A stretch of 64,000 nt of DNA from Leeuwenhoekiella polynyae. Its GTDB lineage: Bacteria > Bacteroidota > Bacteroidia > Flavobacteriales > Flavobacteriaceae. Within the stretch, counting starts at the first letter, position 1. Every line of letters begins with the position of its first letter. Under the pieces are notes generated by a model. It was not told the DNA's origin, did no database searches, and saw only the letters and a program-made list of their open reading frames with translations. The translations under genes were made by a program, and so were the position numbers. Positions 1 through 64,000 of this stretch are shown here, one piece after another. The stretch spans positions 1 to 64,000 of the forward strand of contig NZ_QOVK01000022.1 in assembly GCF_004104075.1 (NCBI RefSeq), written 5' to 3'.

Positions 1-780
1 CTCTAAGATACCATAATCAATACTGATGTTTTCAGCCTGCTCATAATGCTCCTGAATAAAAGCCTCCTCTTTTTCAGTATTTAAGTCTTCATACCCTGAA
101 TTAAAAAGCGCATACAGCTCCGGAAGATACTTTTCAAACGCTTCTATAATTGCTTTTGCACTCCAGATAAAAATACCGGCATTCCAAGAGTAATTTCCTG
201 CTGCCAAAAATTGCTTTGCAGTCGCATAATCTGGCTTTTCTTTAAATGCTTTTACGTTCTTAATTGCAGAATCACCAGAAGCATACTGAATGTATCCATA
301 ACCCGTATGTGGGAATGTGGGTTCAATACCTAGCGTAACCAATAATTTTTCTTCAGAAATATCCGTTTCACAAGCCTTAAAAGCCGTTTCTAGATCCGTT
401 AAAAATGCCGACTCATTCTCGATCCAATGATCACTTGGCGCTACGATCATCACCCCATCTGGATTCGCCTTATAAATCTTTAAAGCTGCTAACAAAATAC
501 AAGGCGCAGTATTTCGCATGGCGGGTTCTAAAACTATATTTTCATCTTTAACCTGTGGCAATTGTTCGTTTACTAAAGCTTTGTAGTTCTCATTAGTCAG
601 AACCAAAACATTATCTGCAGGAACCGTTTGAGATAAACGACCAAAGGTGCGCTCTATAAGCGTTTCTCCTGCACCTAAAATATCATGAAATTGCTTGGGA
701 TAATAAGCTTTACTGAGTGGCCAAAATCGGGAACCAACTCCCCCGGCCATAATAATTGCATAGTAGTTAGGATTTTTCAT
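1..780 (-). CDS. manC: Mannose-1-phosphate guanylyltransferase (partial, C-terminus off the left edge)
   Basis: Makes GDP-mannose from GTP and mannose 1-phosphate in the cytoplasm, a precursor for mannose or GDP-fucose-type sugars in surface polysaccharide. The frame starts at ATG 778-780 and runs out of the window, so about 260 N-terminal residues are visible. Seen directly: the nucleotide-binding signature MAGGVGSRFWPLS at residues 11-23 followed by PKQF, then PSDHWI and a GYGYIQY segment, all in the order expected for the ManC/Mannose-1-P guanylyltransferase family. It lies beyond a terminator and a 390-bp gap downstream of the polysaccharide operon, so it probably has its own promoter while serving the same pathway. 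Confidence 0.93.
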   Translation of the reverse strand, partial: MKNPNYYAIIMAGGVGSRFWPLSKAYYPKQFHDILGAGETLIERTFGRLSQTVPADNVLVLTNENYKALVNEQLPQVKDENIVLEPAMRNTAPCILLAALKIYKANPDGVMIVAPSDHWIENESAFLTDLETAFKACETDISEEKLLVTLGIEPTFPHTGYGYIQYASGDSAIKNVKAFKEKPDYATAKQFLAAGNYSWNAGIFIWSAKAIIEAFEKYLPELYALFNSGYEDLNTEKEEAFIQEHYEQAENISIDYGILE

Positions 781-1172
781 TTGTTGATTTTAATAGCGTT
801 GATGTTGTAATTCTATAAGTCGTTTATGGAATCGTAAATATAGTATTTTCTAACCCGGTTTAGATAGGGTTTTTAATTCGTAATGTTTTGAATAACTGAA
901 GGCTAGCACTGCTTGTAGACGAGGTATTTAAATTATTGTATTAGTGCCAGTAATAGTCTGCTTGATGTTTAGTGTTTGGAGTTAAAGTATAAATGAGGTG
1001 AAAGGTATGCACCTCACTAATATAGAATGACCCATTAAAGGTGAGCAACAATACAAGTAGCCGTAAAAATAAGGAATAGGAACAAGGAATAAGAAAAACA
1101 AAAAAAAGGACACCCCTTGGAGCATCCTTTTTTTTTAGTATCTAAAATCTTATGTATCTAGTCTGGTTAAGT
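781..1172. other. Intergenic region between manC and wzc
   Basis: No gene is supported in this 392-bp gap. It should carry the manC promoter (minus strand), but I see no clear TANNTTTG box. Positions 919-933 (acgaggtatttaaat) are identical to 44565-44579, so a fragment of a dispersed repeat is present. The only clear functional element is the hairpin at 1101-1136. Confidence 0.6.
1101..1136 (-). terminator. Rho-independent terminator after wzc
   Basis: On the minus strand an A-rich 5' arm plus GGATGCTCC pairs with GGGGTGTCC (G-U pairs allowed), followed by eight or more T residues. It lies about 40 bp after the wzc stop codon and ends the polysaccharide operon. A-runs on the other side could let it work in both directions. 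Confidence 0.8.
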
Positions 1173-3542
1173 CTATAAACTGCTTTTAAAGCGTTCCCAA
1201 AACGAGGGTTTATCTTGTCCATAGGCATACCCGTATTTATTTCCATACCCAAAATTGGCGGTTTTCACATCGTTGATCACAAAACTGATATCGTGTAACT
1301 TTCCATCGTTTTGTGCATCTACCGCAAAGTTGATCAGTTTTTTCTCGGTATACCCGGCACGGGTAACATACAGGATCAGATCGGCATATTTACTGATCAG
1401 GAAGGTATCGGCCACCAGCATCGACGGGGCGGTATCCACGATCACATAATCATACTTCTCTCGTAGTTCGTCGAGCATACGCCCGAATTTCGATTGGCGT
1501 AGGAGCTCTGAAGGATTCGGTGGGATACTACCGGATAAAAACAATTTTAAGTTGGTATGAAACTTAGAATCATGGATCAGCGATTCCAACTTATGATCAT
1601 CATTTACGAGGTAATCACTCACCCCCAACAGACTTTTCGATTCGGTATCGTAGCGCTGCAGTTGCGGGTTCCGCAAATCTGCCCCGATCAACACCACCTT
1701 TTTCCCGGTATTGGCCAAAGTCATCGCCAGATTGATACTGGTAAAAGTTTTCCCTTCCCCTTTTACCGTAGAGGTAGTATACAAACAATAGCCTTTGTCT
1801 TGATGCTTGGCATTAACCAATAAATACTGCAGGTTAGTGGTGAGGATTCTAAAGGATTCTGCGAGTACCGACCGGTCATTCTCCTCGATCAGATCCGAAT
1901 CCCCTTTAGCGATCCGCGGTAATTCACCGACAATAGGAATTGCTCGGGTGATTTTCTCCAGATCTTCCCGGCGCTCGATTTTGTTATTGAGTAAACGACG
2001 AACATAGAGTATTAAAAAGGGTATGGCCAACCCTATTAACACCGCTGCGGCTAAAACAATCTTCGGTTTGGGAGAAAGTGGCGTATTCAATGTATATGCT
2101 GAATCTACGATCTTAGCTTTAGGGGAAGTAGCAGCAAGGGATAAGGAATTTTCTTCCCGTTTTTGCAAGAGAAAGATATACAAAGCTTCTTTGATCTCCT
2201 GCTGTCGGGAAATGTCCCGAAATTGCCGCTCTTTAGCGGGTACCTGAGCGATCTCTGAACCGATTAAATTAGTCTGCTGCCGCAACCCGCGTTGTGCGAT
2301 TTGTAGACTGTTTACAGTGCGCTCCAATCCGCCCATAATGGTTTGCCGCAACTGCTCGATTTGCTGATTCAAGCGGGTAACTGTGGGATTGAGCTTCGTC
2401 GCTCCGCTTAAGATTCGGTTGCGTTCCAACACCAAATCATTATAACTAGCGATCTGGGCATTCACCGATTCCCCTTCCAACCCGATATCCGCCGGTAACA
2501 AGCCGGATTCTGCTCCCTCTTCCTGCAAATAAGATATAATAGACTGCGCTACCGAAAGCTGGGTTTGAATTTCTTGTTCCCGCTTCCGGTAATCACTCGC
2601 ATTTTCCACAATGAGCTGAGACTCGGCTTCAATATTCGTAAGATTGTTGGTCTCTTTAAAATCTTCCAAGCCCACTTCTACCGTATCCAACTCTCCACTG
2701 ATGATCTGCAAACGCTCATCGATAAACTTGGCGGTATTCACCGCCACCTCATTCTTATCTTCAATAGCCTCCTTATTATACTCAAAGATCAGCTGATCCA
2801 GAATATCCTGCGCTTTTTGCTTGACGGGGCTTCCTAAATTAAATTCCAGCAGCGTGGCATTATCATCTATTAGATTGATCTCTACGGCTTCCCGATAGGT
2901 ATCAGCAACATCCGTTACAGCTTGGATTTTCACCAGGACCGATTCTTTGTCACTGGACTCCGGATTATCACGGATGATGATGGTCGCAAAGGGTAGGGTA
3001 ACCAATTCATCAGGTTGAACTTCTAAAGTTTCTCCACTTTCTGTAAAATTAAGCTGGAGCTTTTCAGAGCTCTGTATGGGTTCTATGCTAAACTGATTCA
3101 AATCTGCTTCGTCAGCTTCGGTCAGTTCTTCTTTATTTAAATTGACCACCTCAACTAAGTAGGGAGTATCCGCATACAATTCTTCAGAATTAAAGCCATT
3201 CAGATCGTAGTAACTCACATTTAAGTTTAACGCGCGCACGGTATTGATCATCAAACGCCGGGATTTTAGCAATCCGATCTCATTTTCAATAGAATTGGTA
3301 CTCATCCCGCCCAATAAACCTAAATCTGCAAATTCCGCTGCCCCGGCGCCTAGCCCCCCGCCTTTACTCTCTTCATCTTTAATAATTACACTGGCTACCG
3401 TATCATACACGGGTACACTTATACGTAAATAAATAAATGCTATAAGCAAACAACTGAGTGTCCCTAAGACAAACCAAGGCCAATACCTCAGGTATTTATC
3501 CAGTTCTTCCCTTAGGTTGATCTCTTCATTCAGTTCATTCAT
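1173..3542 (-). CDS. wzc: Wzc-like polysaccharide co-polymerase / bacterial tyrosine kinase
   Basis: Inner-membrane protein that controls chain length and export of the polysaccharide by cycling tyrosine phosphorylation, working with the Wza channel. The 789 residues contain an N-terminal Wzz segment with a membrane helix near residues 20-40, a long periplasmic coiled-coil region, a second helix after the proline-rich PLSPKPK motif, then a cytoplasmic CpsD/CapB-type kinase. Walker A is seen as TSTVKGEGKTFTS (about residue 590), Walker A' as GADLRNPQ, and Walker B as DYVIVDTAP. The C-terminal tail has a tyrosine cluster (GYGNKYGYAYG), the usual autophosphorylation site. It is the last gene of the operon, 22 bp after wza. 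Confidence 0.93.
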   Translation of the reverse strand: MNELNEEINLREELDKYLRYWPWFVLGTLSCLLIAFIYLRISVPVYDTVASVIIKDEESKGGGLGAGAAEFADLGLLGGMSTNSIENEIGLLKSRRLMINTVRALNLNVSYYDLNGFNSEELYADTPYLVEVVNLNKEELTEADEADLNQFSIEPIQSSEKLQLNFTESGETLEVQPDELVTLPFATIIIRDNPESSDKESVLVKIQAVTDVADTYREAVEINLIDDNATLLEFNLGSPVKQKAQDILDQLIFEYNKEAIEDKNEVAVNTAKFIDERLQIISGELDTVEVGLEDFKETNNLTNIEAESQLIVENASDYRKREQEIQTQLSVAQSIISYLQEEGAESGLLPADIGLEGESVNAQIASYNDLVLERNRILSGATKLNPTVTRLNQQIEQLRQTIMGGLERTVNSLQIAQRGLRQQTNLIGSEIAQVPAKERQFRDISRQQEIKEALYIFLLQKREENSLSLAATSPKAKIVDSAYTLNTPLSPKPKIVLAAAVLIGLAIPFLILYVRRLLNNKIERREDLEKITRAIPIVGELPRIAKGDSDLIEENDRSVLAESFRILTTNLQYLLVNAKHQDKGYCLYTTSTVKGEGKTFTSINLAMTLANTGKKVVLIGADLRNPQLQRYDTESKSLLGVSDYLVNDDHKLESLIHDSKFHTNLKLFLSGSIPPNPSELLRQSKFGRMLDELREKYDYVIVDTAPSMLVADTFLISKYADLILYVTRAGYTEKKLINFAVDAQNDGKLHDISFVINDVKTANFGYGNKYGYAYGQDKPSFWERFKSSL

Positions 3543-3564
3543 ATGTTCTTTCTACTATATATAA

Positions 3565-4365
3565 TTATCTTACAAATAATACTACTAAGGAAATCAACAC
3601 GGAAGCTACAGAAATAAACAACCCACTATTCGGGTTTAAACTCCCGGCCTGCCGCTGCGAACCATTCAACTCCACATACAATACGTCGTTTTGCTTCAGG
3701 TAATAATACTCGGAGTCGATAACACTGTTATTGGTTAGATCTAAATACGCCTTGGTCACTTTTCCGTTTTCTTCCCGCATGACCAAGACATTATCGCGAC
3801 GCCCGTAAATTTGCATATCCCCGGCCAGACCCAAGGCTTTAGGAATGGTTAAATATTCATTGGAGATCGTATAGGTTCCCGGTCGTTGCACTGCCCCTAG
3901 GACGGAGACCTGAAAATTAGAGAGTTTGACATTCACGATGGGATTGGCTACATAATCGGTAATCATATTCTTTAACTTTTCGGCTAAAGCGACCCGCGTT
4001 AACCCGCGTACCTGAATCGTACCCAATACCGGAAATTCAATATTCCCGTTTTGATCCACCAAGTAGGTTTGCAGTTGAGCAGCCCCCCCCACATTTACAG
4101 TACCCCCGGTTACATTATTAGAGCCGGTGACAGGAGGATTGAAAGGCAGTGCGGCTTCTTGCTCGATCGCACTTACCGTTATCGTTAACTCATCATTGGG
4201 TTGTATGGTTAAAAAGGACTTCGCCGGCTGCTCCATTGAGATTTGTGCGGGAATAGCCAATTCATCCGGTTCGTAAAAATAGGTGGTATCCTTACGGGAA
4301 ACACAAGAGCTGCACAGCAGCAGACTCATGATAAAAATACATGTAAAATTTTGATAATTCTTCAT
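3565..4365 (-). CDS. wza: Wza-like polysaccharide export lipoprotein
   Basis: Outer-membrane export protein of the Poly_export/SLBB family, through which the polymer leaves the cell. The 266-residue product begins with a lipoprotein signal peptide ending in the lipobox LCSSC (cysteine near residue 21). The conserved export domain follows (IQPNDELTITV about residues 52-62; DQNGNIEFPVLGTIQVRGLT about 108-127), then an SLBB-like segment (VLGAVQRPGTYTI). A hydrophobic C-terminal segment (about residues 246-264) is typical of Bacteroidota homologues. It lies directly upstream of wzc, its usual partner. Confidence 0.92.
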   Translation of the reverse strand: MKNYQNFTCIFIMSLLLCSSCVSRKDTTYFYEPDELAIPAQISMEQPAKSFLTIQPNDELTITVSAIEQEAALPFNPPVTGSNNVTGGTVNVGGAAQLQTYLVDQNGNIEFPVLGTIQVRGLTRVALAEKLKNMITDYVANPIVNVKLSNFQVSVLGAVQRPGTYTISNEYLTIPKALGLAGDMQIYGRRDNVLVMREENGKVTKAYLDLTNNSVIDSEYYYLKQNDVLYVELNGSQRQAGSLNPNSGLFISVASVLISLVVLFVR

Positions 4366-4422
4366 CTGTAAACTTTGGTCAAAAATAAGATTATCTTTTA
4401 AAGGGCAAACATTTAATTGTAT

Positions 4423-5769
4423 TTAGTAGGCCTTTTCTTCGCCCTGAACTGCATTTAAGACGGTTTTGATGATAATCTTGACATCCAGCAATAAACTCCA
4501 TTTTTCCACATAAAAAATATCCAATCGGGTGCGGTTGACGATATCAGCCTGCTGTACGATCTCGCCCCGATAACCGCGCACTTGTGCCAGGCCGGTGATC
4601 CCGGGTTTTACAAAGTGGCGCACCAAATACTTATCTACGGAGGTTTGATACTTTTCGGTATGCAGTTCCATATGCGGCCTCGGACCCACCACACTCATAT
4701 CCCCCAGCAAAACGTTATAAAACTGCGGCAATTCATCAATACTGGTGCGTCGTAAAATACGCCCCAGCTTCGTCACCCGTTTGTCGTTTTTGGTCATCAT
4801 TTTGGTATCGGCATCCGCCGTTGTGGTCATCGAACGGAATTTATAACACCAAAACACCTTCCGGTTCACCCCATGCCGTCTTTGCTTAAAGAATAAGGGC
4901 TCATTCGAATCAAAACGCTGCAAAATATAAACCAACGGACTCAACCATGACAACACCCCGACGATCACCAAGAGGGCAAACACCACATCAAAACAGCGCT
5001 TCACCACCTTAGCATAGGGTGTTTCCAGGGGCAATTCCCGCAGATTGAGCACGGGGACATTGTCATACAATTCGATCGTCATGGCCCGGGTAAAGATTTC
5101 CTTATTATCGGGTACCACCTTCAGTTTGATCAGATTATTATCGGCAAATGCCATCAGATTGAAGAGTTGGGCCTGAGACAAACGCGAGGCGATACAAAAA
5201 ATCTGTTGTATTTGATGCTCGCGTATGTAGCGAAAACACTCTTCTACTTTCCCCAGATAGGTAGGACTCTTGGAGTCGCTATTGTCAAAATACCCCAGAT
5301 ACCGGTACCCCAGATCAGGTTCATCAAACACCTTCCGGATCTTTTTCAAATTGCGATCTCGTCCGATCACCACAACATGAACCGCATTCCCGCCGGTTTC
5401 ACGATACCGCGCCCGGGCATAATAAAACAAAATCCGGTAGAGTAGTAAACATGCAAACAACCCCAGCAACACGTTTGTATGATAACCAATAGAACCCATA
5501 CGGATTTTACTCAGACTAAACCAGGCAAAATAAGCGAGCGTAAATAAAATATACAATTGCAGTGGCTTATGCAGATTGGTAAAAAACCGCTCCTTCCGCG
5601 AGGTGGGATAATAGTCTATCGCATACGCACTCATCAACCAGGAAGCATTGTAAAACAGGATCGAGTTGATATTGAGATACACCTCCGGTATAAACCATGC
5701 TAAAAAACCATTCAACAGCGTTAAATGGATCAGGATACTTATGGGGACGATGAGTGCAGAACGTTTCAT
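4423..5769 (-). CDS. WcaJ-like undecaprenyl-phosphate sugar-1-phosphate transferase
   Basis: Starts the repeat unit by moving a hexose 1-phosphate (glucose or galactose type) onto undecaprenyl phosphate at the inner membrane. The 448-residue protein has several N-terminal membrane helices (residues 1-130), a CoA-binding-like Rossmann segment with VVVIGRDRN, a further membrane segment after KRCFDVVFALLV, and the C-terminal bacterial sugar transferase domain. That domain shows KFRSM, RRTSIDELPQFYNVL, GDMSVVGPRPH and KPGITGLAQVRGYRG. This two-part layout matches polyprenyl glycosylphosphotransferases (WcaJ/CpsE). The sugar specificity cannot be read from the sequence. Confidence 0.93.
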   Translation of the reverse strand: MKRSALIVPISILIHLTLLNGFLAWFIPEVYLNINSILFYNASWLMSAYAIDYYPTSRKERFFTNLHKPLQLYILFTLAYFAWFSLSKIRMGSIGYHTNVLLGLFACLLLYRILFYYARARYRETGGNAVHVVVIGRDRNLKKIRKVFDEPDLGYRYLGYFDNSDSKSPTYLGKVEECFRYIREHQIQQIFCIASRLSQAQLFNLMAFADNNLIKLKVVPDNKEIFTRAMTIELYDNVPVLNLRELPLETPYAKVVKRCFDVVFALLVIVGVLSWLSPLVYILQRFDSNEPLFFKQRRHGVNRKVFWCYKFRSMTTTADADTKMMTKNDKRVTKLGRILRRTSIDELPQFYNVLLGDMSVVGPRPHMELHTEKYQTSVDKYLVRHFVKPGITGLAQVRGYRGEIVQQADIVNRTRLDIFYVEKWSLLLDVKIIIKTVLNAVQGEEKAY

Positions 5770-5858
5770 CAGCTGTTTTTGCTAGTTGTTGGTACTAAGA
5801 GTGTATACGAATGTCGATGCAACTTAACTTTTTATTAAGAGATACCGTTGAATCCTTT

Positions 5859-6806
5859 TTAATTAGTATAAACAAGTTGTTGCTCAAAATAGTTAATGGT
5901 TTGCTCCAACCCCTGCTGCAATGCAGTATGAGGTCTCCACAAGGGAATCAGTTGAGTTGCGAGTTGTATATCCGGCTGGCGTTGTTTGGGGTCATCCTCA
6001 GGTAAAGACTGAAATACCAATTTTGAAGAGGACCCGGTCAAATCTATGATGGTTTTTGCTAATTCTAACATCGTAACCTCATCGGGATTCCCCAGATTCA
6101 CAGGTCCGGTGACTGAGGCATCGGTTTGCATCAATGCTAGCAGCCCGTCCACCAAATCAGCTACATACTGAAAGCTACGGGTCTGACTTCCATCTCCAAA
6201 GATCGTTAAATCTTTCCCTTGCAACGCCTGTACGATAAAATTAGAAACCACCCGCCCGTCGTTGACATTCATATGCGGCCCGTAGGTATTGAAGATCCTG
6301 GCGATCTTGATGGCCACTCCATTCTGGGTATGATAATCCATAAACAAGGTCTCGGCACAGCGCTTGCCTTCATCATAACATGAGCGCGGGCCAATGGGGT
6401 TGACATTCCCCCAATAGATTTCGGGTTGGGGATGTACCGCAGGATCCCCGTACACCTCAGAGGTGCTCGCTTGTAAGATCTTCGCTTTAACCCGCTTCGC
6501 TAAGCCCAACATGTTGATCGCACCCATCACCGAGGTCTTGATCGTCTTGATGGGGTTATACTGATAATGCACCGGGCTGGCAGGACAGGCCAGATTGTAG
6601 ATCTCATCCACCTCCGCATAATACGGTTCGGTGATATCATGCCGCACCAGTTCAAAATACGGATTCTCTAACAATTCAAGGATATTCTGCTTACTCCCGG
6701 TAAAATAATTATCCAGACAGATCACCTCATTACCTTCGGCTAGCAAACGCATACACAAATGCGAACCGATAAATCCGGCACCCCCAGTGACAAGTATTTT
6801 TTTCAA
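5859..6806 (-). CDS. UDP-glucuronate decarboxylase (UDP-xylose synthase)
   Basis: Cytoplasmic NAD-dependent short-chain dehydrogenase that turns UDP-glucuronate into UDP-xylose and CO2. The 315 residues start with the Rossmann motif [10 protein letters not shown]. The UXS-specific stretch is present: [10 protein letters not shown] with the catalytic Ser/Thr, then [11 protein letters not shown] with the YxxxK pair, and ARIFNTYGP. Its substrate is the product of the ugd gene in the same operon. It ends 3 bp before the start region of the WcaJ-like gene's upstream gap and follows the GT4 gene by 3 bp, so it is co-transcribed. Confidence 0.92.
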
Positions 6807-6809
6807 AAT

Positions 6810-7946
6810 TTACGTATTAGATGTTCTAAGACTCTCATTATAAAAAGCTGCATATTTTGATCGGACAAATTGAGACAATTTATTTTTAAATTCAGCTACC
6901 TCAAATGACTCAGCATGTTTACGAATTACAGCGGGATCAAATTGAAAACCACCACCCTCAAAACGCGCTACGGCATCAATAAGAGCAGCAGGAGTTTGTT
7001 CTTTAAAATACATACCGGTTTTTCCATCGACAACGGTTTCCAAAGCGCCTCCTTTCCCGTAAGCGATCACAGGAGTCCCGCAGGCTTGAGCCTCTAAAGG
7101 AACGATTCCAAAATCTTCTTCAGCAGCAAACACAAAAGCTTTAGCCCGTTTCATATGATCTTTTAGAACACTAAAAGGTTGATATCCTAAAATTTTTACG
7201 TTAGTTCCTGCAAGTTTTTTGATTTTCCCCATATCAGGCCCGTCACCGATCACAACCAGCCTTTTATCCGGGAGTTCCTTAAAAGCTGCAACGATCAAAT
7301 CGATTTTTTTATAGGGCACCAGTCTGGAACATGTGAAATAAAAATCCTCTTTCTCTGCCTGAAACTCAAAATCCTGAAACGCAACCGGCGGGTAAATGGT
7401 TTCAGCACTTCTTCGGTATACTTTTTCGATGCGCTTGCCAATATAATTGGAGTTTCCTATAAAGTGGTCTACCCGATTAGACGCGATCACATCCCAGATA
7501 CGCAGTTTATGTAAAAAATATTTTACCACAAAACCCTTTATCCCGTTCTGCAAACCCGCTTCCGCTATATACTGATGATGCAGATCCCAGGCATAACGTA
7601 CTGGAGAATGACAATAACAAATATGCAATTGCTTACTGTTGGTCATAACCCCTTTCGCTACGGCGTACGAAGAACTGATAATCAAATTATATTCAGAAAG
7701 ATCAAAACTCTCAATGGCTAGGCTAAAAAAAGGTAGGTAATTTCGGTATTGGGTTTTCGCAAACGGAAATTTTTGAATAAACGAGGCGGTTACCTGCTCT
7801 GCAGGTATATCCAATTTCTCCAGAATTTGCGGTGTATATACCAACGTATAGACATCGGCTTGAGGATAAAGCTGGTAAATGGCTTTAAAGACTTGCTCAG
7901 CTCCACCCATTTCTGTTAACCAATCTTGTACAAGAGCTACTTTCAT
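6810..7946 (-). CDS. Glycosyltransferase family 4 (WbaZ-like)
   Basis: Cytoplasmic retaining glycosyltransferase that adds a sugar to the lipid-linked repeat unit. The 378 residues have a GT-B fold signature: N-terminal QDWLTEMGGAEQVF, the donor-site segment SRLVPYKKIDL, and the E-x7-E motif in EEDFGIVPLEAQACGTPVIAYG (written here in two parts: EEDFGIVPLE, then ACGTPVIAYG). The N-terminal stretch is characteristic of WbaZ-type mannosyltransferases, which would fit the nearby manC, but donor and acceptor are inference. Its start overlaps the end of the upstream GT4 gene by 4 bp (ATGA), a sign of translational coupling. Confidence 0.88.
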   Translation of the reverse strand: MKVALVQDWLTEMGGAEQVFKAIYQLYPQADVYTLVYTPQILEKLDIPAEQVTASFIQKFPFAKTQYRNYLPFFSLAIESFDLSEYNLIISSSYAVAKGVMTNSKQLHICYCHSPVRYAWDLHHQYIAEAGLQNGIKGFVVKYFLHKLRIWDVIASNRVDHFIGNSNYIGKRIEKVYRRSAETIYPPVAFQDFEFQAEKEDFYFTCSRLVPYKKIDLIVAAFKELPDKRLVVIGDGPDMGKIKKLAGTNVKILGYQPFSVLKDHMKRAKAFVFAAEEDFGIVPLEAQACGTPVIAYGKGGALETVVDGKTGMYFKEQTPAALIDAVARFEGGGFQFDPAVIRKHAESFEVAEFKNKLSQFVRSKYAAFYNESLRTSNT

Positions 7947-9043
7947 GAAGTCAACAAAGAATTAAATAGTTGAATGTGTTCTCTTAAGCAGTGTTCCCAC
8001 GTGAATTCATCAATGCGTCTACGCCCCTTCTCAATTAATTCAATTCGAACTCCATCCTCATTAGAAATTTGTCGCATTTGATTAAAAATGGATTCAAAAT
8101 CAAATGGATCAAAGTACAATACCGCATCACCACATATTTCAGGCATACTTGCCGTATTTGACACTATACAGGGCGTATCATATAGCATAGCCTCCAAAGG
8201 AGGAAGGCCGAAACCTTCATAAATAGAGGGAAACACTAAACAAAATGCATTTTTATAATAACCTGCTAAATGATCATCATCAACATAACCCGTAAACAGA
8301 ACATTATCTTTCAACAAAAGATCAGTTTCTATCAAGTTTATTAAATTTTCATCTCCTGTTATAAAGCCCTCTCTTTTTCCTACAATAACAAACTTTTTTG
8401 TTGCCCTATTTACCGGTTCAAACTCTAAAAATTTCTTATAAGCCAGAATAGCATTTTTTAAATTTTTATGAGGCTTGACGTTTCCAACATATAAAAAATA
8501 ATTATCATCAGGTATACTGACCAAATTTTCTGATAAACAATTGACACCATTGTAAATACGAGTAATACGCTTCGGCTTAATAAATGTACGTGCTTGTATT
8601 TCAGATTTTGAAAATTCAGAAACAGTAATAACATCCTCAGCTTTATGGGTAGCTAAATTTATAAGCAGATGTGCATAAACCCGTTGTTTTAAATTTAAAC
8701 TTTTTGCGTGAGCTAAATGAAAAACATCGTGAATAGTGACAACTAAATGTTTTGCTGGCACTGAAAAAACTGGTATGTTATAATGGGGCGACCAAAAAAT
8801 ATCACATTTGGATATAAGTTTCCGAAAAACAAATTGTTCGCGAATTGAGTAGATTGGTTCTGCAAATTCTATTACTTCTACACAGGTTTCTAAGAATTGT
8901 AATTCTTTCAGATTCCCTAATAAGATTATTGTAGTACTTCTGGTTTTGTAGTATCTAATTAAACCAGGTACAATATTTTGTAAATACCTTCCAATACCAG
9001 ATGATTGATACATTCTACAATCTACAACTAGAATGTTTTGCAT
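7943..9043 (-). CDS. Glycosyltransferase family 4
   Basis: A second GT4 enzyme of 366 residues. Seen directly: the N-terminal glycine loop DCRMYQSSGIGRYLQN, the motif FLYVGNVKPHKNL that opens the donor-binding half, and the E-x7-E motif in YEGFGLPPLEAML. It will add one sugar during repeat-unit assembly on the cytoplasmic face. Donor unknown. It follows the secreted beta-helix gene by 6 bp and overlaps the next gene by 4 bp. The coding sequence is clearly more AT-rich than wzc/wza and marks one border of the variable part of the locus. Confidence 0.88.
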   Translation of the reverse strand: MQNILVVDCRMYQSSGIGRYLQNIVPGLIRYYKTRSTTIILLGNLKELQFLETCVEVIEFAEPIYSIREQFVFRKLISKCDIFWSPHYNIPVFSVPAKHLVVTIHDVFHLAHAKSLNLKQRVYAHLLINLATHKAEDVITVSEFSKSEIQARTFIKPKRITRIYNGVNCLSENLVSIPDDNYFLYVGNVKPHKNLKNAILAYKKFLEFEPVNRATKKFVIVGKREGFITGDENLINLIETDLLLKDNVLFTGYVDDDHLAGYYKNAFCLVFPSIYEGFGLPPLEAMLYDTPCIVSNTASMPEICGDAVLYFDPFDFESIFNQMRQISNEDGVRIELIEKGRRRIDEFTWEHCLREHIQLFNSLLTS

Positions 9044-9049
9044 TTAAAT

Positions 9050-10384
9050 TTATTTAAATAATCCATATTCGAAATGCAAATTTTGATTATTATTAATACC
9101 TTTTCTAAAAGTTCCAGAATTGAAATAAATGTTACCTATTTGATTTCGAACAGTTGATAATTCCGAAAAAGGAAGATACGAATTGATAAAATTAAGGTCA
9201 CTTCCATTTACCCCTTCTAACAAAAGTGTATTAGGGCTTTCAACACCAAAATTAATAAAAGTCGTATTATAGCCACTTATTCTTAAAGAAGATTTCTCTG
9301 TTCTATTATGAATACGAATGCTCTCATATAAACATCTATTCCCTCCTAACACATAAGAAAATATGTCTTTAGAATCAGAAGTTCTTTCAGAATGGATATT
9401 TGAAAAAACGCAACTAAAAACATCAGGTCCGATATATATTGCTTTTTTATCAGATTGTTCCACTTGTAATTGATCCCAAGTAGACATATTGGTAGTTTCC
9501 CCATTAATTGAGTTAACACTAAAAGCGTATTCATCTGAGTTTCCACATAGCTCTACTGATATAGATTTAAAGTATGAGTCATATACGTTTTCTATTTTAA
9601 AGCCATAACCATTTAAACCAAGAATACGAATGTTTTCAAATGTAGATAAGACAATAGAATTATTAACAGCTTCTGAAGCTAATTCACCTTCTATTAAAAT
9701 CCCATTACTATTAATACGATTATTTAAAGGTCTATACTCACCAATAGTAAAATCACTATAATTACCAGAATATTTTATATGAAACGTAACTTCTAAACCA
9801 CTACGAGGTATTAAAATCGTAGCAAGTTTTCCTTTACCATAAACCCCTAATAAACCCATAGGTACAATAATGGGTCTTGAAATTTTAAATACCCCTGCAG
9901 GTAGACTTACGTATTTTTTCAAAAAAGCAGCCGTACGCATTGCTCTTTTAATTTCATCAGTAATATCATCGCTAATCGAATGACGATACCAATCGACTAA
10001 AATCTCATCCCCATCAAAAACCCTCTTCCATATAAAATTTGTAATTGACGATTTAAAGTATACACCACGGTCTAAATTAGTTGAATTTGACTTAGATATT
10101 AATTTAAACAATCCAGAAGAAATACCGTTTTCTACAAATACAAGTTCATCAGTTTTTATTGCTTCAAGCTCTTCAAAAGAGCTACAAACAATTACGTTTT
10201 TATAATTAACAGTTACTCTAGGTCCTTTCTTTATTTGGCCTTTGAGACTAGATATTTCACGTGAATAATTTTTCAATTTTGATAAAAGAGATATCTGCAC
10301 ATCGTCTTTCTCTCCCTTCACTTGAGAATAAGAATTAGTAAAAAAAACAAAAATTATGTATATACAAATATGTCGTAATATCAT
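9050..10384 (-). CDS. Secreted right-handed beta-helix protein, possible polysaccharide-modifying enzyme
   Basis: A 444-residue protein with an N-terminal signal peptide (about residues 1-20, ending near SYSQ), so it is exported. After a charged segment of about 90 residues it has VSLPAGVFKIS and PIIVPMGLLGVYGKG, which look like the start of a pectate-lyase-like/tailspike-type beta-helix. Short Asn/Ser-rich strands follow (STFENIRILGLNGYGFKI, YDSYFKSISVELCGNS, FSNIHSERTS). I infer a single-stranded right-handed beta-helix. Such proteins in polysaccharide loci can be lyases, hydrolases or epimerases acting on the polymer; no catalytic residue is assigned here. Its start overlaps the end of wzy by 4 bp, so it belongs to the operon. 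Confidence 0.6.
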   Translation of the reverse strand: MILRHICIYIIFVFFTNSYSQVKGEKDDVQISLLSKLKNYSREISSLKGQIKKGPRVTVNYKNVIVCSSFEELEAIKTDELVFVENGISSGLFKLISKSNSTNLDRGVYFKSSITNFIWKRVFDGDEILVDWYRHSISDDITDEIKRAMRTAAFLKKYVSLPAGVFKISRPIIVPMGLLGVYGKGKLATILIPRSGLEVTFHIKYSGNYSDFTIGEYRPLNNRINSNGILIEGELASEAVNNSIVLSTFENIRILGLNGYGFKIENVYDSYFKSISVELCGNSDEYAFSVNSINGETTNMSTWDQLQVEQSDKKAIYIGPDVFSCVFSNIHSERTSDSKDIFSYVLGGNRCLYESIRIHNRTEKSSLRISGYNTTFINFGVESPNTLLLEGVNGSDLNFINSYLPFSELSTVRNQIGNIYFNSGTFRKGINNNQNLHFEYGLFK

Positions 10385-11634
10385 TTAATAGTTAAATTCA
10401 TAGTAAGTGGTTCTTCTAGATATCGCTCTTTACAGTAAAATATTGCCGTAATGATTCCGAATAAATACCATATGTATTGAAAATATGTCTGGACCCCGAA
10501 GAACTGGACAATAATAAAAATCAGAATTAAATATTTCAAAACCTTATATTTAGTTTTACGATATAAAATGTATAATATTCTAAAAAATAAAAAAATTCCA
10601 ATAACGCCTGTTTCTATTAATAAATTAGTAATACCACCCAAACCTGTTAAATCCCATTCTTTCACACTAGGCAAAACCCCCAAATAATTAGGGTTATTAC
10701 GAGTTAAAGAATAATTACCCAGTCCTACTCCGAGTAAAAAATTATCTTCTATCATTTTAGGGGCAATTACAGTTGCTGCTATTCTGCCCATAATTAAATT
10801 AGCATCATCAGGCCTTTTAGCAATTTGAAGCTCAATTTCATTATAATCGGAAATATAACCTTCTATTCTATCTACAAAGTCAAAATAACTGTTTATTATT
10901 ACGGTAAAAAGTAATAGAACCGATAAAGTTCCAATGACTTTTGGAATTGATATTTTTTGTTTATACAGCTGTTGTAAAATAAGTGCAACAATAAAAAAAA
11001 GGACCGATGCTTTAGATTGTGTTGCTGCTATTAGGATTATAACAAGCACCAACCATTTTAAATTTCTTCCAAATAAAAAATTTCGGACTATAAAATAAAA
11101 AACAACGAATAAACCAAATGGCCCGCCTTCAACATACCCCCCTCTTAATCGGCCACCCCCATATACAAATGGACTATCAACACCGATAAAACTCAATACA
11201 TACATCAAAATAAAAAAACAAAAAAACAAAAAAACAAATTGATCAATTTGCTTCAGAAATTTATCATTAAATCTTTTTGAATTAGTTACTAAGATATCAT
11301 GTATTATTAATCCAAAACAAACACAACCCAATAGCTGAATTAATCTTGAAATACTAATCCAACCAGGCTGCCTTAAAATACTTAAATCACTACTAGGCAA
11401 ATAAATTTTCACCCAAATCATGACAATTATAGAACTTATAAAATAGAACACAAATAGTTTGAAAAGCTGAATATAAGGCTTGTAAAAATGCTTTCGCCCT
11501 ATATTTAAAAAATAGTAAAATATAAGTACTACAGAAAAAAGATCTCCAACTTTAACCAATCCCAATTTAAAATCAGTCAGTTGCATACTACTTGCTATAG
11601 CAAATGCGAGAATATAATGTTGGAGTTTCATCAA
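10381..11634 (-). CDS. Wzy-like polysaccharide polymerase
   Basis: A 417-residue integral membrane protein with about ten or more hydrophobic segments and a large hydrophilic loop around residues 240-320 (region with YNEIELQIAKRPDDANLIMG, then LLGVGLGNYSLT). That layout and the G-x-G-x-x-x-Y loop fit the O-antigen ligase/polymerase (Wzy) family, which joins lipid-linked repeat units in the periplasm. Sequence conservation in this family is low, so the call rests on topology and on its place in a locus that also has a Wzx flippase. Very AT-rich and coupled to the next gene by a 4-bp overlap. Confidence 0.8.
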   Translation of the reverse strand: MMKLQHYILAFAIASSMQLTDFKLGLVKVGDLFSVVLIFYYFLNIGRKHFYKPYIQLFKLFVFYFISSIIVMIWVKIYLPSSDLSILRQPGWISISRLIQLLGCVCFGLIIHDILVTNSKRFNDKFLKQIDQFVFLFFCFFILMYVLSFIGVDSPFVYGGGRLRGGYVEGGPFGLFVVFYFIVRNFLFGRNLKWLVLVIILIAATQSKASVLFFIVALILQQLYKQKISIPKVIGTLSVLLLFTVIINSYFDFVDRIEGYISDYNEIELQIAKRPDDANLIMGRIAATVIAPKMIEDNFLLGVGLGNYSLTRNNPNYLGVLPSVKEWDLTGLGGITNLLIETGVIGIFLFFRILYILYRKTKYKVLKYLILIFIIVQFFGVQTYFQYIWYLFGIITAIFYCKERYLEEPLTMNLTIK

Positions 11635-11641
11635 GTACTAT

Positions 11642-12634
11642 CTAAAAAGATTTGACAATCAATTGAACAACTTTTATAGCCCTTTTAAACTGGAGTCTTC
11701 TAATACGATTTACGATTACCCCTACAAAACCCAAATAGGTGGTTGCCATATTTTTACGATTCAGTTTCTTAACAAAAGTTAACCGACTACTTAGCGACAT
11801 TAAATCTCCAAACTCACTTTTAATATATTCTTTTTCCTCTTTATGTATGGTTGCCCCCTCCTTATGGTATACAATACTTTTTAAAATGGGTTTAATATCA
11901 AAGTGTACTTTTCTAGCTCTTACAGCCCAATCAATCTCCTCATAAAATAAAAAATAGCGTTCCTCCAATAATCCTATCTCCACAAGACATTCTTTAGATA
12001 TTAGCATAGAAGCTCCTATAGGATAATCAATATGATATTCCTTGTCAAAATCAATTTGCTCTGATGAAATATTATCCAAGACGTGGTTACCCACAGAAAA
12101 ACAGTAGTTAAAGCTCCCACCTATACCCTGTACAACATCAGGTCGATCATAATACATCAATCGAGAACCCCCAAGACCAACTTTTGGATTCCCATCCATA
12201 AAGCATATTGCATTTTCCAAAGCAGTAGGTTCAATAACGGTATCATTGTTCAATAACCAGCAATATTTAAAATCATCACTTTTTAGAGCGTACTGCAAAC
12301 CTATATTATTGCCTGCAGCATAACCACAATTATTTTCAGCTTTAATAATTAACAATTGCTCCTTAAACTTACCATTCAATAACTCTTCTTCAGTTAAATA
12401 TCGATATGCTATAGGTTTAATTTCAAGTGGATAAACGATTGAATTGCATAAAGTTTGTATTTGAGTTATGCCACCATTGCACCACTCAATCATCTTCTCA
12501 ACATCCTCATTATTGGGTGAATTATCAACTAAAAGTAATTGAAAATTCTTGTAAGTACTTTTTAAAACACTTTCTAAGCATTCAACGGTATCTTTCCAAC
12601 CTTTATGATTAAGTATTATAATATAAACTTTCAA
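11642..12634 (-). CDS. Glycosyltransferase family 2 (rhamnosyltransferase-like)
   Basis: A 330-residue GT-A enzyme. Seen: N-terminal YIIILNHKGWKDTVECLESV, VDNSPNN, the long-range motif NNCGYAAGNNIGLQYAL, and LLNNDTVIEP, which holds the DxD-like metal site. The pattern ENxGyAaGNNxG is typical of WbbL/RfbF-type rhamnosyltransferases. This fits the dTDP-rhamnose genes in the operon, though donor choice is inference. Located between the DUF616 gene (1-bp gap) and wzy (7-bp gap). Confidence 0.87.
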   Translation of the reverse strand: MKVYIIILNHKGWKDTVECLESVLKSTYKNFQLLLVDNSPNNEDVEKMIEWCNGGITQIQTLCNSIVYPLEIKPIAYRYLTEEELLNGKFKEQLLIIKAENNCGYAAGNNIGLQYALKSDDFKYCWLLNNDTVIEPTALENAICFMDGNPKVGLGGSRLMYYDRPDVVQGIGGSFNYCFSVGNHVLDNISSEQIDFDKEYHIDYPIGASMLISKECLVEIGLLEERYFLFYEEIDWAVRARKVHFDIKPILKSIVYHKEGATIHKEEKEYIKSEFGDLMSLSSRLTFVKKLNRKNMATTYLGFVGVIVNRIRRLQFKRAIKVVQLIVKSF

Positions 12635-12635
12635 C

Positions 12636-13358
12636 TTAAAATTTATTTAAAATGACCTTAAACTTTCTTTTAATATCATCCAAAAAACTTATCCTATGAA
12701 ACTTATAAATAAAATCCTTTGAATCTCTTACGTTAAATCCATTTTCAAATAATTGTTCGCAGTAAATTTCTAGCTTCCATAATAAATAAACTAGACTCAA
12801 CTGATCCCTCTGACTATATTCGTTATAAATACTCCACCAAGATTCATCTAAGTTGACTATACTTTGTTCATTATGCTGCCGATAGATAATATTATTTTCA
12901 TAGAGCCCCATTTGTTTGGGAAACCGTTCATTTTTAAGAAAAATCATTTGCTCGTCAATCTTATTTTTACCTTCGAGCGCTTTCCCCTTACACATTTCTG
13001 CTTCATCATAAATACAATTTCGGTCGGGATGTTTGGCTATAGCTATCTTTGTTCCCTCTTCTACCAATTCTTGTATTCTTTTCTCAAGTTTGTCTGTTTT
13101 AATTATAATATTTGCATCTATATAGACACTAATATCGTATTCAGCAAGGACTTTATGAGGCAAAAGTTTAGCATATCGAGAAAGTCTTCTGTTATCTTTT
13201 ATAGTTGATGGAATTTGTCGTATCTGCCATACACTATCCTCTACAGTCTTTATTGTATTGTTTGAAAAGCAAATAAAGTCCCACTCGGGCATTATGTATA
13301 ATGGCTCTTCTAAAATATCATAATCTCCCACTAAAGAGGTAAAAATTACTTTTTTCAT
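12636..13358 (-). CDS. DUF616-type glycosyltransferase (TOD1/MUCI70-like)
   Basis: A 240-residue protein with no signal peptide. It starts with KKVIFTSLVGDYDILEEP, continues with DFICFSNN and a W-x-I-R segment, then SRYAKLLPHKVLAEYDISVY with IDANI, an Asp pattern like a GT-A metal site. This matches the DUF616 family, now regarded as GT-A-fold glycosyltransferases, often found in capsule and O-antigen loci. It probably adds one sugar of the repeat unit. Donor unknown. It overlaps the upstream GT2 gene by 4 bp. Confidence 0.75.
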   Translation of the reverse strand: MKKVIFTSLVGDYDILEEPLYIMPEWDFICFSNNTIKTVEDSVWQIRQIPSTIKDNRRLSRYAKLLPHKVLAEYDISVYIDANIIIKTDKLEKRIQELVEEGTKIAIAKHPDRNCIYDEAEMCKGKALEGKNKIDEQMIFLKNERFPKQMGLYENNIIYRQHNEQSIVNLDESWWSIYNEYSQRDQLSLVYLLWKLEIYCEQLFENGFNVRDSKDFIYKFHRISFLDDIKRKFKVILNKF

Positions 13359-14284
13359 ATCTTTCTAAGCAATGAATTCAATACTATAACAGGTAAAATC
13401 AATAAAATATTGATAAAATAAGAATGTCTAACTAACCTAAAAAAATTAGTTAAATTTAAATTTCCATTCGATAATACTTTTAAAACTGTTTTAGAATAGA
13501 AATAAATAGATTTATATTTCCAGATAATTCTCTTTTTTGTATTTATTTTATTTTTTAAAAATGAATTTGAAGATTCTATCCAATTTAGATTATTTAAATT
13601 CTTCTTAAAATCAGGAACTAAACTTTCATTATTCCCAACAGCATTCCATTGGCCTACTATATCTTTAGATACTATAACATTACTTAGTGATATAAGCTTA
13701 ACTAAAGATTCTGTATCCGAAGAAATAAAATCCTTACTGTAAAAATTTAATTTTAACGCAGGATCGCGGTTGTAAATGGTTGTAAGATGAGAAAATTTAT
13801 ATTTCGTATACATACCTGATAAAAAATCCTCACCACTCAAAACCTCAGTATTATTTTCTATATCATGCACAACATCAATTTGATGATCGATATAATTTAA
13901 ACGTTTACAGGCTACATAAACTAAGGGTTTTTGCTTTTCCTTAAATCCAATAATACACCCTAAACCTTTAGATATGAATTCATTATCAACAAAACAATCA
14001 TCTCCATCGAGATTAACTACATAATCTCCATTTGCACGATGGTATAGTGTTTCATGATAATTTTTCACCCTTCCTAAATTTTTCGAATTATAATAATATG
14101 TGATTCTTTCATCCTCTAAAGCCAAATTCTCACAAATTCTACGTGTATTGTCAGGAGAACAATCATCAGATATTATAATCTCAAGATTTGGATAATCTTG
14201 ATCCATCGCACTTCTGACACTTTTCTCAATAAACAATTCTTGCCCATAAGTTGGGACCATAATAGTGACTAAGGGTAGATTCAT
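13355..14284 (-). CDS. Glycosyltransferase family 2
   Basis: A 309-residue GT-A enzyme. The N-terminus shows VTIMVPTYGQELFIEKSV, IIISDDCSPDNT and YVVNLDGDDCF, which contain the nucleotide-binding Asp and the D-x-D metal site of GT2. The C-terminal 60 residues are hydrophobic and basic, suggesting membrane attachment. It has 4-bp ATGA-type overlaps with both neighbours (wzx upstream, DUF616 gene downstream), so it is translated in a tightly coupled unit. Donor and acceptor are not readable from sequence. Confidence 0.87.
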   Translation of the reverse strand: MNLPLVTIMVPTYGQELFIEKSVRSAMDQDYPNLEIIISDDCSPDNTRRICENLALEDERITYYYNSKNLGRVKNYHETLYHRANGDYVVNLDGDDCFVDNEFISKGLGCIIGFKEKQKPLVYVACKRLNYIDHQIDVVHDIENNTEVLSGEDFLSGMYTKYKFSHLTTIYNRDPALKLNFYSKDFISSDTESLVKLISLSNVIVSKDIVGQWNAVGNNESLVPDFKKNLNNLNWIESSNSFLKNKINTKKRIIWKYKSIYFYSKTVLKVLSNGNLNLTNFFRLVRHSYFINILLILPVIVLNSLLRKI

Positions 14285-15537
14285 CTAATTAGGTACATTA
14301 AATTTTTACGTTTGATTAAATAAAATCGATGGAATAATTCAAATAGCTGAGCCAATACGATACCCCACGCCACATTATAGAGAGTTATTGAAAAAAACCT
14401 CCAGCAGATCAAGGTAAAACAGAAATAGAATAAAGTCGAATAAATTAAATTCATCATAAAAGACTTATTATAGCCCTTCAGGATTAATACACAAGACCCC
14501 ACTATTGAACTAAATGGTCTTAGGAGTAGTACCCCTATTACAAAAAATAAGTCAGCTGCTGGTAATAAATCTTGGCCTCCGAGAAGTAAAACGATGGGCT
14601 TTCTTAGAAGAATTAATATTAAATACGAAAAAAATAAAACAAGTATTTCAAGTCTTAGTATTTTCTTCAGAAAATTAAAATTCTTCTTTTGAGCAATCAG
14701 TGGGAATACGACATTTGTAATATTATCAAACACACTTATTAGAATTCTAAAAACTTTGTAGGCTAAATCGTAATAGGCAACTGCTTGATTACCCACAAAA
14801 ACACCTAATAAAAAAGCAGGTGTATTGTCCTTAAAACTTGATATTCGGGAGACGAAAATAGGACATGAATCTAGAAAATGATATCTTAAAATTTTGAAAT
14901 TAACAATGCTAAATGTAATCTTATGCTTATTAAATACAATGTATAAAGAAACCAAGCCAGCTATTATACTTCCCAAACCATTAATTAATGGTACGTAGAG
15001 ATAATCATCTTCATTGTGTATAAATAAAAAGATTAATCCAAGAAAAATTAATCTGCTAAACAAAGTTAAGTAAGTTATATACTTCATTTGTTCAATTCCT
15101 TGAAAATACCAGATTGGGAAAAGAAATTCATAAACACATAACCACATGGTTAAGGTGAAAAGCAACTTATAATCTGAGGCTTGAGGTATTACATAAAAAA
15201 GGAGTAGAAGAATAATGAAAGAACATAAAAGTAAAAAAAATTTAATGATGAAAGTAGAACTTACAATCTCACTTAATTTTTTATGATCATTGCGATAAAT
15301 ACTTACCTCCTTTGTTGCACTAATATTAAAACCAAAAGAAACGATAATTACTAAATAACTTATTGTTGTTTGTGCAAATACAACTAAACCATAGGTATCT
15401 ATACCTAAAGCACGTATTAAATAGGGATATGTAACCAAAGGCAACACCATGTTAAACACCTGCAATACAGACAAATAACCAAAGTTATGGATTAGCTTTT
15501 TATGGAAAGACAGCTTATTGAATGTTTTCTTAAACAT
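14281..15537 (-). CDS. Wzx-like oligosaccharide flippase
   Basis: A 418-residue multi-spanning membrane protein of the polysaccharide transporter/MATE-like superfamily. It moves the undecaprenyl-linked repeat unit across the inner membrane. The N-terminus (NFGYLSVLQVFNMVLPLVTY, then PYLIRALGIDTYGLV) is the classic Wzx start, and about 12 hydrophobic segments follow. It sits in the AT-rich centre of the locus, overlapping the epimerase gene by 8 bp and the GT2 gene by 4 bp. Together with wzy it defines this as a Wzx/Wzy-dependent pathway. Confidence 0.9.
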   Translation of the reverse strand: MFKKTFNKLSFHKKLIHNFGYLSVLQVFNMVLPLVTYPYLIRALGIDTYGLVVFAQTTISYLVIIVSFGFNISATKEVSIYRNDHKKLSEIVSSTFIIKFFLLLCSFIILLLLFYVIPQASDYKLLFTLTMWLCVYEFLFPIWYFQGIEQMKYITYLTLFSRLIFLGLIFLFIHNEDDYLYVPLINGLGSIIAGLVSLYIVFNKHKITFSIVNFKILRYHFLDSCPIFVSRISSFKDNTPAFLLGVFVGNQAVAYYDLAYKVFRILISVFDNITNVVFPLIAQKKNFNFLKKILRLEILVLFFSYLILILLRKPIVLLLGGQDLLPAADLFFVIGVLLLRPFSSIVGSCVLILKGYNKSFMMNLIYSTLFYFCFTLICWRFFSITLYNVAWGIVLAQLFELFHRFYLIKRKNLMYLIR

Positions 15538-16549
15538 TATGATAAAGTCTATACCATTTAATAAATTTATCTACTCCTTCCCTTATAGACACATTCCCAG
15601 TATAACCCAAAACCTTTAAAGCTGATGTATCTGCCCAGGTTTGGGGTACATCTCCAGCCTGCATTGGTAAAAACTCTTTTACAGCCTCTATACCCAGACT
15701 AGTTTCTATAGCATCAACAAAGTCCATTAAGGCTTCCGGTTTCCCATTTCCTATATTGTAGAGACTATAAGCAGGTGTTGATTCATTTTTTTCAGGAGTA
15801 TTCTTTAACACTATATCAATTCCTGCTATAATATCATCGATATAAGTAAAATCCCGTCGCATTTTGCCATTATTAAAAACTTTAATGGATTCTCCATTTA
15901 AAATAGCCTGAGTAAAAAGGTAAATGGCCATATCCGGCCGACCCCAAGGACCATAAACCGTAAAAAAACGCAAACCGGTAGTTGGTATCCCATACAAATG
16001 ACTATAGGTATAAGCCATCAATTCGTTACTTTTCTTTGTAGCTGCATACAAACTAATAGGATTGTCTACCGGATCTGTTACCGCAAAAGGCACTTTCTCA
16101 TTTTGACCATACACACTAGAGCTACTGGCATATATCAAATGCTTTATTTTAAAATGTCGGCAACACTCTAAGATGTTTAAAAAACCTACTACATTACTTT
16201 GAACATAAGCTTCAGGATTCTCCAAACTGTAACGCACCCCAGCTTGAGCAGCAAGATTCACAACTACATCAAAGCTATGTTTTTCAAATAAGCTTTTTAG
16301 ATTTGCTTTATCTTCGAGATGCATTCTACTAAAAATATAATTTTCAGTTCGTTCACTTATTACTTCTAGCCCCCATTCAATTTCAGATCTTAAAATTCCT
16401 GTCTCTCTTAATCGAGCATATTTTAAATCAACATCATAATAATCATTAATATTATCTAGACCGACAACAAAGTTACCCGCATCTAATAAAGATTTAACTA
16501 AATGAAACCCAATAAAACCTGCTGCTCCGGTTACTAATATTTTTGACAT
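15530..16549 (-). CDS. UDP-glucuronate 4-epimerase
   Basis: Extended short-chain dehydrogenase that interconverts UDP-glucuronate and UDP-galacturonate. The Rossmann motif TGAAGFIGFHLV is followed by DNINDYYDVDLKYARL, characteristic of the UDP-GlcA epimerase branch (LpsL/WbnF/Gla type). The catalytic SSSVYG and Y-x3-K (YAATKKS) are present, then FFTVYGPWGRPDMA. I start at ATG 16547-16549; a TTG codon lies directly before it. Substrate comes from ugd in the same operon. UDP-glucose as substrate is a less likely alternative. Confidence 0.87.
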   Translation of the reverse strand: MSKILVTGAAGFIGFHLVKSLLDAGNFVVGLDNINDYYDVDLKYARLRETGILRSEIEWGLEVISERTENYIFSRMHLEDKANLKSLFEKHSFDVVVNLAAQAGVRYSLENPEAYVQSNVVGFLNILECCRHFKIKHLIYASSSSVYGQNEKVPFAVTDPVDNPISLYAATKKSNELMAYTYSHLYGIPTTGLRFFTVYGPWGRPDMAIYLFTQAILNGESIKVFNNGKMRRDFTYIDDIIAGIDIVLKNTPEKNESTPAYSLYNIGNGKPEALMDFVDAIETSLGIEAVKEFLPMQAGDVPQTWADTSALKVLGYTGNVSIREGVDKFIKWYRLYHNV

Positions 16550-16559
16550 CAAATAAATT

Positions 16560-17090
16560 TTAAAATTTTGAGAGTTCTAAATCTTTCTCAGAAACTATTG
16601 TATCAGTTTCAGGGATTTTCCAATCTATATTCAGAGTAGGATCATTATAAATGATACCTCTCTCAGATTTTTTATGGTAAAAATTATCACACTTATAGGC
16701 AAAAACAGCTGTTTTACTCAAAACAGAGAATCCATGTCCAAAACCCCGAGGTACAAACAACTGCTTCTTATTTTCAGCGCTGAGTTCTACTGCAATATGC
16801 TCCCCATAGGTAGGTGAATCCTTGCGTAAATCTACCGCCACATCCAGAACACTGCCTTCCAAAACCCGTACAAGTTTGGCTTGTGCATAAGCGCCTTGTT
16901 GAAAATGAATACCACGCACCACCCCATATTGCGAATAGGATTGGTTGTCCTGCACAAAGTTTACCGGATAGCCTATAGCTCGTTCAAAGCTATCCCTGTT
17001 AAAACTTTCAAAAAAATAACCACGATCATCTTCAAAAACACGTGGTTGCAGGATAAAGCAGCCTTTTAAAGCTGTTTCTGTTGCTTGCAT
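16560..17090 (-). CDS. rfbC: dTDP-4-dehydrorhamnose 3,5-epimerase
   Basis: Third step of dTDP-L-rhamnose synthesis. The 176-residue cupin shows QPRVFEDDRGYFFESFN, VQDNQSYSQYGVVRGIHFQ (with the catalytic His of RGIHFQ) and FVPRGFGHGFSVLS, the standard RmlC signatures, at the usual length. It is the last of the four rfb genes in the transcribed order B, D, A, C, 7 bp after rfbA. Confidence 0.95.
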   Translation of the reverse strand: MQATETALKGCFILQPRVFEDDRGYFFESFNRDSFERAIGYPVNFVQDNQSYSQYGVVRGIHFQQGAYAQAKLVRVLEGSVLDVAVDLRKDSPTYGEHIAVELSAENKKQLFVPRGFGHGFSVLSKTAVFAYKCDNFYHKKSERGIIYNDPTLNIDWKIPETDTIVSEKDLELSKF

Positions 17091-17097
17091 ACTGTCT

Positions 17098-17988
17098 TTA
17101 TTTTTTTTTGTTTTTTTTTGCTGCTAAGCGCAATAAATACTGTCCGTATTCATTTTTACGCAAAGGCGCTGCCAATTCCAATAAGCGTTCTTTAGAAAGG
17201 TAGCCTTTTTCAAAAGCGATCTCTTCAAGACATGCTACTTTAAGACCTTGTCTTTTTTCGATGGTTTCAATAAAATTAGAAGCCTCTAGGAGGGATTCAT
17301 GCGTGCCGGTATCCAACCAGGCATAGCCACGCCCCATCAATTCTACTTTGAGAGCTTCTTGCTTTAAATATTCCTGATTCACAGTAGTAATTTCCAATTC
17401 TCCACGGGCACTGGGTTTTATCCCTTTAGCAATTTCCACTACCGAATTGGGATAGAAATACAAGCCTACTACCGCATAGTTGCTTTTAGGTTCTGATGGC
17501 TTCTCTTCCAGAGAGATTACGGTCCCGCTTTCGTCAAATTCTGCGACCCCATAACGTTCGGGATCCTGTACATAATACCCAAAAACAGTAGCTTTTTGAG
17601 CCTCCTTGACATTTTTTACCGCTGCATCTAACAATTCCGTAAGTCCGTGGCCATAAAAAATGTTATCCCCCAGGATCAAACACACGTCATCATTACCAAT
17701 AAATTCCTCCCCGATTAAAAAAGCCTGCGCCAATCCATCAGGACTGGGCTGCTCGGCATAGCTCAACTGCACCCCAAAATCAGAACCATCACCCAATAAA
17801 TTTTTAAAATTAGGCAAGTCGTGGGGTGTTGAAATAATTAAAACTTCATTGATTCCTGCCAACATCAATACGGAAAGCGGATAATAGATCATCGGCTTAT
17901 CATAAATAGGCATCAACTGCTTAGAAATAGAACGGGTTAAGGGGTATAGTCGGGTACCGGAGCCTCCGGCTAAAATAATTCCTTTCAT
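17098..17988 (-). CDS. rfbA: Glucose-1-phosphate thymidylyltransferase
   Basis: First step of dTDP-rhamnose synthesis: dTTP plus glucose 1-phosphate to dTDP-glucose. The 296 residues begin [18 protein letters not shown], with [31 protein letters not shown] and [14 protein letters not shown] further on, all RmlA hallmarks. The C-terminus is lysine-rich and A-rich in DNA. It lies 10 bp after rfbD in the operon. Confidence 0.96.
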
Positions 17989-17998
17989 ATTATAGTTT

Positions 17999-18862
17999 TT
18001 ATTGTGCGTTAAGCTGATTTAGGCAACGGATTAAACTGCTCTCATAATCAGGGATGCTAACCGTATAGATCTTTTGTATTTTTTTGGTATCCAATAAAGA
18101 ATATGCCGGACGACTAGCTGGGGTGGGATAGGATGTTGTTGGGATACTGTGCAATTCACAATCCAATTGTGCCACATTTTTGATGGTTTGTGCAAAATCA
18201 AACCAGCTGATACGTCCGGTGTTCGAGTAATGATAGATACCGGGTATCCAATTTACGTTATAAACGATCTTTAAAATCGCTTGCGCAAGATCGGCCGCAT
18301 ATGTGGGGCTTCCTACCTGATCCTTAACGATGTTTAAGGTATCGCGTTCTTGCATCAACCGTAGCATGGTTTTGACAAAATTATTGCCAAATTCTGAATA
18401 GACCCACGCGGTACGGATAATAATCACATCAGGATTCATGGCTTGAGCGGCCTGCTCTCCTTTCAGCTTCGTAAGCCCGTATATACTTTGCGGATGCGTA
18501 ACATCGGTTTCCTGATAGGGCTTTGCTGAAGCCCCGTCAAAGACATAATCGGTAGAAATGTGTAAAAACCTACAAGAGTTCTTAGCGCACCAGCCTGCCA
18601 AAAAGCCTACTGCTTTATGGTTGATGATATCTGCCTTTTCAGGTTCAGACTCTGCCCGATCTACAGCCGTATAAGCGGCACAATTGATCAGGTAATCCGG
18701 TTGCGTCTGCTCTAAATAGTCGCGCATCTGCAGTTCGTCTTCCAGATCAAATACGGCCCGGGTTACAAAATCAAAGCGATCATCGGGATGGGCTACAGCC
18801 AACCCCTGCAACTCCTGCCCCAATTGCCCGTGAGCTCCGGTAACTAAAATTCGTTTACTCAT
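17999..18862 (-). CDS. rfbD: dTDP-4-dehydrorhamnose reductase
   Basis: Last step of dTDP-L-rhamnose synthesis, NADPH- or NADH-dependent. The 287 residues show [39 protein letters not shown] and YGLTKLKGE, the RmlD cofactor and catalytic motifs (Thr, Tyr and Lys in place). It is separated from rfbB by 150 bp that contain a palindromic repeat fragment (see 18915-18945). Confidence 0.95.
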
Positions 18863-18914
18863 TGTTCTTTTTCGTATTTCTAGAGTACGCTCTACTCATT
18901 AAATAGATAATAGT

Positions 18915-18980
18915 TTATGCTTCTCGACTGCGCTAGAAGTGACAGCAAATGGTCAATCCAAATGACCCGATAATTATCAG
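18915..18980. repeat. REP-like palindromic element between rfbB and rfbD
   Basis: The stretch contains GCTTCTCGACTGCGCTAGAAG followed by tgacagc, an imperfect palindrome. Related pieces (ctcgactgcgct, gaagtgaca) occur at 20355-20425 and 23553-23580. This looks like a copy of a short dispersed palindrome family common in this group of bacteria. Confidence 0.5.
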
Positions 18981-19012
18981 AGGTGAATATAGCTAACTGC
19001 TAAGAGTCTCTA

Positions 19013-20062
19013 CTAATCTTCCTCGTATTGCTTCGTATAATATTCTTGATAGGCGCCACTGGTCACATTAGCCAACCACTCCGGGTTGTCAAAATACCAA
19101 TTGATGGTTTTTTGAAGCCCTTCTTCAAAAGTCACGGAAGGCTCCCATCCCAATTCGTTTTTGATCTTAGTAGCATCGATCGCATAGCGCAAATCATGAC
19201 CGGGGCGATCCTTTACAAAAGTGATCAATTCAGCTGAAGCTCCTTCAGGTCTCCCCAGTTTTTGATCCATCTGCGCGCACAAGAGCTTCACGAGATCTAT
19301 ATTTTTCCACTCGTTAAAACCTCCAATATTATAGGTTTCAGCATGCTTACCCTCGTGAAACACCAGATCTATTGCCCGGGCATGGTCTATTACATACAAC
19401 CAATCGCGGGTATAGTTGCCATCTCCATAAACCGGAAGCGGCTTGTTTTGAATGATATTGTTCAAGAACAACGGAATCAGCTTTTCTGGAAAATGATTGG
19501 GCCCGTAATTGTTAGAACAATTGGTGATCACATAAGGCAAGCCATAGGTTTCGCCATAAGCGCGTACAAAATGATCAGAGCTGGCCTTAGAAGCAGAATA
19601 GGGAGAGTTCGGATCGTAAGAGGTGGTCTCCGTAAATAAGCCCTCAGCACCTAAGGCTCCATACACCTCATCGGTACTCACATGATAAAAACGTTTACCT
19701 GCATAAGCCCCCTCCCAAATAGATTTAGCAGCATTCAGTAAATTCATCGTCCCCAAAACATTGGTCTTTACGAAAGCCAACGGGTCTTTTATAGAGCGAT
19801 CTACGTGAGATTCAGCAGCCAGATGCACGACTCCGTCAAATTGCTCGGTTTGAAATAGGTTATCTATAAAAGCCGCATCGGTAATATCGCCTTTAACAAA
19901 GGTATAGTTAGGCTGCTCCTCGATATCAGCAATATTCTCCAGATTTCCGGCATAGGTCAAGGCATCCAGATTATAAATTTGATAATTAGGGTAGTTAAGC
20001 ACAAAACGCCGAACCACATGCGAACCGATAAATCCGGCGCCACCGGTGATAAGTATCTTCAT
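19013..20062 (-). CDS. rfbB: dTDP-glucose 4,6-dehydratase
   Basis: Second step of dTDP-rhamnose synthesis, NAD-dependent. The 349 residues contain [42 protein letters not shown] with the catalytic Thr-Asp-Glu triad, and YSASKASSDHFVRAY with YxxxK, then NCSNNYGP, the full RmlB signature set. Upstream (transcribed before it) is ugd, across a 412-bp gap with repeats. Confidence 0.96.
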   Translation of the reverse strand: MKILITGGAGFIGSHVVRRFVLNYPNYQIYNLDALTYAGNLENIADIEEQPNYTFVKGDITDAAFIDNLFQTEQFDGVVHLAAESHVDRSIKDPLAFVKTNVLGTMNLLNAAKSIWEGAYAGKRFYHVSTDEVYGALGAEGLFTETTSYDPNSPYSASKASSDHFVRAYGETYGLPYVITNCSNNYGPNHFPEKLIPLFLNNIIQNKPLPVYGDGNYTRDWLYVIDHARAIDLVFHEGKHAETYNIGGFNEWKNIDLVKLLCAQMDQKLGRPEGASAELITFVKDRPGHDLRYAIDATKIKNELGWEPSVTFEEGLQKTINWYFDNPEWLANVTSGAYQEYYTKQYEED

Positions 20063-20474
20063 AAGTAATCAGTTAAGTTATAATAACGTAAAATACGTGT
20101 TTAAATAAAAAGAGCCTGTTCCTGACGAAAAGCATTTTTAAAGTAAGGAGTGCGTTTTCAAGCACCACAGATTTCTCTAAAAAATATCATCACAAAACCC
20201 AGAGGCAGTTCAAGTTATCCCGACAGCTACCGGGATTAGACCACAAGAGTTGAAATAAATGTATCGAGAAGCTACTAAACTAAAAGTAACGCAACACTAG
20301 TAAACTTAATTAATACAAAGTCTTCTCGATACAAATCAAGCTCCGTCACCATTCCGCTTCATGCACTCGAAGTGACAATCCTTTATCAATTAGCGCCCGT
20401 CACACTGAGCTTGTCGAAGTGTGCAGTCAATACCCTTCTCCCTAAGGAAGAAGAGCTGGAGACGAGGAAACCCG
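20063..20474. repeat. Repeat-filled intergenic gap between ugd and rfbB
   Basis: No gene is supported here. It holds several palindromic pieces: tatcccgacagctaccggga near 20215-20235; an 11-bp inverted repeat with arms GTATCGAGAAG at 20261-20271 and CTTCTCGATAC at 20322-20332; and cacactgagcttgtcgaagtgtg around 20400-20423. These are REP-like elements inside the operon. No promoter or terminator with a T-run is obvious. Confidence 0.6.
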
Positions 20475-21869
20475 TTAACTCCCTATCGCATAAAAATCAA
20501 ACCCGATCTCCTCCAGCAATTTACGATCGAGCAGCCTGCGCCCGTCAAATAAAAAGGCTGGCTTCAGCATTTGCGCATATATTGAATTCCAATCTAAGGT
20601 TTTAAATGCATCCCATTCGGTCATCAGGGCCACCGCATGCGCTTGCTCACAAGCTGCTTCAGCAGAATTAACCACTTTGATAAGTGCCCGGTTTTCGGTT
20701 TCAGAACGCGTCCCTAAATAATCCAGATCTGCTAAGATCTGCTCTTGGGTCACTTTAGGATCATACACCACCACCGTAGCCTGCTCATTCAGCAGATAGT
20801 CGGCTACATAGATCGAAGCCGATTCCCGAGTATCGTTGGTGTCTTTTTTGAACGCCCAGCCCAACATCGCGATTCGCTTACCGGAAACCGTGTTGTATAA
20901 GGTCTTAACCAGTTTAGCAGCAAAACGGCGTTTCTGATGGTCGTTCATAATAATAACCTGCTCCCAGTAGTCTGCTACTTCATGCAGCCCAAAAGATTTG
21001 GCGATATACACCAGATTTAAAATATCTTTCTGAAAGCAAGAACCGCCAAAACCAACAGAAGCCTGTAAGAATTTCGGTCCAATACGGCTGTCCATACCAA
21101 TTGCCTTAGAAACTTCCTGAATATCAGCTCCCGTTACCTCACACAGTTCAGACAAGGCATTGATGCTCGAAACCCGTTGGGCTAAGAACGCGTTGGCAGT
21201 CAATTTAGACAATTCCGAAGACCACACATTGGTGGTTAAGATATTATCCTCCGTCACCCAATGGGCGTAGACGCCTACCAAAGCTTGTATCGCTTCCCGT
21301 CCTGCTTCGGTATCCAGATCCCCCCCGATCAAAACCCGGTCGGGTTTGTGCAAATCACTTACCGCAGTGCCTTCTGCTAAAAACTCCGGATTCGAAAGGA
21401 TCTGAAAATTCACGCCATTTCCGGTATTATCCAATATATTTTTTAAGGCTTCGGCTGTACGCACCGGGAGGGTCGATTTCTCCACCACGATCTTATCGGT
21501 GGTAGCCACCCGGGCGATCTGGCGTGCACAGAGTTCGATGTATTTCAGATCCGCAGCCATCCCCTTACCCATCCCATAGGTTTTGGTGGGGGTATTTACC
21601 GAAATAAAGATCATATCCGCCGCATCAATAGCTGCATCCACATCCGTAGAAAAAAACAAATTACGACCCCGTGCTTCGGCGACCACTTCAGACAAGCCCG
21701 GTTCGTAGATCGGGATTTGTTCCACATCCGGATCATTCCAAGCCGCGATACGTTTGGCATTGATATCTACTACCGTTACGGTAATTTCAGGGGATTTTTG
21801 GGCGATGATGGCCATCGTAGGCCCACCCACATACCCAGCCCCAATACAACAGATGTTTTTAACTTTCAT
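20475..21869 (-). CDS. ugd: UDP-glucose 6-dehydrogenase
   Basis: Oxidises UDP-glucose to UDP-glucuronate with two NAD. The product feeds the epimerase and decarboxylase encoded in the same operon. The 464 residues start [18 protein letters not shown] (NAD site). They include [20 protein letters not shown] and [11 protein letters not shown], and the catalytic cysteine lies in [10 protein letters not shown]. The length (about 460 rather than 390-430) and the [14 protein letters not shown] segment are those of the animal/plant-like UGDH class rather than the typical short bacterial Ugd. Confidence 0.95.
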
Positions 21870-21904
21870 GATAACTCAGTTCTATTTATCATTCCCTTAC
21901 AGAA

Positions 21905-22155
21905 GGAAATCTCTCAAAATTAAATTCTTTTTTCAAGTCCCTTGAAGACAGGAAAACTTTATTTTTCTGTTTCCGTGAAGACAGAAAAACATTTTTTTGT
22001 CCGTTTCCACGAAGGTGGAAACCTCAATTATATTATTTTCTCATTCCCTCCCTTCGACTAGCGCTCAGGGTAAATCTAGAAGGCAATCTCTCAAAATTAA
22101 ATTCTTTTTCAATTCCCTCCCTTCGACTAGTGCTCAGGGTAAATTTAGAAGGGAA
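21905..22155. repeat. Tandem-like direct repeats between wzi and ugd
   Basis: Two direct repeats interleave here. A 25-bp sequence beginning aatctctcaaaatt occurs at 21908-21932 and 22085-22109. A 41-bp sequence beginning attccctcccttcgact, differing at only a few bases, occurs at 22043-22083 and 22112-22152. Between them are palindromes of the type tttccgtgaagacagaaa and tttccacgaaggtggaaa (21969-22022), similar to those at 30767-30825. They form a cluster of REP-like units with no coding capacity. Confidence 0.65.
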
Positions 22156-22159
22156 TCCC

Positions 22160-23527
22160 TTACTTTTTAAACTGATACCGATACCCTAATCCTACACCTA
22201 ACGTATTCTGAGTACGATCGCTCCAGTCCAATCCAGCATAGCCGGTAAACATCCCAAAGGAAGTGGTATACCCCAGTTCCCCATAGCTGTACACCGCATG
22301 CTCGCGGGGCGTGTAGGCTACATCATAGGTCCCCAGGTTGGTCGCGTAACTCAGTTTTCCTTGGTATCGCAAGTTCCCGAAGCTTCCGGTTGCCCCCAGG
22401 TGCATGACATAACTCCGGTCATTCAGATTCCCCACACCTTCTGCTCGAGCAATAATAAATGGCAGTCCTATAATTCGATCCTTGTATCTCCACCCCGTGC
22501 CATACACTCCATTAAAGAAGTACTTATCCCCTTCTTTCCCAAAAATACCCGGTGTTGGACGCCCGCTTTGCGAAACGGTCTGTACATACTCCAGATCTAC
22601 CGCATCCAACCATGATACCTTTTTCGGTTCCAGATACACGCCCCAAACCCCATCGGGGAAATTATTCAATTCGATCCCGGAAGCATCTTCAAATAAATTC
22701 TGATGATACAAGCGCAGGTTATAATTTTCTCGGGTCATGTCATAAGCCAACTCATAAGACCCAAGCCCATTTCCCAAACTATTGATCTGATCCCCTTCAA
22801 TCGCGCCACTGCCACCCGAACTCCCAAAAAACACTTTGATATAGTCTGAAAATGATGAAGGTTGTTTTCCAAAAACTGGTGAAGTCCCTCCAAACTGCAC
22901 ATAGTGTTTCATACTCCCGCTCAGGCGGTCGTTCTCACTAAACACCAGCGCCAGCTCTAGGCTTTTATGATGCACCTGCGCATTAGTCACATAGCGGTCT
23001 TCCTCTAAAAAGTAATGACCAAACGTGGCTTTGGCTTCAAACCACTTGAAGATCTTTAGCGGCTTCAGCATCTGTATATACACTCCCGGTAACGCCCGCG
23101 CATTGTTACTCCAGATGATATCGCCACCCACACTCGAGATCCCGCGTAGTTTTTCTTTACGATGCTTCATACCCGCACTGGCTTCTACGATTCCCCAGGT
23201 ATAGGTCGCATACAACTCATCGAGCTTCACCCCGTCATACAGCCCGTCGTTTGCCAAAAGCCCACCACCTACTTCCAGTCGGTTCTGTTCATTAAATTGG
23301 GCTGCATACGACGCCTGCACCAAACCGAGTACGTTAGTCTCCGCATCCAAACGCCCGTATTGATTGGAGTACATCCAAAAGGGATTTTCAGATCCGGTCG
23401 CTGCAAATCCTTTTCCTTCTACAGCAAGCACAAACCCGTTTGCTTCCTGATCCTGATCCTGTGCACCCGCAGCACTCCACACGAGCATCAGGCTTGCGAC
23501 TAGTTTATATAGGTTATTTTTATACAC
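22160..23527 (-). CDS. wzi: Capsule assembly protein, Wzi family
   Basis: A 455-residue outer-membrane beta-barrel protein that probably anchors or organises the polymer at the cell surface. It has a signal peptide (about residues 1-22, ending SAAGA) followed by alternating aromatic strands, ending in YRYQFKK, as for outer-membrane barrels. Segments such as GSENPFWMYSNQYGRLDAET, SAGMKHRKEKLRGISSVGG and QLKP/EAKATFGHYFLEEDRYV are typical of Bacteroidota Wzi-like proteins. The start is a GTG codon (23525-23527); no better ATG precedes the signal peptide. It is the first structural gene after upxY and the attenuator-like hairpin. Confidence 0.87.
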   Translation of the reverse strand: MYKNNLYKLVASLMLVWSAAGAQDQDQEANGFVLAVEGKGFAATGSENPFWMYSNQYGRLDAETNVLGLVQASYAAQFNEQNRLEVGGGLLANDGLYDGVKLDELYATYTWGIVEASAGMKHRKEKLRGISSVGGDIIWSNNARALPGVYIQMLKPLKIFKWFEAKATFGHYFLEEDRYVTNAQVHHKSLELALVFSENDRLSGSMKHYVQFGGTSPVFGKQPSSFSDYIKVFFGSSGGSGAIEGDQINSLGNGLGSYELAYDMTRENYNLRLYHQNLFEDASGIELNNFPDGVWGVYLEPKKVSWLDAVDLEYVQTVSQSGRPTPGIFGKEGDKYFFNGVYGTGWRYKDRIIGLPFIIARAEGVGNLNDRSYVMHLGATGSFGNLRYQGKLSYATNLGTYDVAYTPREHAVYSYGELGYTTSFGMFTGYAGLDWSDRTQNTLGVGLGYRYQFKK

Positions 23528-23930
23528 GTATTTGAATATCTAATTTTTTTTATAGTTCTCGACTGCGCTCAGTGTGACACAATCAAAGAGACAGCCCATT
23601 GGACTCCTGGTGGACATCTCGATACTCATTTAGCTCCGTTAACACATCATTAGATGTACACAAAGGACACGTCTCGTCAGTTCGGGTGATCCCGATAGCT
23701 ATCGAGAGGATAGTGCCTTAGAGAACCAAAGGTTAAATGAAATCACTTAAAACTTATAAAAAGTGGTCAGGAAAATCCAGAGCAACTACCTATCAGTTAC
23801 AAGCCTTATCTCCAACCTACTCCCATGGCTTCGCCGTATGAGTCCCATTTTGAGTCTCACAGCAATTAAAAAAATTAAGACAAAGCACGAGTTGCCTTGT
23901 CTTTGAATTTACTTCTTTAAGAAGTTTATG
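23528..23930. other. 403-bp leader region between upxY and wzi
   Basis: No gene is supported. It contains REP-like pieces (ctcgactgcgctcagtgtgac at about 23557-23577; gatcccgatagctatcgag at 23688-23706) and, close to the upxY stop codon, the hairpin at 23864-23905. The transcript of the polysaccharide genes must pass through this region, so it is a likely place for control by UpxY. Confidence 0.6.
23864..23905 (-). terminator. Intrinsic terminator just after upxY (candidate attenuator of the polysaccharide operon)
   Basis: On the minus strand AAGACAAGGCA (complement of 23893-23903) pairs with TGCTTTGTCTT (complement of 23877-23887), giving 11 pairs with one G-U and a five-base loop. The sequence AATTTTTTTAATT follows. 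It stands about 25 bp after the upxY stop codon and before wzi. UpxY-family proteins are processive antiterminators, so a terminator here is the expected target; that link is inference. Confidence 0.75.
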
Positions 23931-24410
23931 TTATACTTTACTCACATCCCGAATAGAAGCGACAACCACTACCCCAAGATCTTTAAGAACCAAACGCATG
24001 GTTTTAGGTCCTATTTCATGAATCACCGCTTTTTTATCTTTTAAAGGTCCGCTCGATAGCTTTACAGCATCTCCGGGACGGTACTGCTTCACCTCAAAAT
24101 CTTCAAGCTTTTCATCAGCCAACCAACTTTTAATGGTTTCGATCTCTGCATCCCGAACTACAGCCGGCTTACCCAACCAAAACAAATAACGCACCACGCC
24201 ATGAACCTCAAACACGCGATTGCGCTGGTTTTCAGAAAGCTGTACAAAGACATAGGATTTAAACAGAGGAACCTCTAGTTTCTTCTTGCGATCACTCCAT
24301 ACTCTCACTTCTGTGATTGTTGGACAGAACACTGTTACCCCTATTCGCTTCAATGCCGAAGCGACTTTTTTTTCTGATTGCGGTTTAACGTATAGTACGT
24401 ACCAATTCAT
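23931..24410 (-). CDS. upxY: UpxY-type transcription antiterminator (NusG-like)
   Basis: A 159-residue NusG-family specialised factor. The NGN domain is seen as MNWYVLYVKPQSEKKVASAL with FCPTITEVRVWSDRKKK and PLFKSYVFVQ. A KOW-type C-terminal domain follows (RPGDAVKLSSGPLKDKKAVI). In Bacteroides, UpxY proteins are encoded first in each capsule operon and let RNA polymerase read through terminators in that operon. The same position here, right before a hairpin and the whole wzi-to-wzc operon, supports the same role. NusG itself is excluded by context and by the divergent N-terminus. Confidence 0.88.
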   Translation of the reverse strand: MNWYVLYVKPQSEKKVASALKRIGVTVFCPTITEVRVWSDRKKKLEVPLFKSYVFVQLSENQRNRVFEVHGVVRYLFWLGKPAVVRDAEIETIKSWLADEKLEDFEVKQYRPGDAVKLSSGPLKDKKAVIHEIGPKTMRLVLKDLGVVVVASIRDVSKV

Positions 24411-24775
24411 TAAGTAAACTGCTTTATAGAGTTTGAAAAATTTAGGGGATTTCTAACTGCTAACGAAGCGAAAATAAGTAAAACGGGAAACTAAACAAGG
24501 ATAATTTTGCATTTAATTTTACGAAAAAATCAAGAATCAGACCGCCTGCTCCCCTCGAAAACGATTGAACATTAACACCCAATACTGTATCTATATTTTA
24601 TTAACCTGAGGCACGGTTTGCTGCTTTTCAGATTGATCGGTGTATTTAAAATGCTTTTGAAGAAAAGCATCGCAATAGAGTGACAGCATGCGAGCAATAA
24701 TGGGTCCGGCTTCAATACTGCTGGACGCCTTTTTGATTTTCTCAATTTCACATTCAAACCCTGAACGAGAATACC
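24411..24775. other. Region upstream of upxY
   Basis: About 365 bp that should hold the promoter of the polysaccharide operon on the minus strand. The complement of 24500-24507 reads TATCCTTG, one base off the TANNTTTG -7 box, but I see no good partner TTG. Two open frames on the minus strand (24591-24794 and 24572-24778) begin at TTG codons in or next to the rhodanese terminator and are not supported as genes. Confidence 0.45.
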
Positions 24776-24808
24776 CAAAAAAAAAAGGAGCCAAAAGGGC
24801 TCCTTTTT
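24776..24808 (-). terminator. Terminator after the rhodanese gene
   Basis: On the minus strand AAAAAGGAGCC pairs with GGCTCCTTTTT around a loop CTTTT, and the T-run continues for about ten bases. It starts about 20 bp after the rhodanese stop codon and separates that gene from the polysaccharide locus. Confidence 0.85.
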
Positions 24809-24829
24809 AGGTCTTATAGAGTTTGAAAG

Positions 24830-25150
24830 TTACTCTTCAGCCTCAGCAACGTCTCCATCCCATTCCATAAATCCTCCTACTAAATTGTAGGTAGTCTCAA
24901 AACCCAGCTGATCCATCAATTGCGCAGCCTGACCGCTTCGGTTTCCCGAACGACAATAGATGTAGTAGTTTTTAGATTTATCCAATTCATTCACCTTATC
25001 AATAAATCCCTGACCTTCATAAATATCAATATGATGGGAATTGGGTATTATACCCTCATCCACTTCATTTTGCGTACGCACATCTAATATATAGGCTTGG
25101 TCATCAGAAGCTACTAATTCTTCCCACTCTTCTTGTGTTATATTTTTCAT
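24830..25150 (-). CDS. Single-domain rhodanese-like protein
   Basis: A 106-residue cytoplasmic protein formed of one rhodanese domain. It contains YILDVRTQNEVDEGIIPNSH and the active-site loop YCRSGNRSG with the catalytic cysteine, then LVGGFMEWDGD. It can carry persulfide sulfur; the physiological acceptor is unknown. I start at ATG 25148-25150 (MKNITQEEW). A longer frame to 25222 exists, but a good promoter lies inside that extension at 25178-25208 and would make it untranslated. Confidence 0.88.
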   Translation of the reverse strand: MKNITQEEWEELVASDDQAYILDVRTQNEVDEGIIPNSHHIDIYEGQGFIDKVNELDKSKNYYIYCRSGNRSGQAAQLMDQLGFETTYNLVGGFMEWDGDVAEAEE

Positions 25151-25177
25151 CTTCTTTGATTTTAGTATTTGGAATTT

Positions 25178-25208
25178 CAAAGATACATCGTAGCGACCTT
25201 TTGCCCAA
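25178..25208 (-). promoter_or_regulatory. Promoter of the rhodanese gene
   Basis: On the minus strand TTG (complement of 25206-25208), 20 bases, then TATCTTTG (complement of 25178-25185). This matches the Bacteroidota -33/-7 pattern exactly in the -7 box. It lies 27 bp before ATG 25148-25150 and helps decide that start. Confidence 0.7.
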
Positions 25209-25271
25209 GAGTTACGCGACAATCAGGATTTAAACACGCTAAGGTTTGCCTAAACCACTTCAGAGCATGCT

Positions 25272-25356
25272 CACGAGACATACGTTAGAACAATTCTTCA
25301 ATTTCGAGGCATCCCGATAACTAGCTGGACGGTGTATGAAACCCTTTGGCAGTACC
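25272..25356. repeat. Dispersed intergenic repeat, copy 1
   Basis: Runs from cacgagacatacgttagaac to accctttggcagtacc. It aligns along its whole length, with gaps, to 37635-37708 (cacgaggcatttgttagaaa ... accctttggcagtgcc), and in its first half to 44563-44615. It is non-coding and lies between convergent or tandem gene ends. Confidence 0.6.
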
Positions 25357-25419
25357 GATAAAAATCAAAAGCTGCTTTTCTTAACAGCTAGCGCAGTTGT
25401 CCCCAGGCAAGTGACTACG

Positions 25420-26040
25420 TTAAGCTTTTATAGAACACCCTATAGCCTTAGTGATTGCAGGCTCTACCGCCTCATCATTCAGTAACGACTCTACTGCTTG
25501 TTCTACAAAGCGTTTGGTAACGGTTTCAGCATCTCGTACGCTATCGTCAATCGCCCCGATATACCTCACCACCAACTCATTTTCCTCTCTATTTAATAGA
25601 TAAATATGCGGGGTCTTCGTCGCTCCGAATTGGGAATACACCGTATGACTCTCGTCATATAGATACGGAAACGTATATCCTTGGGCAGCTGCTCGTGCTT
25701 GCATCGCTTCAAAATCTTCGCCTGCTTTCAATTCCGGGCTATTCGGATTGATTGCAAGTACAGGAAAACCTTTTGATTTATACTTTTGATCTAAAGCCAA
25801 AATACGGGCTTCGTTAGCCAAAGCAAACGGACACGTGTTACAGGTAAACACAACGATAATTCCTTTCGCATCCGGAAAATCGGATAAAGAAACCTGTTTG
25901 CCCGAAACGTCTTGTAGTTTAAAATCTGAAACGGTGTCACCTAAATCATAGCCATTGGCAAAATCACCAAAGCCGGCAAAAGCAAATGCTGATACCACCA
26001 GTAATGAGGTCAGTCCGATTAATAGTTTAAGTGTTTTCAT
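25420..26040 (-). CDS. Exported thioredoxin-fold protein (AhpC/TSA-like)
   Basis: A 206-residue protein with a signal peptide (residues 1-22, ending AFAFA). The thioredoxin-like domain begins at DTVSDFKLQDVSGKQVSL. The redox site is seen as VVFTCNTCPFALANE, a CxxC motif, and the cis-proline region as GATKTPHIYLLN. These are features of the redoxin/AhpC-TSA family found in the periplasm of Bacteroidota. Role is probably thiol reduction or peroxide handling; substrate unknown. It is 10 bp downstream of the TlpA-like gene, so both are likely co-transcribed. Confidence 0.85.
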   Translation of the reverse strand: MKTLKLLIGLTSLLVVSAFAFAGFGDFANGYDLGDTVSDFKLQDVSGKQVSLSDFPDAKGIIVVFTCNTCPFALANEARILALDQKYKSKGFPVLAINPNSPELKAGEDFEAMQARAAAQGYTFPYLYDESHTVYSQFGATKTPHIYLLNREENELVVRYIGAIDDSVRDAETVTKRFVEQAVESLLNDEAVEPAITKAIGCSIKA

Positions 26041-26050
26041 CTGAAGAAGT

Positions 26051-26584
26051 TTAAAAATTGTCTTTTACAGCTAAAACGGCAGCCTCTAAGGTAGCATAAT
26101 CTAAAGAGCGCTCGTAAAACTTATAAGAATCCTCACTGATAATCACAGTTGCAGGTAGTGCACCGCTCCAACTAGGAGAAACCTTCGGGATCCATTCATT
26201 GGTATACGGATCGTCTAAAAAAACCACAGGCATCTTGAAATCTTGGTTTTTTATAAAGGGAATTAATTTACTTTCAACTTGATCTGGGAAATCAAGACTC
26301 ACCAAAATCACTTCGACCTTTTTGGTTTTATAGTCTGCATAAAGCGTTTCAAAAGCAGGCAACTCTTTTATACACGGCTCACACCAGGTTGCCCAAAAAT
26401 TCACAACGCGTACGGTGCCTGCTTCTTCAACCTCAAGAAGCTGCTGAAAATGATCAAAATCATAAACAGCTAATTTATAGCCTTCCTGATCGACTATTTT
26501 TAAAGGTTCAACTACAGATCCTGTTGACGATTTGCAACCCAGGCTCAGTATTCCAACCATAAAAACGAGTAATCCTTTATTCAA
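26051..26584 (-). CDS. TlpA/ResA-like thioredoxin lipoprotein
   Basis: A 177-residue lipoprotein with signal sequence and lipobox LSLGC (cysteine at residue 17). The thioredoxin active site is FWATWCEPCIKELP, with a cis-proline segment GALPATVII. It is probably membrane-tethered on the periplasmic side and reduces disulfides in exported proteins. The start is a TTG codon at 26582-26584; the next ATG would cut the signal peptide to nine residues before the cysteine, so TTG is favoured. First gene of a two-gene unit with the redoxin. Confidence 0.85.
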   Translation of the reverse strand: MNKGLLVFMVGILSLGCKSSTGSVVEPLKIVDQEGYKLAVYDFDHFQQLLEVEEAGTVRVVNFWATWCEPCIKELPAFETLYADYKTKKVEVILVSLDFPDQVESKLIPFIKNQDFKMPVVFLDDPYTNEWIPKVSPSWSGALPATVIISEDSYKFYERSLDYATLEAAVLAVKDNF

Positions 26585-26753
26585 ATTGGGTGATTTTTGA
26601 AATCCCGTGTAAAACTAGCCAATTAGATAGTGTTCGTCCGAAATTTAAGAATTGTATAACAACTACAAGGATATAGTAACCCGTTATTAGATAAAATATT
26701 CTAAAAATCAGTTAAAACGAAAAGAAATAGAGCAGGCATATCTAAAATAATTA

Positions 26754-26785
26754 TATATTTGTACATACAAATGTTGTAACAACAT
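26754..26785 (+). promoter_or_regulatory. Promoter -7 box with two adjoining palindromes (candidate MarR operators)
   Basis: TATATTTG at 26754-26761 fits the TANNTTTG -7 box. Overlapping it is ATTTGTA-CA-TACAAAT (26757-26772), with perfect 7-bp arms. Directly after is ATGTTGT-A-ACAACAT (26771-26785), also with perfect 7-bp arms. The second palindrome ends 5 bp before the marR-like start codon. Palindromes at this position fit autorepression by the MarR protein encoded next. No clear -33 TTG is present. Confidence 0.7.
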
Positions 26786-26790
26786 ATGCA

Positions 26791-27249
26791 ATGAAAATTG
26801 AAGAAGCTTTAAAAATCAATAGCGGTTTAGATTTATCTTCTAAAACCTTGATTAATATTCAATACACGTCAAGGTTACTCGAAGAGAAATTTGCAGCCTT
26901 ACTTAAAGAGCACGGCTTAAGCACCCCGCAGTTCAATGTATTACGCATTCTCAGGGGGCAAAAAGGTAAGCCTGCCAGTTTAGCGTGTATTCAGGAACGT
27001 ATGGTAGACCGAAGCAGCAATACGACTCGATTGGTTGATAAGCTCATTGCCAAAGGAATGGTTGAAAGACGTATTTGTCCTGCAAATCGAAGAAAGGTAG
27101 AAATTGAAATCACAAAACCGGGCCTGGATCTTTTGAAAGAGCTTGATCCGCTTACCAAAAAAACAAATGCTGAAAATGCATCTAACTTAACCGAAAATGA
27201 GCTTTTAACTTTAAATGATCTATTAGATAAATTAAGAAATGATGAGTAA
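26791..27249 (+). CDS. MarR-family transcriptional regulator
   Basis: A 152-residue winged-helix regulator. The DNA-binding core is seen as TPQFNVLRILRGQ, then QERMVDRSSNTTRLVDKL and KGMVERRICPANRRKVEIEI (recognition helix and wing). It overlaps the nitroreductase gene by 11 bp, so both are made from one mRNA, and it probably represses its own promoter at the two palindromes upstream. The inducing ligand is unknown; the neighbours suggest quinone, nitro or oxidative compounds. Confidence 0.9.
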   Translation: MKIEEALKINSGLDLSSKTLINIQYTSRLLEEKFAALLKEHGLSTPQFNVLRILRGQKGKPASLACIQERMVDRSSNTTRLVDKLIAKGMVERRICPANRRKVEIEITKPGLDLLKELDPLTKKTNAENASNLTENELLTLNDLLDKLRNDE

Positions 27250-27874
27250 CTATATTGAAAATTTAAACTGGCGATATGCCACAAAAAAATTTGATGCTTC
27301 AAAGAAAGTATCTGCTGAAGACCTACAAATGCTGAAAGACGCAGTACAACTGTCTGCTTCTTCTTATGGCCTACAACCCTATAAAATTGTTGTTGTAGAA
27401 GAGGAGACTGTAAAAGAACAATTAAAAGAAGCCGGGTACAATCAATCTCAATTTACAGATGCTTCTGCGATTTTTGTATTTGCACATCAGACAGATTTTG
27501 GTAAAGAGTTGGTAGACTCTTACATCAACCATGCAGCACGCATCCAACAAGTAGAAGCAGGTTCCTTAGAACAATATGCTGACTTGATGAAAAACGCACT
27601 GCTCAACCTACCACAAGAGGCAAAAGCCGGCTGGACATCAAGACAAGCGTATATCGCATTGGGTAATTTATTAAGTGCCGCCGCAGCTCACAAAATAGAT
27701 ACCTGCCCTATGGAAGGTTTTGACGCGGACGCTTTTGACCGCATTTTAGGCCTTAAAGATCAAAACTTGCACGCCGTAGTTGTTGCCGCTGTTGGATACC
27801 GTAGCGCCGATGATAAAATGCAACATGCCCAAAAAGTAAGAAGACCTCAGGAAGAGCTCTTCATCACTATTTAA
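27239..27874 (+). CDS. NAD(P)H-dependent nitroreductase family oxidoreductase
   Basis: A 211-residue FMN enzyme of the NfsB-like group. It shows WRYATKKFDASKKVS (FMN phosphate site), LSASSYGLQPYKIVVVE, and SRQAYIALGNLLSAAAAHKI with CPMEGFD. It probably reduces quinones, nitro compounds or enones with NAD(P)H in the cytoplasm. Two ATG codons occur in a row (27239 and 27242); either would be coupled to the stop of the MarR gene. Confidence 0.88.
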   Translation: MMSNYIENLNWRYATKKFDASKKVSAEDLQMLKDAVQLSASSYGLQPYKIVVVEEETVKEQLKEAGYNQSQFTDASAIFVFAHQTDFGKELVDSYINHAARIQQVEAGSLEQYADLMKNALLNLPQEAKAGWTSRQAYIALGNLLSAAAAHKIDTCPMEGFDADAFDRILGLKDQNLHAVVVAAVGYRSADDKMQHAQKVRRPQEELFITI

Positions 27875-27893
27875 AAAATTTAATTCAACACAT

Positions 27894-27903
27894 GTACATA
27901 CAA
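27894..27903 (+). promoter_or_regulatory. Possible second MarR site upstream of yceI-like gene
   Basis: GTACATACAA at 27894-27903 is identical to 26761-26770 within the first palindrome upstream of the MarR gene. It stands 18 bp before the YceI start codon. The palindrome here is incomplete, so a regulatory role is only a suggestion. Confidence 0.35.
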
Positions 27904-27920
27904 TTTTAATCCCTACAACT

Positions 27921-28577
27921 ATGAAAATTCAGAATCCTTTCAACAACTTTGATCAAGGTTTAGAAAAACTAAACTCGGCTTCGAAAAAAGCCTTCAACTT
28001 CTTAAACCGCGATAATCGCGTTAAATCAATATTAATTTTAGCAGTAGGCGTTGCCGCTGCATCATTTACAACAAAAACTATTATGGAAAAAGTAAGCGTA
28101 AAAAGCAGTTCGATCACTTGGTTAGGTAAAAAAGTTACCGGAAAACACATGGGAACCATCGACCTTAAAGAAGGTTATTTTGAAATGGATGGCGAGAACA
28201 TTACAGGCGGTGAATTTGTTATAGACATGAACAGCATTGTTTGTACTGACCTGGAAGGAGACAGCAAAGGCCAGTTAGAAGGTCACCTAAAAAGCGATGA
28301 CTTCTTTGGAGTAGAAAACTTTCCTACAGCAAAATTAGTGATTACAAAAGCAGTAAAAGAAGGCAATTCTTATGCAGTAAGCGGTGATCTAACAATTAAA
28401 GAAACTACAGAGCCTGTTACTTTTGAACTAGAAAAAGCGGGTGATACCTTCACGACCACTTTAACTATAGACCGAAGTAAATACAATGTACGTTACGGTT
28501 CAGGAAGTTTCTTTGATAATTTAGGTGATAAAACCATTTACGATGATTTCACCTTAGATATCAACTTATCTATTTAA
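27921..28577 (+). CDS. YceI family protein with N-terminal membrane segment
   Basis: A 218-residue protein. Residues 1-33 are polar, residues 35-52 (KSILILAVGVAAASFTT) form a membrane or uncleaved signal segment, and the rest is a YceI lipocalin-like domain (WLGKKVTGKHMGTIDLKEGY, HLKSDDFFGVENFPTA, LTIDRSKYNVRYGSGSFF). YceI proteins bind isoprenoid-type lipids in a closed barrel. It lies 46 bp after the nitroreductase gene. This MarR-nitroreductase-YceI arrangement suggests a shared stress response. The long polar N-terminus before the hydrophobic segment is unusual. Confidence 0.87.
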   Translation: MKIQNPFNNFDQGLEKLNSASKKAFNFLNRDNRVKSILILAVGVAAASFTTKTIMEKVSVKSSSITWLGKKVTGKHMGTIDLKEGYFEMDGENITGGEFVIDMNSIVCTDLEGDSKGQLEGHLKSDDFFGVENFPTAKLVITKAVKEGNSYAVSGDLTIKETTEPVTFELEKAGDTFTTTLTIDRSKYNVRYGSGSFFDNLGDKTIYDDFTLDINLSI

Positions 28578-28604
28578 TATTTTTTGAACTAATTGAAATT
28601 TTTG

Positions 28605-28635
28605 TTTGCCGCTTCAGCATCAATTTTTATCTTTG
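28605..28635 (+). promoter_or_regulatory. trp operon promoter
   Basis: TTTG at 28605-28608, exactly 19 bases, then TATCTTTG at 28628-28635: a full match to the Bacteroidota TTTG-N19-TANNTTTG consensus. Transcription should start around 28640-28643, only a few bases before the leader peptide ATG, so the leader mRNA would have almost no 5' untranslated part. Confidence 0.82.
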
Positions 28636-28644
28636 GTGCTCATT

Positions 28645-28692
28645 ATGAAAAACAAAACAGTAAATACTTGGTGGTGGATCTCGCAACAGTAA
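28645..28692 (+). CDS. trpL: trp operon leader peptide (three consecutive Trp codons)
   Basis: A 15-residue open frame, MKNKTVNTWWWISQQ, ending in TAA. Three TGG codons in a row at residues 9-11 are the classic sensor of tryptophanyl-tRNA supply. It sits right after a good promoter and is followed by the antiterminator and terminator segments at 28694-28764, then trpE. When Trp-tRNA is scarce the ribosome should stall on the Trp codons and favour read-through. Confidence 0.9.
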   Translation: MKNKTVNTWWWISQQ

Positions 28693-28693
28693 C

Positions 28694-28764
28694 GTCGTGA
28701 AGCAACCTTGTATTTAAATTTCAAATAAAAAAAAGGCCTGTCTCACGACAGGCCTTTTTTGTTT
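28694..28764 (+). promoter_or_regulatory. trp attenuator (antiterminator and terminator)
   Basis: The terminator is AAAAGGCCTGTC (28731-28742), loop TCAC, GACAGGCCTTTT (from 28747) with a T-run: a 12-bp stem. The competing segment GTCGTGA at 28694-28700, directly after the leader stop codon, is the exact complement of TCACGAC at 28743-28749, which covers the terminator loop and part of its 3' arm. The two structures exclude each other. trpE begins 20 bp after the hairpin. Confidence 0.88.
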
Positions 28765-28784
28765 TACCAGCATATCAACCCAAG

Positions 28785-30182
28785 ATGAAGTACATTTTAA
28801 AAACACACAGCAAAAAGATCCTGGCCGATACGATAACTCCCGTTTCGGTCTATTTGCGCCTGAGAGATAAATTTCCCAATAGTTTACTCCTGGAGAGTAG
28901 TGATTATCGAGCTAATGACAACACCTTCAGTTATATTTGCTGTAATCCTATCGCCTCTATTTCCATTAAAAATGAGGAAATAAAAGAAGCGTTTCCTGAT
29001 GGAACTTTGCAGGTTACTCCAATAGAATCAGACACTGATGTTGTGGGCATTATTGAAGGTTTTGCTAAAAATTTTGAAACGGACACCAACGAGAAAAAGT
29101 TCATACAAAATGGTCTTTTTGGCTATATGAGTTATGATGGTGTTCGGTATTTTGAAGATATTGAGATCACTAAAAAAGAAGGCGCTCTTGATATTCCCGA
29201 TATGTATTACGCAGTGTATCAAAACATCATTGCGATCAATCACTTCAACAACGAAGCGCATATTTTTTCACATACCTACGAGAGCGAAAATAATCTGGAT
29301 CAGATTGCACAATTATTAAGGGTAAAGAGTTTTGCTGAATACAACTTCAAGTTAGAAGGGGAGCAAAAATCGGTGATTACAGATGAGGAGTTTATTGCTT
29401 TGGTCGACACCTGCAAAAAGCACTGTCAGCGAGGGGATGTTTTTCAAATTGTACCTTCTAAACGCTTTTCACAGGGTTTCAGCGGTGATGAATTTAACGT
29501 ATACCGAAGCCTGCGTAGTGTAAACCCCTCTCCGTATCTGTTCTATTTTGACTACGGAAATTTCAAAATCTTTGGCAGTTCGCCTGAAGCGCAACTAATT
29601 GTTCAGGATGGCAAAGCCGAAATTCACCCCATCGCGGGCACCTTTAAACGTACCGGTAATGATGAGAAAGATGCTGCTTTAGCTAAAAAATTATCAGAAG
29701 ATGCAAAAGAGAACAGCGAGCATGTGATGCTGGTTGATCTGGCACGCAACGACCTCAGCCGTAATGGAAGCAATGTAAAAGTAGAAACCTACCGCGAGGT
29801 ACAATACTTCTCCCATGTGATTCACCTGGTTAGTAAAGTAACCGGGACCAAACACCCGGAAACCTCTACGATGCGGGTGGTTGCAGACACCTTCCCGGCA
29901 GGAACACTAAGCGGAGCTCCCAAGCATAATGCGATGAAATTGCTAGAGAAATACGAACCGATAAATAGAGATTTCTACGGTGGCGCCATAGGCTTTATGG
30001 ACTTTAACGGAAACTTCAATCACGCCATAATCATTCGTTCTTTTTTAAGTAAAAACCATCAATTGCATTATCAGGCAGGTGCTGGTATTGTAAGCGACAG
30101 TGTCCCTTCAAAAGAACTCGAAGAAGTATATAACAAATTAGGAGCGCTTACTAAAGCACTTAAACTGGCTGAAGAAATATAA
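28785..30182 (+). CDS. trpE: Anthranilate synthase component I
   Basis: Converts chorismate and ammonia (or glutamine through TrpG) to anthranilate, the first committed step of tryptophan synthesis. The 465 residues include the N-terminal regulatory segment with LLESSDYR, the feedback-inhibition motif, and the chorismate-binding core (GDVFQIVPSKRF, PEAQLIV, HPIAGTFKRTGND, LVDLARNDLSR, GGAIGFMDF). First gene of trpEGDCFBA; trpG follows after 1 bp. Confidence 0.97.
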   Translation: MKYILKTHSKKILADTITPVSVYLRLRDKFPNSLLLESSDYRANDNTFSYICCNPIASISIKNEEIKEAFPDGTLQVTPIESDTDVVGIIEGFAKNFETDTNEKKFIQNGLFGYMSYDGVRYFEDIEITKKEGALDIPDMYYAVYQNIIAINHFNNEAHIFSHTYESENNLDQIAQLLRVKSFAEYNFKLEGEQKSVITDEEFIALVDTCKKHCQRGDVFQIVPSKRFSQGFSGDEFNVYRSLRSVNPSPYLFYFDYGNFKIFGSSPEAQLIVQDGKAEIHPIAGTFKRTGNDEKDAALAKKLSEDAKENSEHVMLVDLARNDLSRNGSNVKVETYREVQYFSHVIHLVSKVTGTKHPETSTMRVVADTFPAGTLSGAPKHNAMKLLEKYEPINRDFYGGAIGFMDFNGNFNHAIIIRSFLSKNHQLHYQAGAGIVSDSVPSKELEEVYNKLGALTKALKLAEEI

Positions 30183-30183
30183 A

Positions 30184-30756
30184 ATGAAAATACAAGTTTT
30201 AGTAATCGACAATTACGACAGTTTTGTGTACAATCTGGTTCACTATTTAGAAGATCTGGACTGCCAGGTAACTGTAAAACGTAACGACCAACTCCAACTG
30301 GAAGAAGTCGCTGCATATGATAAAATCTTATTATCTCCGGGACCGGGAATACCGGATGAAGCCGGACTTTTAAAAGACATCATCAAAACCTACGCGGCTA
30401 CCAAAAGTATGTTTGGGGTCTGCCTGGGGCAACAAGCTATCGGCGAAGTTTTTGGTGGAACACTTATTAATCTCGATCAGGTTTTTCATGGGGTGGCCAC
30501 CTCGGCTAAGCAATTGGTTACAGACGAACCTTTATTTAAAGATATTCCTGAGGAGTTTGAAATAGGCCGGTATCACTCTTGGGTGGTTGCCCCTGAAAAT
30601 TTCCCAAAAGATCTCGAGATTACTGCTGTAGATGTTAACGGTCAAATCATGTCATTACGCCATAGAGAATACGATGTGCGCGGCGTACAGTTTCATCCCG
30701 AGTCGGTTTTAACTCCGGAAGGGAAGAAAATGATCAAAAATTGGGTAACGAGCTAA
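30184..30756 (+). CDS. trpG: Anthranilate synthase component II (glutamine amidotransferase)
   Basis: Supplies ammonia from glutamine to TrpE. The 190-residue class I amidotransferase has VIDNYDSFVYNLVHYL, SPGPGIPDEAG, the nucleophile in GVCLGQQAIGE, and the His/Glu pair in VQFHPESVLTPEGK. Length is usual for a free-standing TrpG. It could also serve PabB, as in some species, but the operon makes the Trp role clear. Confidence 0.97.
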   Translation: MKIQVLVIDNYDSFVYNLVHYLEDLDCQVTVKRNDQLQLEEVAAYDKILLSPGPGIPDEAGLLKDIIKTYAATKSMFGVCLGQQAIGEVFGGTLINLDQVFHGVATSAKQLVTDEPLFKDIPEEFEIGRYHSWVVAPENFPKDLEITAVDVNGQIMSLRHREYDVRGVQFHPESVLTPEGKKMIKNWVTS

Positions 30757-30766
30757 TCGTTTTTCC

Positions 30767-30898
30767 ATTTCCGTAAAGGCGGAAATCTCAATTAAAAAAA
30801 ATTACATTTCCGCGAAGGCAGAAATCTCTTAAAACAGAACTACAAACATTAAAAAAGCACTCTCCCTTGTGGAGAGATGCCCGGAGGGCAGAGAGGGA
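30767..30898. repeat. Palindromic repeats between trpG and trpD
   Basis: Three units. ATTTCCGTAAAGGCGGAAAT at 30767-30786 and ATTTCCGCGAAGGCAGAAAT at 30806-30825 are near-identical palindromes 39 bp apart. CTCTCCCTTGTGGAGAG at 30860-30876 is followed by TGCCCGGAGGGCA and gagaggga, and ends only 1 bp before the trpD ATG. Similar tttccgcgaagg units occur at 21969-22022. Confidence 0.7.
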
Positions 30899-30899
30899 C

Positions 30900-31895
30900 A
30901 TGAAAATACTATTAAACAGACTGATCAATCACGAGCAACTCAACAAATCAGAGGCACGTGACGTGCTGGTCAACATATCAGAAGGAAAGTACAACACCAG
31001 CCAGATCGCTGCATTCATAACGGTCTATATGATGCGTAGCATTACTGTCGAGGAGTTGGCAGGTTTTAGGGATGCGTTGCAGGATCTGTGTATCGCTGTG
31101 CCTTTTAAAGGCTATAATGCGATCGACTTATGTGGTACCGGTGGGGATGGTAAAGATACATTCAACATTTCTACCTTATCTTCTTTTGTTGCTGCGGGTG
31201 CAGGAATAAATGTCACTAAACACGGCAATTACGGCGTATCTTCTGTGAGCGGAAGTAGTAATGTGATGGAGCATCTGGGCATCAAGTTCAGCAATGATAA
31301 AGACTTTTTAAAACGTTGTCTGGATGAAGCGGGCATTTGTGTACTACACGCTCCCCTATTTCACCCGGCAATGAAAAATGTGGGACCCATCCGTCGGGAA
31401 CTGGGCGTAAAAACCTTTTTCAATATGCTCGGCCCTATGGTTAATCCTGCTTTTCCGGAGAATCAATTGGTAGGTGTTTTCAATCTGGAATTAGCAAGAC
31501 TGTACGGTTATTTATATCAAAAGACCGATAAAAACTTTACGATTCTACACAGTATTGATGGTTATGATGAAATTTCATTGACCGGAAATACCAAAGCGAT
31601 CCGAAACAACAGCGAGCGCATGCTGAGTGCAGAAGACTTTGGGGTTTCAACTATTAAACAAGAAGACATCTATGGTGGTAATAGTGTTGAATCTTCAGCG
31701 GAAATCTTCAAAAAGGTAATAAGCGGTAAAGGCACTGAAGCGCAAAACAATGTGGTTGCCGCAAATGCAGGTATGGCCATTGCCACAGTAAAAAACCTGG
31801 AACCTAAAGCAGGTTTTGATCTGGCTAAAGAGTCGTTGCTTAGTGGTAAAGGATTAGAAAAACTGAATAAATTAATAGAACTCAGCAGCAAGTAA
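30900..31895 (+). CDS. trpD: Anthranilate phosphoribosyltransferase
   Basis: Attaches phosphoribosyl to anthranilate. The 331 residues (from ATG 30900) contain the PRPP site DLCGTGGDGKDTFNIST, KHGNYGVSSVSGSSNVMEHLG, and NVGPIRRELGVKTFFNMLGP. A longer frame from 30867 lies in the palindromic repeat before the gene and gives an Arg-rich tail unlike the family, so the start at MKILLNRL is chosen. trpC follows after 1 bp. Confidence 0.96.
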   Translation: MKILLNRLINHEQLNKSEARDVLVNISEGKYNTSQIAAFITVYMMRSITVEELAGFRDALQDLCIAVPFKGYNAIDLCGTGGDGKDTFNISTLSSFVAAGAGINVTKHGNYGVSSVSGSSNVMEHLGIKFSNDKDFLKRCLDEAGICVLHAPLFHPAMKNVGPIRRELGVKTFFNMLGPMVNPAFPENQLVGVFNLELARLYGYLYQKTDKNFTILHSIDGYDEISLTGNTKAIRNNSERMLSAEDFGVSTIKQEDIYGGNSVESSAEIFKKVISGKGTEAQNNVVAANAGMAIATVKNLEPKAGFDLAKESLLSGKGLEKLNKLIELSSK

Positions 31896-31896
31896 A

Positions 31897-32676
31897 ATGA
31901 ACATTTTAGATAAAATAGTTGCAGATAAATTTAAGGAGGTTGCCTTACGCAAACAGCTTATTCCGGCTAGTCAACTGGAGCAATCGGTTCTTTTTGACCG
32001 GAAATCCCCATCATTGGCTACCGCTTTAAGTACGAGTAATTCTGGGATTATCGCAGAACACAAACGCCGCTCTCCAAGCAAGCAGGTTATCAATCATACC
32101 CTCAATGTTCAGGATGTAGCAACCGGGTATGAAAATGCAGGTGTTTGTGGTATGAGCGTGCTTACAGACGGAAAATATTTTGGTGGCTCCCTAGATGATT
32201 TGCTTTTAGCCCGCGCAGTAAGCAAGTTTCCGCTTTTGCGCAAAGAATTTATTATTGATGAGTATCAGATCTTAGAAGCCAAAGCCTATGGTGCTGATGT
32301 GATCTTACTGATCGCTGCGGTTCTTACGCGTGAAGAGATTAAAAACTTTTCTGAATTTGCGAAGTCTTTAGGACTGGATGTACTTTTAGAAGTCCACAAT
32401 CTGGAGGAGTTAGAAAAGTCAATTATGCCTTCATTAGATATGCTGGGCGTCAACAACCGCAACCTTAAAACTTTTGAGGTGAGTTTAGACACCAGTAAAA
32501 CCTTGTCAACTAAAATTCCCGATGATTTTGTGAAAGTTTCTGAAAGCGGCATCAGCTCGATCGACGCTATTAAAGAATTGCAACCTTATGGGTACAAAGG
32601 GTTTTTGATAGGCGAAAACTTTATGAAAACAGACAACCCGGGCGCAAGTGCAACCGAGTTTATAAAAAACCTTTGA
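31897..32676 (+). CDS. trpC: Indole-3-glycerol phosphate synthase
   Basis: Closes the indole ring to form indole-3-glycerol phosphate. The 259-residue TIM barrel starts MNILDKIVADKFKEVALR. It shows IIAEHKRRSPSK (catalytic Lys), GMSVLTDGKYFGGSLDDL, LRKEFIIDEYQ, LLEVHNLEEL, GVNNRNLKTFE and VSESGI, the full TrpC set. It is a separate gene, not fused to trpF. The 86-bp gap to trpF contains a degenerate repeat (ctcccttcctttccaaggag, 32686-32705). Confidence 0.97.
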   Translation: MNILDKIVADKFKEVALRKQLIPASQLEQSVLFDRKSPSLATALSTSNSGIIAEHKRRSPSKQVINHTLNVQDVATGYENAGVCGMSVLTDGKYFGGSLDDLLLARAVSKFPLLRKEFIIDEYQILEAKAYGADVILLIAAVLTREEIKNFSEFAKSLGLDVLLEVHNLEELEKSIMPSLDMLGVNNRNLKTFEVSLDTSKTLSTKIPDDFVKVSESGISSIDAIKELQPYGYKGFLIGENFMKTDNPGASATEFIKNL

Positions 32677-32762
32677 TAAAAAGCTCCCTTCCTTTCCAAG
32701 GAGGGGAAATTTCAGCTTACTGAAACAGGGTATGTTATACTCCCTCTGATAAGAATTATAAA

Positions 32763-33482
32763 ATGAAAGATCAGGACACAACTAAAAATCAACCTTCAGC
32801 TTCTTTAAAGCCTGCCGAGCTGCAGCTTAAAATTTGCGGAATGAAATACAATACTGCTGAAGTTGCACAGCTTCAACCGGATTATTTAGGGTTTATTTTT
32901 TACGAAAAGAGTCCGCGTAATTACGACCTTTCTGAAATTCCTTCGCTCACGCTCGGAATTAAAAAAGTGGGTGTGTTTGTAAATGCTGACCTGAATTTTG
33001 TTTTAGAAAAAATCGATCAATTCAATTTTGATGTTATTCAGCTCCACGGGAACGAGTCTCCTGAATATTGTGAGGAACTGAATCACAAATTAGACAAAAA
33101 ATTAATTGATAAAGAGTATGGATCTAGAATGGATATCTGGAAAGTCTTCAGCATCAAAGACACCTTTGATTTTTCAATCTTAGAAGACTATGAGGCTGTG
33201 GTTGACAAATTTTTATTTGACACCAAAGGCAAAGAAAAAGGTGGTAACGGCTATACCTTTGACTGGAGCGTTTTAAATGATTACAAGGCTCAGAAACCGT
33301 TCATCCTAAGTGGCGGAATTGGTTTGGAAGAATTAGCTGCTGTGCAAGAATTACAAAAAACGGATTTACCACTGTATGCTATTGATGTAAATAGCAAATT
33401 TGAAGACCGACCTGGATTGAAGAATATCGAAAATCTAAATAAATTGATGGGTTCTTTTGAACCTATTAAAAGAGCAGAATAA
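32763..33482 (+). CDS. trpF: Phosphoribosylanthranilate isomerase
   Basis: Isomerises phosphoribosylanthranilate in tryptophan synthesis. The 239-residue barrel contains LKICGMKYNTAEVAQLQPDY (active-site Cys in ICGM), GFIFYEKSPR, VGVFVNADLN, DVIQLHGNESPEYC, LFDTKGKEKGGNGYTFDWSV and ILSGGIGLEE (shown in pieces). It is longer than the usual 200-220 residues because of a polar N-terminal tail of about 20 residues before LQLKICGM. The start at ATG 32763 is the only good one. Followed by an 86-bp gap with a repeat unit. Confidence 0.95.
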   Translation: MKDQDTTKNQPSASLKPAELQLKICGMKYNTAEVAQLQPDYLGFIFYEKSPRNYDLSEIPSLTLGIKKVGVFVNADLNFVLEKIDQFNFDVIQLHGNESPEYCEELNHKLDKKLIDKEYGSRMDIWKVFSIKDTFDFSILEDYEAVVDKFLFDTKGKEKGGNGYTFDWSVLNDYKAQKPFILSGGIGLEELAAVQELQKTDLPLYAIDVNSKFEDRPGLKNIENLNKLMGSFEPIKRAE

Positions 33483-33504
33483 AAAATAGAAATAGCAATA
33501 AAAG

Positions 33505-33556
33505 ATTTCAGCTACGAGTTTATCCTAAGCGATAGTCGAAGGGCGGAAATGAAAAT
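33505..33556. repeat. REP-like unit between trpF and trpB
   Basis: The run atttcagctacgag then tatcctaagcgatagtcgaagg and gcggaaat resembles the unit at 34868-34918 (catttccgcc ... tatcctgagcgtgagtcgaagg). It is one of several palindromic units in the gaps of the trp operon. Confidence 0.5.
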
Positions 33557-33568
33557 ATAGAATAAAAA

Positions 33569-34753
33569 ATGAACTACAACGTAAACGAAAAAGGATATTA
33601 CGGTGATTTTGGAGGCGCTTACATACCCGAAATGCTGTATCCAAATGTAGAAGAATTGCGCCAGAATTACATAAAAGTGATGCAAGAACCTGATTTTCAA
33701 AAGGAGTTTAAAGAGCTCTTGAAAGAATATGTAGGTCGCCCTACTCCACTTTATTATGCGAAGCGTTTTTCTGAAAAATACGGTACTAAAGTCTATCTAA
33801 AACGGGAAGACCTGTGTCACACTGGTGCGCATAAAGTAAACAATACCATTGGACAAATTTTAATGGCAAAGCGCTTGGGTAAGAATCGAATCATCGCTGA
33901 GACCGGTGCCGGTCAACATGGAGTTGCAACGGCCACGGTTTGCGCATTAATGGGCTTAGAGTGTATCGTGTATATGGGCGCTATCGACATCAAACGCCAG
34001 GCTCCTAATGTGGCCCGTATGAAAATGCTGGGAGCAACAGTAGTTTCGGCAGAATCTGGTAGTAAAACACTTAAAGATGCTACTAATGAAGCCATTCGCG
34101 ACTGGATCAACAATCCTACAGATACGCATTATATCATAGGTAGTGTAGTGGGTCCACATCCGTATCCAGATATGGTTGCACGTTTTCAGAGTGTGATTTC
34201 TGAAGAGGTAAAAAAGCAGTTGCTGGAAAAAGAAGGACGTGAAAATCCGGATTATGTTGTGGCTTGTGTTGGTGGCGGGAGTAATGCTGCAGGGATCTTT
34301 TATCATTACTTAGACAAACCTGAAGTAGGCATTATTGCTGTTGAAGCTGCCGGAAAAGGAATACACTCTGGAGAAAGTGCTGCGACTTCAGCTTTAGGTA
34401 AAGAGGGCATCATCCACGGAAGCAAAACCCTTTTGATGCAAACCGATGATGGTCAGATCACCGAGCCGTATTCCATTTCAGCAGGATTGGACTACCCGGG
34501 AGTTGGACCCATGCACGCACATTTGTTTAGAAGTGGCCGCGGTGAATTCATCAGCGTAACGGATGCGGATGCAATGCAAGCCGGTTTAGACTTATGTAAG
34601 CTAGAAGGCATCATCCCGGCAATTGAATCGTCTCATGCACTTGCCATTTTTGAAGACCGAAAGTTCAGGAAAGATGATGTAGTTGTGGTTAATTTAAGTG
34701 GTCGAGGTGATAAAGATTTGAATACCTATATAGAATATTTTGACCTTGCATAA
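33569..34753 (+). CDS. trpB: Tryptophan synthase beta chain
   Basis: PLP enzyme that joins indole and serine. The 394 residues start with [20 protein letters not shown]. They contain the PLP lysine in [28 protein letters not shown], the phosphate-binding [10 protein letters not shown] and the C-terminal LSGRGDKD. Length and motifs match the TrpB1 class that pairs with TrpA. Its partner trpA follows after a 185-bp gap with repeats. Confidence 0.98.
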
Positions 34754-34938
34754 GGGTGTTCCTTGTGCTATTGCGCAAGGCGAGCTTTCGGCAGTCGCTT
34801 TTATTTTATGATAAAAACCACTTAAAAAAGAGCTCCAACAAAGCCTAATTCCCTAACGCAAACTTTAAAATAACATTTCCGCCTAAGGATTATCCTGAGC
34901 GTGAGTCGAAGGACGGTAATGACTAAAAAAAGATATAA
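34754..34938. repeat. Repeat-containing gap between trpB and trpA
   Basis: Contains CCTTGTGC-TATT-GCGCAAGG (about 34762-34781), an 8-bp stem without a T-run directly after it, followed by cgagctttcggcagtcgc; and tatcctgagcgtgagtcgaagg near 34888-34909. These look like dispersed palindromes rather than a terminator, since trpA follows in the same direction. Confidence 0.5.
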
Positions 34939-35703
34939 ATGAACAGAATAAATAAAAAATTACAGGAAGACAAGAAGTTGCTTTCTATCTATTTTACGGC
35001 AGGATATCCCAAATTGGAAGATACAGTACCGGTATTGGAAGAGTTGGTTAAATCCGGAGTTGATATGATTGAGATTGGGCTTCCGTTTAGTGACCCTTTA
35101 GCAGATGGACCTACCATTCAGGAGAGCTCTACTACTGCGCTAAAAAACGGAATGACCACCGCAAAGCTTTTTGATCAGATCAAAGACATTAGAAAAACGG
35201 TTGACATTCCTTTAATCGTTATGGGGTATTTCAACCCCATGCTTCAGTACGGTGTTGAGAAATTTTGCAAAGCATGTTCTGAAATCGGTATTGACGGACT
35301 CATCATGCCAGATCTGCCGCTTGCTGAATATGAAGAACATTACAAAGCTACATTTGAAAAGTATGATCTTAAAATGGTCTTTTTGATCACACCGCAGACT
35401 TCAGACAAGCGTATTAAACAGATAGATACTGCTAGTGACGGCTTCATTTATATGGTGAGTAGTGCGAGCACTACCGGTAAAACTTCAGGCTTCAGCAACG
35501 TGCAAAGGGATTATTTTGAACGAATTGATGCTTTGAATCTTAAAAACCCACAGATCGTAGGTTTTGGAATAAAAGATGAAGAGACGTTTAAAGCGGCTAC
35601 TAAAACCGCAAAAGGCGCCATTATTGGTTCAGCATTTATAAAAATGCTTACTGAAAAAGGAATTGAAGGGATTTCAAGCTTTATCAAATCAATAAGACCT
35701 TGA
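34939..35703 (+). CDS. trpA: Tryptophan synthase alpha chain
   Basis: Cleaves indole-3-glycerol phosphate and channels indole to TrpB. The 254-residue TIM barrel contains IEIGLPFSDPLADGPTIQ (catalytic Glu and Asp region), YFNPMLQYGVEKF, DGLIMPDLPLAEYEE, FLITPQTS and GFGIKDEETF. Length is usual. Last gene of the operon. Confidence 0.97.
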   Translation: MNRINKKLQEDKKLLSIYFTAGYPKLEDTVPVLEELVKSGVDMIEIGLPFSDPLADGPTIQESSTTALKNGMTTAKLFDQIKDIRKTVDIPLIVMGYFNPMLQYGVEKFCKACSEIGIDGLIMPDLPLAEYEEHYKATFEKYDLKMVFLITPQTSDKRIKQIDTASDGFIYMVSSASTTGKTSGFSNVQRDYFERIDALNLKNPQIVGFGIKDEETFKAATKTAKGAIIGSAFIKMLTEKGIEGISSFIKSIRP

Positions 35704-35797
35704 TTAACAACAAGTCTTAACCTTGTCTTAGCAAGACCTTATTAATAATTAACAACTCTTCTTTGTATCTTTAGAATAACAAAAAAGAGAAAATATT

Positions 35798-35926
35798 ATG
35801 GATAAGAAATTTGAAAGAACTGTAGAACAAAAGAACCCAACAAATCCTACAGGTAATAGAAACGAGAAAACAAATAAGGTTGATATTGATGAAAAAACCA
35901 TTAAAGATCAACAGAATAAGCAATAA
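35798..35926 (+). CDS. Small charged protein of unknown function (42 residues)
   Basis: ATG 35798 to TAA 35926 encodes MDKKFERTVEQKNPTNPTGN and a further 22 residues rich in Lys, Asn, Asp and Gln, with no hydrophobic segment. Support: TATCTTTA (35766-35773) upstream, one base off the -7 consensus, and a strong terminator 23 bp downstream that begins soon after the stop. The composition is that of an intrinsically disordered protein. No family is recognised. It could be a stand-alone small gene or a chance ORF. Confidence 0.55.
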   Translation: MDKKFERTVEQKNPTNPTGNRNEKTNKVDIDEKTIKDQQNKQ

Positions 35927-35948
35927 GACGATATATTAAAATTCAGAT

Positions 35949-35985
35949 AAAAAGCCGATTTAGAGTTTCTAAATCGGCTTTTTTA
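35949..35985. terminator. Bidirectional terminator between the small ORF and sulP
   Basis: AAAAGCCGATTTAGA, loop GTT, TCTAAATCGGCTTTT: a near-perfect stem of about 15 bp with T-runs on both strands. It serves the small plus-strand gene and the convergent SulP gene, which ends at 35999. Confidence 0.9.
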
Positions 35986-35998
35986 TGTGATTCTTCGT

Positions 35999-37543
35999 CT
36001 AGTATTCTATTCGGTTTTCGACAATCTTGTAGGTTGGGTCTTCCATAATATTCACATCGATTATGGCTTCCGCATTTTTCAACAAACGGATACAATCTTT
36101 ACTCAAATAGCGTAAATGTACTTTTTTACCTATTTTATGATAGCGCTGTGTAATTACATTTAAGGCTTCAATAGCAGACATGTCAGAAACACGGCTTTCC
36201 TTAAAATCTATGATCACTTCTTCAGGATCATTTAAAACATCAAACTTTTCTATAAAGTTAGTCGTTGAAGCAAAAAACAACGGACCAAATATCTCATAAT
36301 GTTTAATTCCGTCATCATCTACATACTTGCGAGCTCTAATGCGTTTAGCGCTTTCCCAGGCAAAAAAGAGTGCAGAAAGGATTACCCCTACTAACACAGC
36401 TAGAGCCAGGTTGTGCAAAATAACAGTGATCACCGCCACAATAATTACAAGGAAGACATCCTTTTTAGGTACTTTATTTATAATTTTTAAACTCACCCAT
36501 TCAAAGGTTCCTATTGCCACCATAATCATAACTCCTACCAGTGCCGCCATAGGTACTTTTTCGATTACCGGAGCTCCAAACAAAACAATAATCAGGATGG
36601 TAAGTGCTGCAATAATACCCGAAAGTCTCGCGCGAGATCCTGCTGAAAGGTTTACCAAAGTTTGAGCGATCATAGGGCACCCGCCCATTCCAAAGAAAAA
36701 GCCGTTCAACATATTAGAACTTCCTTGTGCAATACACTCCCGGTTACCATTTCCTTTAGTTTCTGTGATCTCATCAACTAAGTTTAAGGTTAACAAACCT
36801 TCGGTAAGCCCTACAGCTGCCATCACCATAGAATAGGGTGCGATAATCTTTAAAGTTTCAAAAGAAATCGGAATTTCAGGAATGTGAAATGGAGGAAAAC
36901 CACCGCTTACAGAAGCGATATCTTTTACAGTTTTGGTGTCAATCCCTAAGAAATAAACCAAAAGAAAAACCACAACAATTGCTACTAAAGAAGAAGGAAC
37001 TGCTTTGGTTAATTTCGGTAAAAAGATCACAATTGCAATCGTCAAAGCTACCAGTCCGGCCATAATCAATAAAGGCGTTCCGGTCAGCCAGGAAACTTCA
37101 CCATTTACAATGGTTTTAAACTGCTTGATCTGAGACATGAAAATCACAATTGCCAGACCGTTTACAAACCCAAACATCACCGGATGTGGGACCAGCCTGA
37201 TGAATTTTCCCAGTTTAAAAAGTCCTATAAAAATCTGGATAACTCCCGCTAAAGCAACAGCCGCCAACACGTATTCCAGTCCGTTAGAATTCATCAAGGC
37301 TATCAGGGTAATAACAGTAGCACCTGCTCCCCCGGAGATCATTCCCGGTCTTCCACCAAAAATTGCTGTGATCAATCCTGCTATAAAAGAAGCATATAAG
37401 CCCATCAATGGCGGAAAGCCAGCCAGGATAGCAAAAGATAACGACTCGGGTATCATCGTCATCGCAACAGTCAAACCTGCTAATACTTCTGTTTTATAAT
37501 TAACCTTTTGAGTGAGATCAAATAAGTTGAATACTTTTTTCAT
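35999..37543 (-). CDS. SulP family anion transporter with STAS domain
   Basis: A 514-residue inner-membrane transporter. The N-terminus NYKTEVLAGLTVAMTMIPES is followed by FAILAGFPPLMGLYASF, the SLC26/SulP signature, and about 12 hydrophobic segments. A C-terminal STAS domain (about residues 415-510; EVIIDFKESRVSDMSAIEAL) is on the cytoplasmic side. Substrate may be sulfate or bicarbonate; the sequence does not decide. It is a single gene with its own terminator, and no carbonic anhydrase or sulfate-assimilation gene is next to it. Confidence 0.9.
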   Translation of the reverse strand: MKKVFNLFDLTQKVNYKTEVLAGLTVAMTMIPESLSFAILAGFPPLMGLYASFIAGLITAIFGGRPGMISGGAGATVITLIALMNSNGLEYVLAAVALAGVIQIFIGLFKLGKFIRLVPHPVMFGFVNGLAIVIFMSQIKQFKTIVNGEVSWLTGTPLLIMAGLVALTIAIVIFLPKLTKAVPSSLVAIVVVFLLVYFLGIDTKTVKDIASVSGGFPPFHIPEIPISFETLKIIAPYSMVMAAVGLTEGLLTLNLVDEITETKGNGNRECIAQGSSNMLNGFFFGMGGCPMIAQTLVNLSAGSRARLSGIIAALTILIIVLFGAPVIEKVPMAALVGVMIMVAIGTFEWVSLKIINKVPKKDVFLVIIVAVITVILHNLALAVLVGVILSALFFAWESAKRIRARKYVDDDGIKHYEIFGPLFFASTTNFIEKFDVLNDPEEVIIDFKESRVSDMSAIEALNVITQRYHKIGKKVHLRYLSKDCIRLLKNAEAIIDVNIMEDPTYKIVENRIEY

Positions 37544-37634
37544 AAAGGTAGTTTAATGCCTAGTGCTTCGGTTTTTAGGTCTTTACGCGTTAAGTGGATT
37601 AAAAAAACAAGAGCAAACTACCTCGGGGCAGGCC

Positions 37635-37708
37635 CACGAGGCATTTGTTAGAAACAAATTTTCAATTTCGCGGCAAGCCTCAGGGGTAGTAAACCCTTTG
37701 GCAGTGCC
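37635..37708. repeat. Dispersed intergenic repeat, copy 2
   Basis: Starts cacgaggcatttgttagaaa and ends accctttggcagtgcc. The two ends match 25272-25356 closely, and cacgaggcat plus gcaagcctc also match 44563-44615. Non-coding. Confidence 0.6.
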
Positions 37709-37928
37709 ATTAAAAACTGAACGTATTGGAATTTAGCTTGTTAACATCCTTCTCAATTTGGCTGCAAAAATAGCTTTTTTAATCAGAAGGCAAAGCGATA
37801 AACCTGCTCATTAGCACTCAGAAGTAAAGGTTTACATCAGCTAATTTCACTACAAGGATTTCGCTATCAGATCAGGTCTGTTTCAGTTCAAAATCTCGTT
37901 AAACTTATACTAATGCAGATTGGTGGAG

Positions 37929-37958
37929 TTGCCAGCCTGTATCAATGTCTTATTTTCG
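37929..37958 (+). promoter_or_regulatory. Promoter of the sorbosone-dehydrogenase-like gene
   Basis: TTG at 37929-37931, 19 bases, then TATTTTCG at 37951-37958, one mismatch to TANNTTTG. The start codon is at 37975, 17 bp after the -7 box, so the 5' untranslated part is about 10 bases. Confidence 0.65.
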
Positions 37959-37974
37959 TATAAAATGAATACTT

Positions 37975-39246
37975 ATGAAAGCACACTTATATTTACTAGC
38001 CGGCTTATTAGTTCTGGGTAGTTGTAAAAACGATACCAAAGTCTCTGAAGATGAAAAAGAAGAACTTGCAGACAATGGACCGGTTACTGTACAAACTACT
38101 GTTGGTCCTTTGGAACTTCCTGCTCCCTTTACCTCAGAGTCCGTGACCAAACAAAGCAAGGTCGTTAATTGGCCTGCTGGGAAAACCCCTATTGCTGCTG
38201 AAGGGTTTAAAGTAGAGCGTTTTGCAGATTCTTTAAAGCATCCACGCTGGACCTATGTAGCTCCTAATAACGACATTTTTGTTGCAGAATCTAATACTAA
38301 AGACAGCGCCAACCGAATCACATTATTACGCGATACAGACGAGGATGGAAAAATAGATGAACGCTTTGTTTTTAAGGATAAGTTGAATCAAAACTTCGGA
38401 ATGCTGGTTCTTGGTGATTTTTTCTACATCGCTAATACAGATGGACTTTATCGCTTTCCCTATACCGAAGGACAAACCAAATTAGAAGGTGAAGGAGAAA
38501 AAATAGTAGAACTTTCTGCTAGTGGTTACAACAACCACTGGACGCGAAATATCATCACGAACGAAGCTGGCGATAAGATTTACATCTCTGTAGGTTCTGC
38601 AAGTAATGTAGGGGAACAAGGAATGGAGAAAGAAGAACGCCGCGCGAATATTCTCGAAGTTAATCCGGACGGAAGCGGAGAAATCGTTTATGCTTCCGGT
38701 TTGAGAAACCCTGTAGGCATGGACTGGAATCCGGTTACTGGTGATCTTTGGACTGCTGTTAACGAGCGTGACGAGTTGGGCAATAATCTGGTTCCTGATT
38801 ATGCTACAAGTGTAAAAAAAGGCGGCTGGTATGGATGGCCTTATAGCTACTATGGTCAAATCAATGACCCAAGATGGGATGAAGATCCGCATCAGGATTT
38901 GGTAGACAAAGCAATTATTCCAGATGTGCCTTTAGGACCACATACAGCCTCATTAGGCTTTACCTTTTATACTGCAGATCAATTTCCTCAGATGTATCAA
39001 AACGGAGCATTTGTTGGGCAACACGGTTCTTGGAATCGCGAACCGTTCTCAGGCTACAAAGTGGTTTTCATTCCCTTTGAAAATGGGATTCCAAAAGAAC
39101 CTGTTGATTTCCTAACCGGCTTTGTTCCTGATGAAAATGGAAATGAAGTTTACGGTCGCCCTGTTGCAACTACAGTTGCTCCAGATGGCTCTCTTTTAGT
39201 TAACGATGATGACGGCGGAGTGATCTGGCGTGTATCTGTAAAATAA
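37975..39246 (+). CDS. Sorbosone dehydrogenase / PQQ-type beta-propeller lipoprotein
   Basis: A 423-residue lipoprotein (lipobox LGSC, cysteine at residue 17) with a glucose/sorbosone-dehydrogenase-like six-bladed propeller. Seen: FKVERFADSLKHPRW, NDIFVAES, GYNNHWTRNIITN, KIYISVGSASNVGE, YASGLRNPVGMDWNP, GWPYSYYGQ, FVGQHGSWNREPFSGYKV and DGSLLVNDDDGGVIWR. The family oxidises sugars or aldoses with PQQ, but many members have unknown substrates. It is 3 bp before a TonB-dependent receptor gene, so the two were probably a uptake-plus-oxidation unit. Confidence 0.85.
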   Translation: MKAHLYLLAGLLVLGSCKNDTKVSEDEKEELADNGPVTVQTTVGPLELPAPFTSESVTKQSKVVNWPAGKTPIAAEGFKVERFADSLKHPRWTYVAPNNDIFVAESNTKDSANRITLLRDTDEDGKIDERFVFKDKLNQNFGMLVLGDFFYIANTDGLYRFPYTEGQTKLEGEGEKIVELSASGYNNHWTRNIITNEAGDKIYISVGSASNVGEQGMEKEERRANILEVNPDGSGEIVYASGLRNPVGMDWNPVTGDLWTAVNERDELGNNLVPDYATSVKKGGWYGWPYSYYGQINDPRWDEDPHQDLVDKAIIPDVPLGPHTASLGFTFYTADQFPQMYQNGAFVGQHGSWNREPFSGYKVVFIPFENGIPKEPVDFLTGFVPDENGNEVYGRPVATTVAPDGSLLVNDDDGGVIWRVSVK

Positions 39247-39249
39247 TAT

Positions 39250-41305
39250 ATGGGCAACTATATTTTAAGTTTTCTGCTGTTACTTTCTTGTTTTGCTTTT
39301 GCTCAAGAATCGGTAACAGCAGATTCTGTTTTAGTACGCAACACATTAGGAGAAGTCATCCTGACTTCTACCCCTATTCAAGATAAATTGCAACGCATTC
39401 CGGCGGCTGTAAACCTTATCAATGCTGAAGACCTACAGCGCGGCACACCACTTTCAATAGCTAACGAGATCAATAAAAATCCCGGAATTCAAATGCAACA
39501 GGGTGCCTTAAACACTAGCCGGATAAGCATACGCGGATTGGGCGCGCGCAGCCAGTATTCTACAAACCGTGTCAAAGCCTATATCGAAGGCATACCGCTT
39601 ACTACAGGTGAAGGCGAGACTACTTTAGAAGATCTGGACCTCAACCTGATCGAGCGTCTCGAAATTATTAAAGGTCCAGCTTCCAGCAGCTATGGTGCAG
39701 GTCTAGGAGGGGCGATCAATATTTCAGTCATCAAACCCCAAAAAACCACTGTCAGCATCAACGGACTCACGGGTTCATACGGCTTGCTAAAAAGTGGAGC
39801 AACAGCGGCTTTAGCTTCTGCCAAAACAAAGGGGTTTATCAGCTATAATCATTTAGAGAAAGACGGATATCGGGAAAACAGCAACTACAATAGAAATACG
39901 TATACAGCTTATGCGAAAACAGCTTTAAACGCCGTCAGTTCGCTTAGCTTTTTCGGGAACTACACGCGTTTAAAAGCTTTCATACCCAGCTCTGTCAATA
40001 AGGAAACTTTAATCAATAGTCCTCAAAATGCTGCATTCACCTGGGGACAAGCTCAGGGATACGAATCCTATGATAAAGCCTTAGCCGGTATTTCATATTC
40101 TTGGAATTTTAGTGAAAATAATTTGTGGCAAACCAGTGTTTTTGGAAACTACCGCGATGGCTATGAGCCCCGCCCCTTTGATATTTTAGATGAAGAATCC
40201 TTTGCTTTTGGGATTAGAAGCAATCTCAAATCCCAGTTTACGATTTTTAATATTCCCGCGAAAAGCAGCATAGGTGTAGAGTATTTTGATGAAAACTACA
40301 AAGCCCAGCTCTTTGAAAATTTATACGAAGACAATTCCGGTAACGGAAGTTTGCAAGGTGCTCGCTTTAGCAATCAGGAGCAAGACCGAAAATACCTCAA
40401 CCTTTTTGCACAAATAAGTCTGCAGCTTACTCAACGCCTTAAAGCAGATCTGGGGCTCAACTATAATCACAGTAGATATATTTTAGATGATTATCTAAAT
40501 AAATCTGACACAGATAATAGTGGAGTATACACCTACCCAAGAATCTTTTTGCCGCAAGCTGGCTTGTCTTATGAAGTAGCGACTGATAAGTTTTTGTATG
40601 CTACGGTTAGCAGAGACTTTAACTCCCGAAGGCGCCATAAACCCTGAGATCAAACCCGAAACCGGAGTGAATTATGAACTGGGTTTAAAAGCGCAATGGC
40701 TTGATAAAAGCCTGTATACCGAGTTGGCTTTGTATACCGTGCAAGTAAATGATTTGTTGGTTGCTGAACGTGTGGGCAATGACCAATATGTAGGACGGAA
40801 TGCCGGAGCTACTGATCACAACGGAATAGAAGTATTGGTGAATTACAGAACCCATCTTACTACAAACTGGATGGTTCAGCCGTATGGATCTCTAGCTTTA
40901 AACGATTATTCTTTTGATGAATTTACCGATAACGACATCAATTATAACGGGAACGACTTGACCGGAGTTGCCGACAAAGTAATCAACCTTGGGCTGGATC
41001 TGAAGTATAAAAACAGATACTCATTCCATATCAATTACAGACATAATGGAAACATTCCACTGGATGATGCCAACACGATCTATAGCGATTCGTACAAGCT
41101 CGTCAATCTAAGAACCGATTACACTTTTAATTTTTTGAATAAGCTACAAGCTGCTGCTTATGCTGGGGTCAACAATGTGTTTGACACCGCTTATGCAGCG
41201 CAGGTGTTACCTAACGCAACCGGTTTTGGCGGGGCTGCTCCTCGTTATTATTACCCGGGAGAACCTATTAATTTTTACGTGGGATTGAATTTTAATTTGA
41301 ATTGA
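39250..41305 (+). pseudogene. TonB-dependent receptor, disrupted by a frameshift near 40610
   Basis: The N-terminal part (39250-40647) has a signal peptide, a plug domain (VILTSTPIQDKLQRIPAAVN, RISIRGLGARSQYS, IEIIKGPASSSYGAG-like segment) and barrel strands. The C-terminal part continues in another frame (from about 40598 to 41305) with ETLTPEGAINPEIKPETG and ends YYPGEPINFYVGLNFNLN, a proper barrel end. The switch happens in ATVSR/ETLTPEG, where relatives have about eight more residues (typically G-F-S-x-P-T-x-x). So a short out-of-frame deletion is likely. It could also be an assembly error. Located 3 bp after the sorbosone-dehydrogenase-like gene. Confidence 0.85.
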
Positions 41306-41325
41306 TTCAGAATAAGTAGAAGTTA

Positions 41326-42105
41326 CTAATTGTCTTCGGGAAGTGAAGTTTCTTGCTCTTCAAACTTTTTGAGTTCGGCTCTAAAATCGCCACTTAACTT
41401 CATCAAGGCATCCAGAAGATCCAATTGACGCTCGGGTAACAACAAATCTCCCGGTAATTGCATCGCATCACAATATTCAAAAAACAAACTCTGATAATAG
41501 GGTTCTATTTGCAATTGACGATTTAAGAATTTTTGATCAAAATAATCATCTGTGGCAAACAGTATTTGATACTGCTCGTAGGTTATGGGAGCATATTCTT
41601 TTTGCTGCTTAGAAGGGTCTTTTTTAAACAACCCTATAAATCGCTTCGCCAGCATAATAAAATCGATCCCGTTACTGGTATATTTAGGTCTGTACTCCTG
41701 CGGGCTTTGTTTGACATCATTACGCACCAACTCATTTACTTGCTCATTGTATTCAGTCTGATCAAATTTTTTCTCTTTTGGTGCTTCGGTAAGACGTACT
41801 TCAGCAAGTTCATTTAAACTTTCACTGAGTTCCACCACCCAGACTTTCTCCAGTTGATATTTTTCAACCGTGAAAAATTGTGTTTCCATAAAAGGCGCGC
41901 TAAACACTAAAGAATCATTGAGCCGTGCGGCAATACTAAAATCCCCGGCATCTGTAGTAACCGTACTCTTATTCTGAGTCCTGTTCTCCACTAAAACACC
42001 CGGGACGCGTTTGTCGCCTGCATAGACCTTCCCCGTTGTATTCTGAGCAAATACTGAAGTGGAAACAGCTAAAAAACAAATTGTAAAAAAGATCTTAATA
42101 CTCAT
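41326..42105 (-). CDS. Exported protein with carboxypeptidase-regulatory-like domain (paralogue A)
   Basis: About 259 residues from ATG 42103-42105, with a signal peptide ending VFAQ. The first 90 residues form a CarboxypepD_reg-like beta-sandwich (GKVYAGDKRVPGVLVENRTQ, TTDAGDFSIAARLNDSLVFS, VWVVELSESLNELAEVRLTE), as found at the front of TonB receptors, but no plug or barrel follows. The rest is helical and charged. It is a tandem relative of the next gene upstream. A TTG-start extension to 42126 is possible but adds only seven residues. Function unknown; probably periplasmic or outer-membrane associated. Confidence 0.75.
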   Translation of the reverse strand: MSIKIFFTICFLAVSTSVFAQNTTGKVYAGDKRVPGVLVENRTQNKSTVTTDAGDFSIAARLNDSLVFSAPFMETQFFTVEKYQLEKVWVVELSESLNELAEVRLTEAPKEKKFDQTEYNEQVNELVRNDVKQSPQEYRPKYTSNGIDFIMLAKRFIGLFKKDPSKQQKEYAPITYEQYQILFATDDYFDQKFLNRQLQIEPYYQSLFFEYCDAMQLPGDLLLPERQLDLLDALMKLSGDFRAELKKFEEQETSLPEDN

Positions 42106-42133
42106 AAGTGTGTTTAGGTTGTACAAAGTACTT

Positions 42134-42892
42134 TTAATTTAAAGTTTCTTGCGACAACTTATGAAACTCTTTACTTCGTTTTAACAGATAATCTAAAAAT
42201 CGTATTTGATTTTTCTTTTGCAGCAAACGCGCATCTACTTGCTGACTCTCACAATAGTCAAAAAACATACCTTCTTCTTTGGCGCTAATTTCTAATTGAT
42301 TTCTCAATAGATTTTTATCAAAAAAAGCATCGGTTTTAAAAAAAGCTACTAGTTCTTCTAGCTCAAGGATTCTAAAATGGTTGGGATTGGACTTCTCTTT
42401 TTTAGGCTTCTTATTATTTTTAAAAAGCATTTTACCAATAGCAATAAAATCAATCCCTGAACCCGAAGATGGCGGACTATACTTTCCGTAATTTTCCTGT
42501 ATATCCTTCTGCAGCCAGGTGTTGAAATTCTTATCGTATTCCACCACACTGAATTCTTTGATTTTTGAAGTGGTGCTTGTAAGTCGCACTTCATCTAATT
42601 GATTCAAAACTTCTTTAAGCTCTACGACCCATTTCTCTTCAAGCTGATACTGCTGCACTTTAAATTTTTGAGTCCCAAAAAACGAAGCGCTAAAAATGAG
42701 AGAGTCTCCTACTGCTGCGGCGATGTCGAAATTCCCCCACTTATCTGTAGCTACCATTTTATCTTGAGTAGTATTAATGATAAGTACACCTTCTTTAGTC
42801 TTATCCTCAGCATATACTTTACCCGCAGTAGTCTGAGAATGGATTTTAATTCCGAAGAAAATAATGAAAAGGCAACTGAAAATTCTTGGCAT
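42134..42892 (-). CDS. Exported protein with carboxypeptidase-regulatory-like domain (paralogue B)
   Basis: A 252-residue protein with a signal peptide ending KIHSQ. It aligns along its whole length with the neighbour at 41326-42105: GKVYAEDKTKEGVLIINTTQ, DKWGNFDIAAAVGDSLIFS, QYQLEEKWVVELKEVLNQL and DEVRLT all have counterparts there, as do the helical C-terminal halves (SGIDFIAIGKMLFK against NGIDFIMLAKRFIG). The pair arose by tandem duplication and is probably co-transcribed. No function known. Confidence 0.75.
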   Translation of the reverse strand: MPRIFSCLFIIFFGIKIHSQTTAGKVYAEDKTKEGVLIINTTQDKMVATDKWGNFDIAAAVGDSLIFSASFFGTQKFKVQQYQLEEKWVVELKEVLNQLDEVRLTSTTSKIKEFSVVEYDKNFNTWLQKDIQENYGKYSPPSSGSGIDFIAIGKMLFKNNKKPKKEKSNPNHFRILELEELVAFFKTDAFFDKNLLRNQLEISAKEEGMFFDYCESQQVDARLLQKKNQIRFLDYLLKRSKEFHKLSQETLN

Positions 42893-42944
42893 AAACTAGA
42901 GCTGTGCTTAAAAGACCCGAGTTTTACGCTTGCGTTGCATCAAT

Positions 42945-43397
42945 TTATACCCGCACAGCGTCTGGCACCAGACCGGTATAATCACCTCCATTACGTATTA
43001 CATCTCGCACTATAGAAGAAGATATATAACTTTTACCCGAAGAAGTCAATAAGAAAACTGTCTCTATTTGAGACAGCTTTCTATTCGTATGTGCGATTGC
43101 TTTCTCAAACTCAAAATCACCCGGATTGCGTAAACCTCTCAAGATAAACCCGGAATCTGTAGCATTACAAAAATCAACTGTCAGCCCTTTATAAGTCATT
43201 ACTTTTATCTTGGGCTCATCTTTAAATGACTCTTTCAAAAAATGCTCGCGCTGCTCCAGGCTGAACATATATTTTTTATCTGCATTCACACCTATAGCCA
43301 GAATGATCTCATCAAAAAGTTTGAGTCCGCGCTCTATAATATCATAATGACCTAAAGTAAGTGGATCAAAAGATCCGGGAAATACAGCACGTTTCAT
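42945..43397 (-). CDS. coaD: Pantetheine-phosphate adenylyltransferase
   Basis: Fourth step of coenzyme A synthesis: ATP plus 4'-phosphopantetheine to dephospho-CoA. The 150-residue nucleotidyltransferase shows FPGSFDPLTLGHYDII (with the T/HxGH motif), GLTVDFC, FILRGLRNPGDFEFEKA and SYISSSIVRDV. Usual length. Next to ddl, about 100 bp away, same strand. Confidence 0.96.
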   Translation of the reverse strand: MKRAVFPGSFDPLTLGHYDIIERGLKLFDEIILAIGVNADKKYMFSLEQREHFLKESFKDEPKIKVMTYKGLTVDFCNATDSGFILRGLRNPGDFEFEKAIAHTNRKLSQIETVFLLTSSGKSYISSSIVRDVIRNGGDYTGLVPDAVRV

Positions 43398-43496
43398 AGT
43401 TAGTTTTTCAAGGTTGAAAATGAAATATAAAAATACAAATTATAGCTGGCTTTTAGGTTTCACCTAGTACAACTCTGACTTCATATTTTGCATTTC

Positions 43497-44477
43497 TTAC
43501 TTGGAGATCGCTTGCTGAATAACATTGTCAAACAAATCGGATAAATTGATACCGGCTACCTTTGCCTGCTGCGGGATAATACTCGCCGGACTCAACCCAG
43601 GAGTGGTATTTACCTCTAAGAAATGCGGTTCGCCCTTATGAAAAATAAACTCTGCACGCGTAAGTCCTTTTAGCTTCAATAGTTTAAAAACCTTTTCTGC
43701 CTCGCGTTGTACCGCTTCTGTTTGTTCTGGTGAGATTCGGGCAGGTGTGATCTCCTGACTCTTCCCTTCGTATTTGGCTTGATAATCAAAGAAATCATTC
43801 TCGCTAACAATTTCAGTTACCGGCAATGCCATTACCTTACCTTGATAATTGATCACACCTACAGAAACTTCGGTACCCTCTAAGAAGGATTCAATAATAA
43901 TTTCATCATCTTCTTTAAAAGAAACTGCAATTGCCCCTTCAAGTTCTTCTTCTTCATAAACCTTAGAAACCCCAAAACTACTACCCGCTTTATTGGCTTT
44001 CACAAAACACGGCAGCCCCACCTTCTCAACAATTTCTGAAGTATTGATTGCATCACCTGTGTTCAACAGATAGTTTGTAGCCGTTTTTATACCATAGGCC
44101 TTCAAAACACTGATGCAGTCTCGTTTATTAAAACTAAGTGCTGCTTCATAATAATTACAAGCAGTTTGCGGAATACCAAGTAAGTTGAAATAAGCCTGTA
44201 GAATACCATCCTCTCCAGGCGTACCGTGAATGGAATTAAACACACAGTCAAAGGTGATTTTAGTTCCTTCAACATGTATCGAAAAATCGTGTTTATCAAC
44301 AGGAATGGGTTTATGGTCGGCGTGCTTACAAAACCAACCCTCTTTTAAAATATGAATGGGATAAACCGCATATTTTGAAGTATCAAGATGTTTGCAAACC
44401 GTATTTCCGCTCAATATAGAGATATTCACCTCACTGGAATATCCACCCATTACGACTGCAATATTTTTTTTTGACAT
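43497..44477 (-). CDS. ddl: D-alanine--D-alanine ligase
   Basis: ATP-dependent ligase that makes D-Ala-D-Ala for peptidoglycan. The 326 residues include VVMGGYSSEVNISILSGN, FNSIHGTPGEDGILQAYF, PCFVKANKAGSSFGVSKV, IESFLEGTEVSVGVI, TRAEFIFHKGEPHFLEVNTT and PGLSPASIIPQQA (ATP-grasp motifs). Length usual. It lies divergent to the PASTA-rluD operon, a common flavobacterial arrangement. Confidence 0.96.
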   Translation of the reverse strand: MSKKNIAVVMGGYSSEVNISILSGNTVCKHLDTSKYAVYPIHILKEGWFCKHADHKPIPVDKHDFSIHVEGTKITFDCVFNSIHGTPGEDGILQAYFNLLGIPQTACNYYEAALSFNKRDCISVLKAYGIKTATNYLLNTGDAINTSEIVEKVGLPCFVKANKAGSSFGVSKVYEEEELEGAIAVSFKEDDEIIIESFLEGTEVSVGVINYQGKVMALPVTEIVSENDFFDYQAKYEGKSQEITPARISPEQTEAVQREAEKVFKLLKLKGLTRAEFIFHKGEPHFLEVNTTPGLSPASIIPQQAKVAGINLSDLFDNVIQQAISK

Positions 44478-44562
44478 AGTAAAACAGAAAGCTTAACGTT
44501 ACGTATTTAGAAAGTCTGGCAAAATTGCTCAAATCTTTCAGTAAATCACCTTGCAGGCAAAC

Positions 44563-44615
44563 CTACGAGGTATTTAAATGAAACAATTTTTTAACTACGA
44601 GGCAAGCCTCGAAAC
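44563..44615. repeat. Dispersed intergenic repeat, partial copy 3
   Basis: ctacgaggtatttaaatgaa to gcaagcctcgaaac. It shares acgaggtatttaaat with 919-933 and resembles the first halves of 25272-25356 and 37635-37708. The arms ctacgagg and gcaagcctc suggest an inverted-repeat origin. Confidence 0.5.
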
Positions 44616-44746
44616 ATTTAAACTTCGATTATCGAGTAAATTTTAAAAGAAGATAATTTTCAACTCATTCAACCCTCGATTATCGAGTAAACAAGGCTTC
44701 AAAGAACGTTATTTTTAGAATAAATAGGCAAAAAAAATGATTGCAA

Positions 44747-44777
44747 TTGAGCGTCAGCCAATTTTAAACTAAGTTTG
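44747..44777 (+). promoter_or_regulatory. Promoter of the PASTA-rluD operon
   Basis: TTG at 44747-44749, 20 bases, then TAAGTTTG at 44770-44777, a full match to the -7 box. The start codon is 22 bp after the box. Confidence 0.7.
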
Positions 44778-44798
44778 TAGCCGCAAAATCGCGTACCT

Positions 44799-45422
44799 AT
44801 GGGATTCTTTAAATTTTTATTTAGCAAGACCTTTTTAATGCAGCTTGTGCTCGCAGTACTAGCTCTTGTTATACTAACCTTCGTGCTCCTGTATGGGCTG
44901 CGCGCTTCTACCAATCACGACGAACGCATTGCCGTGCCAGACCTCAGCAAAATGTCTCTGGGACTGGTACAACAAGAGCTTGACAACGCAGATTTAAACT
45001 ATGTCGTTATAGACTCTTCTAACTACAACCCAGACTATCCTACTTTTTCTGTAATAGAGCAAAATCCCGCTGCCGGTAAATTTGTAAAAGAAGGAAGAAA
45101 AATATATCTAGTGCTCAACCCCAGTGGATTTCGTGAGATTGAAATCCCACAATTGGTAGGAAGAACACAACGCCAAGTAGAACCAACGCTTTTGGCTCTT
45201 GGTTTTAAAATAGGCAAAATAGATTACCGCGATCATATTTCGCCAGACGAAGTTTTAGAATTGAGACACGACGGACAAACAATACAAGCAGGTGACGCCC
45301 TGCGTAAAACTTCTGTTATTGACATGGTAGTAGGCAACGGCAAAGGCAGTTATCGCACTTCAGCAGACGCAGCAGAAGATTCTATTAACGAGGCAGATGA
45401 TTTAGAAGATGCAGGATATTAA
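44799..45422 (+). CDS. Membrane-anchored PASTA domain protein
   Basis: A 207-residue protein with one N-terminal membrane segment (about residues 11-34, LMQLVLAVLALVILTFVLLY) and two PASTA repeats outside (VPDLSKMSLGLVQQELDNAD to about residue 107; IPQLVGRTQRQVEPTLLALG to about 180), followed by an acidic tail. PASTA domains bind peptidoglycan or beta-lactam-like ligands. Here there is no kinase domain, unlike PknB. It overlaps rluD by 14 bp, and ddl is divergent to it, which suggests a link to the cell wall. Confidence 0.88.
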   Translation: MGFFKFLFSKTFLMQLVLAVLALVILTFVLLYGLRASTNHDERIAVPDLSKMSLGLVQQELDNADLNYVVIDSSNYNPDYPTFSVIEQNPAAGKFVKEGRKIYLVLNPSGFREIEIPQLVGRTQRQVEPTLLALGFKIGKIDYRDHISPDEVLELRHDGQTIQAGDALRKTSVIDMVVGNGKGSYRTSADAAEDSINEADDLEDAGY

Positions 45423-46443
45423 TACCGAAGGACCAGACGAGCAGGATGATGAATTGTATGAGCATTACAGCTTTACCGCAGGTAAAGGTCAGGAACCTCT
45501 ACGTGTAGATAAATTCTTGATGAATTTTATCGAAAAAGCAACACGTAATAAAATTCAACAAGCAGCAAAAAATGGAAATATCCAAGTTAACGGAGTTGTT
45601 GTTAAACAGAATTACAAAGTAAAAGCTGATGATGTGGTGCGCGTGCTATTTGAACACCCGCCGTATGAGTTTTTATTGACGCCGGAAGATATCCCTCTGG
45701 ATATTGTTTATGAAGACGACACCCTTCTCGTAGTTAACAAGCCTGCCGGAATGGTCGTTCATCCCGGTCACGGCAATTACAGCGGCACCCTGATCAATGC
45801 GCTGATCTATCATTTTGAAAACCTACCGGAAAACAGCAGCGGCAGACCCGGTCTCGTTCACCGTATAGACAAAGACACCAGCGGTCTTCTTGTAGTAGCT
45901 AAAACCGAAGCTGCAATGACCCATCTTGCTAAACAATTCTTTGACAAAACCAGCGAACGGGAATACATCGCTATTGTTTGGGGTAATGTAGAAGCAGAGA
46001 GCGGCACTATAGAAGGTCATATAGGTCGTCATCCTAAAAACCGCATGCAAAACACCGTTTATGAAGATGGTGATCAGGGTAAAGAAGCCGTAACGCATTA
46101 TGCAGTATTAGAGCGTTTAGGTTATGTGACCAAAATCTCATGCAGGCTTGAAACAGGTCGAACGCATCAGATTAGAGTGCATATGAAGTATATTGGCCAT
46201 ACCCTCTTTAATGACGAGCGCTATGGTGGTGATGCTATTTTAAAAGGAACAACCTTTACGAAGTACAAACAGTTTGTAGATAACTGCTTTAAAATATTAC
46301 CCAGACAAGCCTTACATGCTAAGACTCTGGGATTTGAACATCCTAAAACTGGCGAGTGGATGCGTTTTGACAGCGAACTCCCAGAAGATATGGTTGCTTG
46401 TATTGAAAAGTGGCGCAGCTATGCCAAGCATGCTATGGAATAG
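45409..46443 (+). CDS. rluD: RluA/RluD family 23S rRNA pseudouridine synthase
   Basis: A 344-residue enzyme that turns uridine into pseudouridine in 23S rRNA. It has an N-terminal S4 domain (LRVDKFLMNFIEKATRNKIQ) and a catalytic domain with GMVVHPGHGNYSGTL, the motif HRIDKDTSGLLVVAKT with the catalytic Asp, and CRLETGRTHQIRVHM. RluD is the most likely member, but RluC-like specificity cannot be excluded. Its start lies inside the end of the PASTA gene (14-bp overlap). Confidence 0.92.
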   Translation: MQDINTEGPDEQDDELYEHYSFTAGKGQEPLRVDKFLMNFIEKATRNKIQQAAKNGNIQVNGVVVKQNYKVKADDVVRVLFEHPPYEFLLTPEDIPLDIVYEDDTLLVVNKPAGMVVHPGHGNYSGTLINALIYHFENLPENSSGRPGLVHRIDKDTSGLLVVAKTEAAMTHLAKQFFDKTSEREYIAIVWGNVEAESGTIEGHIGRHPKNRMQNTVYEDGDQGKEAVTHYAVLERLGYVTKISCRLETGRTHQIRVHMKYIGHTLFNDERYGGDAILKGTTFTKYKQFVDNCFKILPRQALHAKTLGFEHPKTGEWMRFDSELPEDMVACIEKWRSYAKHAME

Positions 46444-46474
46444 CCTTGCGCTATAAATACTATACCTTTGTATT

Positions 46475-46669
46475 ATGCTAGATTTTATACCCGAAAATTT
46501 ACAATGCATTATAATTGTTATCGTACTGGCAGTGCTTTTTCTGGCAGTAATGGCAAATAACAAGCGTAATCAAAGCAAATTACGTAAGCATAGAAAACGC
46601 AGTTTTAAAGCCGATTATATCGAGCGAAAAAAAGCTTTAGAACGCGAAGAGCAAGAAAAGGCTAAATAG
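46475..46669 (+). CDS. Small membrane protein of unknown function
   Basis: A 64-residue protein: membrane segment at about residues 11-27 (IIIVIVLAVLFLAVMA), then a very basic tail (NKRNQSKLRKHRKRSF) and a Lys/Glu-rich C-terminus. The basic side should face the cytoplasm. TACCTTTG at 46463-46470 looks like a -7 box and ends only four bases before the ATG. No family recognised. It lies 31 bp after rluD and before the cobalamin adenosyltransferase. Confidence 0.6.
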   Translation: MLDFIPENLQCIIIVIVLAVLFLAVMANNKRNQSKLRKHRKRSFKADYIERKKALEREEQEKAK

Positions 46670-46713
46670 CGATTCTACTATTAATTTCCGCTATGCGGAA
46701 TAAAACGATCCCT

Positions 46714-47286
46714 GTGAAAATTTATACTAAAACCGGTGATAATGGTACTACTGCCCTTTTTGGCGGCACTCGTGTTGCCAAGCACAATATTCGTATAGAA
46801 AGCTACGGCACATTAGATGAGCTCAATTCATACCTGGGACTGCTGCGAGATCAGAATATTGATGCACACAGTAAAGAAGTACTGATCAAAATTCAGGAAA
46901 AACTTTTTGTAATCGGTGCAATTTTAGCAACAGACCCTGAGAAAGCAACTTTAAAAAACGGTAAAGAACGCCTGAATATTGATAAAGTAAGTCTTGACGA
47001 TATTTCCTTTTTAGAAAATGAAATGGATACTATGGACGAGCAGTTACCGCCTATGACCCATTTTATACTTCCTGGAGGACATCAAACCGTGTCATTCTGT
47101 CACATAAGCCGTTCAGTCTGTCGCAGAGCAGAACGCCTTGCAACAGCTCTTAATCAGGAAGTTCCGTTTGAAGAAAACGCTTTAAAATATTTGAACCGTC
47201 TTTCTGACTATCTATTTGTGCTGGCACGAATGTTGTCAAAACAGCTACAAGCAGAAGAGATTAAATGGATACCAGAAAAGAAATGA
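46714..47286 (+). CDS. Cob(I)alamin adenosyltransferase, PduO type
   Basis: Transfers adenosyl from ATP to cob(I)alamin or cob(I)yrinic acid diamide, giving the active B12 coenzyme. Seen: KIYTKTGDNGTTALFGGTRV, ESYGTLDELNSYLGLL, THFILPGGHQTVSF, RSVCRRAERLA and LNRLSDYLFVLAR, the PduO ATP- and trimer-interface motifs. I choose the GTG at 46714 because relatives start at this point. An upstream ATG at 46693 lies within a palindrome (tttccgctatgcggaa, 46685-46700). Confidence 0.9.
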   Translation: MKIYTKTGDNGTTALFGGTRVAKHNIRIESYGTLDELNSYLGLLRDQNIDAHSKEVLIKIQEKLFVIGAILATDPEKATLKNGKERLNIDKVSLDDISFLENEMDTMDEQLPPMTHFILPGGHQTVSFCHISRSVCRRAERLATALNQEVPFEENALKYLNRLSDYLFVLARMLSKQLQAEEIKWIPEKK

Positions 47287-47385
47287 TTTTCAGGTTTTCT
47301 CCTAAAAAAATGAAACTTCAATGCTCGTAATCACAAGAGGTTACGTACGTTCTTAAAAATAATTTTGAAATAATCTTCAATTTTC

Positions 47386-47415
47386 TTGGATTTTATGGTA
47401 ATAAATTTATTTTTG
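47386..47415 (+). promoter_or_regulatory. Promoter of the DUF2795 gene
   Basis: TTG at 47386-47388, 19 bases, then TATTTTTG at 47408-47415, a full match to TANNTTTG. The ATG is 23 bp after the box. Confidence 0.7.
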
Positions 47416-47438
47416 CAAAAAAATAAATACGTTAACCT

Positions 47439-47660
47439 ATGTACTGGACATTAGAACTGGCTTCTCATTTGAGCGACGCACCTTGGCCTGCAACTAAAGA
47501 TGAATTGATTGATTATGCGATTAGAACGGGAGCACCATTAGAGGTCGTAGAGAATTTACAATCTATGGAAGACGAAGGTGATTCTTACGATTCTATCGAT
47601 GAAATATGGCCAGACTATCCGTCTGATGACGACTACCTCTGGAACGAGGATGAATACTAG
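47439..47660 (+). CDS. DUF2795 family small acidic protein
   Basis: A 73-residue cytoplasmic protein with MYWTLELASHLSDAPWPATK and ELIDYAIRTGAPLEVVENLQ, the DUF2795 signature, and a strongly acidic C-terminal tail (DDDYLWNEDEY). Widely conserved in Flavobacteriia; function unknown. It has its own promoter and a terminator at 47683-47711, so it is a single-gene unit just before secA. Confidence 0.85.
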   Translation: MYWTLELASHLSDAPWPATKDELIDYAIRTGAPLEVVENLQSMEDEGDSYDSIDEIWPDYPSDDDYLWNEDEY

Positions 47661-47682
47661 ATTTTACATCATGTAAACACAT

Positions 47683-47711
47683 AAAAAGTCTCGCTATGAG
47701 GCTTTTTTTTT
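47683..47711 (+). terminator. Terminator after the DUF2795 gene
   Basis: AAAAGTCTC, loop GCTAT, GAGGCTTTT with one G-U pair, then a T-run of nine. Starts about 22 bp after the stop codon. Confidence 0.8.
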
Positions 47712-47902
47712 GCTTAAATTTGAAACGCTTTAAAAAAGTTTTGATTACCACTATAGTGATTAAATAAGCATTTAAAAATAAACAACCGGTTAATACTGGT
47801 TATTACTTCCGCAGAGCGGAAAAAAACAGGAAATTAATTTCCCGTTAAAAGAGCCACGGGGATCCAGAGACCCTTTGGCGGGAATAAATTTAAATACCAA
47901 TT
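47712..47902. other. Region upstream of secA
   Basis: TAAATTTG at 47715-47722 matches the -7 box, but no TTG stands at the right distance. Palindromic pieces: aaccggttaatactggtt (about 47787-47804) and cttccgcagagcggaa (about 47807-47822), the latter related to other intergenic units. No gene seen. Confidence 0.5.
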
Positions 47903-50900
47903 ATGGGATTATTAGACAAAGTATTAAAGGTATTTGTAGGAGACAAATCTAAACAGGATGTCGCCGCAATTCAACCTATTGTAGATCAGATAAAAAGTTT
48001 TGAAGCTGCTCTTGAAAAATTGTCTCACGATGAACTCAGGCAAAAGACCACAGCGTTTAAAGCCAAAATAGCTGCTGCTCTTGCAGATACAAATGCTAAG
48101 CTACTCGCCCTTGAGAAAGAAGCAGACGAGACTGACGATATAGACCGCAAAGAAGAAATTTATGCTGAAATCGACAAGCTTAAAGACGAATCTTACTCAA
48201 TAAGTGAAGGGGTTCTCAACGAAATACTGCCTGAGGCATTTGCTGTTGTAAAAGAAACCGCAAAACGATTTTTCCACAATCCTCAAATCAAAGTTACAGC
48301 AAGTGCCTTTGACCGTGAGCTTAGCGCAGAACAAGCTTACGTTCAACTTGAAGGTGATGATGCCATTTGGTCTAACAGCTGGGATGCTGCAGGAAAACCA
48401 ATAACCTGGGATATGATTCACTATGATGTGCAGCTTATAGGTGGTGTTGCAATGCATCAAGGTAAAATTGCAGAGATGCAAACAGGTGAGGGTAAAACAT
48501 TGGTTGCTACCCTTCCGGTTTATCTCAATGCCTTAACCGGAAACGGAGTTCACCTTGTTACTGTTAACGATTATCTTGCAAAACGAGATAGCGCATGGAT
48601 GGCTCCTTTGTTTAACTTTCACGGTTTAACCGTAGACTGTATTGATTATCACAAACCCAATTCTGCAGCACGTCGTAAGGCCTATGCAGCAGATATCACC
48701 TATGGAACTAATAATGAATTTGGTTTTGACTACCTGCGTGATAATATGGCGCACGCACCCAATGATTTGGTACAGCGCGCTCCTAACTATGCCATTGTAG
48801 ATGAAGTCGACTCGGTATTAGTAGATGATGCGCGTACACCCTTGATTATTTCAGGTCCTGTACCAAAAGGAGATCAACACGAGTTTGACGCTTTAAAACC
48901 TAAAATTGACAGCATCGTAAGCCTTCAACGTCAGCAATTAACAAGTGTATTAGCGGAAGCTAAAAAACTTATTGCTGCTGGAGATTCTAAAGAAGGAGCT
49001 ATAAAATTATTACGGGTTTACAGAGGTCTTCCTAAAAACAAAGCACTTATAAAATATTTAAGTGAAGATGGGATTCGTCAACTTTTACAGAAGACCGAAA
49101 ACCACTATATGCAAGACAACAATCGCGAAATGCACGTGATTGATGAAGATCTGTATTTCACTATAGATGAAAAGAACAATCAGATAGAACTGACTGATAA
49201 GGGTATTGACCACCTTTCTGGTAAAGACGATCCTAACTTCTTTATCATGCCAGAAATGGGTGTTGAGATCAGCAAGATCGAGAATGCCAACTTATCTCCA
49301 GAAGAAGAAGCTGAGAAAAAAGAAGAACTTTTTAGAGAATTCAGCGTTAAGAGTGAGCGTATTCACACGATGAATCAATTGCTTAAGGCATACACCTTGT
49401 TTGAGAAAGACACCGAGTATGTGGTGATGGATAATAAAGTGAAAATCGTTGACGAGCAAACCGGTCGTATTATGGATGGGCGTCGTTATAGCGATGGCTT
49501 ACACCAGGCGATCGAAGCAAAAGAAAATGTAAAGATTGAAGATGCGACCCAAACTTTTGCAACAGTAACCCTTCAGAATTACTTTAGAATGTACCGCAAA
49601 TTGAGTGGTATGACGGGTACTGCGGTAACTGAAGCCGGTGAATTATGGGAAATCTATAAACTTGATGTTGTTGAAATCCCTACAAATCGTCCTATCGCCC
49701 GTGATGATAAAGATGACAAGGTTTACAAAACCAAGCGTGAAAAATACAACGCTGTTATTGACGAAGTTCAGCATCTTGTTGAACAGAACAGACCGGTACT
49801 TATCGGTACAACATCCGTAGAGATTTCAGAATTATTGGGACGTATGCTTTCATTAAGAAAGATTCCTCATAATGTATTGAATGCGAAACTCCATAAAAAA
49901 GAGGCTGATATTGTTGCTGATGCGGGTAACTCTGGTCAGGTAACAATCGCTACAAACATGGCGGGTCGTGGAACCGATATTAAACTAAGTAAAGAAGTAA
50001 AAGAAGCAGGAGGTCTGGCCATTATAGGTACAGAACGTCACGATTCACGTCGTGTTGACCGCCAGTTAAGAGGGCGTTCTGGTCGTCAGGGAGATCCGGG
50101 CAGTTCACAGTTTTATGTGTCTCTTGAAGACAACCTGATGCGCTTGTTTGGTTCTGAACGTATCGCTAAAATGATGGACCGAATGGGGCTTCAGGAAGGT
50201 GAAGTGATTCAGCATGGAATGATCTCAAAATCTATTGAACGAGCTCAGAAGAAAGTGGAAGAAAATAACTTTGGGGTTCGTAAGCGTTTGCTTGAGTATG
50301 ATGATGTGATGAACGCACAACGTGAAGTTATTTACAAGCGTCGTTACCACGCGTTATTTGGAGAGCGTCTGCGTGTAGATATTGCAAATATGATCTACGA
50401 CACTTCAGAAGTGATTGCTGAGACCAATAAAATGGCTCAGGACTTTAAGAATTTTGAATTTGAATTGATCCGTTTCTTCTCAATGAGTAGTCCGGTTGAT
50501 GAAGCAGAATTTGGTAGTTCTTCAGCAAAACAACTTGCCGTAAAAGTGTATGATGCTGCGCTAAAACATTATAGAGAAAAAATGGAGCGTAATGCAGCAA
50601 TTGCATTTCCTATCATTAGTAATGTTTACGAAAATCCAGACAGCAACTACGAACGTATCGTGGTTCCTTTCTCTGACGGAAACAAAGAACTCAAAGTGGT
50701 TACAAACCTAAAAGAGGCTTATGAATCTCAAGGGAAACAACTTATCACAGACTTTGAGAAAAACATTACTCTTGCCATTATAGATGATGCGTGGAAAACG
50801 CATTTACGCAAGATGGATGAATTGAAGCAGAGTGTACAGTTAGCGGTTCACGAACAAAAAGATCCATTATTGATCTATAAGTTTGAAGCTTTTGAACTCT

Positions 50901-51265
50901 TCAAACAAATGATGGATCAAGTGAATAAAGATGTGATCTCATTCTTGTTTAAGGGAGAGCTTCCGGTTCAACAGCAAAATCAGATACGCGAAGCGCGCCA
51001 GATTCAGCAAAAAGAACAGACACAAACATCAAAAGAAGAAATCCCCAATCTTGACGAGCGTGCTGCACAAAGCAGAGCTGCCAGCGGTAATACACAAGCA
51101 CAACGTCAGCAAATTACCGAAACCATTACGCGGGAGCGACCTAAAATAGGCCGTAACGACAAAGTGACGATAAAACACGTCATGAATGGCGAAAATAAAA
51201 CAATGAAGTTTAAACAAGCTATTCCTCTTCTTGATAAAGGAGATTGGGTGCTTGTAGATGAGTAA
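47903..51265 (+). CDS. secA: Preprotein translocase ATPase SecA
   Basis: ATPase motor of the Sec export pathway. The 1120 residues carry AEMQTGEGKTLVATLP (Walker A), AIVDEVDSVLVDDARTPLII (DEVD box), TNMAGRGTDIKLS, RQLRGRSGRQGDPGSSQFYV and, near the C-terminus, DDAWKTHLRKMDELKQSV. Typical Bacteroidota SecA is this long because of insertions in the preprotein-binding part. The C-terminal zinc motif (CxCx8CH) of E. coli SecA is absent; the protein ends LLDKGDWVLVDE. Followed by a good terminator. Confidence 0.98.
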   Translation: MGLLDKVLKVFVGDKSKQDVAAIQPIVDQIKSFEAALEKLSHDELRQKTTAFKAKIAAALADTNAKLLALEKEADETDDIDRKEEIYAEIDKLKDESYSISEGVLNEILPEAFAVVKETAKRFFHNPQIKVTASAFDRELSAEQAYVQLEGDDAIWSNSWDAAGKPITWDMIHYDVQLIGGVAMHQGKIAEMQTGEGKTLVATLPVYLNALTGNGVHLVTVNDYLAKRDSAWMAPLFNFHGLTVDCIDYHKPNSAARRKAYAADITYGTNNEFGFDYLRDNMAHAPNDLVQRAPNYAIVDEVDSVLVDDARTPLIISGPVPKGDQHEFDALKPKIDSIVSLQRQQLTSVLAEAKKLIAAGDSKEGAIKLLRVYRGLPKNKALIKYLSEDGIRQLLQKTENHYMQDNNREMHVIDEDLYFTIDEKNNQIELTDKGIDHLSGKDDPNFFIMPEMGVEISKIENANLSPEEEAEKKEELFREFSVKSERIHTMNQLLKAYTLFEKDTEYVVMDNKVKIVDEQTGRIMDGRRYSDGLHQAIEAKENVKIEDATQTFATVTLQNYFRMYRKLSGMTGTAVTEAGELWEIYKLDVVEIPTNRPIARDDKDDKVYKTKREKYNAVIDEVQHLVEQNRPVLIGTTSVEISELLGRMLSLRKIPHNVLNAKLHKKEADIVADAGNSGQVTIATNMAGRGTDIKLSKEVKEAGGLAIIGTERHDSRRVDRQLRGRSGRQGDPGSSQFYVSLEDNLMRLFGSERIAKMMDRMGLQEGEVIQHGMISKSIERAQKKVEENNFGVRKRLLEYDDVMNAQREVIYKRRYHALFGERLRVDIANMIYDTSEVIAETNKMAQDFKNFEFELIRFFSMSSPVDEAEFGSSSAKQLAVKVYDAALKHYREKMERNAAIAFPIISNVYENPDSNYERIVVPFSDGNKELKVVTNLKEAYESQGKQLITDFEKNITLAIIDDAWKTHLRKMDELKQSVQLAVHEQKDPLLIYKFEAFELFKQMMDQVNKDVISFLFKGELPVQQQNQIREARQIQQKEQTQTSKEEIPNLDERAAQSRAASGNTQAQRQQITETITRERPKIGRNDKVTIKHVMNGENKTMKFKQAIPLLDKGDWVLVDE

Positions 51266-51291
51266 GATAATAACTCATAATAATCATATTG

Positions 51292-51325
51292 AAAGGCTTG
51301 CGTTATCGCAGGCCTTTTTCTTTTA
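51292..51325 (+). terminator. Terminator after secA
   Basis: AAAGGCTTGCG, loop TTAT, CGCAGGCCTTT: 11 pairs (one G-U) followed by TTTTCTTTT. Starts 27 bp after the secA stop. Confidence 0.88.
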
Positions 51326-51494
51326 AATCCACCCCAACAAGATTCTACCTAAAAAAACCTATAAATATTTATTAAACCTGTTGCCAATCTTTGTTAATAG
51401 ATAATTTGACTACGATAATAAAATATAGTTTTAGATAATAATTGCTGAGTTGAATTTTGTTTTTCAATTCTTCGAATACTAGTATCTATTATCT

Positions 51495-52208
51495 ATGACA
51501 ACTACCGAAATACCAGAAACATCCATACCGCTTAAATCCAAATCCAGGTCTACCCCTTATTATAAGATGTTTGAAGATTTCATTTTAAAGAATGATCATC
51601 CGTGCATTATGGCCCAAACCACATTCAAACAAAAGTCAGTCAATTTTGAGGTGTTTCAAGAGCGCCTTGACTCAGATTCGGTAACTTCAAGATTATTAGT
51701 TGCTGTCAAAAATTACATAGAATCTTATCAGTTTGAAAACAATGATTTTGAAACACTAATTGCTGTATTTCCTAATCACCCAAGAGAAGATGAGCGTCGT
51801 TTTGAAAAAGCACTATGGAAACAACTACAATCATTGCACGAGCTGGACACTAAAGACTGGGATACTTCAGTGAGTAGTGATCCTAATGACACGAAGTTTA
51901 GCTTTAGTCTTAACGGCGTTTCATTTTATATTGTAGGGATGCATCCTGATAGCTCCAGAAATGCGCGTAAAGCTCCATTTGCGACTTTGGTATTCAATCT
52001 ACATTGGCAGTTCGAAAAATTAAGAACGATGAATGTTTATGATAATGTAAGAGATCGTATTCGAAAACGCGATTCCGAAACGAATGGCAGTATTAACCCG
52101 ATGCTTAAAGATTTTGGTAAACAAAGTGAAGCCAAACAATATAGCGGAAGAGCTGTTGATAATTCTTGGAAATGCCCCTTTCTAAATAAAAATGTAGAAA
52201 TCAGATAA
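51495..52208 (+). CDS. YqcI/YcgG family, GntA-like haem-dependent N-hydroxylase homologue
   Basis: A 237-residue cytoplasmic protein of the YqcI/YcgG family. Seen: HPCIMAQTTFKQKSV (about residues 35-49), LIAVFPNHPREDERRFEKAL, the conserved GMHPDSSRNARKAPFATLVF (residues about 149-168), and WKCPFLNK near the end. The best-studied relative, GntA of guanitoxin biosynthesis, is a haem enzyme that N-hydroxylates a cyclic guanidine. Activity here is inferred from family only. It lies 3 bp before a DUF1989 gene, so they form a two-gene unit. Confidence 0.8.
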   Translation: MTTTEIPETSIPLKSKSRSTPYYKMFEDFILKNDHPCIMAQTTFKQKSVNFEVFQERLDSDSVTSRLLVAVKNYIESYQFENNDFETLIAVFPNHPREDERRFEKALWKQLQSLHELDTKDWDTSVSSDPNDTKFSFSLNGVSFYIVGMHPDSSRNARKAPFATLVFNLHWQFEKLRTMNVYDNVRDRIRKRDSETNGSINPMLKDFGKQSEAKQYSGRAVDNSWKCPFLNKNVEIR

Positions 52209-52211
52209 CTC

Positions 52212-52820
52212 ATGAGTGACTTAATTACCATTGCAAAACAAACAGGAAGTGCCTTTAGACTTAAAAAAGGACAACTGCTGAAAGTAATAGATCCACAAGG
52301 TGGCCAGGTAAGTGATCTTGTTCTTTTTAATGAAGCTGATGTTCGAGAAAAAATTTCCGCAGGAAAAACGATGGATTTCGAAGAATCTATACTGATTTCT
52401 GAAAATAATTTTCTGTGGAGCAACCGCAGCAGAAAAATGATGAAAATCATTAAAGACACAAATGGTCGCAATGATATCTTACTCGCACCTTGTAGCCCGG
52501 AAACCTTTGAGATAATGTATGATCACAAGGGGTATCACCCCAGTTGTTTTGAGAATCTACATACCAACTTGGAAAATTTCGGAATTACACCAGACGACAT
52601 TCCCACAGCATTCAATATTTTTATGAATGTTCAATTTGAACCAGATGGTAAACTTTCGGTTTTACCTCCTACCAGTACAGCTGGTGATTATGTCCTTCTT
52701 GAAGCTCAAATGGATCTTATAATCGGAATGACAGCCTGTAGTGCAGAAGACAGCAATGGAGGTACTTTTAAACCCATTCAATATCAAATTTTAGGATCAG
52801 AGGACAAGCCTAAAAATTAA
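52212..52820 (+). CDS. DUF1989 / urea carboxylase-associated family protein
   Basis: A 202-residue protein of the DUF1989 family. It contains KKGQLLKVIDPQGGQVSDLV, NNFLWSNRSRKMMKII, YHPSCFENLHTNLENFG, FNIFMNVQFEPDGKL and AGDYVLLEAQMDLIIGMTAC, in the expected order, with conserved Cys and His that may bind a metal. In guanidine degraders, paired DUF1989 proteins act as carboxyguanidine deiminase next to a biotin carboxylase. No such carboxylase is visible here, and only one DUF1989 protein is present. Its partner is the GntA-like gene 3 bp upstream. Confidence 0.85.
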   Translation: MSDLITIAKQTGSAFRLKKGQLLKVIDPQGGQVSDLVLFNEADVREKISAGKTMDFEESILISENNFLWSNRSRKMMKIIKDTNGRNDILLAPCSPETFEIMYDHKGYHPSCFENLHTNLENFGITPDDIPTAFNIFMNVQFEPDGKLSVLPPTSTAGDYVLLEAQMDLIIGMTACSAEDSNGGTFKPIQYQILGSEDKPKN

Positions 52821-52870
52821 TCAAAAACGGTATTGTATATTCTTTACATAAACTTAATATTGCAGCCTTT

Positions 52871-52898
52871 TTGAGCTATGTGAATACCGCTAGCTTTG
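52871..52898 (+). promoter_or_regulatory. Promoter of the 52919 hypothetical gene
   Basis: TAGCTTTG at 52891-52898 matches the -7 box, with TTG 17 bases upstream (52871-52873), slightly short spacing. Transcription would start near 52905, which fits a start codon at 52919. Confidence 0.55.
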
Positions 52899-52918
52899 TC
52901 ACCTAAAATTATATTATA

Positions 52919-53275
52919 TTGTTTTCTAAAGAACGTCTACACAACGAGTTATTACAGTCTACAAATATGACTGCAGTAGAATTACGCGCTTGGTTACGCA
53001 CCGATATTGCGCCTATTACTGTGGCCAATTATAAAGATGCTCCATCACTGGATCAATCTAACAGATTGCTGATGATTCTAATGAAATCTACAGACGAACT
53101 AACCAAAACAGATTGCTTTTTTATTCAGAGTATTTTGCAACGCATTAAATACCTTAAAAATAATCGCAGTACTGATCGTTATGCAAGGTTAGACTGGGAA
53201 AACAGCCTGCGCAATTTAGGCTACGATATCAAAAAGCAGGTTAAAACTATTAAAAAGGCTAAAGCTTATTACTAG
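52919..53275 (+). CDS. Conserved-looking hypothetical protein
   Basis: A 118-residue soluble, mostly helical, basic protein (SLDQSNRLLMILMKSTDEL, QSILQRIKYLKNNRS, LRNLGYDIKKQVKTIKKAKA). No family recognised. The start is uncertain: TTG 52919 follows the promoter by 20 bp and gives an N-terminus MFSKERLHNELLQS that looks natural; ATG 52967 would remove 16 residues. Stand-alone gene, no signal peptide. Confidence 0.6.
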   Translation: MFSKERLHNELLQSTNMTAVELRAWLRTDIAPITVANYKDAPSLDQSNRLLMILMKSTDELTKTDCFFIQSILQRIKYLKNNRSTDRYARLDWENSLRNLGYDIKKQVKTIKKAKAYY

Positions 53276-53349
53276 GCTTTTATCAGTTACAAGTGCTTTA
53301 CTTTTTACAGGATTTGCAGTACCTTCATCTTTTATATTGAAGGGCATCT

Positions 53350-53826
53350 ATGAATAATTATCAACTTGAATTAAAATGGGCTGCTATCTACACCGTCTTT
53401 TTATTGGTGTGGATGATCTTTGAACGGCTTATGGGTTGGCACGATGCACATATAGATAGGCATCACATCTATACCCTTATATTCTACATTCCGGCGGCAG
53501 TGCTCTACTATTGTGCTTTGAGCGACAAACGCAATAATTTTTACGGCGGAATCATTAGTTTTCAACAAGCCTTCATATCAGGGCTTATTTTTACTGTATT
53601 TATAGCTGTACTGGCAGCTCCCGCCCAATACATCATAAGCACATTTATTACGCCTTATTATTTTGAAAATGTCATTGCCTATGCCATTGAAACCGGAAAA
53701 ACTTCTCCTGAAGAAGCCGAAGGTTTTTTCAATCTACAGAGCTACATTATACAGGCTGTGGTAAGTAGTCTTACTTTTGGCTTGGTCTTTAGTGCTTTGG
53801 TAGCACTTGTAGTAAAAAGAAAATAA
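53350..53826 (+). CDS. DUF4199 family membrane protein
   Basis: A 158-residue protein with four membrane segments (about residues 9-25, 42-58, 74-100 and 135-155). The features AAIYTVFLLVWMIFERLMG, then GGIISFQQAFISGLIFTVF and TSPEEAEGFFNLQSYIIQA, are those of DUF4199, a family found mainly in Bacteroidota. Function unknown. It has no operon partner. Confidence 0.82.
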   Translation: MNNYQLELKWAAIYTVFLLVWMIFERLMGWHDAHIDRHHIYTLIFYIPAAVLYYCALSDKRNNFYGGIISFQQAFISGLIFTVFIAVLAAPAQYIISTFITPYYFENVIAYAIETGKTSPEEAEGFFNLQSYIIQAVVSSLTFGLVFSALVALVVKRK

Positions 53827-53902
53827 GCATTCTCCATATTAAATTCTCTAATATCAAACAAACAAGGACCCGCAGAATTTTCTTTGGGAAATTTGCTTCA
53901 TT

Positions 53903-53910
53903 TATCTTTG
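53903..53910 (+). promoter_or_regulatory. -7 box directly before the HAD gene
   Basis: TATCTTTG, a full -7 match, ends four bases before the ATG at 53915; TTTG lies 16 bases upstream (53883-53886). If used, the mRNA would start at or near the ATG and be leaderless. Confidence 0.5.
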
Positions 53911-53914
53911 TAAA

Positions 53915-54736
53915 ATGAAAGATCAAATTAAACTGCTATGTTGTGACATAGACGGTACACTTCTCAACGCAAAACGCGATATCGCTCCAGAAACAGCTGA
54001 TGCAATTAATAAGTTACCAGCAGATTTTCCGGTGATTCTGGCCTCTTCAAGAATGCCTTCTGCTATGTATTATTTACAAGAAAAATTAAACAGAATAAAT
54101 AGTCCAATAATCAGCTACAATGGCGGACTGGTTTTAGACACTGACGGTACAAAATTAAGAAGCAATACCGTTTCTTTAGATTTTCTTGCTACTGTTATTG
54201 AGCATCAAAAAAAATATGATTACAACATCAGTACCTATTGTACTGATACTTGGCGCACGGCACATGTAGATTACTGGACCTTACGTGAAATACGAAGTAC
54301 TCGAGTAGAACCTCTTTTAACTCCGATTAACGAGCACATAGCGATTTTGAAAGAAATTGATGAGCAACCACATAAAATCATGTGTATGGGCTCTCCACGA
54401 GCTTTAGACAGCCTTATAGAGGTTTTACAACATAAGCATGGTGACGAAGCGCATTTTTACAGATCTAAGGATGTTTATATTGAGATTACACCTAAAAATA
54501 TTGATAAGAGCACTGCATTAAATGAATTGATCGAAAAGAAATATAAGCTAACGCTCGATCAGGTTATTGCCTTTGGTGACAATTTTAACGACACGACGAT
54601 GATAAAAACCGTTGGCTTTGGGGTAGCGGTGGCTAATGCTACTCAAGAAGTTAAAGATGTTGCAGATTATGTGAGTGCGTTTACAAACAAAGAGCACGCT
54701 GTAGCAAAGACATTGGAAGAGTTTATACTTAATTAA
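53915..54736 (+). CDS. HAD-superfamily phosphatase, Cof type
   Basis: A 273-residue cytoplasmic sugar-phosphate-type phosphatase. Motif I is CCDIDGTLLNAKRDI (nucleophile Asp), motif II SSRMPSAM, then a C2-type cap, and motif IV AFGDNFNDTTMIKTVGFGVA with VANATQEVKDVADYV. The family (Cof/YbdK-like, IIB) dephosphorylates small sugar phosphates and cofactors; substrate unknown. The terminator after it serves the convergent minus-strand gene. Confidence 0.92.
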   Translation: MKDQIKLLCCDIDGTLLNAKRDIAPETADAINKLPADFPVILASSRMPSAMYYLQEKLNRINSPIISYNGGLVLDTDGTKLRSNTVSLDFLATVIEHQKKYDYNISTYCTDTWRTAHVDYWTLREIRSTRVEPLLTPINEHIAILKEIDEQPHKIMCMGSPRALDSLIEVLQHKHGDEAHFYRSKDVYIEITPKNIDKSTALNELIEKKYKLTLDQVIAFGDNFNDTTMIKTVGFGVAVANATQEVKDVADYVSAFTNKEHAVAKTLEEFILN

Positions 54737-54743
54737 GTAAACA

Positions 54744-54788
54744 GCTAAAAATAGAGAGGCGCACTCCAACCAAAAAGTACGCCTCTCC
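54744..54788 (-). terminator. Terminator of the ABC1 kinase gene
   Basis: On the minus strand GAGAGGCG (complement of 54780-54787) pairs with CGCCTCTC (complement of 54754-54761) around an 18-base loop, and TATTTTTAG follows. It is after the stop codon of the gene at 54816. On the plus strand there is no T-run. Confidence 0.65.
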
Positions 54789-54815
54789 AAACAACCTAAC
54801 CAATAGTCTTACTAA

Positions 54816-56129
54816 CTATTTATTTAAATAATTTTCATAGTTATTTACCTTTATTTTTGCTCCTAAATCGTGCATCAGATTATATAAACCAAAGAATGTA
54901 CGGTTGATGTATAAAAAATGTTTACTTCCTCTGTTTCCGTTCATTTTACGAAGCTGAGTATCTTTTGAATATTTGTCGCTTAAGTCTGCGATTTGAGCAA
55001 AAAAGCGTTCATCACTAAAGTCAAAATCTTCTAGATGGAAAGGTTTTGTAAACAGACTCAGCATCTCGTGAAATAATTCTGAAAAGAATTTGATTTCTTC
55101 TGGGGAATCATCTTTTCTCAAGATTTCTAACTCAAACATTTTTGTCATAAAAATGTCTGGATTATTGATGTTTTCCGGCTCTGCCAATTCAAAATAGGGA
55201 GTATAAAATTCGTGTGGAACTTTCTTTATACAACCAAAATCTATAGCAATAAGATTTTGGTCTTTATCCACTAAAAAATTACCGGGATGAGGATCTGCAT
55301 GCACCTGCTTCAAATGATGCATTTGATACATATAAAAATCCCAAAGTGCCTGCCCTATTTTATCTGCAGAATTCTGATCTGTATTTCTAGCAGTAAACTC
55401 ACTCAAGTGCTCCCCTACCATCCAATCCATTGTAATGATACGCTCGCTAGACCATTCCGGGTAATACTTTGGAAACTTAAGATTAGGGATCACGCCACAT
55501 TTTTCAGTGATTTCCTGACTCTGCTTTACTTCAAGAATATAATCTGTTTCTTCAAGTAGTTTATCTTCTACCTCCTTAAAATACTTCTCTTTATCCTTTC
55601 CTTTTAGATTAAACATCCGGCTGGCGATTGGCTTCACTAGAGCCAAATCGCTACTGATACTGTCTGCAACCCCGGGGTATTGAATTTTCACAGCAAGTTT
55701 TTTCCCATCTTTCGTCGCCTGGTGCACCTGACCGATGCTCGCGGCGTTTATACTTTGGGTTGTAAACGTATCGTATAGCTCTTCCGGATATTTATCTAAA
55801 TACTTTTTAAATGTTTTTCTAACTAATGCTGCAGAAAGCGGTGGCACCGAAAATTGCGAAAGCGAAAATTTCTCAACATATGCCTTCGGAAGAATATTCT
55901 TTTCCATACTTAGCATTTGCGCCACCTTTAGCGCACTTCCTTTTAAGCTTTTGAGGCCGTCGTATATATCTTCTGCATTATCATCATCTAACTCCTCACG
56001 GGTAAGTTCGCTATTAAACGCTTTCTTTCCATAATATTTTGCATAGTTACCTCCCACTTTCACTCCTGTTTTAACCAGTTTAGAAGCACGCTGTAACTTA
56101 TTAGTCGGGATATGATCTATCGTTTTCAT
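54816..56129 (-). CDS. ABC1/UbiB-family atypical kinase
   Basis: A 437-residue protein-kinase-like protein. It has KGSALKVAQMLSMEKN (the KxGQ-type motif, here with GSALKVAQ), INAASIGQVHQATKDGKKLAV with the ATP-binding lysine, EETDYILEVKQSQ, and the catalytic core HADPHPGNFLVDKDQN with AIDFGC. Members act in ubiquinone or other isoprenoid lipid metabolism; in bacteria without ubiquinone the role is open. It is 6 bp after the TetR gene, probably co-transcribed and controlled by it. Confidence 0.88.
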   Translation of the reverse strand: MKTIDHIPTNKLQRASKLVKTGVKVGGNYAKYYGKKAFNSELTREELDDDNAEDIYDGLKSLKGSALKVAQMLSMEKNILPKAYVEKFSLSQFSVPPLSAALVRKTFKKYLDKYPEELYDTFTTQSINAASIGQVHQATKDGKKLAVKIQYPGVADSISSDLALVKPIASRMFNLKGKDKEKYFKEVEDKLLEETDYILEVKQSQEITEKCGVIPNLKFPKYYPEWSSERIITMDWMVGEHLSEFTARNTDQNSADKIGQALWDFYMYQMHHLKQVHADPHPGNFLVDKDQNLIAIDFGCIKKVPHEFYTPYFELAEPENINNPDIFMTKMFELEILRKDDSPEEIKFFSELFHEMLSLFTKPFHLEDFDFSDERFFAQIADLSDKYSKDTQLRKMNGNRGSKHFLYINRTFFGLYNLMHDLGAKIKVNNYENYLNK

Positions 56130-56135
56130 AAGCGT

Positions 56136-56822
56136 TTATTTAGATCTTGAGAAATTCTCTTTGAATAAAAACTTTCCAAAATCAAGAACACTTTCTAAAG
56201 GTGTTGTATTAAATACGTCAAAAATGGCATTAACAGATTTCTCAATTGCAACATCTGTTTTTTCAAAACGTGCGGAGTTGTCGTCCATCCAGTATTTTAA
56301 AAGAAATAAGGTTTGTAACCAAGCTCCTTCACTAAATACAGAAACCGGATTTTTTGTAAGTCTAGAAGACTTTTCGTCGTTGGCTTGCTCAATTAGGTCT
56401 CCCGCAAAATTTCTCACTTTTAATCGCAGATCTCTCAACTGTCCCAAAGTCTTCAAACTATCTTTTTGCTCTTGCAAAGCAAAAAGTATATAACTTCTGT
56501 TTGCTGTTAAAACTTCAAAGAAAGTATAAAAGAATGAAAGCATTTTTTCCCGGTTAGGGTAGGTTGCATATTCTTTATTTTTGTGAAGTACAGCACTTGT
56601 ATTGTCAAAGAATGCAACCCATATAGCTTCACGAATTCCCTGAAAAGAACCAAAAAAGTTATAAAAGGCACCTTCTTCAATCCCATGATCTTTACAAAAT
56701 TTAAATACTGAAGCAGGTCGCTCACCGTGTTCCAAAACATACTCCATATACAGTGTCATTACACGTTGTTGAGTTAATTCTGGTTTCTTTTTAGCTGTAG
56801 TTTTCTTTTGGGTAGTCGCCAT
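56136..56822 (-). CDS. TetR/AcrR-family transcriptional regulator
   Basis: A 228-residue regulator with a lysine-rich N-terminal tail and an HTH of the TetR type (TQQRVMTLYMEYVLEHGERP, then FCKDHGIEEGAFYNFFGSFQ). The rest is helical, including LLKYWMDDNSARFEKTDVAI. It probably controls itself and the downstream ABC1 kinase, but no clear operator palindrome is seen in the 236-bp gap to htpG. Ligand unknown. Confidence 0.85.
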   Translation of the reverse strand: MATTQKKTTAKKKPELTQQRVMTLYMEYVLEHGERPASVFKFCKDHGIEEGAFYNFFGSFQGIREAIWVAFFDNTSAVLHKNKEYATYPNREKMLSFFYTFFEVLTANRSYILFALQEQKDSLKTLGQLRDLRLKVRNFAGDLIEQANDEKSSRLTKNPVSVFSEGAWLQTLFLLKYWMDDNSARFEKTDVAIEKSVNAIFDVFNTTPLESVLDFGKFLFKENFSRSK

Positions 56823-56961
56823 ATCTTGAGTGATTTAGATAAGTAAAATTAAGCTTGTTTAATATTATTTCAAAATTCTTAAACAAAACCTTACGTTAAA
56901 GTTCTTTCAGTAAAAATGAAAGTTGTGTCAGTTTGTCACGCACCTGCCTTTGGTACTTTTT

Positions 56962-56991
56962 TTGACTCTTAGCTTTCAGATTTGCTATAAT
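56962..56991 (+). promoter_or_regulatory. Candidate htpG promoter resembling the E. coli consensus
   Basis: TTGACT at 56962-56967, 18 bases, then TATAAT at 56986-56991, close to the E. coli sigma70 -35/-10 sequences and unlike the TANNTTTG boxes used elsewhere in this window. The htpG ATG is 67 bp further on. Whether the cell uses it is not known. Confidence 0.4.
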
Positions 56992-57058
56992 GCAAACCTT
57001 TCAAATAAAATCATATAATCCGATTTTAAAGAATCGGTACTAAAAATCACATAACACT

Positions 57059-58948
57059 ATGTCTACAGGTAAAATTAATGTTGCTGTTGAGAACATTTTC
57101 CCGCTGATAAAGAAGTTCTTATACAGTGATCACGAGATCTTTTTGCGGGAGCTAATCTCTAATGCAACTGATGCTACTTTAAAACTGAAACACTTAACTA
57201 ACATTGGCGAAGCTAGTGTTGAATATGGGAACCCTGTAATCGAAGTTAAGGTTGATAAGGATGCAAAAACCTTAAGTATCATAGATCAGGGTATCGGGAT
57301 GACCGAAGAAGAAGTTCAGAAATACATCAACGAAGTTGCATTTTCTGGCGCTGAAGAATTCTTAGATAAGTATAAAGATTCTGCTAAAGATAGTGGGATC
57401 ATTGGCCATTTTGGTCTTGGTTTTTACTCTGCTTTTATGGTTGCCCGTAAAGTTGAGATCATCACTAAGTCTTTTAAAGAGGAGCCTGCTGTAAAATGGG
57501 AATGTGATGGATCTCCTGAGTTCACCATTTCTCCTGCTGATAAGACAGAGCGAGGTACCGAAATCATCTTACATATCGCAGAGGATTCTGAAGAGTTTTT
57601 AGAAGAAAATCGCATCAGCGAGTTGCTTACTAAATACAACAAGTTTATGCCGGTGCCAATTAAATTTGGTACTAAAGAAGAAACGCTACCAGTACCAGAA
57701 GATGCTGCTGAAGATGCAGTAGCAGAGACTAAAACTGTTGATAATATCATCAACAACCCTAATCCAGCCTGGACGAAGCAACCTGTAGATCTTGAAGAAA
57801 AAGACTACAACGAGTTCTATCGCGAACTGTACCCTATGCAGTTTGAAGAGCCACTATTCCACATTCATTTAAATGTTGATTATCCTTTTAACCTAACCGG
57901 TATTTTATATTTCCCGCGTTTAGGTCAGGATATGAATATTCAGAAAGATAAAATTCAGCTGTATCAAAACCAGGTTTTTGTAACCGATAATGTAGAAGGA
58001 ATTGTTCCTGAATTTTTAACGATGCTTCGTGGTGTCATTGACTCACCAGATATTCCACTTAATGTTTCTCGTTCTTACCTTCAGGCAGATGGAGCTGTTA
58101 AGAAAATCTCGAGTTACATCACCCGTAAGGTTGCTGATAAGCTAAAATCTCTTTTCAACGAAGATCGTGAGGATTTTGAAAAGAAATGGAACGACATCAA
58201 AGTGGTTATTGAATACGGAATGCTAAGTGAAGACAAATTCTTTGATAAAGCAGATGCTTTTGCATTATATCCTACCGTTGATGGCGCGTATTACACATTT
58301 GCAGAGCTTCAGGAAAAAATCAAAGACAATCAGACTGATAAAGATGGAAAACTTGTAATTCTCTATGCTTCTAATCAAGATGCACAGCATTCTTACATTC
58401 AGGCTGCAAAAGATAAAGGTTATCAGGTATTGTTATTAGACTCTCCTATCGTTTCACATTTGCTACAAAAACTAGAAACTTCTAAAGAGAATGTAAGTTT
58501 TGTACGAGTAGATGGTGATGATGTAAACAATCTCATCAAGAAAGATGAAGAGCAGATCTCTAAACTTTCTGACGAAGAAAAAGAAAGTTTAAAAACTTTG
58601 CTTGAAGAGACCATTGCAGATAAATCTTACACTGTTAAGTTAGAAGCGATGGATAGCAATGCAGCGCCGTTTATGATCACACAACCCGAGTTTATGCGTC
58701 GTATGAAAGAGATGCAAGCAACCGGTGGTGGTGGCGGTATGTTTGGTATGGGTAATATGCCAGATATGTACAACGTCGTGGTAAACACTAACAGTGAGTT
58801 GGTTAACGAGATATTAAGTACAAAAACTAAGAAAAAACAAGAGCGTTTAATTTCTCAGTCTATGGATTTAGCTCGTTTATCTCAGGGCTTGCTAAAAGGA
58901 GAAGCTTTAACTAACTTTGTAAAACGCTCCTATGAGATGATTAAATAG
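57059..58948 (+). CDS. htpG: Hsp90-type chaperone HtpG
   Basis: Dimeric ATP-dependent chaperone. The 629 residues contain LIKKFLYSDHEIFLRELISN and ATDA (GHKL ATPase), IIDQGIGMTEEEV, GHFGLGFYSAFMVARKV, and RGVIDSPDIPLNVSRSYLQ in the middle domain. A Gly-rich linker (GGGGGMFGMGNMPDM) appears near residues 560-575. The eukaryotic MEEVD tail is absent, as expected. Terminator follows. Confidence 0.97.
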   Translation: MSTGKINVAVENIFPLIKKFLYSDHEIFLRELISNATDATLKLKHLTNIGEASVEYGNPVIEVKVDKDAKTLSIIDQGIGMTEEEVQKYINEVAFSGAEEFLDKYKDSAKDSGIIGHFGLGFYSAFMVARKVEIITKSFKEEPAVKWECDGSPEFTISPADKTERGTEIILHIAEDSEEFLEENRISELLTKYNKFMPVPIKFGTKEETLPVPEDAAEDAVAETKTVDNIINNPNPAWTKQPVDLEEKDYNEFYRELYPMQFEEPLFHIHLNVDYPFNLTGILYFPRLGQDMNIQKDKIQLYQNQVFVTDNVEGIVPEFLTMLRGVIDSPDIPLNVSRSYLQADGAVKKISSYITRKVADKLKSLFNEDREDFEKKWNDIKVVIEYGMLSEDKFFDKADAFALYPTVDGAYYTFAELQEKIKDNQTDKDGKLVILYASNQDAQHSYIQAAKDKGYQVLLLDSPIVSHLLQKLETSKENVSFVRVDGDDVNNLIKKDEEQISKLSDEEKESLKTLLEETIADKSYTVKLEAMDSNAAPFMITQPEFMRRMKEMQATGGGGGMFGMGNMPDMYNVVVNTNSELVNEILSTKTKKKQERLISQSMDLARLSQGLLKGEALTNFVKRSYEMIK

Positions 58949-59002
58949 GTAGTTAGATCTTAGATTTGAGACACTAGATCTAAAACCCTGACTTCATAAC
59001 TA

Positions 59003-59033
59003 AAACCGCTCTTTAAAAAGAGCGGTTTTTTTA
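59003..59033 (+). terminator. Terminator after htpG
   Basis: AAAACCGCTCTTT, short A loop, AAGAGCGGTTTT followed by a T-run. Starts 55 bp after the htpG stop codon. Confidence 0.88.
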
Positions 59034-59151
59034 TTGCCAAAACTTTAAAAAATCCTCATCTCATAAGCACTTAACTTCTAACGTTTCTTTAACCCCTAAT
59101 TGAGATAGATTCATACATAATTTGTTAAATTCACTTAACTAAAGTTTTAGA

Positions 59152-60552
59152 ATGTTTCAATTTACTGCAACCTATACCGACCTCTATCAGCTAAGCATGG
59201 CTCAGGTCTATTTCAATAAAAATCAAAATCAGCAGGCTGTTTTTGATTACTTTTTTAGAAAACTTCCATTTAAAGGGGGGTATGCGATTTTTGCAGGATT
59301 AGAAGAGATCCTTTCTATACTAGAAGATCTACGCTTTTCTGAAGAAGATATTGAATATCTCAAACAACACGATTTTGAACCAAAATTTTTAAATTATTTA
59401 AAGGATTTTCGCTTCCGCGGAACTATCAACTCTGTGGCTGAAGGCGAAGTCGTTTTCCCTACCGCTCCTATTTTACAGGTTGAAGCCAACCTGATCGAAG
59501 CACAAATTATTGAAACCATACTGCTCAACACCTTAAACTTTCAAACACTAATCGCGACCAAAGCGAGCCGTATTCGTAACGTAGCCGGAGACAAAACACT
59601 ACTTGATTTTGGTTTACGAAGAGCTCAGGGGCCAGGTGGATATTACGCAACACGTGCAGCAATGGTAGGTGGTTTTAACGGCAGTAGCAACGTAATTACA
59701 GGGCGTGATTATAACATTTCTATTAGCGGGACAATGGCACACGCATTTGTACAAAGCTATGATGACGAGTTGGTTGCTTTTAGAGATTTTGCCGAGAACA
59801 GACCTAAGAATTGTGTATTACTTGTAGACACGTACAATACCTTAAAAAGCGGAATGCCTAACGCAATAACCGTCGCAAAAGAAATGGAATCCAGAGGTCA
59901 AAAACTCCTTGCCATTCGTTTAGACAGCGGGGACCTTGCTTATCTATCTAAACAATGCCGCAAAATGCTGGATGCAGCAGGATTGGATTATGTGAAAATT
60001 GCTGCTTCTAATCAGCTAGATGAATATGTGATCCAAAGTTTACAAAATCAAAATGCACCTATAGACATTTATGGTGTAGGAACCAATCTTGTTATTGGTA
60101 AACCAGACGGTGCATTAGACGGTGTTTATAAGCTGTCTTTTGCAAATAATAAACCACGTATTAAAATTTCAGAAAGCATCTCTAAAGTTACGCTTCCACA
60201 TAAAAAACAGGTGTATCGAATTTTTAATGAAGACGGGCAGCAAATAGGCGCAGATGCCATTGGCCTTGCTGATGAATGGCATCTTAACCGTATGCATCAC
60301 CCGGTAGAACCGTTTAAAAATCTTGTTATAGCAACACTAAAACAAGAAGCCTTGTTAAAACCCGTAATGCAAAATGGAAAACGCAATCACCCAAAAAAAT
60401 CGATTGAAGAAATTGCTAACTTCAGCAAACAACAATTGGCTTTGTTACCTGATGAATACAAACGGTTTGACAATCCGCATATTTACAAAGTAGGAATTAG
60501 TGATCGCCTAAAAGAAGAACGCGACCGCCTCATTGCCGAACATAAAAATTAG
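59152..60552 (+). CDS. pncB: Nicotinate phosphoribosyltransferase
   Basis: Makes nicotinate mononucleotide in NAD salvage. The 466 residues start with TATYTDLYQLSMAQVYF and include FDYFFRKLPFKGGYAIFAG, LLDFGLRRAQGPGGYYATRA, SISGTMAHAFVQSYDDE (with the conserved His), LVDTYNTL, RLDSGDLAYLSKQ and GTNLVIG. Length fits the PncB/NAPRTase family in its longer form. First gene of a three-gene unit that ends with pncA, which makes its substrate. Confidence 0.95.
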   Translation: MFQFTATYTDLYQLSMAQVYFNKNQNQQAVFDYFFRKLPFKGGYAIFAGLEEILSILEDLRFSEEDIEYLKQHDFEPKFLNYLKDFRFRGTINSVAEGEVVFPTAPILQVEANLIEAQIIETILLNTLNFQTLIATKASRIRNVAGDKTLLDFGLRRAQGPGGYYATRAAMVGGFNGSSNVITGRDYNISISGTMAHAFVQSYDDELVAFRDFAENRPKNCVLLVDTYNTLKSGMPNAITVAKEMESRGQKLLAIRLDSGDLAYLSKQCRKMLDAAGLDYVKIAASNQLDEYVIQSLQNQNAPIDIYGVGTNLVIGKPDGALDGVYKLSFANNKPRIKISESISKVTLPHKKQVYRIFNEDGQQIGADAIGLADEWHLNRMHHPVEPFKNLVIATLKQEALLKPVMQNGKRNHPKKSIEEIANFSKQQLALLPDEYKRFDNPHIYKVGISDRLKEERDRLIAEHKN

Positions 60553-60556
60553 ATAG

Positions 60557-61096
60557 ATGATTATTAAATTTTTCTCTTTTCTTTTTCTATTTATTTCCCT
60601 GTCCTCTTTTTCGCAAAGCGAAAAAACAGCAGGTTATTTGTCAAGAGAAGATAATGAAACTTGGTTGGCAAATTTTGAAAAGCTAGCCAGCAAAGACCTA
60701 AAACTAGAAGCGATTAAACAAAAAACACTTAGCGATTCAGAGTATGTTGAGCCAATACCCGGCATGTGTCTTACCGGCTTAAACAATAAACAATGTGCGG
60801 CTCTAAGAAAAAGCAATAATACAAAGCCTAAACCTACTGCAGCTTGCAAAATACTGTTTGCATTACACACGGAAAACACATACCCCATAGATCTACAGAA
60901 AAGTCCTCAATACTTACCTTTAGTTAAAATGCTCAAAGCAGAAAACATTACGTCGGTACACGTTTTAAAAGGAATATCAGCTTCAGCATTATATGGCTCT
61001 CGGGCAAGTTGCGGGGTAGTGATAATGACTTCTGAAGATGATAGAATCACTGAAGCGTTACAAAAACTTAACAACCAAAAAACAACCAAATCTTAA
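60557..61096 (+). CDS. Exported protein of unknown function with a SusC-plug-like motif
   Basis: A 179-residue protein with a signal peptide (about residues 1-19, ending SSFSQ). The middle has four Cys (GMCLTG, KQCAAL, AACKIL and later ASCGVV), suggesting disulfides. The end has VLKGISASALYGSRA followed by CGVVIMTS, which closely resembles the last strand of the TonB plug in SusC/RagA proteins. No barrel or transporter part is present. It lies 4 bp after pncB and 3 bp before pncA. No function known; this is not the usual content of a NAD-salvage operon. Confidence 0.7.
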   Translation: MIIKFFSFLFLFISLSSFSQSEKTAGYLSREDNETWLANFEKLASKDLKLEAIKQKTLSDSEYVEPIPGMCLTGLNNKQCAALRKSNNTKPKPTAACKILFALHTENTYPIDLQKSPQYLPLVKMLKAENITSVHVLKGISASALYGSRASCGVVIMTSEDDRITEALQKLNNQKTTKS

Positions 61097-61099
61097 AAT

Positions 61100-61708
61100 A
61101 TGAAAGCTCTCATTATAATTGATATGCAAAATGATTTTATGCCTGGTGGTGCACTTGCTGTTCCCGGTGGCGATCAGATCATTCCATTAGTAAATAAATT
61201 GCAAGAGAAATTTGACCTAGTCATTGCTACGCAGGATTGGCATCCTGAAAACCACTCTAGTTTTGCAGATAATCATCATGATAAAGAAGACTTTGACACT
61301 ACAATTATTGATGGTGTTGAGCAAACTCTTTGGCCCGTACATTGTATTCAAACAACAGATGGTGCCGATTTTCACCCACATATGAATGCTGCTAAAATAG
61401 AAGCTATCTTCAGAAAAGGAACAGATCCTAAAATTGATAGTTACAGCGGTTTTTATGATAATGCACATAAAAAGTCAACAGGTCTTGCCGGTTACTTAAA
61501 AGGAAAAGGAATCACCTCCTTATACTTCTGTGGTCTTGCTGCAGAATTCTGTGTGAGTTATTCAGTTTTAGATGCATTAAATGAAGGGTTTAAAGTAACC
61601 TTATATGAAGATGCAACTCGCGCGCTAGACTCGGATGCCTTTGATCTGATGAAAGACAAAATTTACGAGAAAGGCGGGAGAATTAAACGCGCTGAAGAAT
61701 TAGTGTAA
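61100..61708 (+). CDS. pncA: Nicotinamidase / pyrazinamidase
   Basis: Hydrolyses nicotinamide to nicotinate, the substrate for PncB in the same operon. The 202-residue isochorismatase-fold enzyme shows IIDMQNDFMPGGALAVPGG (catalytic Asp), ATQDWHPENHSSF with the metal-binding residues, LWPVHCIQ, RKGTDPKIDSYSGFYDN (catalytic Lys) and FCGLAAEFCVSYSVLDA (nucleophilic Cys). Length is usual. Confidence 0.96.
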   Translation: MKALIIIDMQNDFMPGGALAVPGGDQIIPLVNKLQEKFDLVIATQDWHPENHSSFADNHHDKEDFDTTIIDGVEQTLWPVHCIQTTDGADFHPHMNAAKIEAIFRKGTDPKIDSYSGFYDNAHKKSTGLAGYLKGKGITSLYFCGLAAEFCVSYSVLDALNEGFKVTLYEDATRALDSDAFDLMKDKIYEKGGRIKRAEELV

Positions 61709-61732
61709 GTTACCAAGTATTATATAAATCAC

Positions 61733-61764
61733 AAAGGCAGTTGCACTAAGCAACTGCTTTTTTT
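61733..61764 (+). terminator. Terminator after pncA
   Basis: AAAGGCAGTTGC, loop ACTAA, GCAACTGCTTT and a T-run of seven or more. Lies 25 bp after the pncA stop codon and reaches the stop codon of the convergent lipoprotein gene. Confidence 0.85.
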
Positions 61765-62518
61765 ATTCTTCTTTATTAGTTTTTGAGCTTTCTCCTGTTA
61801 CAACTTTTAAATCACCGGTTTTTCCCTGAATTTCAGGAATCAAGAAAAAAGTATATAGCGTTTGCTTATCTAAAGCTTGGCTCATTTCTAAACGCTTAAT
61901 AGGTGAACTTTTTGATCTCCAAATAACCGAATACGTCCCGATGTCAAACTTCTGTGAAGCGTGGTCATTTCCGTAAGCAGTAGTACCAAAATTAATATCA
62001 GAATCTAAAGATGCTTCAGCAGTAAATGATTTCTCAAAGGGAACAAGATTCACCCAGCGCATTTGAGCCGTAGTTTTACCTCCTTCATAATGATCATCCA
62101 GAAGACGCATCTGAGGTAAATAACCATTAGCGGTGCGCGCTTCTGCCCCACTAACGATACTATGCAATTGAGAAGAAGTTGTGGTCTGGTTAACAACTTG
62201 ATTTTCTGACAATAGACCATAAATAAAAAGCGTGAATTTTCCTCCGGCAGCAAAACCAATTTTCTTCTCTAGAATAACTTTTTCATGTACGACGACCTGA
62301 ATTTGATACACGCCAGGCTTTATTTTATAATATGAAGTAAGGTCGCTATAATTTAGGCTGTACTTTTCGGTGGCACCATCAGAAATAAGCTTCATACTAA
62401 CCGCTGAATTTTCAACTAAAAAATCTCCCAATCGCAATTCAACATATTGATCACCTTTTTCTGAGCAACTTATTAAGTATAGAAGAAAAACAGGAATTAG
62501 GTATTTAATCGCTCTCAT
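61763..62518 (-). CDS. Putative lipoprotein (DUF4397-like)
   Basis: A 251-residue protein with a lipoprotein signal (lipobox LISC, cysteine at residue 18). It has two similar halves. Each opens with a strand-rich stretch (YVELRLGDFLVENSAVSMKL; MRWVNLVPFEKSFTAEASLD), and both contain an intervening segment followed by Y-x-(I/V)-x-(V/W). This resembles the beta-sandwich repeats of DUF4397, but the assignment is tentative. It overlaps the APC permease gene by 14 bp. Confidence 0.6.
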   Translation of the reverse strand: MRAIKYLIPVFLLYLISCSEKGDQYVELRLGDFLVENSAVSMKLISDGATEKYSLNYSDLTSYYKIKPGVYQIQVVVHEKVILEKKIGFAAGGKFTLFIYGLLSENQVVNQTTTSSQLHSIVSGAEARTANGYLPQMRLLDDHYEGGKTTAQMRWVNLVPFEKSFTAEASLDSDINFGTTAYGNDHASQKFDIGTYSVIWRSKSSPIKRLEMSQALDKQTLYTFFLIPEIQGKTGDLKVVTGESSKTNKEE

Positions 62519-63794
62519 TTTGATTACTTCTTTTAATAGTTTTTTTCAGTAAATAAGGTCTCCCCACAACAATTAATAAAACAAGTGCTCCCACAGCTAC
62601 TAATGCTAAAGGCTTAGAAATTGAAAGTCTAAATACCAGTGCCAAACCTATTATTCCACTTATAATGATACCACATAGAGGTATCCATTTTTTTGAATCT
62701 GACTCTTTTAAAGCTATCCAATTCACAATACCAAAAGTGCATAAAAACGCTAGACTAGCTGCTTCCACAAGTGAACTTAGACTCCCTATTACCGCCATAC
62801 CTGCAGCCAAAGCCCCGAGAAGAATAATAGAACGATCTGGCACATCGTTAGTATTTGTATGGTTAAACCAAGAAGGTAATTCGTTTTGTTTTGCAATACG
62901 TTTCGATAGATTTGCGGTGGAGAATAATGTCGAATTTATTGCTGCGGCCGTTGCAAATGCAGCAGCAATAGTCATAACTATGGTTCCGGTTTTTCCAAAT
63001 GCATTTTGAGCAGATATGCTGAGTGCTATCTCTTTAAAACGCACAAGAGATAATGCACCTCCTAGCATAGTCGCTCCAAGAGCAACGAGGATATAAAGTA
63101 TAACCACAAACCCAACAGCACTTAGTAACGTAGGCATTAAATACTTTTTAGGATTTTTTATTTTACTATACTCATACGTAAGCAGCTGAAAACCTTCGTA
63201 AGCCATAAATATAGCTGCACCTCCTATAAGGCTTGACCAAAACGGTCTGGGTTCAATTCCCGAGACTAATTGATTTGGATCCCAGTTGATAATCCCATAA
63301 ATCGCCAGGCTAAACAATACGATGAGATTGACAGAAACTATTGCTATTTCTACTTTAGAGAGTTTACCTACACCAGCAAGATTAAGAACGACTAAAGATG
63401 CTACGATTGTCAACGCAAGCAAACGAGTTATTAACGGATCAAAATTGAATGCAAAAGATACATAGTGACCAAAAGCGAAAGCGTAAACTGAAATAGTCAA
63501 AACATAACCCAGAATCAACATCCAGGCCAGATTACCTGCCATATTTTTAGCTTTGATTGCTTCTAAAAAAACAAATACCCCACCTTCTTTATGAAATTTT
63601 TTAGTCAGGAAAACGTAGCTGTATGCAGAAGGTAATGCAACTAATCCGGTTAATAAAAAGGCCAACCACGCCCATTGAGCTGAAACTGCTATTACTACGC
63701 CAAGTACGGTATAAATACCTCCGCCTACCATTCCACCAGCAGCTAACGCCCAAACAGCTAATACTCCTAAAGATTTTGATGACTTTGAGCCCAT
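62505..63794 (-). CDS. APC-superfamily amino acid permease
   Basis: A 429-residue membrane transporter with about 12 hydrophobic segments. The N-terminus KSLGVLAVWALAAGGMVGGG matches the APC signature with the unwound helix 1 (GGMVGGGIYTVLG). Helix 6 is seen as IGGAAIFMAYEGFQLLTYE. It probably imports an amino acid or organic amine; the substrate is not decided. ATG 63792-63794 is chosen; a GTG directly before it is also possible. It overlaps the lipoprotein gene downstream by 14 bp. Confidence 0.87.
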   Translation of the reverse strand: MGSKSSKSLGVLAVWALAAGGMVGGGIYTVLGVVIAVSAQWAWLAFLLTGLVALPSAYSYVFLTKKFHKEGGVFVFLEAIKAKNMAGNLAWMLILGYVLTISVYAFAFGHYVSFAFNFDPLITRLLALTIVASLVVLNLAGVGKLSKVEIAIVSVNLIVLFSLAIYGIINWDPNQLVSGIEPRPFWSSLIGGAAIFMAYEGFQLLTYEYSKIKNPKKYLMPTLLSAVGFVVILYILVALGATMLGGALSLVRFKEIALSISAQNAFGKTGTIVMTIAAAFATAAAINSTLFSTANLSKRIAKQNELPSWFNHTNTNDVPDRSIILLGALAAGMAVIGSLSSLVEAASLAFLCTFGIVNWIALKESDSKKWIPLCGIIISGIIGLALVFRLSISKPLALVAVGALVLLIVVGRPYLLKKTIKRSNQNESD

Positions 63795-63935
63795 CACTAA
63801 GTTATTTCTATTTAGTGTTCAATTTAGACAACCTATTATTTATTATCTCAAGTCAAACCGTATTTACAATAGATTTAACCTTCACCAAATGAATTTACCA
63901 ATCGCTTTAAACTATATTTTGCAAAAAGATTTATT

Positions 63936-64000
63936 ATGATTTTAGGCGGAATAGATGGCTGCAAATATGGATGGGTTGTTATCACTAAATCTCAATCTAT
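63936..64000 (+). CDS. DUF429 family protein (partial, C-terminus off the right edge)
   Basis: Only 21 residues are visible: MILGGIDGCKYGWVVITKSQ, then S. The stretch G-[IV]-D-G-C-x-x-G-W-V is the N-terminal signature of DUF429, an RNase H-like predicted nuclease family. A TATATTTTG stretch at 63913-63921 may be its promoter box. Divergent to the APC permease gene. Confidence 0.7.
   Translation, partial: MILGGIDGCKYGWVVITKSQS

Follow-up and report, generated by a model that had tools for sequence, protein, structure and literature searches.

Introduction

It is already known that trpL of E. coli combines a leader peptide containing Trp codons, competing RNA folds and an intrinsic terminator. 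A leaderless trp attenuator, trpL of S. meliloti, is reported to have the trans-acting products rnTrpL and peTrpL (PMC7298713). For Bacteroidota, the Bacteroid-trp motif (Rfam RF01692) is listed in Table 1 of Weinberg et al. 2010, whose main text contains neither “tryptophan” nor “leader peptide” (PMC2864571). A 2019 paper noted its conservation upstream of the Flavobacterium psychrophilum trp operon and likened it to E. coli attenuation (PMC6414381), and in 2021 strong clues for leader-peptide attenuation upstream of amino-acid operons were given, together with structured elements without Rfam hits before pheA and hisG, among others (PMC9723704).

The initial annotation of the locus studied here, found in a stretch of 64,000 nucleotides from Leeuwenhoekiella polynyae (the window), called leader-peptide control in Bacteroidota little described, which in view of these three reports was an overstatement. 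Its reading of a trp attenuator is well supported as a mechanism by comparison, but the novelty was overstated, as the window matches RF01692. The kind of element is already known; what is new is the anatomy, namely a predicted two-part antiterminator, a stop codon at its edge, a probably near-leaderless start and a spread beyond the Rfam model.

Comparison with Described Systems

The region 28640-28760 of the window, which as read from the sequence holds the leader, the antiterminator strands and the terminator, very probably acts as a ribosome-mediated transcription attenuator upstream of trpEGDCFBA (28785-35703, gene identities by Pfam). All elements first proposed before trpE (leader ORF, TGG codons, complementary segments, terminator) were seen again on re-reading the sequence. 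The features are as follows:

28605-28635, + strand: putative Bacteroidota-type promoter, TTTG (28605-28608), 19-nt spacer and TATCTTTG (28628-28635; TAnnTTTG), from the sequence and the published consensus
28645-28692, + strand: leader peptide ORF MKNKTVNTWWWISQQ-stop, 15 codons, ATG at 28645 to TAA at 28690-28692, from the sequence; a leader is present in 77 of 77 relatives with enough upstream DNA
28661-28716, + strand: predicted alternative hairpin, leader codons on 3' flank, burying the antiterminator segment, from MFE folds (28640-28760 and flank-shuffle set)
28669-28677, + strand: three regulatory Trp codons TGG TGG TGG, from the sequence
28694-28700, + strand: antiterminator outer strand GUCGUGA, pairing with 28743-28749
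28702-28709, + strand: antiterminator inner strand, GCA (28702-28704) and CCUU (28706-28709), pairing with 28739-28741 and 28733-28736 of the terminator 5' arm in partial-transcript folds
28729-28760, + strand: intrinsic terminator, 14-pair stem, loop UCAC (28743-28746) and U-rich 3' arm end, from fold and scan
28785-30182, + strand: trpE (anthranilate synthase I; Pfam PF04715, PF00425), first gene of the operon, start codon ATG at 28785
30184-35703, + strand: trpG, trpD, trpC, trpF, trpB and trpA, from Pfam matches of six translations

The match to RF01692 (model positions 1-131) spans 28625-28742 and scores 55.1 bits, the cut-off being 49; with a score above the cut-off and a location before trp biosynthesis genes in Bacteroidota the element belongs to this family, the only one in Rfam above cut-off in the window. 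The match ends in the terminator 5' arm and the pairs of the model are those of the leader hairpin, 10 of the 24 being non-standard in the window by our own count of the alignment marks; by that alignment RF01692 holds neither terminator nor antiterminator. To the E. coli-type Trp_leader family (RF00513) the element does not belong (21.7 bits, below the cut-off of 41). Even so, E. coli trpL works alike as far as its Trp-codon leader peptide, competing folds and terminator are concerned, while unlike it this leader has a 5'UTR of probably about 5 nt, and the stop codon ends the antiterminator core in most relatives (85 of 106). With trpL of S. meliloti, the locus would share Trp attenuation and, judging by its promoter box, a leader ORF at or next to the RNA 5' end; the phylum is another one, and trans-acting products are reported for S. 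meliloti (PMC7298713).

In a survey of the phylum, RF01692 was found in 30 of 296 genomes drawn (E <= 0.001), 28 of them over the cut-off, and in the family of the window in 43 of 60 genomes (E <= 0.001; 37 over the cut-off). For comparison, 80 trpE loci were taken as the best 80 of 528 relatives, of which 77 had enough upstream DNA (L013, L024 and L026 were excluded). This trpE set, together with the RF01692 loci of the phylum survey and with the window included, gave 107 elements, 106 of which were scored, L108 being without a core. The alignment A1 holds 98 distinct elements, with L108 and L086 left out. The window TrpE is 100% identical to that of Leeuwenhoekiella aestuarii, and the DNA around it is 97.2-98.6% identical.

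Leader Peptide and Ribosome Geometry

The region has the leader ORF, the intrinsic terminator and the mutually exclusive antiterminator of ribosome-mediated attenuators, as judged from the sequence, an assumed footprint and computed folds. The 15-residue ORF with three adjacent TGG codons is seen at 28645-28692 just as annotated (TGGs at 28669-28677). Three adjacent Trp codons are present in 104 of the 106 scored elements and two in the other 2, and apart from these codons the peptide sequence is variable among relatives. The antiterminator core begins 17-23 nt past the last Trp codon (19 nt in 90 of 106). In E. coli the front edge of the ribosome lies about 14 nt past the first base of the A-site codon; with this edge assumed, the core is free when the ribosome stands at the last Trp codon and masked when it stands at the stop codon in 105 of 106 elements, all 77 of the trpE relative set among them, and L102 fails the masking by one nucleotide. 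The last three letters of the core are the stop codon in 85 of 106 elements; in 13, the window included, the stop codon lies upstream of the core, and in 8 downstream or elsewhere. The CGUGA core is exact in 100 of 107 elements and is kept in several frames, which points to a role as RNA rather than as codons, so that it seems to be conserved as RNA.

In L. aestuarii and L. marinoflava (L002, L003), the leader has a net in-frame insertion of 30 codons between MKNK and VNTWWW, while the window and L. blandensis (L007) are without it. The insertion lies upstream of the Trp codons, and the layout downstream is unchanged in both sister species. Pieces of it resemble 44604-44641 and 44675-44691 of the window and other loci, and it is perhaps a dispersed repeat.

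The same peptide data bear on the reading, drawn by analogy, that the RNA of about 120 nt or the leader peptide acts in trans and that attenuation is only a part of its role. Such products are reported for the leaderless trpL of S. meliloti (PMC7298713), but a peptide that varies outside its Trp codons, and that takes up a net 30 residues in two relatives, makes this improbable here, and attenuation in cis is kept as the main reading.

Terminator, Antiterminator and Competing Folds

The terminator fold has -20.7 kcal/mol (z -7.43), and none of 200 shuffles was equally stable. A terminator at 28729-28760 was thus correctly annotated, but with 12 bp where folding gives 14 pairs. An A run precedes it and a T run follows, and a pattern scan reports it on the minus strand; judged by these letters, it may end transcription coming from the opposite direction too.

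The exact complementarity of GTCGTGA (28694-28700) to TCACGAC (28743-28749) was seen as described. It is not, however, a minimal 7-bp antiterminator, as the initial annotation had it, since in the folds these 7 bp make up the outer half of a longer helix, which has two parts and 14 pairs and captures the terminator 5' arm too. In the exposed RNA 28686-28749, GUCGUGA, GCA and CCUU pair with UCACGAC, UGU and AAGG, which makes 14 pairs; together with a small hairpin inside it the fold has -14.6 kcal/mol, a stability that 2 of 200 shuffles reach. Folding with the whole leader (28640-28749) keeps the antiterminator pairs in the optimal structure, although here 31 of 200 shuffles match its stability. 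Partial-transcript folds gave at least 5 core pairs in 94 of the 98 aligned elements, and the inner strand made 3-11 pairs with the terminator 5' arm or the first loop letters in 98 of 98 folds (a count without shuffle control). Elsewhere in the genome, the pair UCGUGA...UCACGA occurs at 5 places against 6 for a control pattern, which is chance level; a 6-bp complementarity alone therefore says little, and it is position and conservation that make it meaningful.

With the 3' end extended by single bases, the antiterminator is the best fold until 28754 and the terminator from 28755, while with a ribosome standing on the stop codon, which leaves the RNA free from 28704 onward, terminator formation begins at 28749. 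The last dozen or so RNA bases are hidden by the polymerase, so that at the moment of U-run synthesis the antiterminator can already be fully formed. Once complete, the terminator is more stable than the antiterminator, which has to prevail by kinetics, and in these folds the trp leader can work as a kinetic switch.

The predicted hairpin 28661-28716 resembles segments 1:2 of E. coli trp and lies in the region of the RF01692 model stem. The consensus fold over the leader hairpin region of our own alignment gave nothing (energy 0.0) and that of A1 gave the terminator and no other structure, after which single-sequence folds with flank shuffles were used for this hairpin. These folds lend it moderate support, with 11.7 enclosing pairs against 8.9 in the flank shuffles and 33 of 101 elements individually better; the segment 28669-28728 folded alone was no better than shuffles (165 of 200 equally stable).

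Conservation and Covariation

The Trp leader (at least two adjacent Trp codons), the complementary segment (mostly CGUGA) and the terminator occur together in all 77 trpE loci with enough upstream DNA, so the search for WWW-type leaders that had been suggested as a check found adjacent Trp codons in every one of them. Over the 12 terminator pairs of A1, 100% of cells are paired, and 5 of these pairs show changes on both sides, a number reached by 0 of 500 shuffles. Conserved pairing of 28694-28700 with 28743-28749, the other suggested check, is borne out by 92.6% of A1 core cells being paired, against 3.2-55.2% in six slid controls, but the near-invariance of the core leaves little covariation. 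All 7 core pairs are present in 58 elements, 6 in 32 and 5 in 7; L077 is out of register in A1 and so counted as mostly unpaired in spite of its CUGUGA:UCACAG pairing. Changes on both sides affect two core pairs, one in L009 and the other in L110, whose register is doubtful; 6 of 500 shuffles reach this number of pairs. The observed values were also reached by 84 of 500 shuffles for cells changed on both sides, 39 for the covariation score, 87 for the percentage paired and 276 for pair types. Compensated changes are GUCGUAA:UUACGAC in L009 and that of L077 given above. In the duplex shuffle test, 35 of 106 main-set elements miss p <= 0.05.

In 8 of the 77 loci (L030, L038, L042, L046, L047, L060, L062 and L075) the terminator and trpE are separated by a small gene of some 70-100 residues, which puts the leader further upstream. 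By the look of its translation the gene may encode a GIY-YIG nuclease; it is adjoined by short palindromes, for example ATTTCCGCGAAGGCGGAAAT, and from its place it would fall under trp attenuation.

Conservation also weighs on the reading of the hairpin as a constitutive terminator, or a bidirectional one after the YceI gene, next to a short ORF that arose by chance. Its flanking A and T runs and its minus-strand report would suit such a role, as would the YceI gene itself, which ends at 28577 on the same strand, about 150 nt upstream of the hairpin. Against it, the Trp codons, the segment and the terminator stay together in 77 of 77 relatives, a promoter box precedes the leader, and the loop letters UCAC are nearly invariant in A1 although the terminator does not need them, so we regard this reading as very improbable. 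Control of the terminator by a T-box or a Trp riboswitch, through tRNA or ligand binding and not leader translation, can practically be dismissed, since for all its terminator and alternative folds the window has no such Rfam family above cut-off beside RF01692, and adjacent in-frame Trp codons with the stop-codon geometry of 105 of 106 elements speak for translation.

Promoter and Probable Near-Leaderless Start

A sigma-70 promoter scan gave no plus-strand match, the promoter being of another type; the consensus promoter claimed by the initial annotation is present, but as the Bacteroidota box TAnnTTTG. We take the TTTG at 28605-28608 to be the upstream element of this promoter. The consensus box TAnnTTTG of Bacteroidota is located at -12 to -5 (PMC9723704), and because the box sits there, the start of the trp RNA is put at about 28640, almost at the leader AUG, with a 5'UTR of about 5 nt.

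The box precedes 105 of 107 leaders in exact form and the other 2 as a TTTA variant, and the inferred 5'UTR is 0-8 nt in 83 of 107, 12-18 nt in 22 and longer in 2. All 16 loci of one genus (g2) have 12-16 nt, and outside it 83 of 91 leaders have 0-8 nt; the 17 minus-strand leaders, counted within the 107, mostly have 12-18 nt. As a control we took the long ORFs of the window and of the 80 loci, 48 of 423 of which are preceded by an exact box. At these ordinary promoters 7 of 48 have an inferred 5'UTR of 8 nt or less, with a median of 22, figures near those published for F. psychrophilum (median 24, 5.5% leaderless; PMC9723704), and because the procedure takes the box nearest to an in-frame ATG, with several ATGs possibly tried for leaders, the lengths lean short in both sets and more so for leaders. 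The near-absence of a 5'UTR, which had been called unusual, thus stands as an estimate from the box, but being common to most relatives it is no oddity.

Leaders of Other Operons and Other Families

In the same genome, MKRTALHHHHFYSRTQAR precedes hisG and is followed by a terminator (L156, contig C6), and a Phe-rich leader, also followed by a terminator, precedes prephenate dehydratase (L174, contig C3). Both have, in computed folds, a long antiterminator that competes with the terminator; in the his leader the complete terminator wins, and in the phe leader the antiterminator fold is best even in the full transcript. Neither locus has an Rfam match at the gathering cut-off. Fourteen his and fourteen phe loci were examined, 11 of each from this genus, and 13 in each set have such a leader. 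The his leader, which was found through hisG, has four adjacent His codons; a pattern of five adjacent His codons occurs at one place in the genome, which is not a leader.

The exact promoter box is present in few of the his and phe loci. With one mismatch allowed, for which there is no chance control, the box gives a 5'UTR of 4-6 nt in 10 of 13 his loci (6 nt in L156), and for phe loci, likewise without chance control, 4-18 nt depending on the start codon chosen (7 or 16 nt in L174). Before ilvD no branched-chain leader was found within the 600 nt examined in 12 of 14 loci, including that of the same genome (L187). In one locus of another family (L177, genome G364), MRVNNVILSIIILLCQL followed by a terminator precedes ilvD and is a plausible branched-chain amino-acid leader by its letters; a further ilvD candidate (L186) looks spurious.

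For trpE beyond the family, 22 genomes were taken, 2 of other families with RF01692 and 20 of the 266 non-matching ones from the phylum survey. A clear TrpE was present in 19 of them, and distant relatives of TrpE only in 3. In 18 of these 19 further loci, two of which belong to the same family as the window, trpE is preceded by a leader whose Trp codons are adjacent (L117 has W-L-W), and RF01692 recognises 1 of these 18. A terminator was found by script in 15 and by eye in L120, L124 and L130, which are not in the duplex shuffle test because the terminator finder missed their stems. In L130 (genome G238) trpE follows an apparent trpB, and an RF01692 match lies about 1.3 kb upstream. Perfect pairings between leader tail and terminator, seen by eye, extend over 10 letters in L124, 9 in L126 and 8 in L122, and since only 3 of the 15 scored loci reach p <= 0.05 in the duplex shuffle test, the antiterminators of other genera remain proposals. 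The inferred 5'UTR is 0-6 nt in 13 of 18, two of them with a near-match box only; in L120 a promoter box was looked for nearby and is absent. One locus of another family (L108/L132, genome G281), which barely reaches RF01692 (49.8 bits), might rely on a different antiterminator formed by CAAAGTCTT with AAGACTTTG in the terminator 5' arm, a pairing that is not beyond shuffles (p 0.13).

To hypothesize, the Trp attenuators of Bacteroidia, and perhaps those of his, could share one design, in which the leader ORF begins about 0-16 nt from the RNA 5' end, translation is coupled to transcription by ribosome entry at the emerging 5' end rather than at a Shine-Dalgarno site, and the layout has persisted while evolution rebuilt the antiterminator strand several times, often with the stop codon at its end. 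Initiation in flavobacteria is independent of Shine-Dalgarno sequences (PMC9723704). The 12-18 nt of most minus-strand leaders and the 4-18 nt of the phe leaders, with mostly variant boxes, make the shared design less likely, and we put it forward tentatively, as the less probable case.

Proposed Mechanism

Taken together, we propose that a ribosome-mediated transcription attenuator controls the trp operon, with a probability of roughly 0.93. RNA polymerase would start at about 28640 and a ribosome would load at the AUG, almost at the RNA 5' end. When charged tRNA-Trp is scarce, this ribosome would wait at UGG UGG UGG with its front edge short of 28694, and GUCGUGA, with GCA and CCUU, would therefore be free to pair with the terminator 5' arm, with the loop and with the beginning of the 3' arm while these emerge from the polymerase; this helix being the more stable one until 28754 is exposed, the terminator would fail and trpE would be transcribed. 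When Trp is plentiful, the ribosome would reach the stop codon at 28690-28692 and cover GUCGUGA, and the 14-pair terminator would halt transcription. With no translation, the hairpin 28661-28716 may bury GUCGUGA and so make termination the default.

Conclusions

Attenuation by a leader peptide requires a ribosome close behind the polymerase. In the titles and abstract openings of the literature searched, PMC7366714 included, no direct test of transcription-translation coupling in this phylum was found. Nearly all trpE loci examined have a conserved and geometrically consistent attenuator, which speaks indirectly for such coupling there, and the trp attenuator could act as a reporter for testing it. 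Its anatomy also suggests that trp, his and phe leaders are under-annotated in this phylum.
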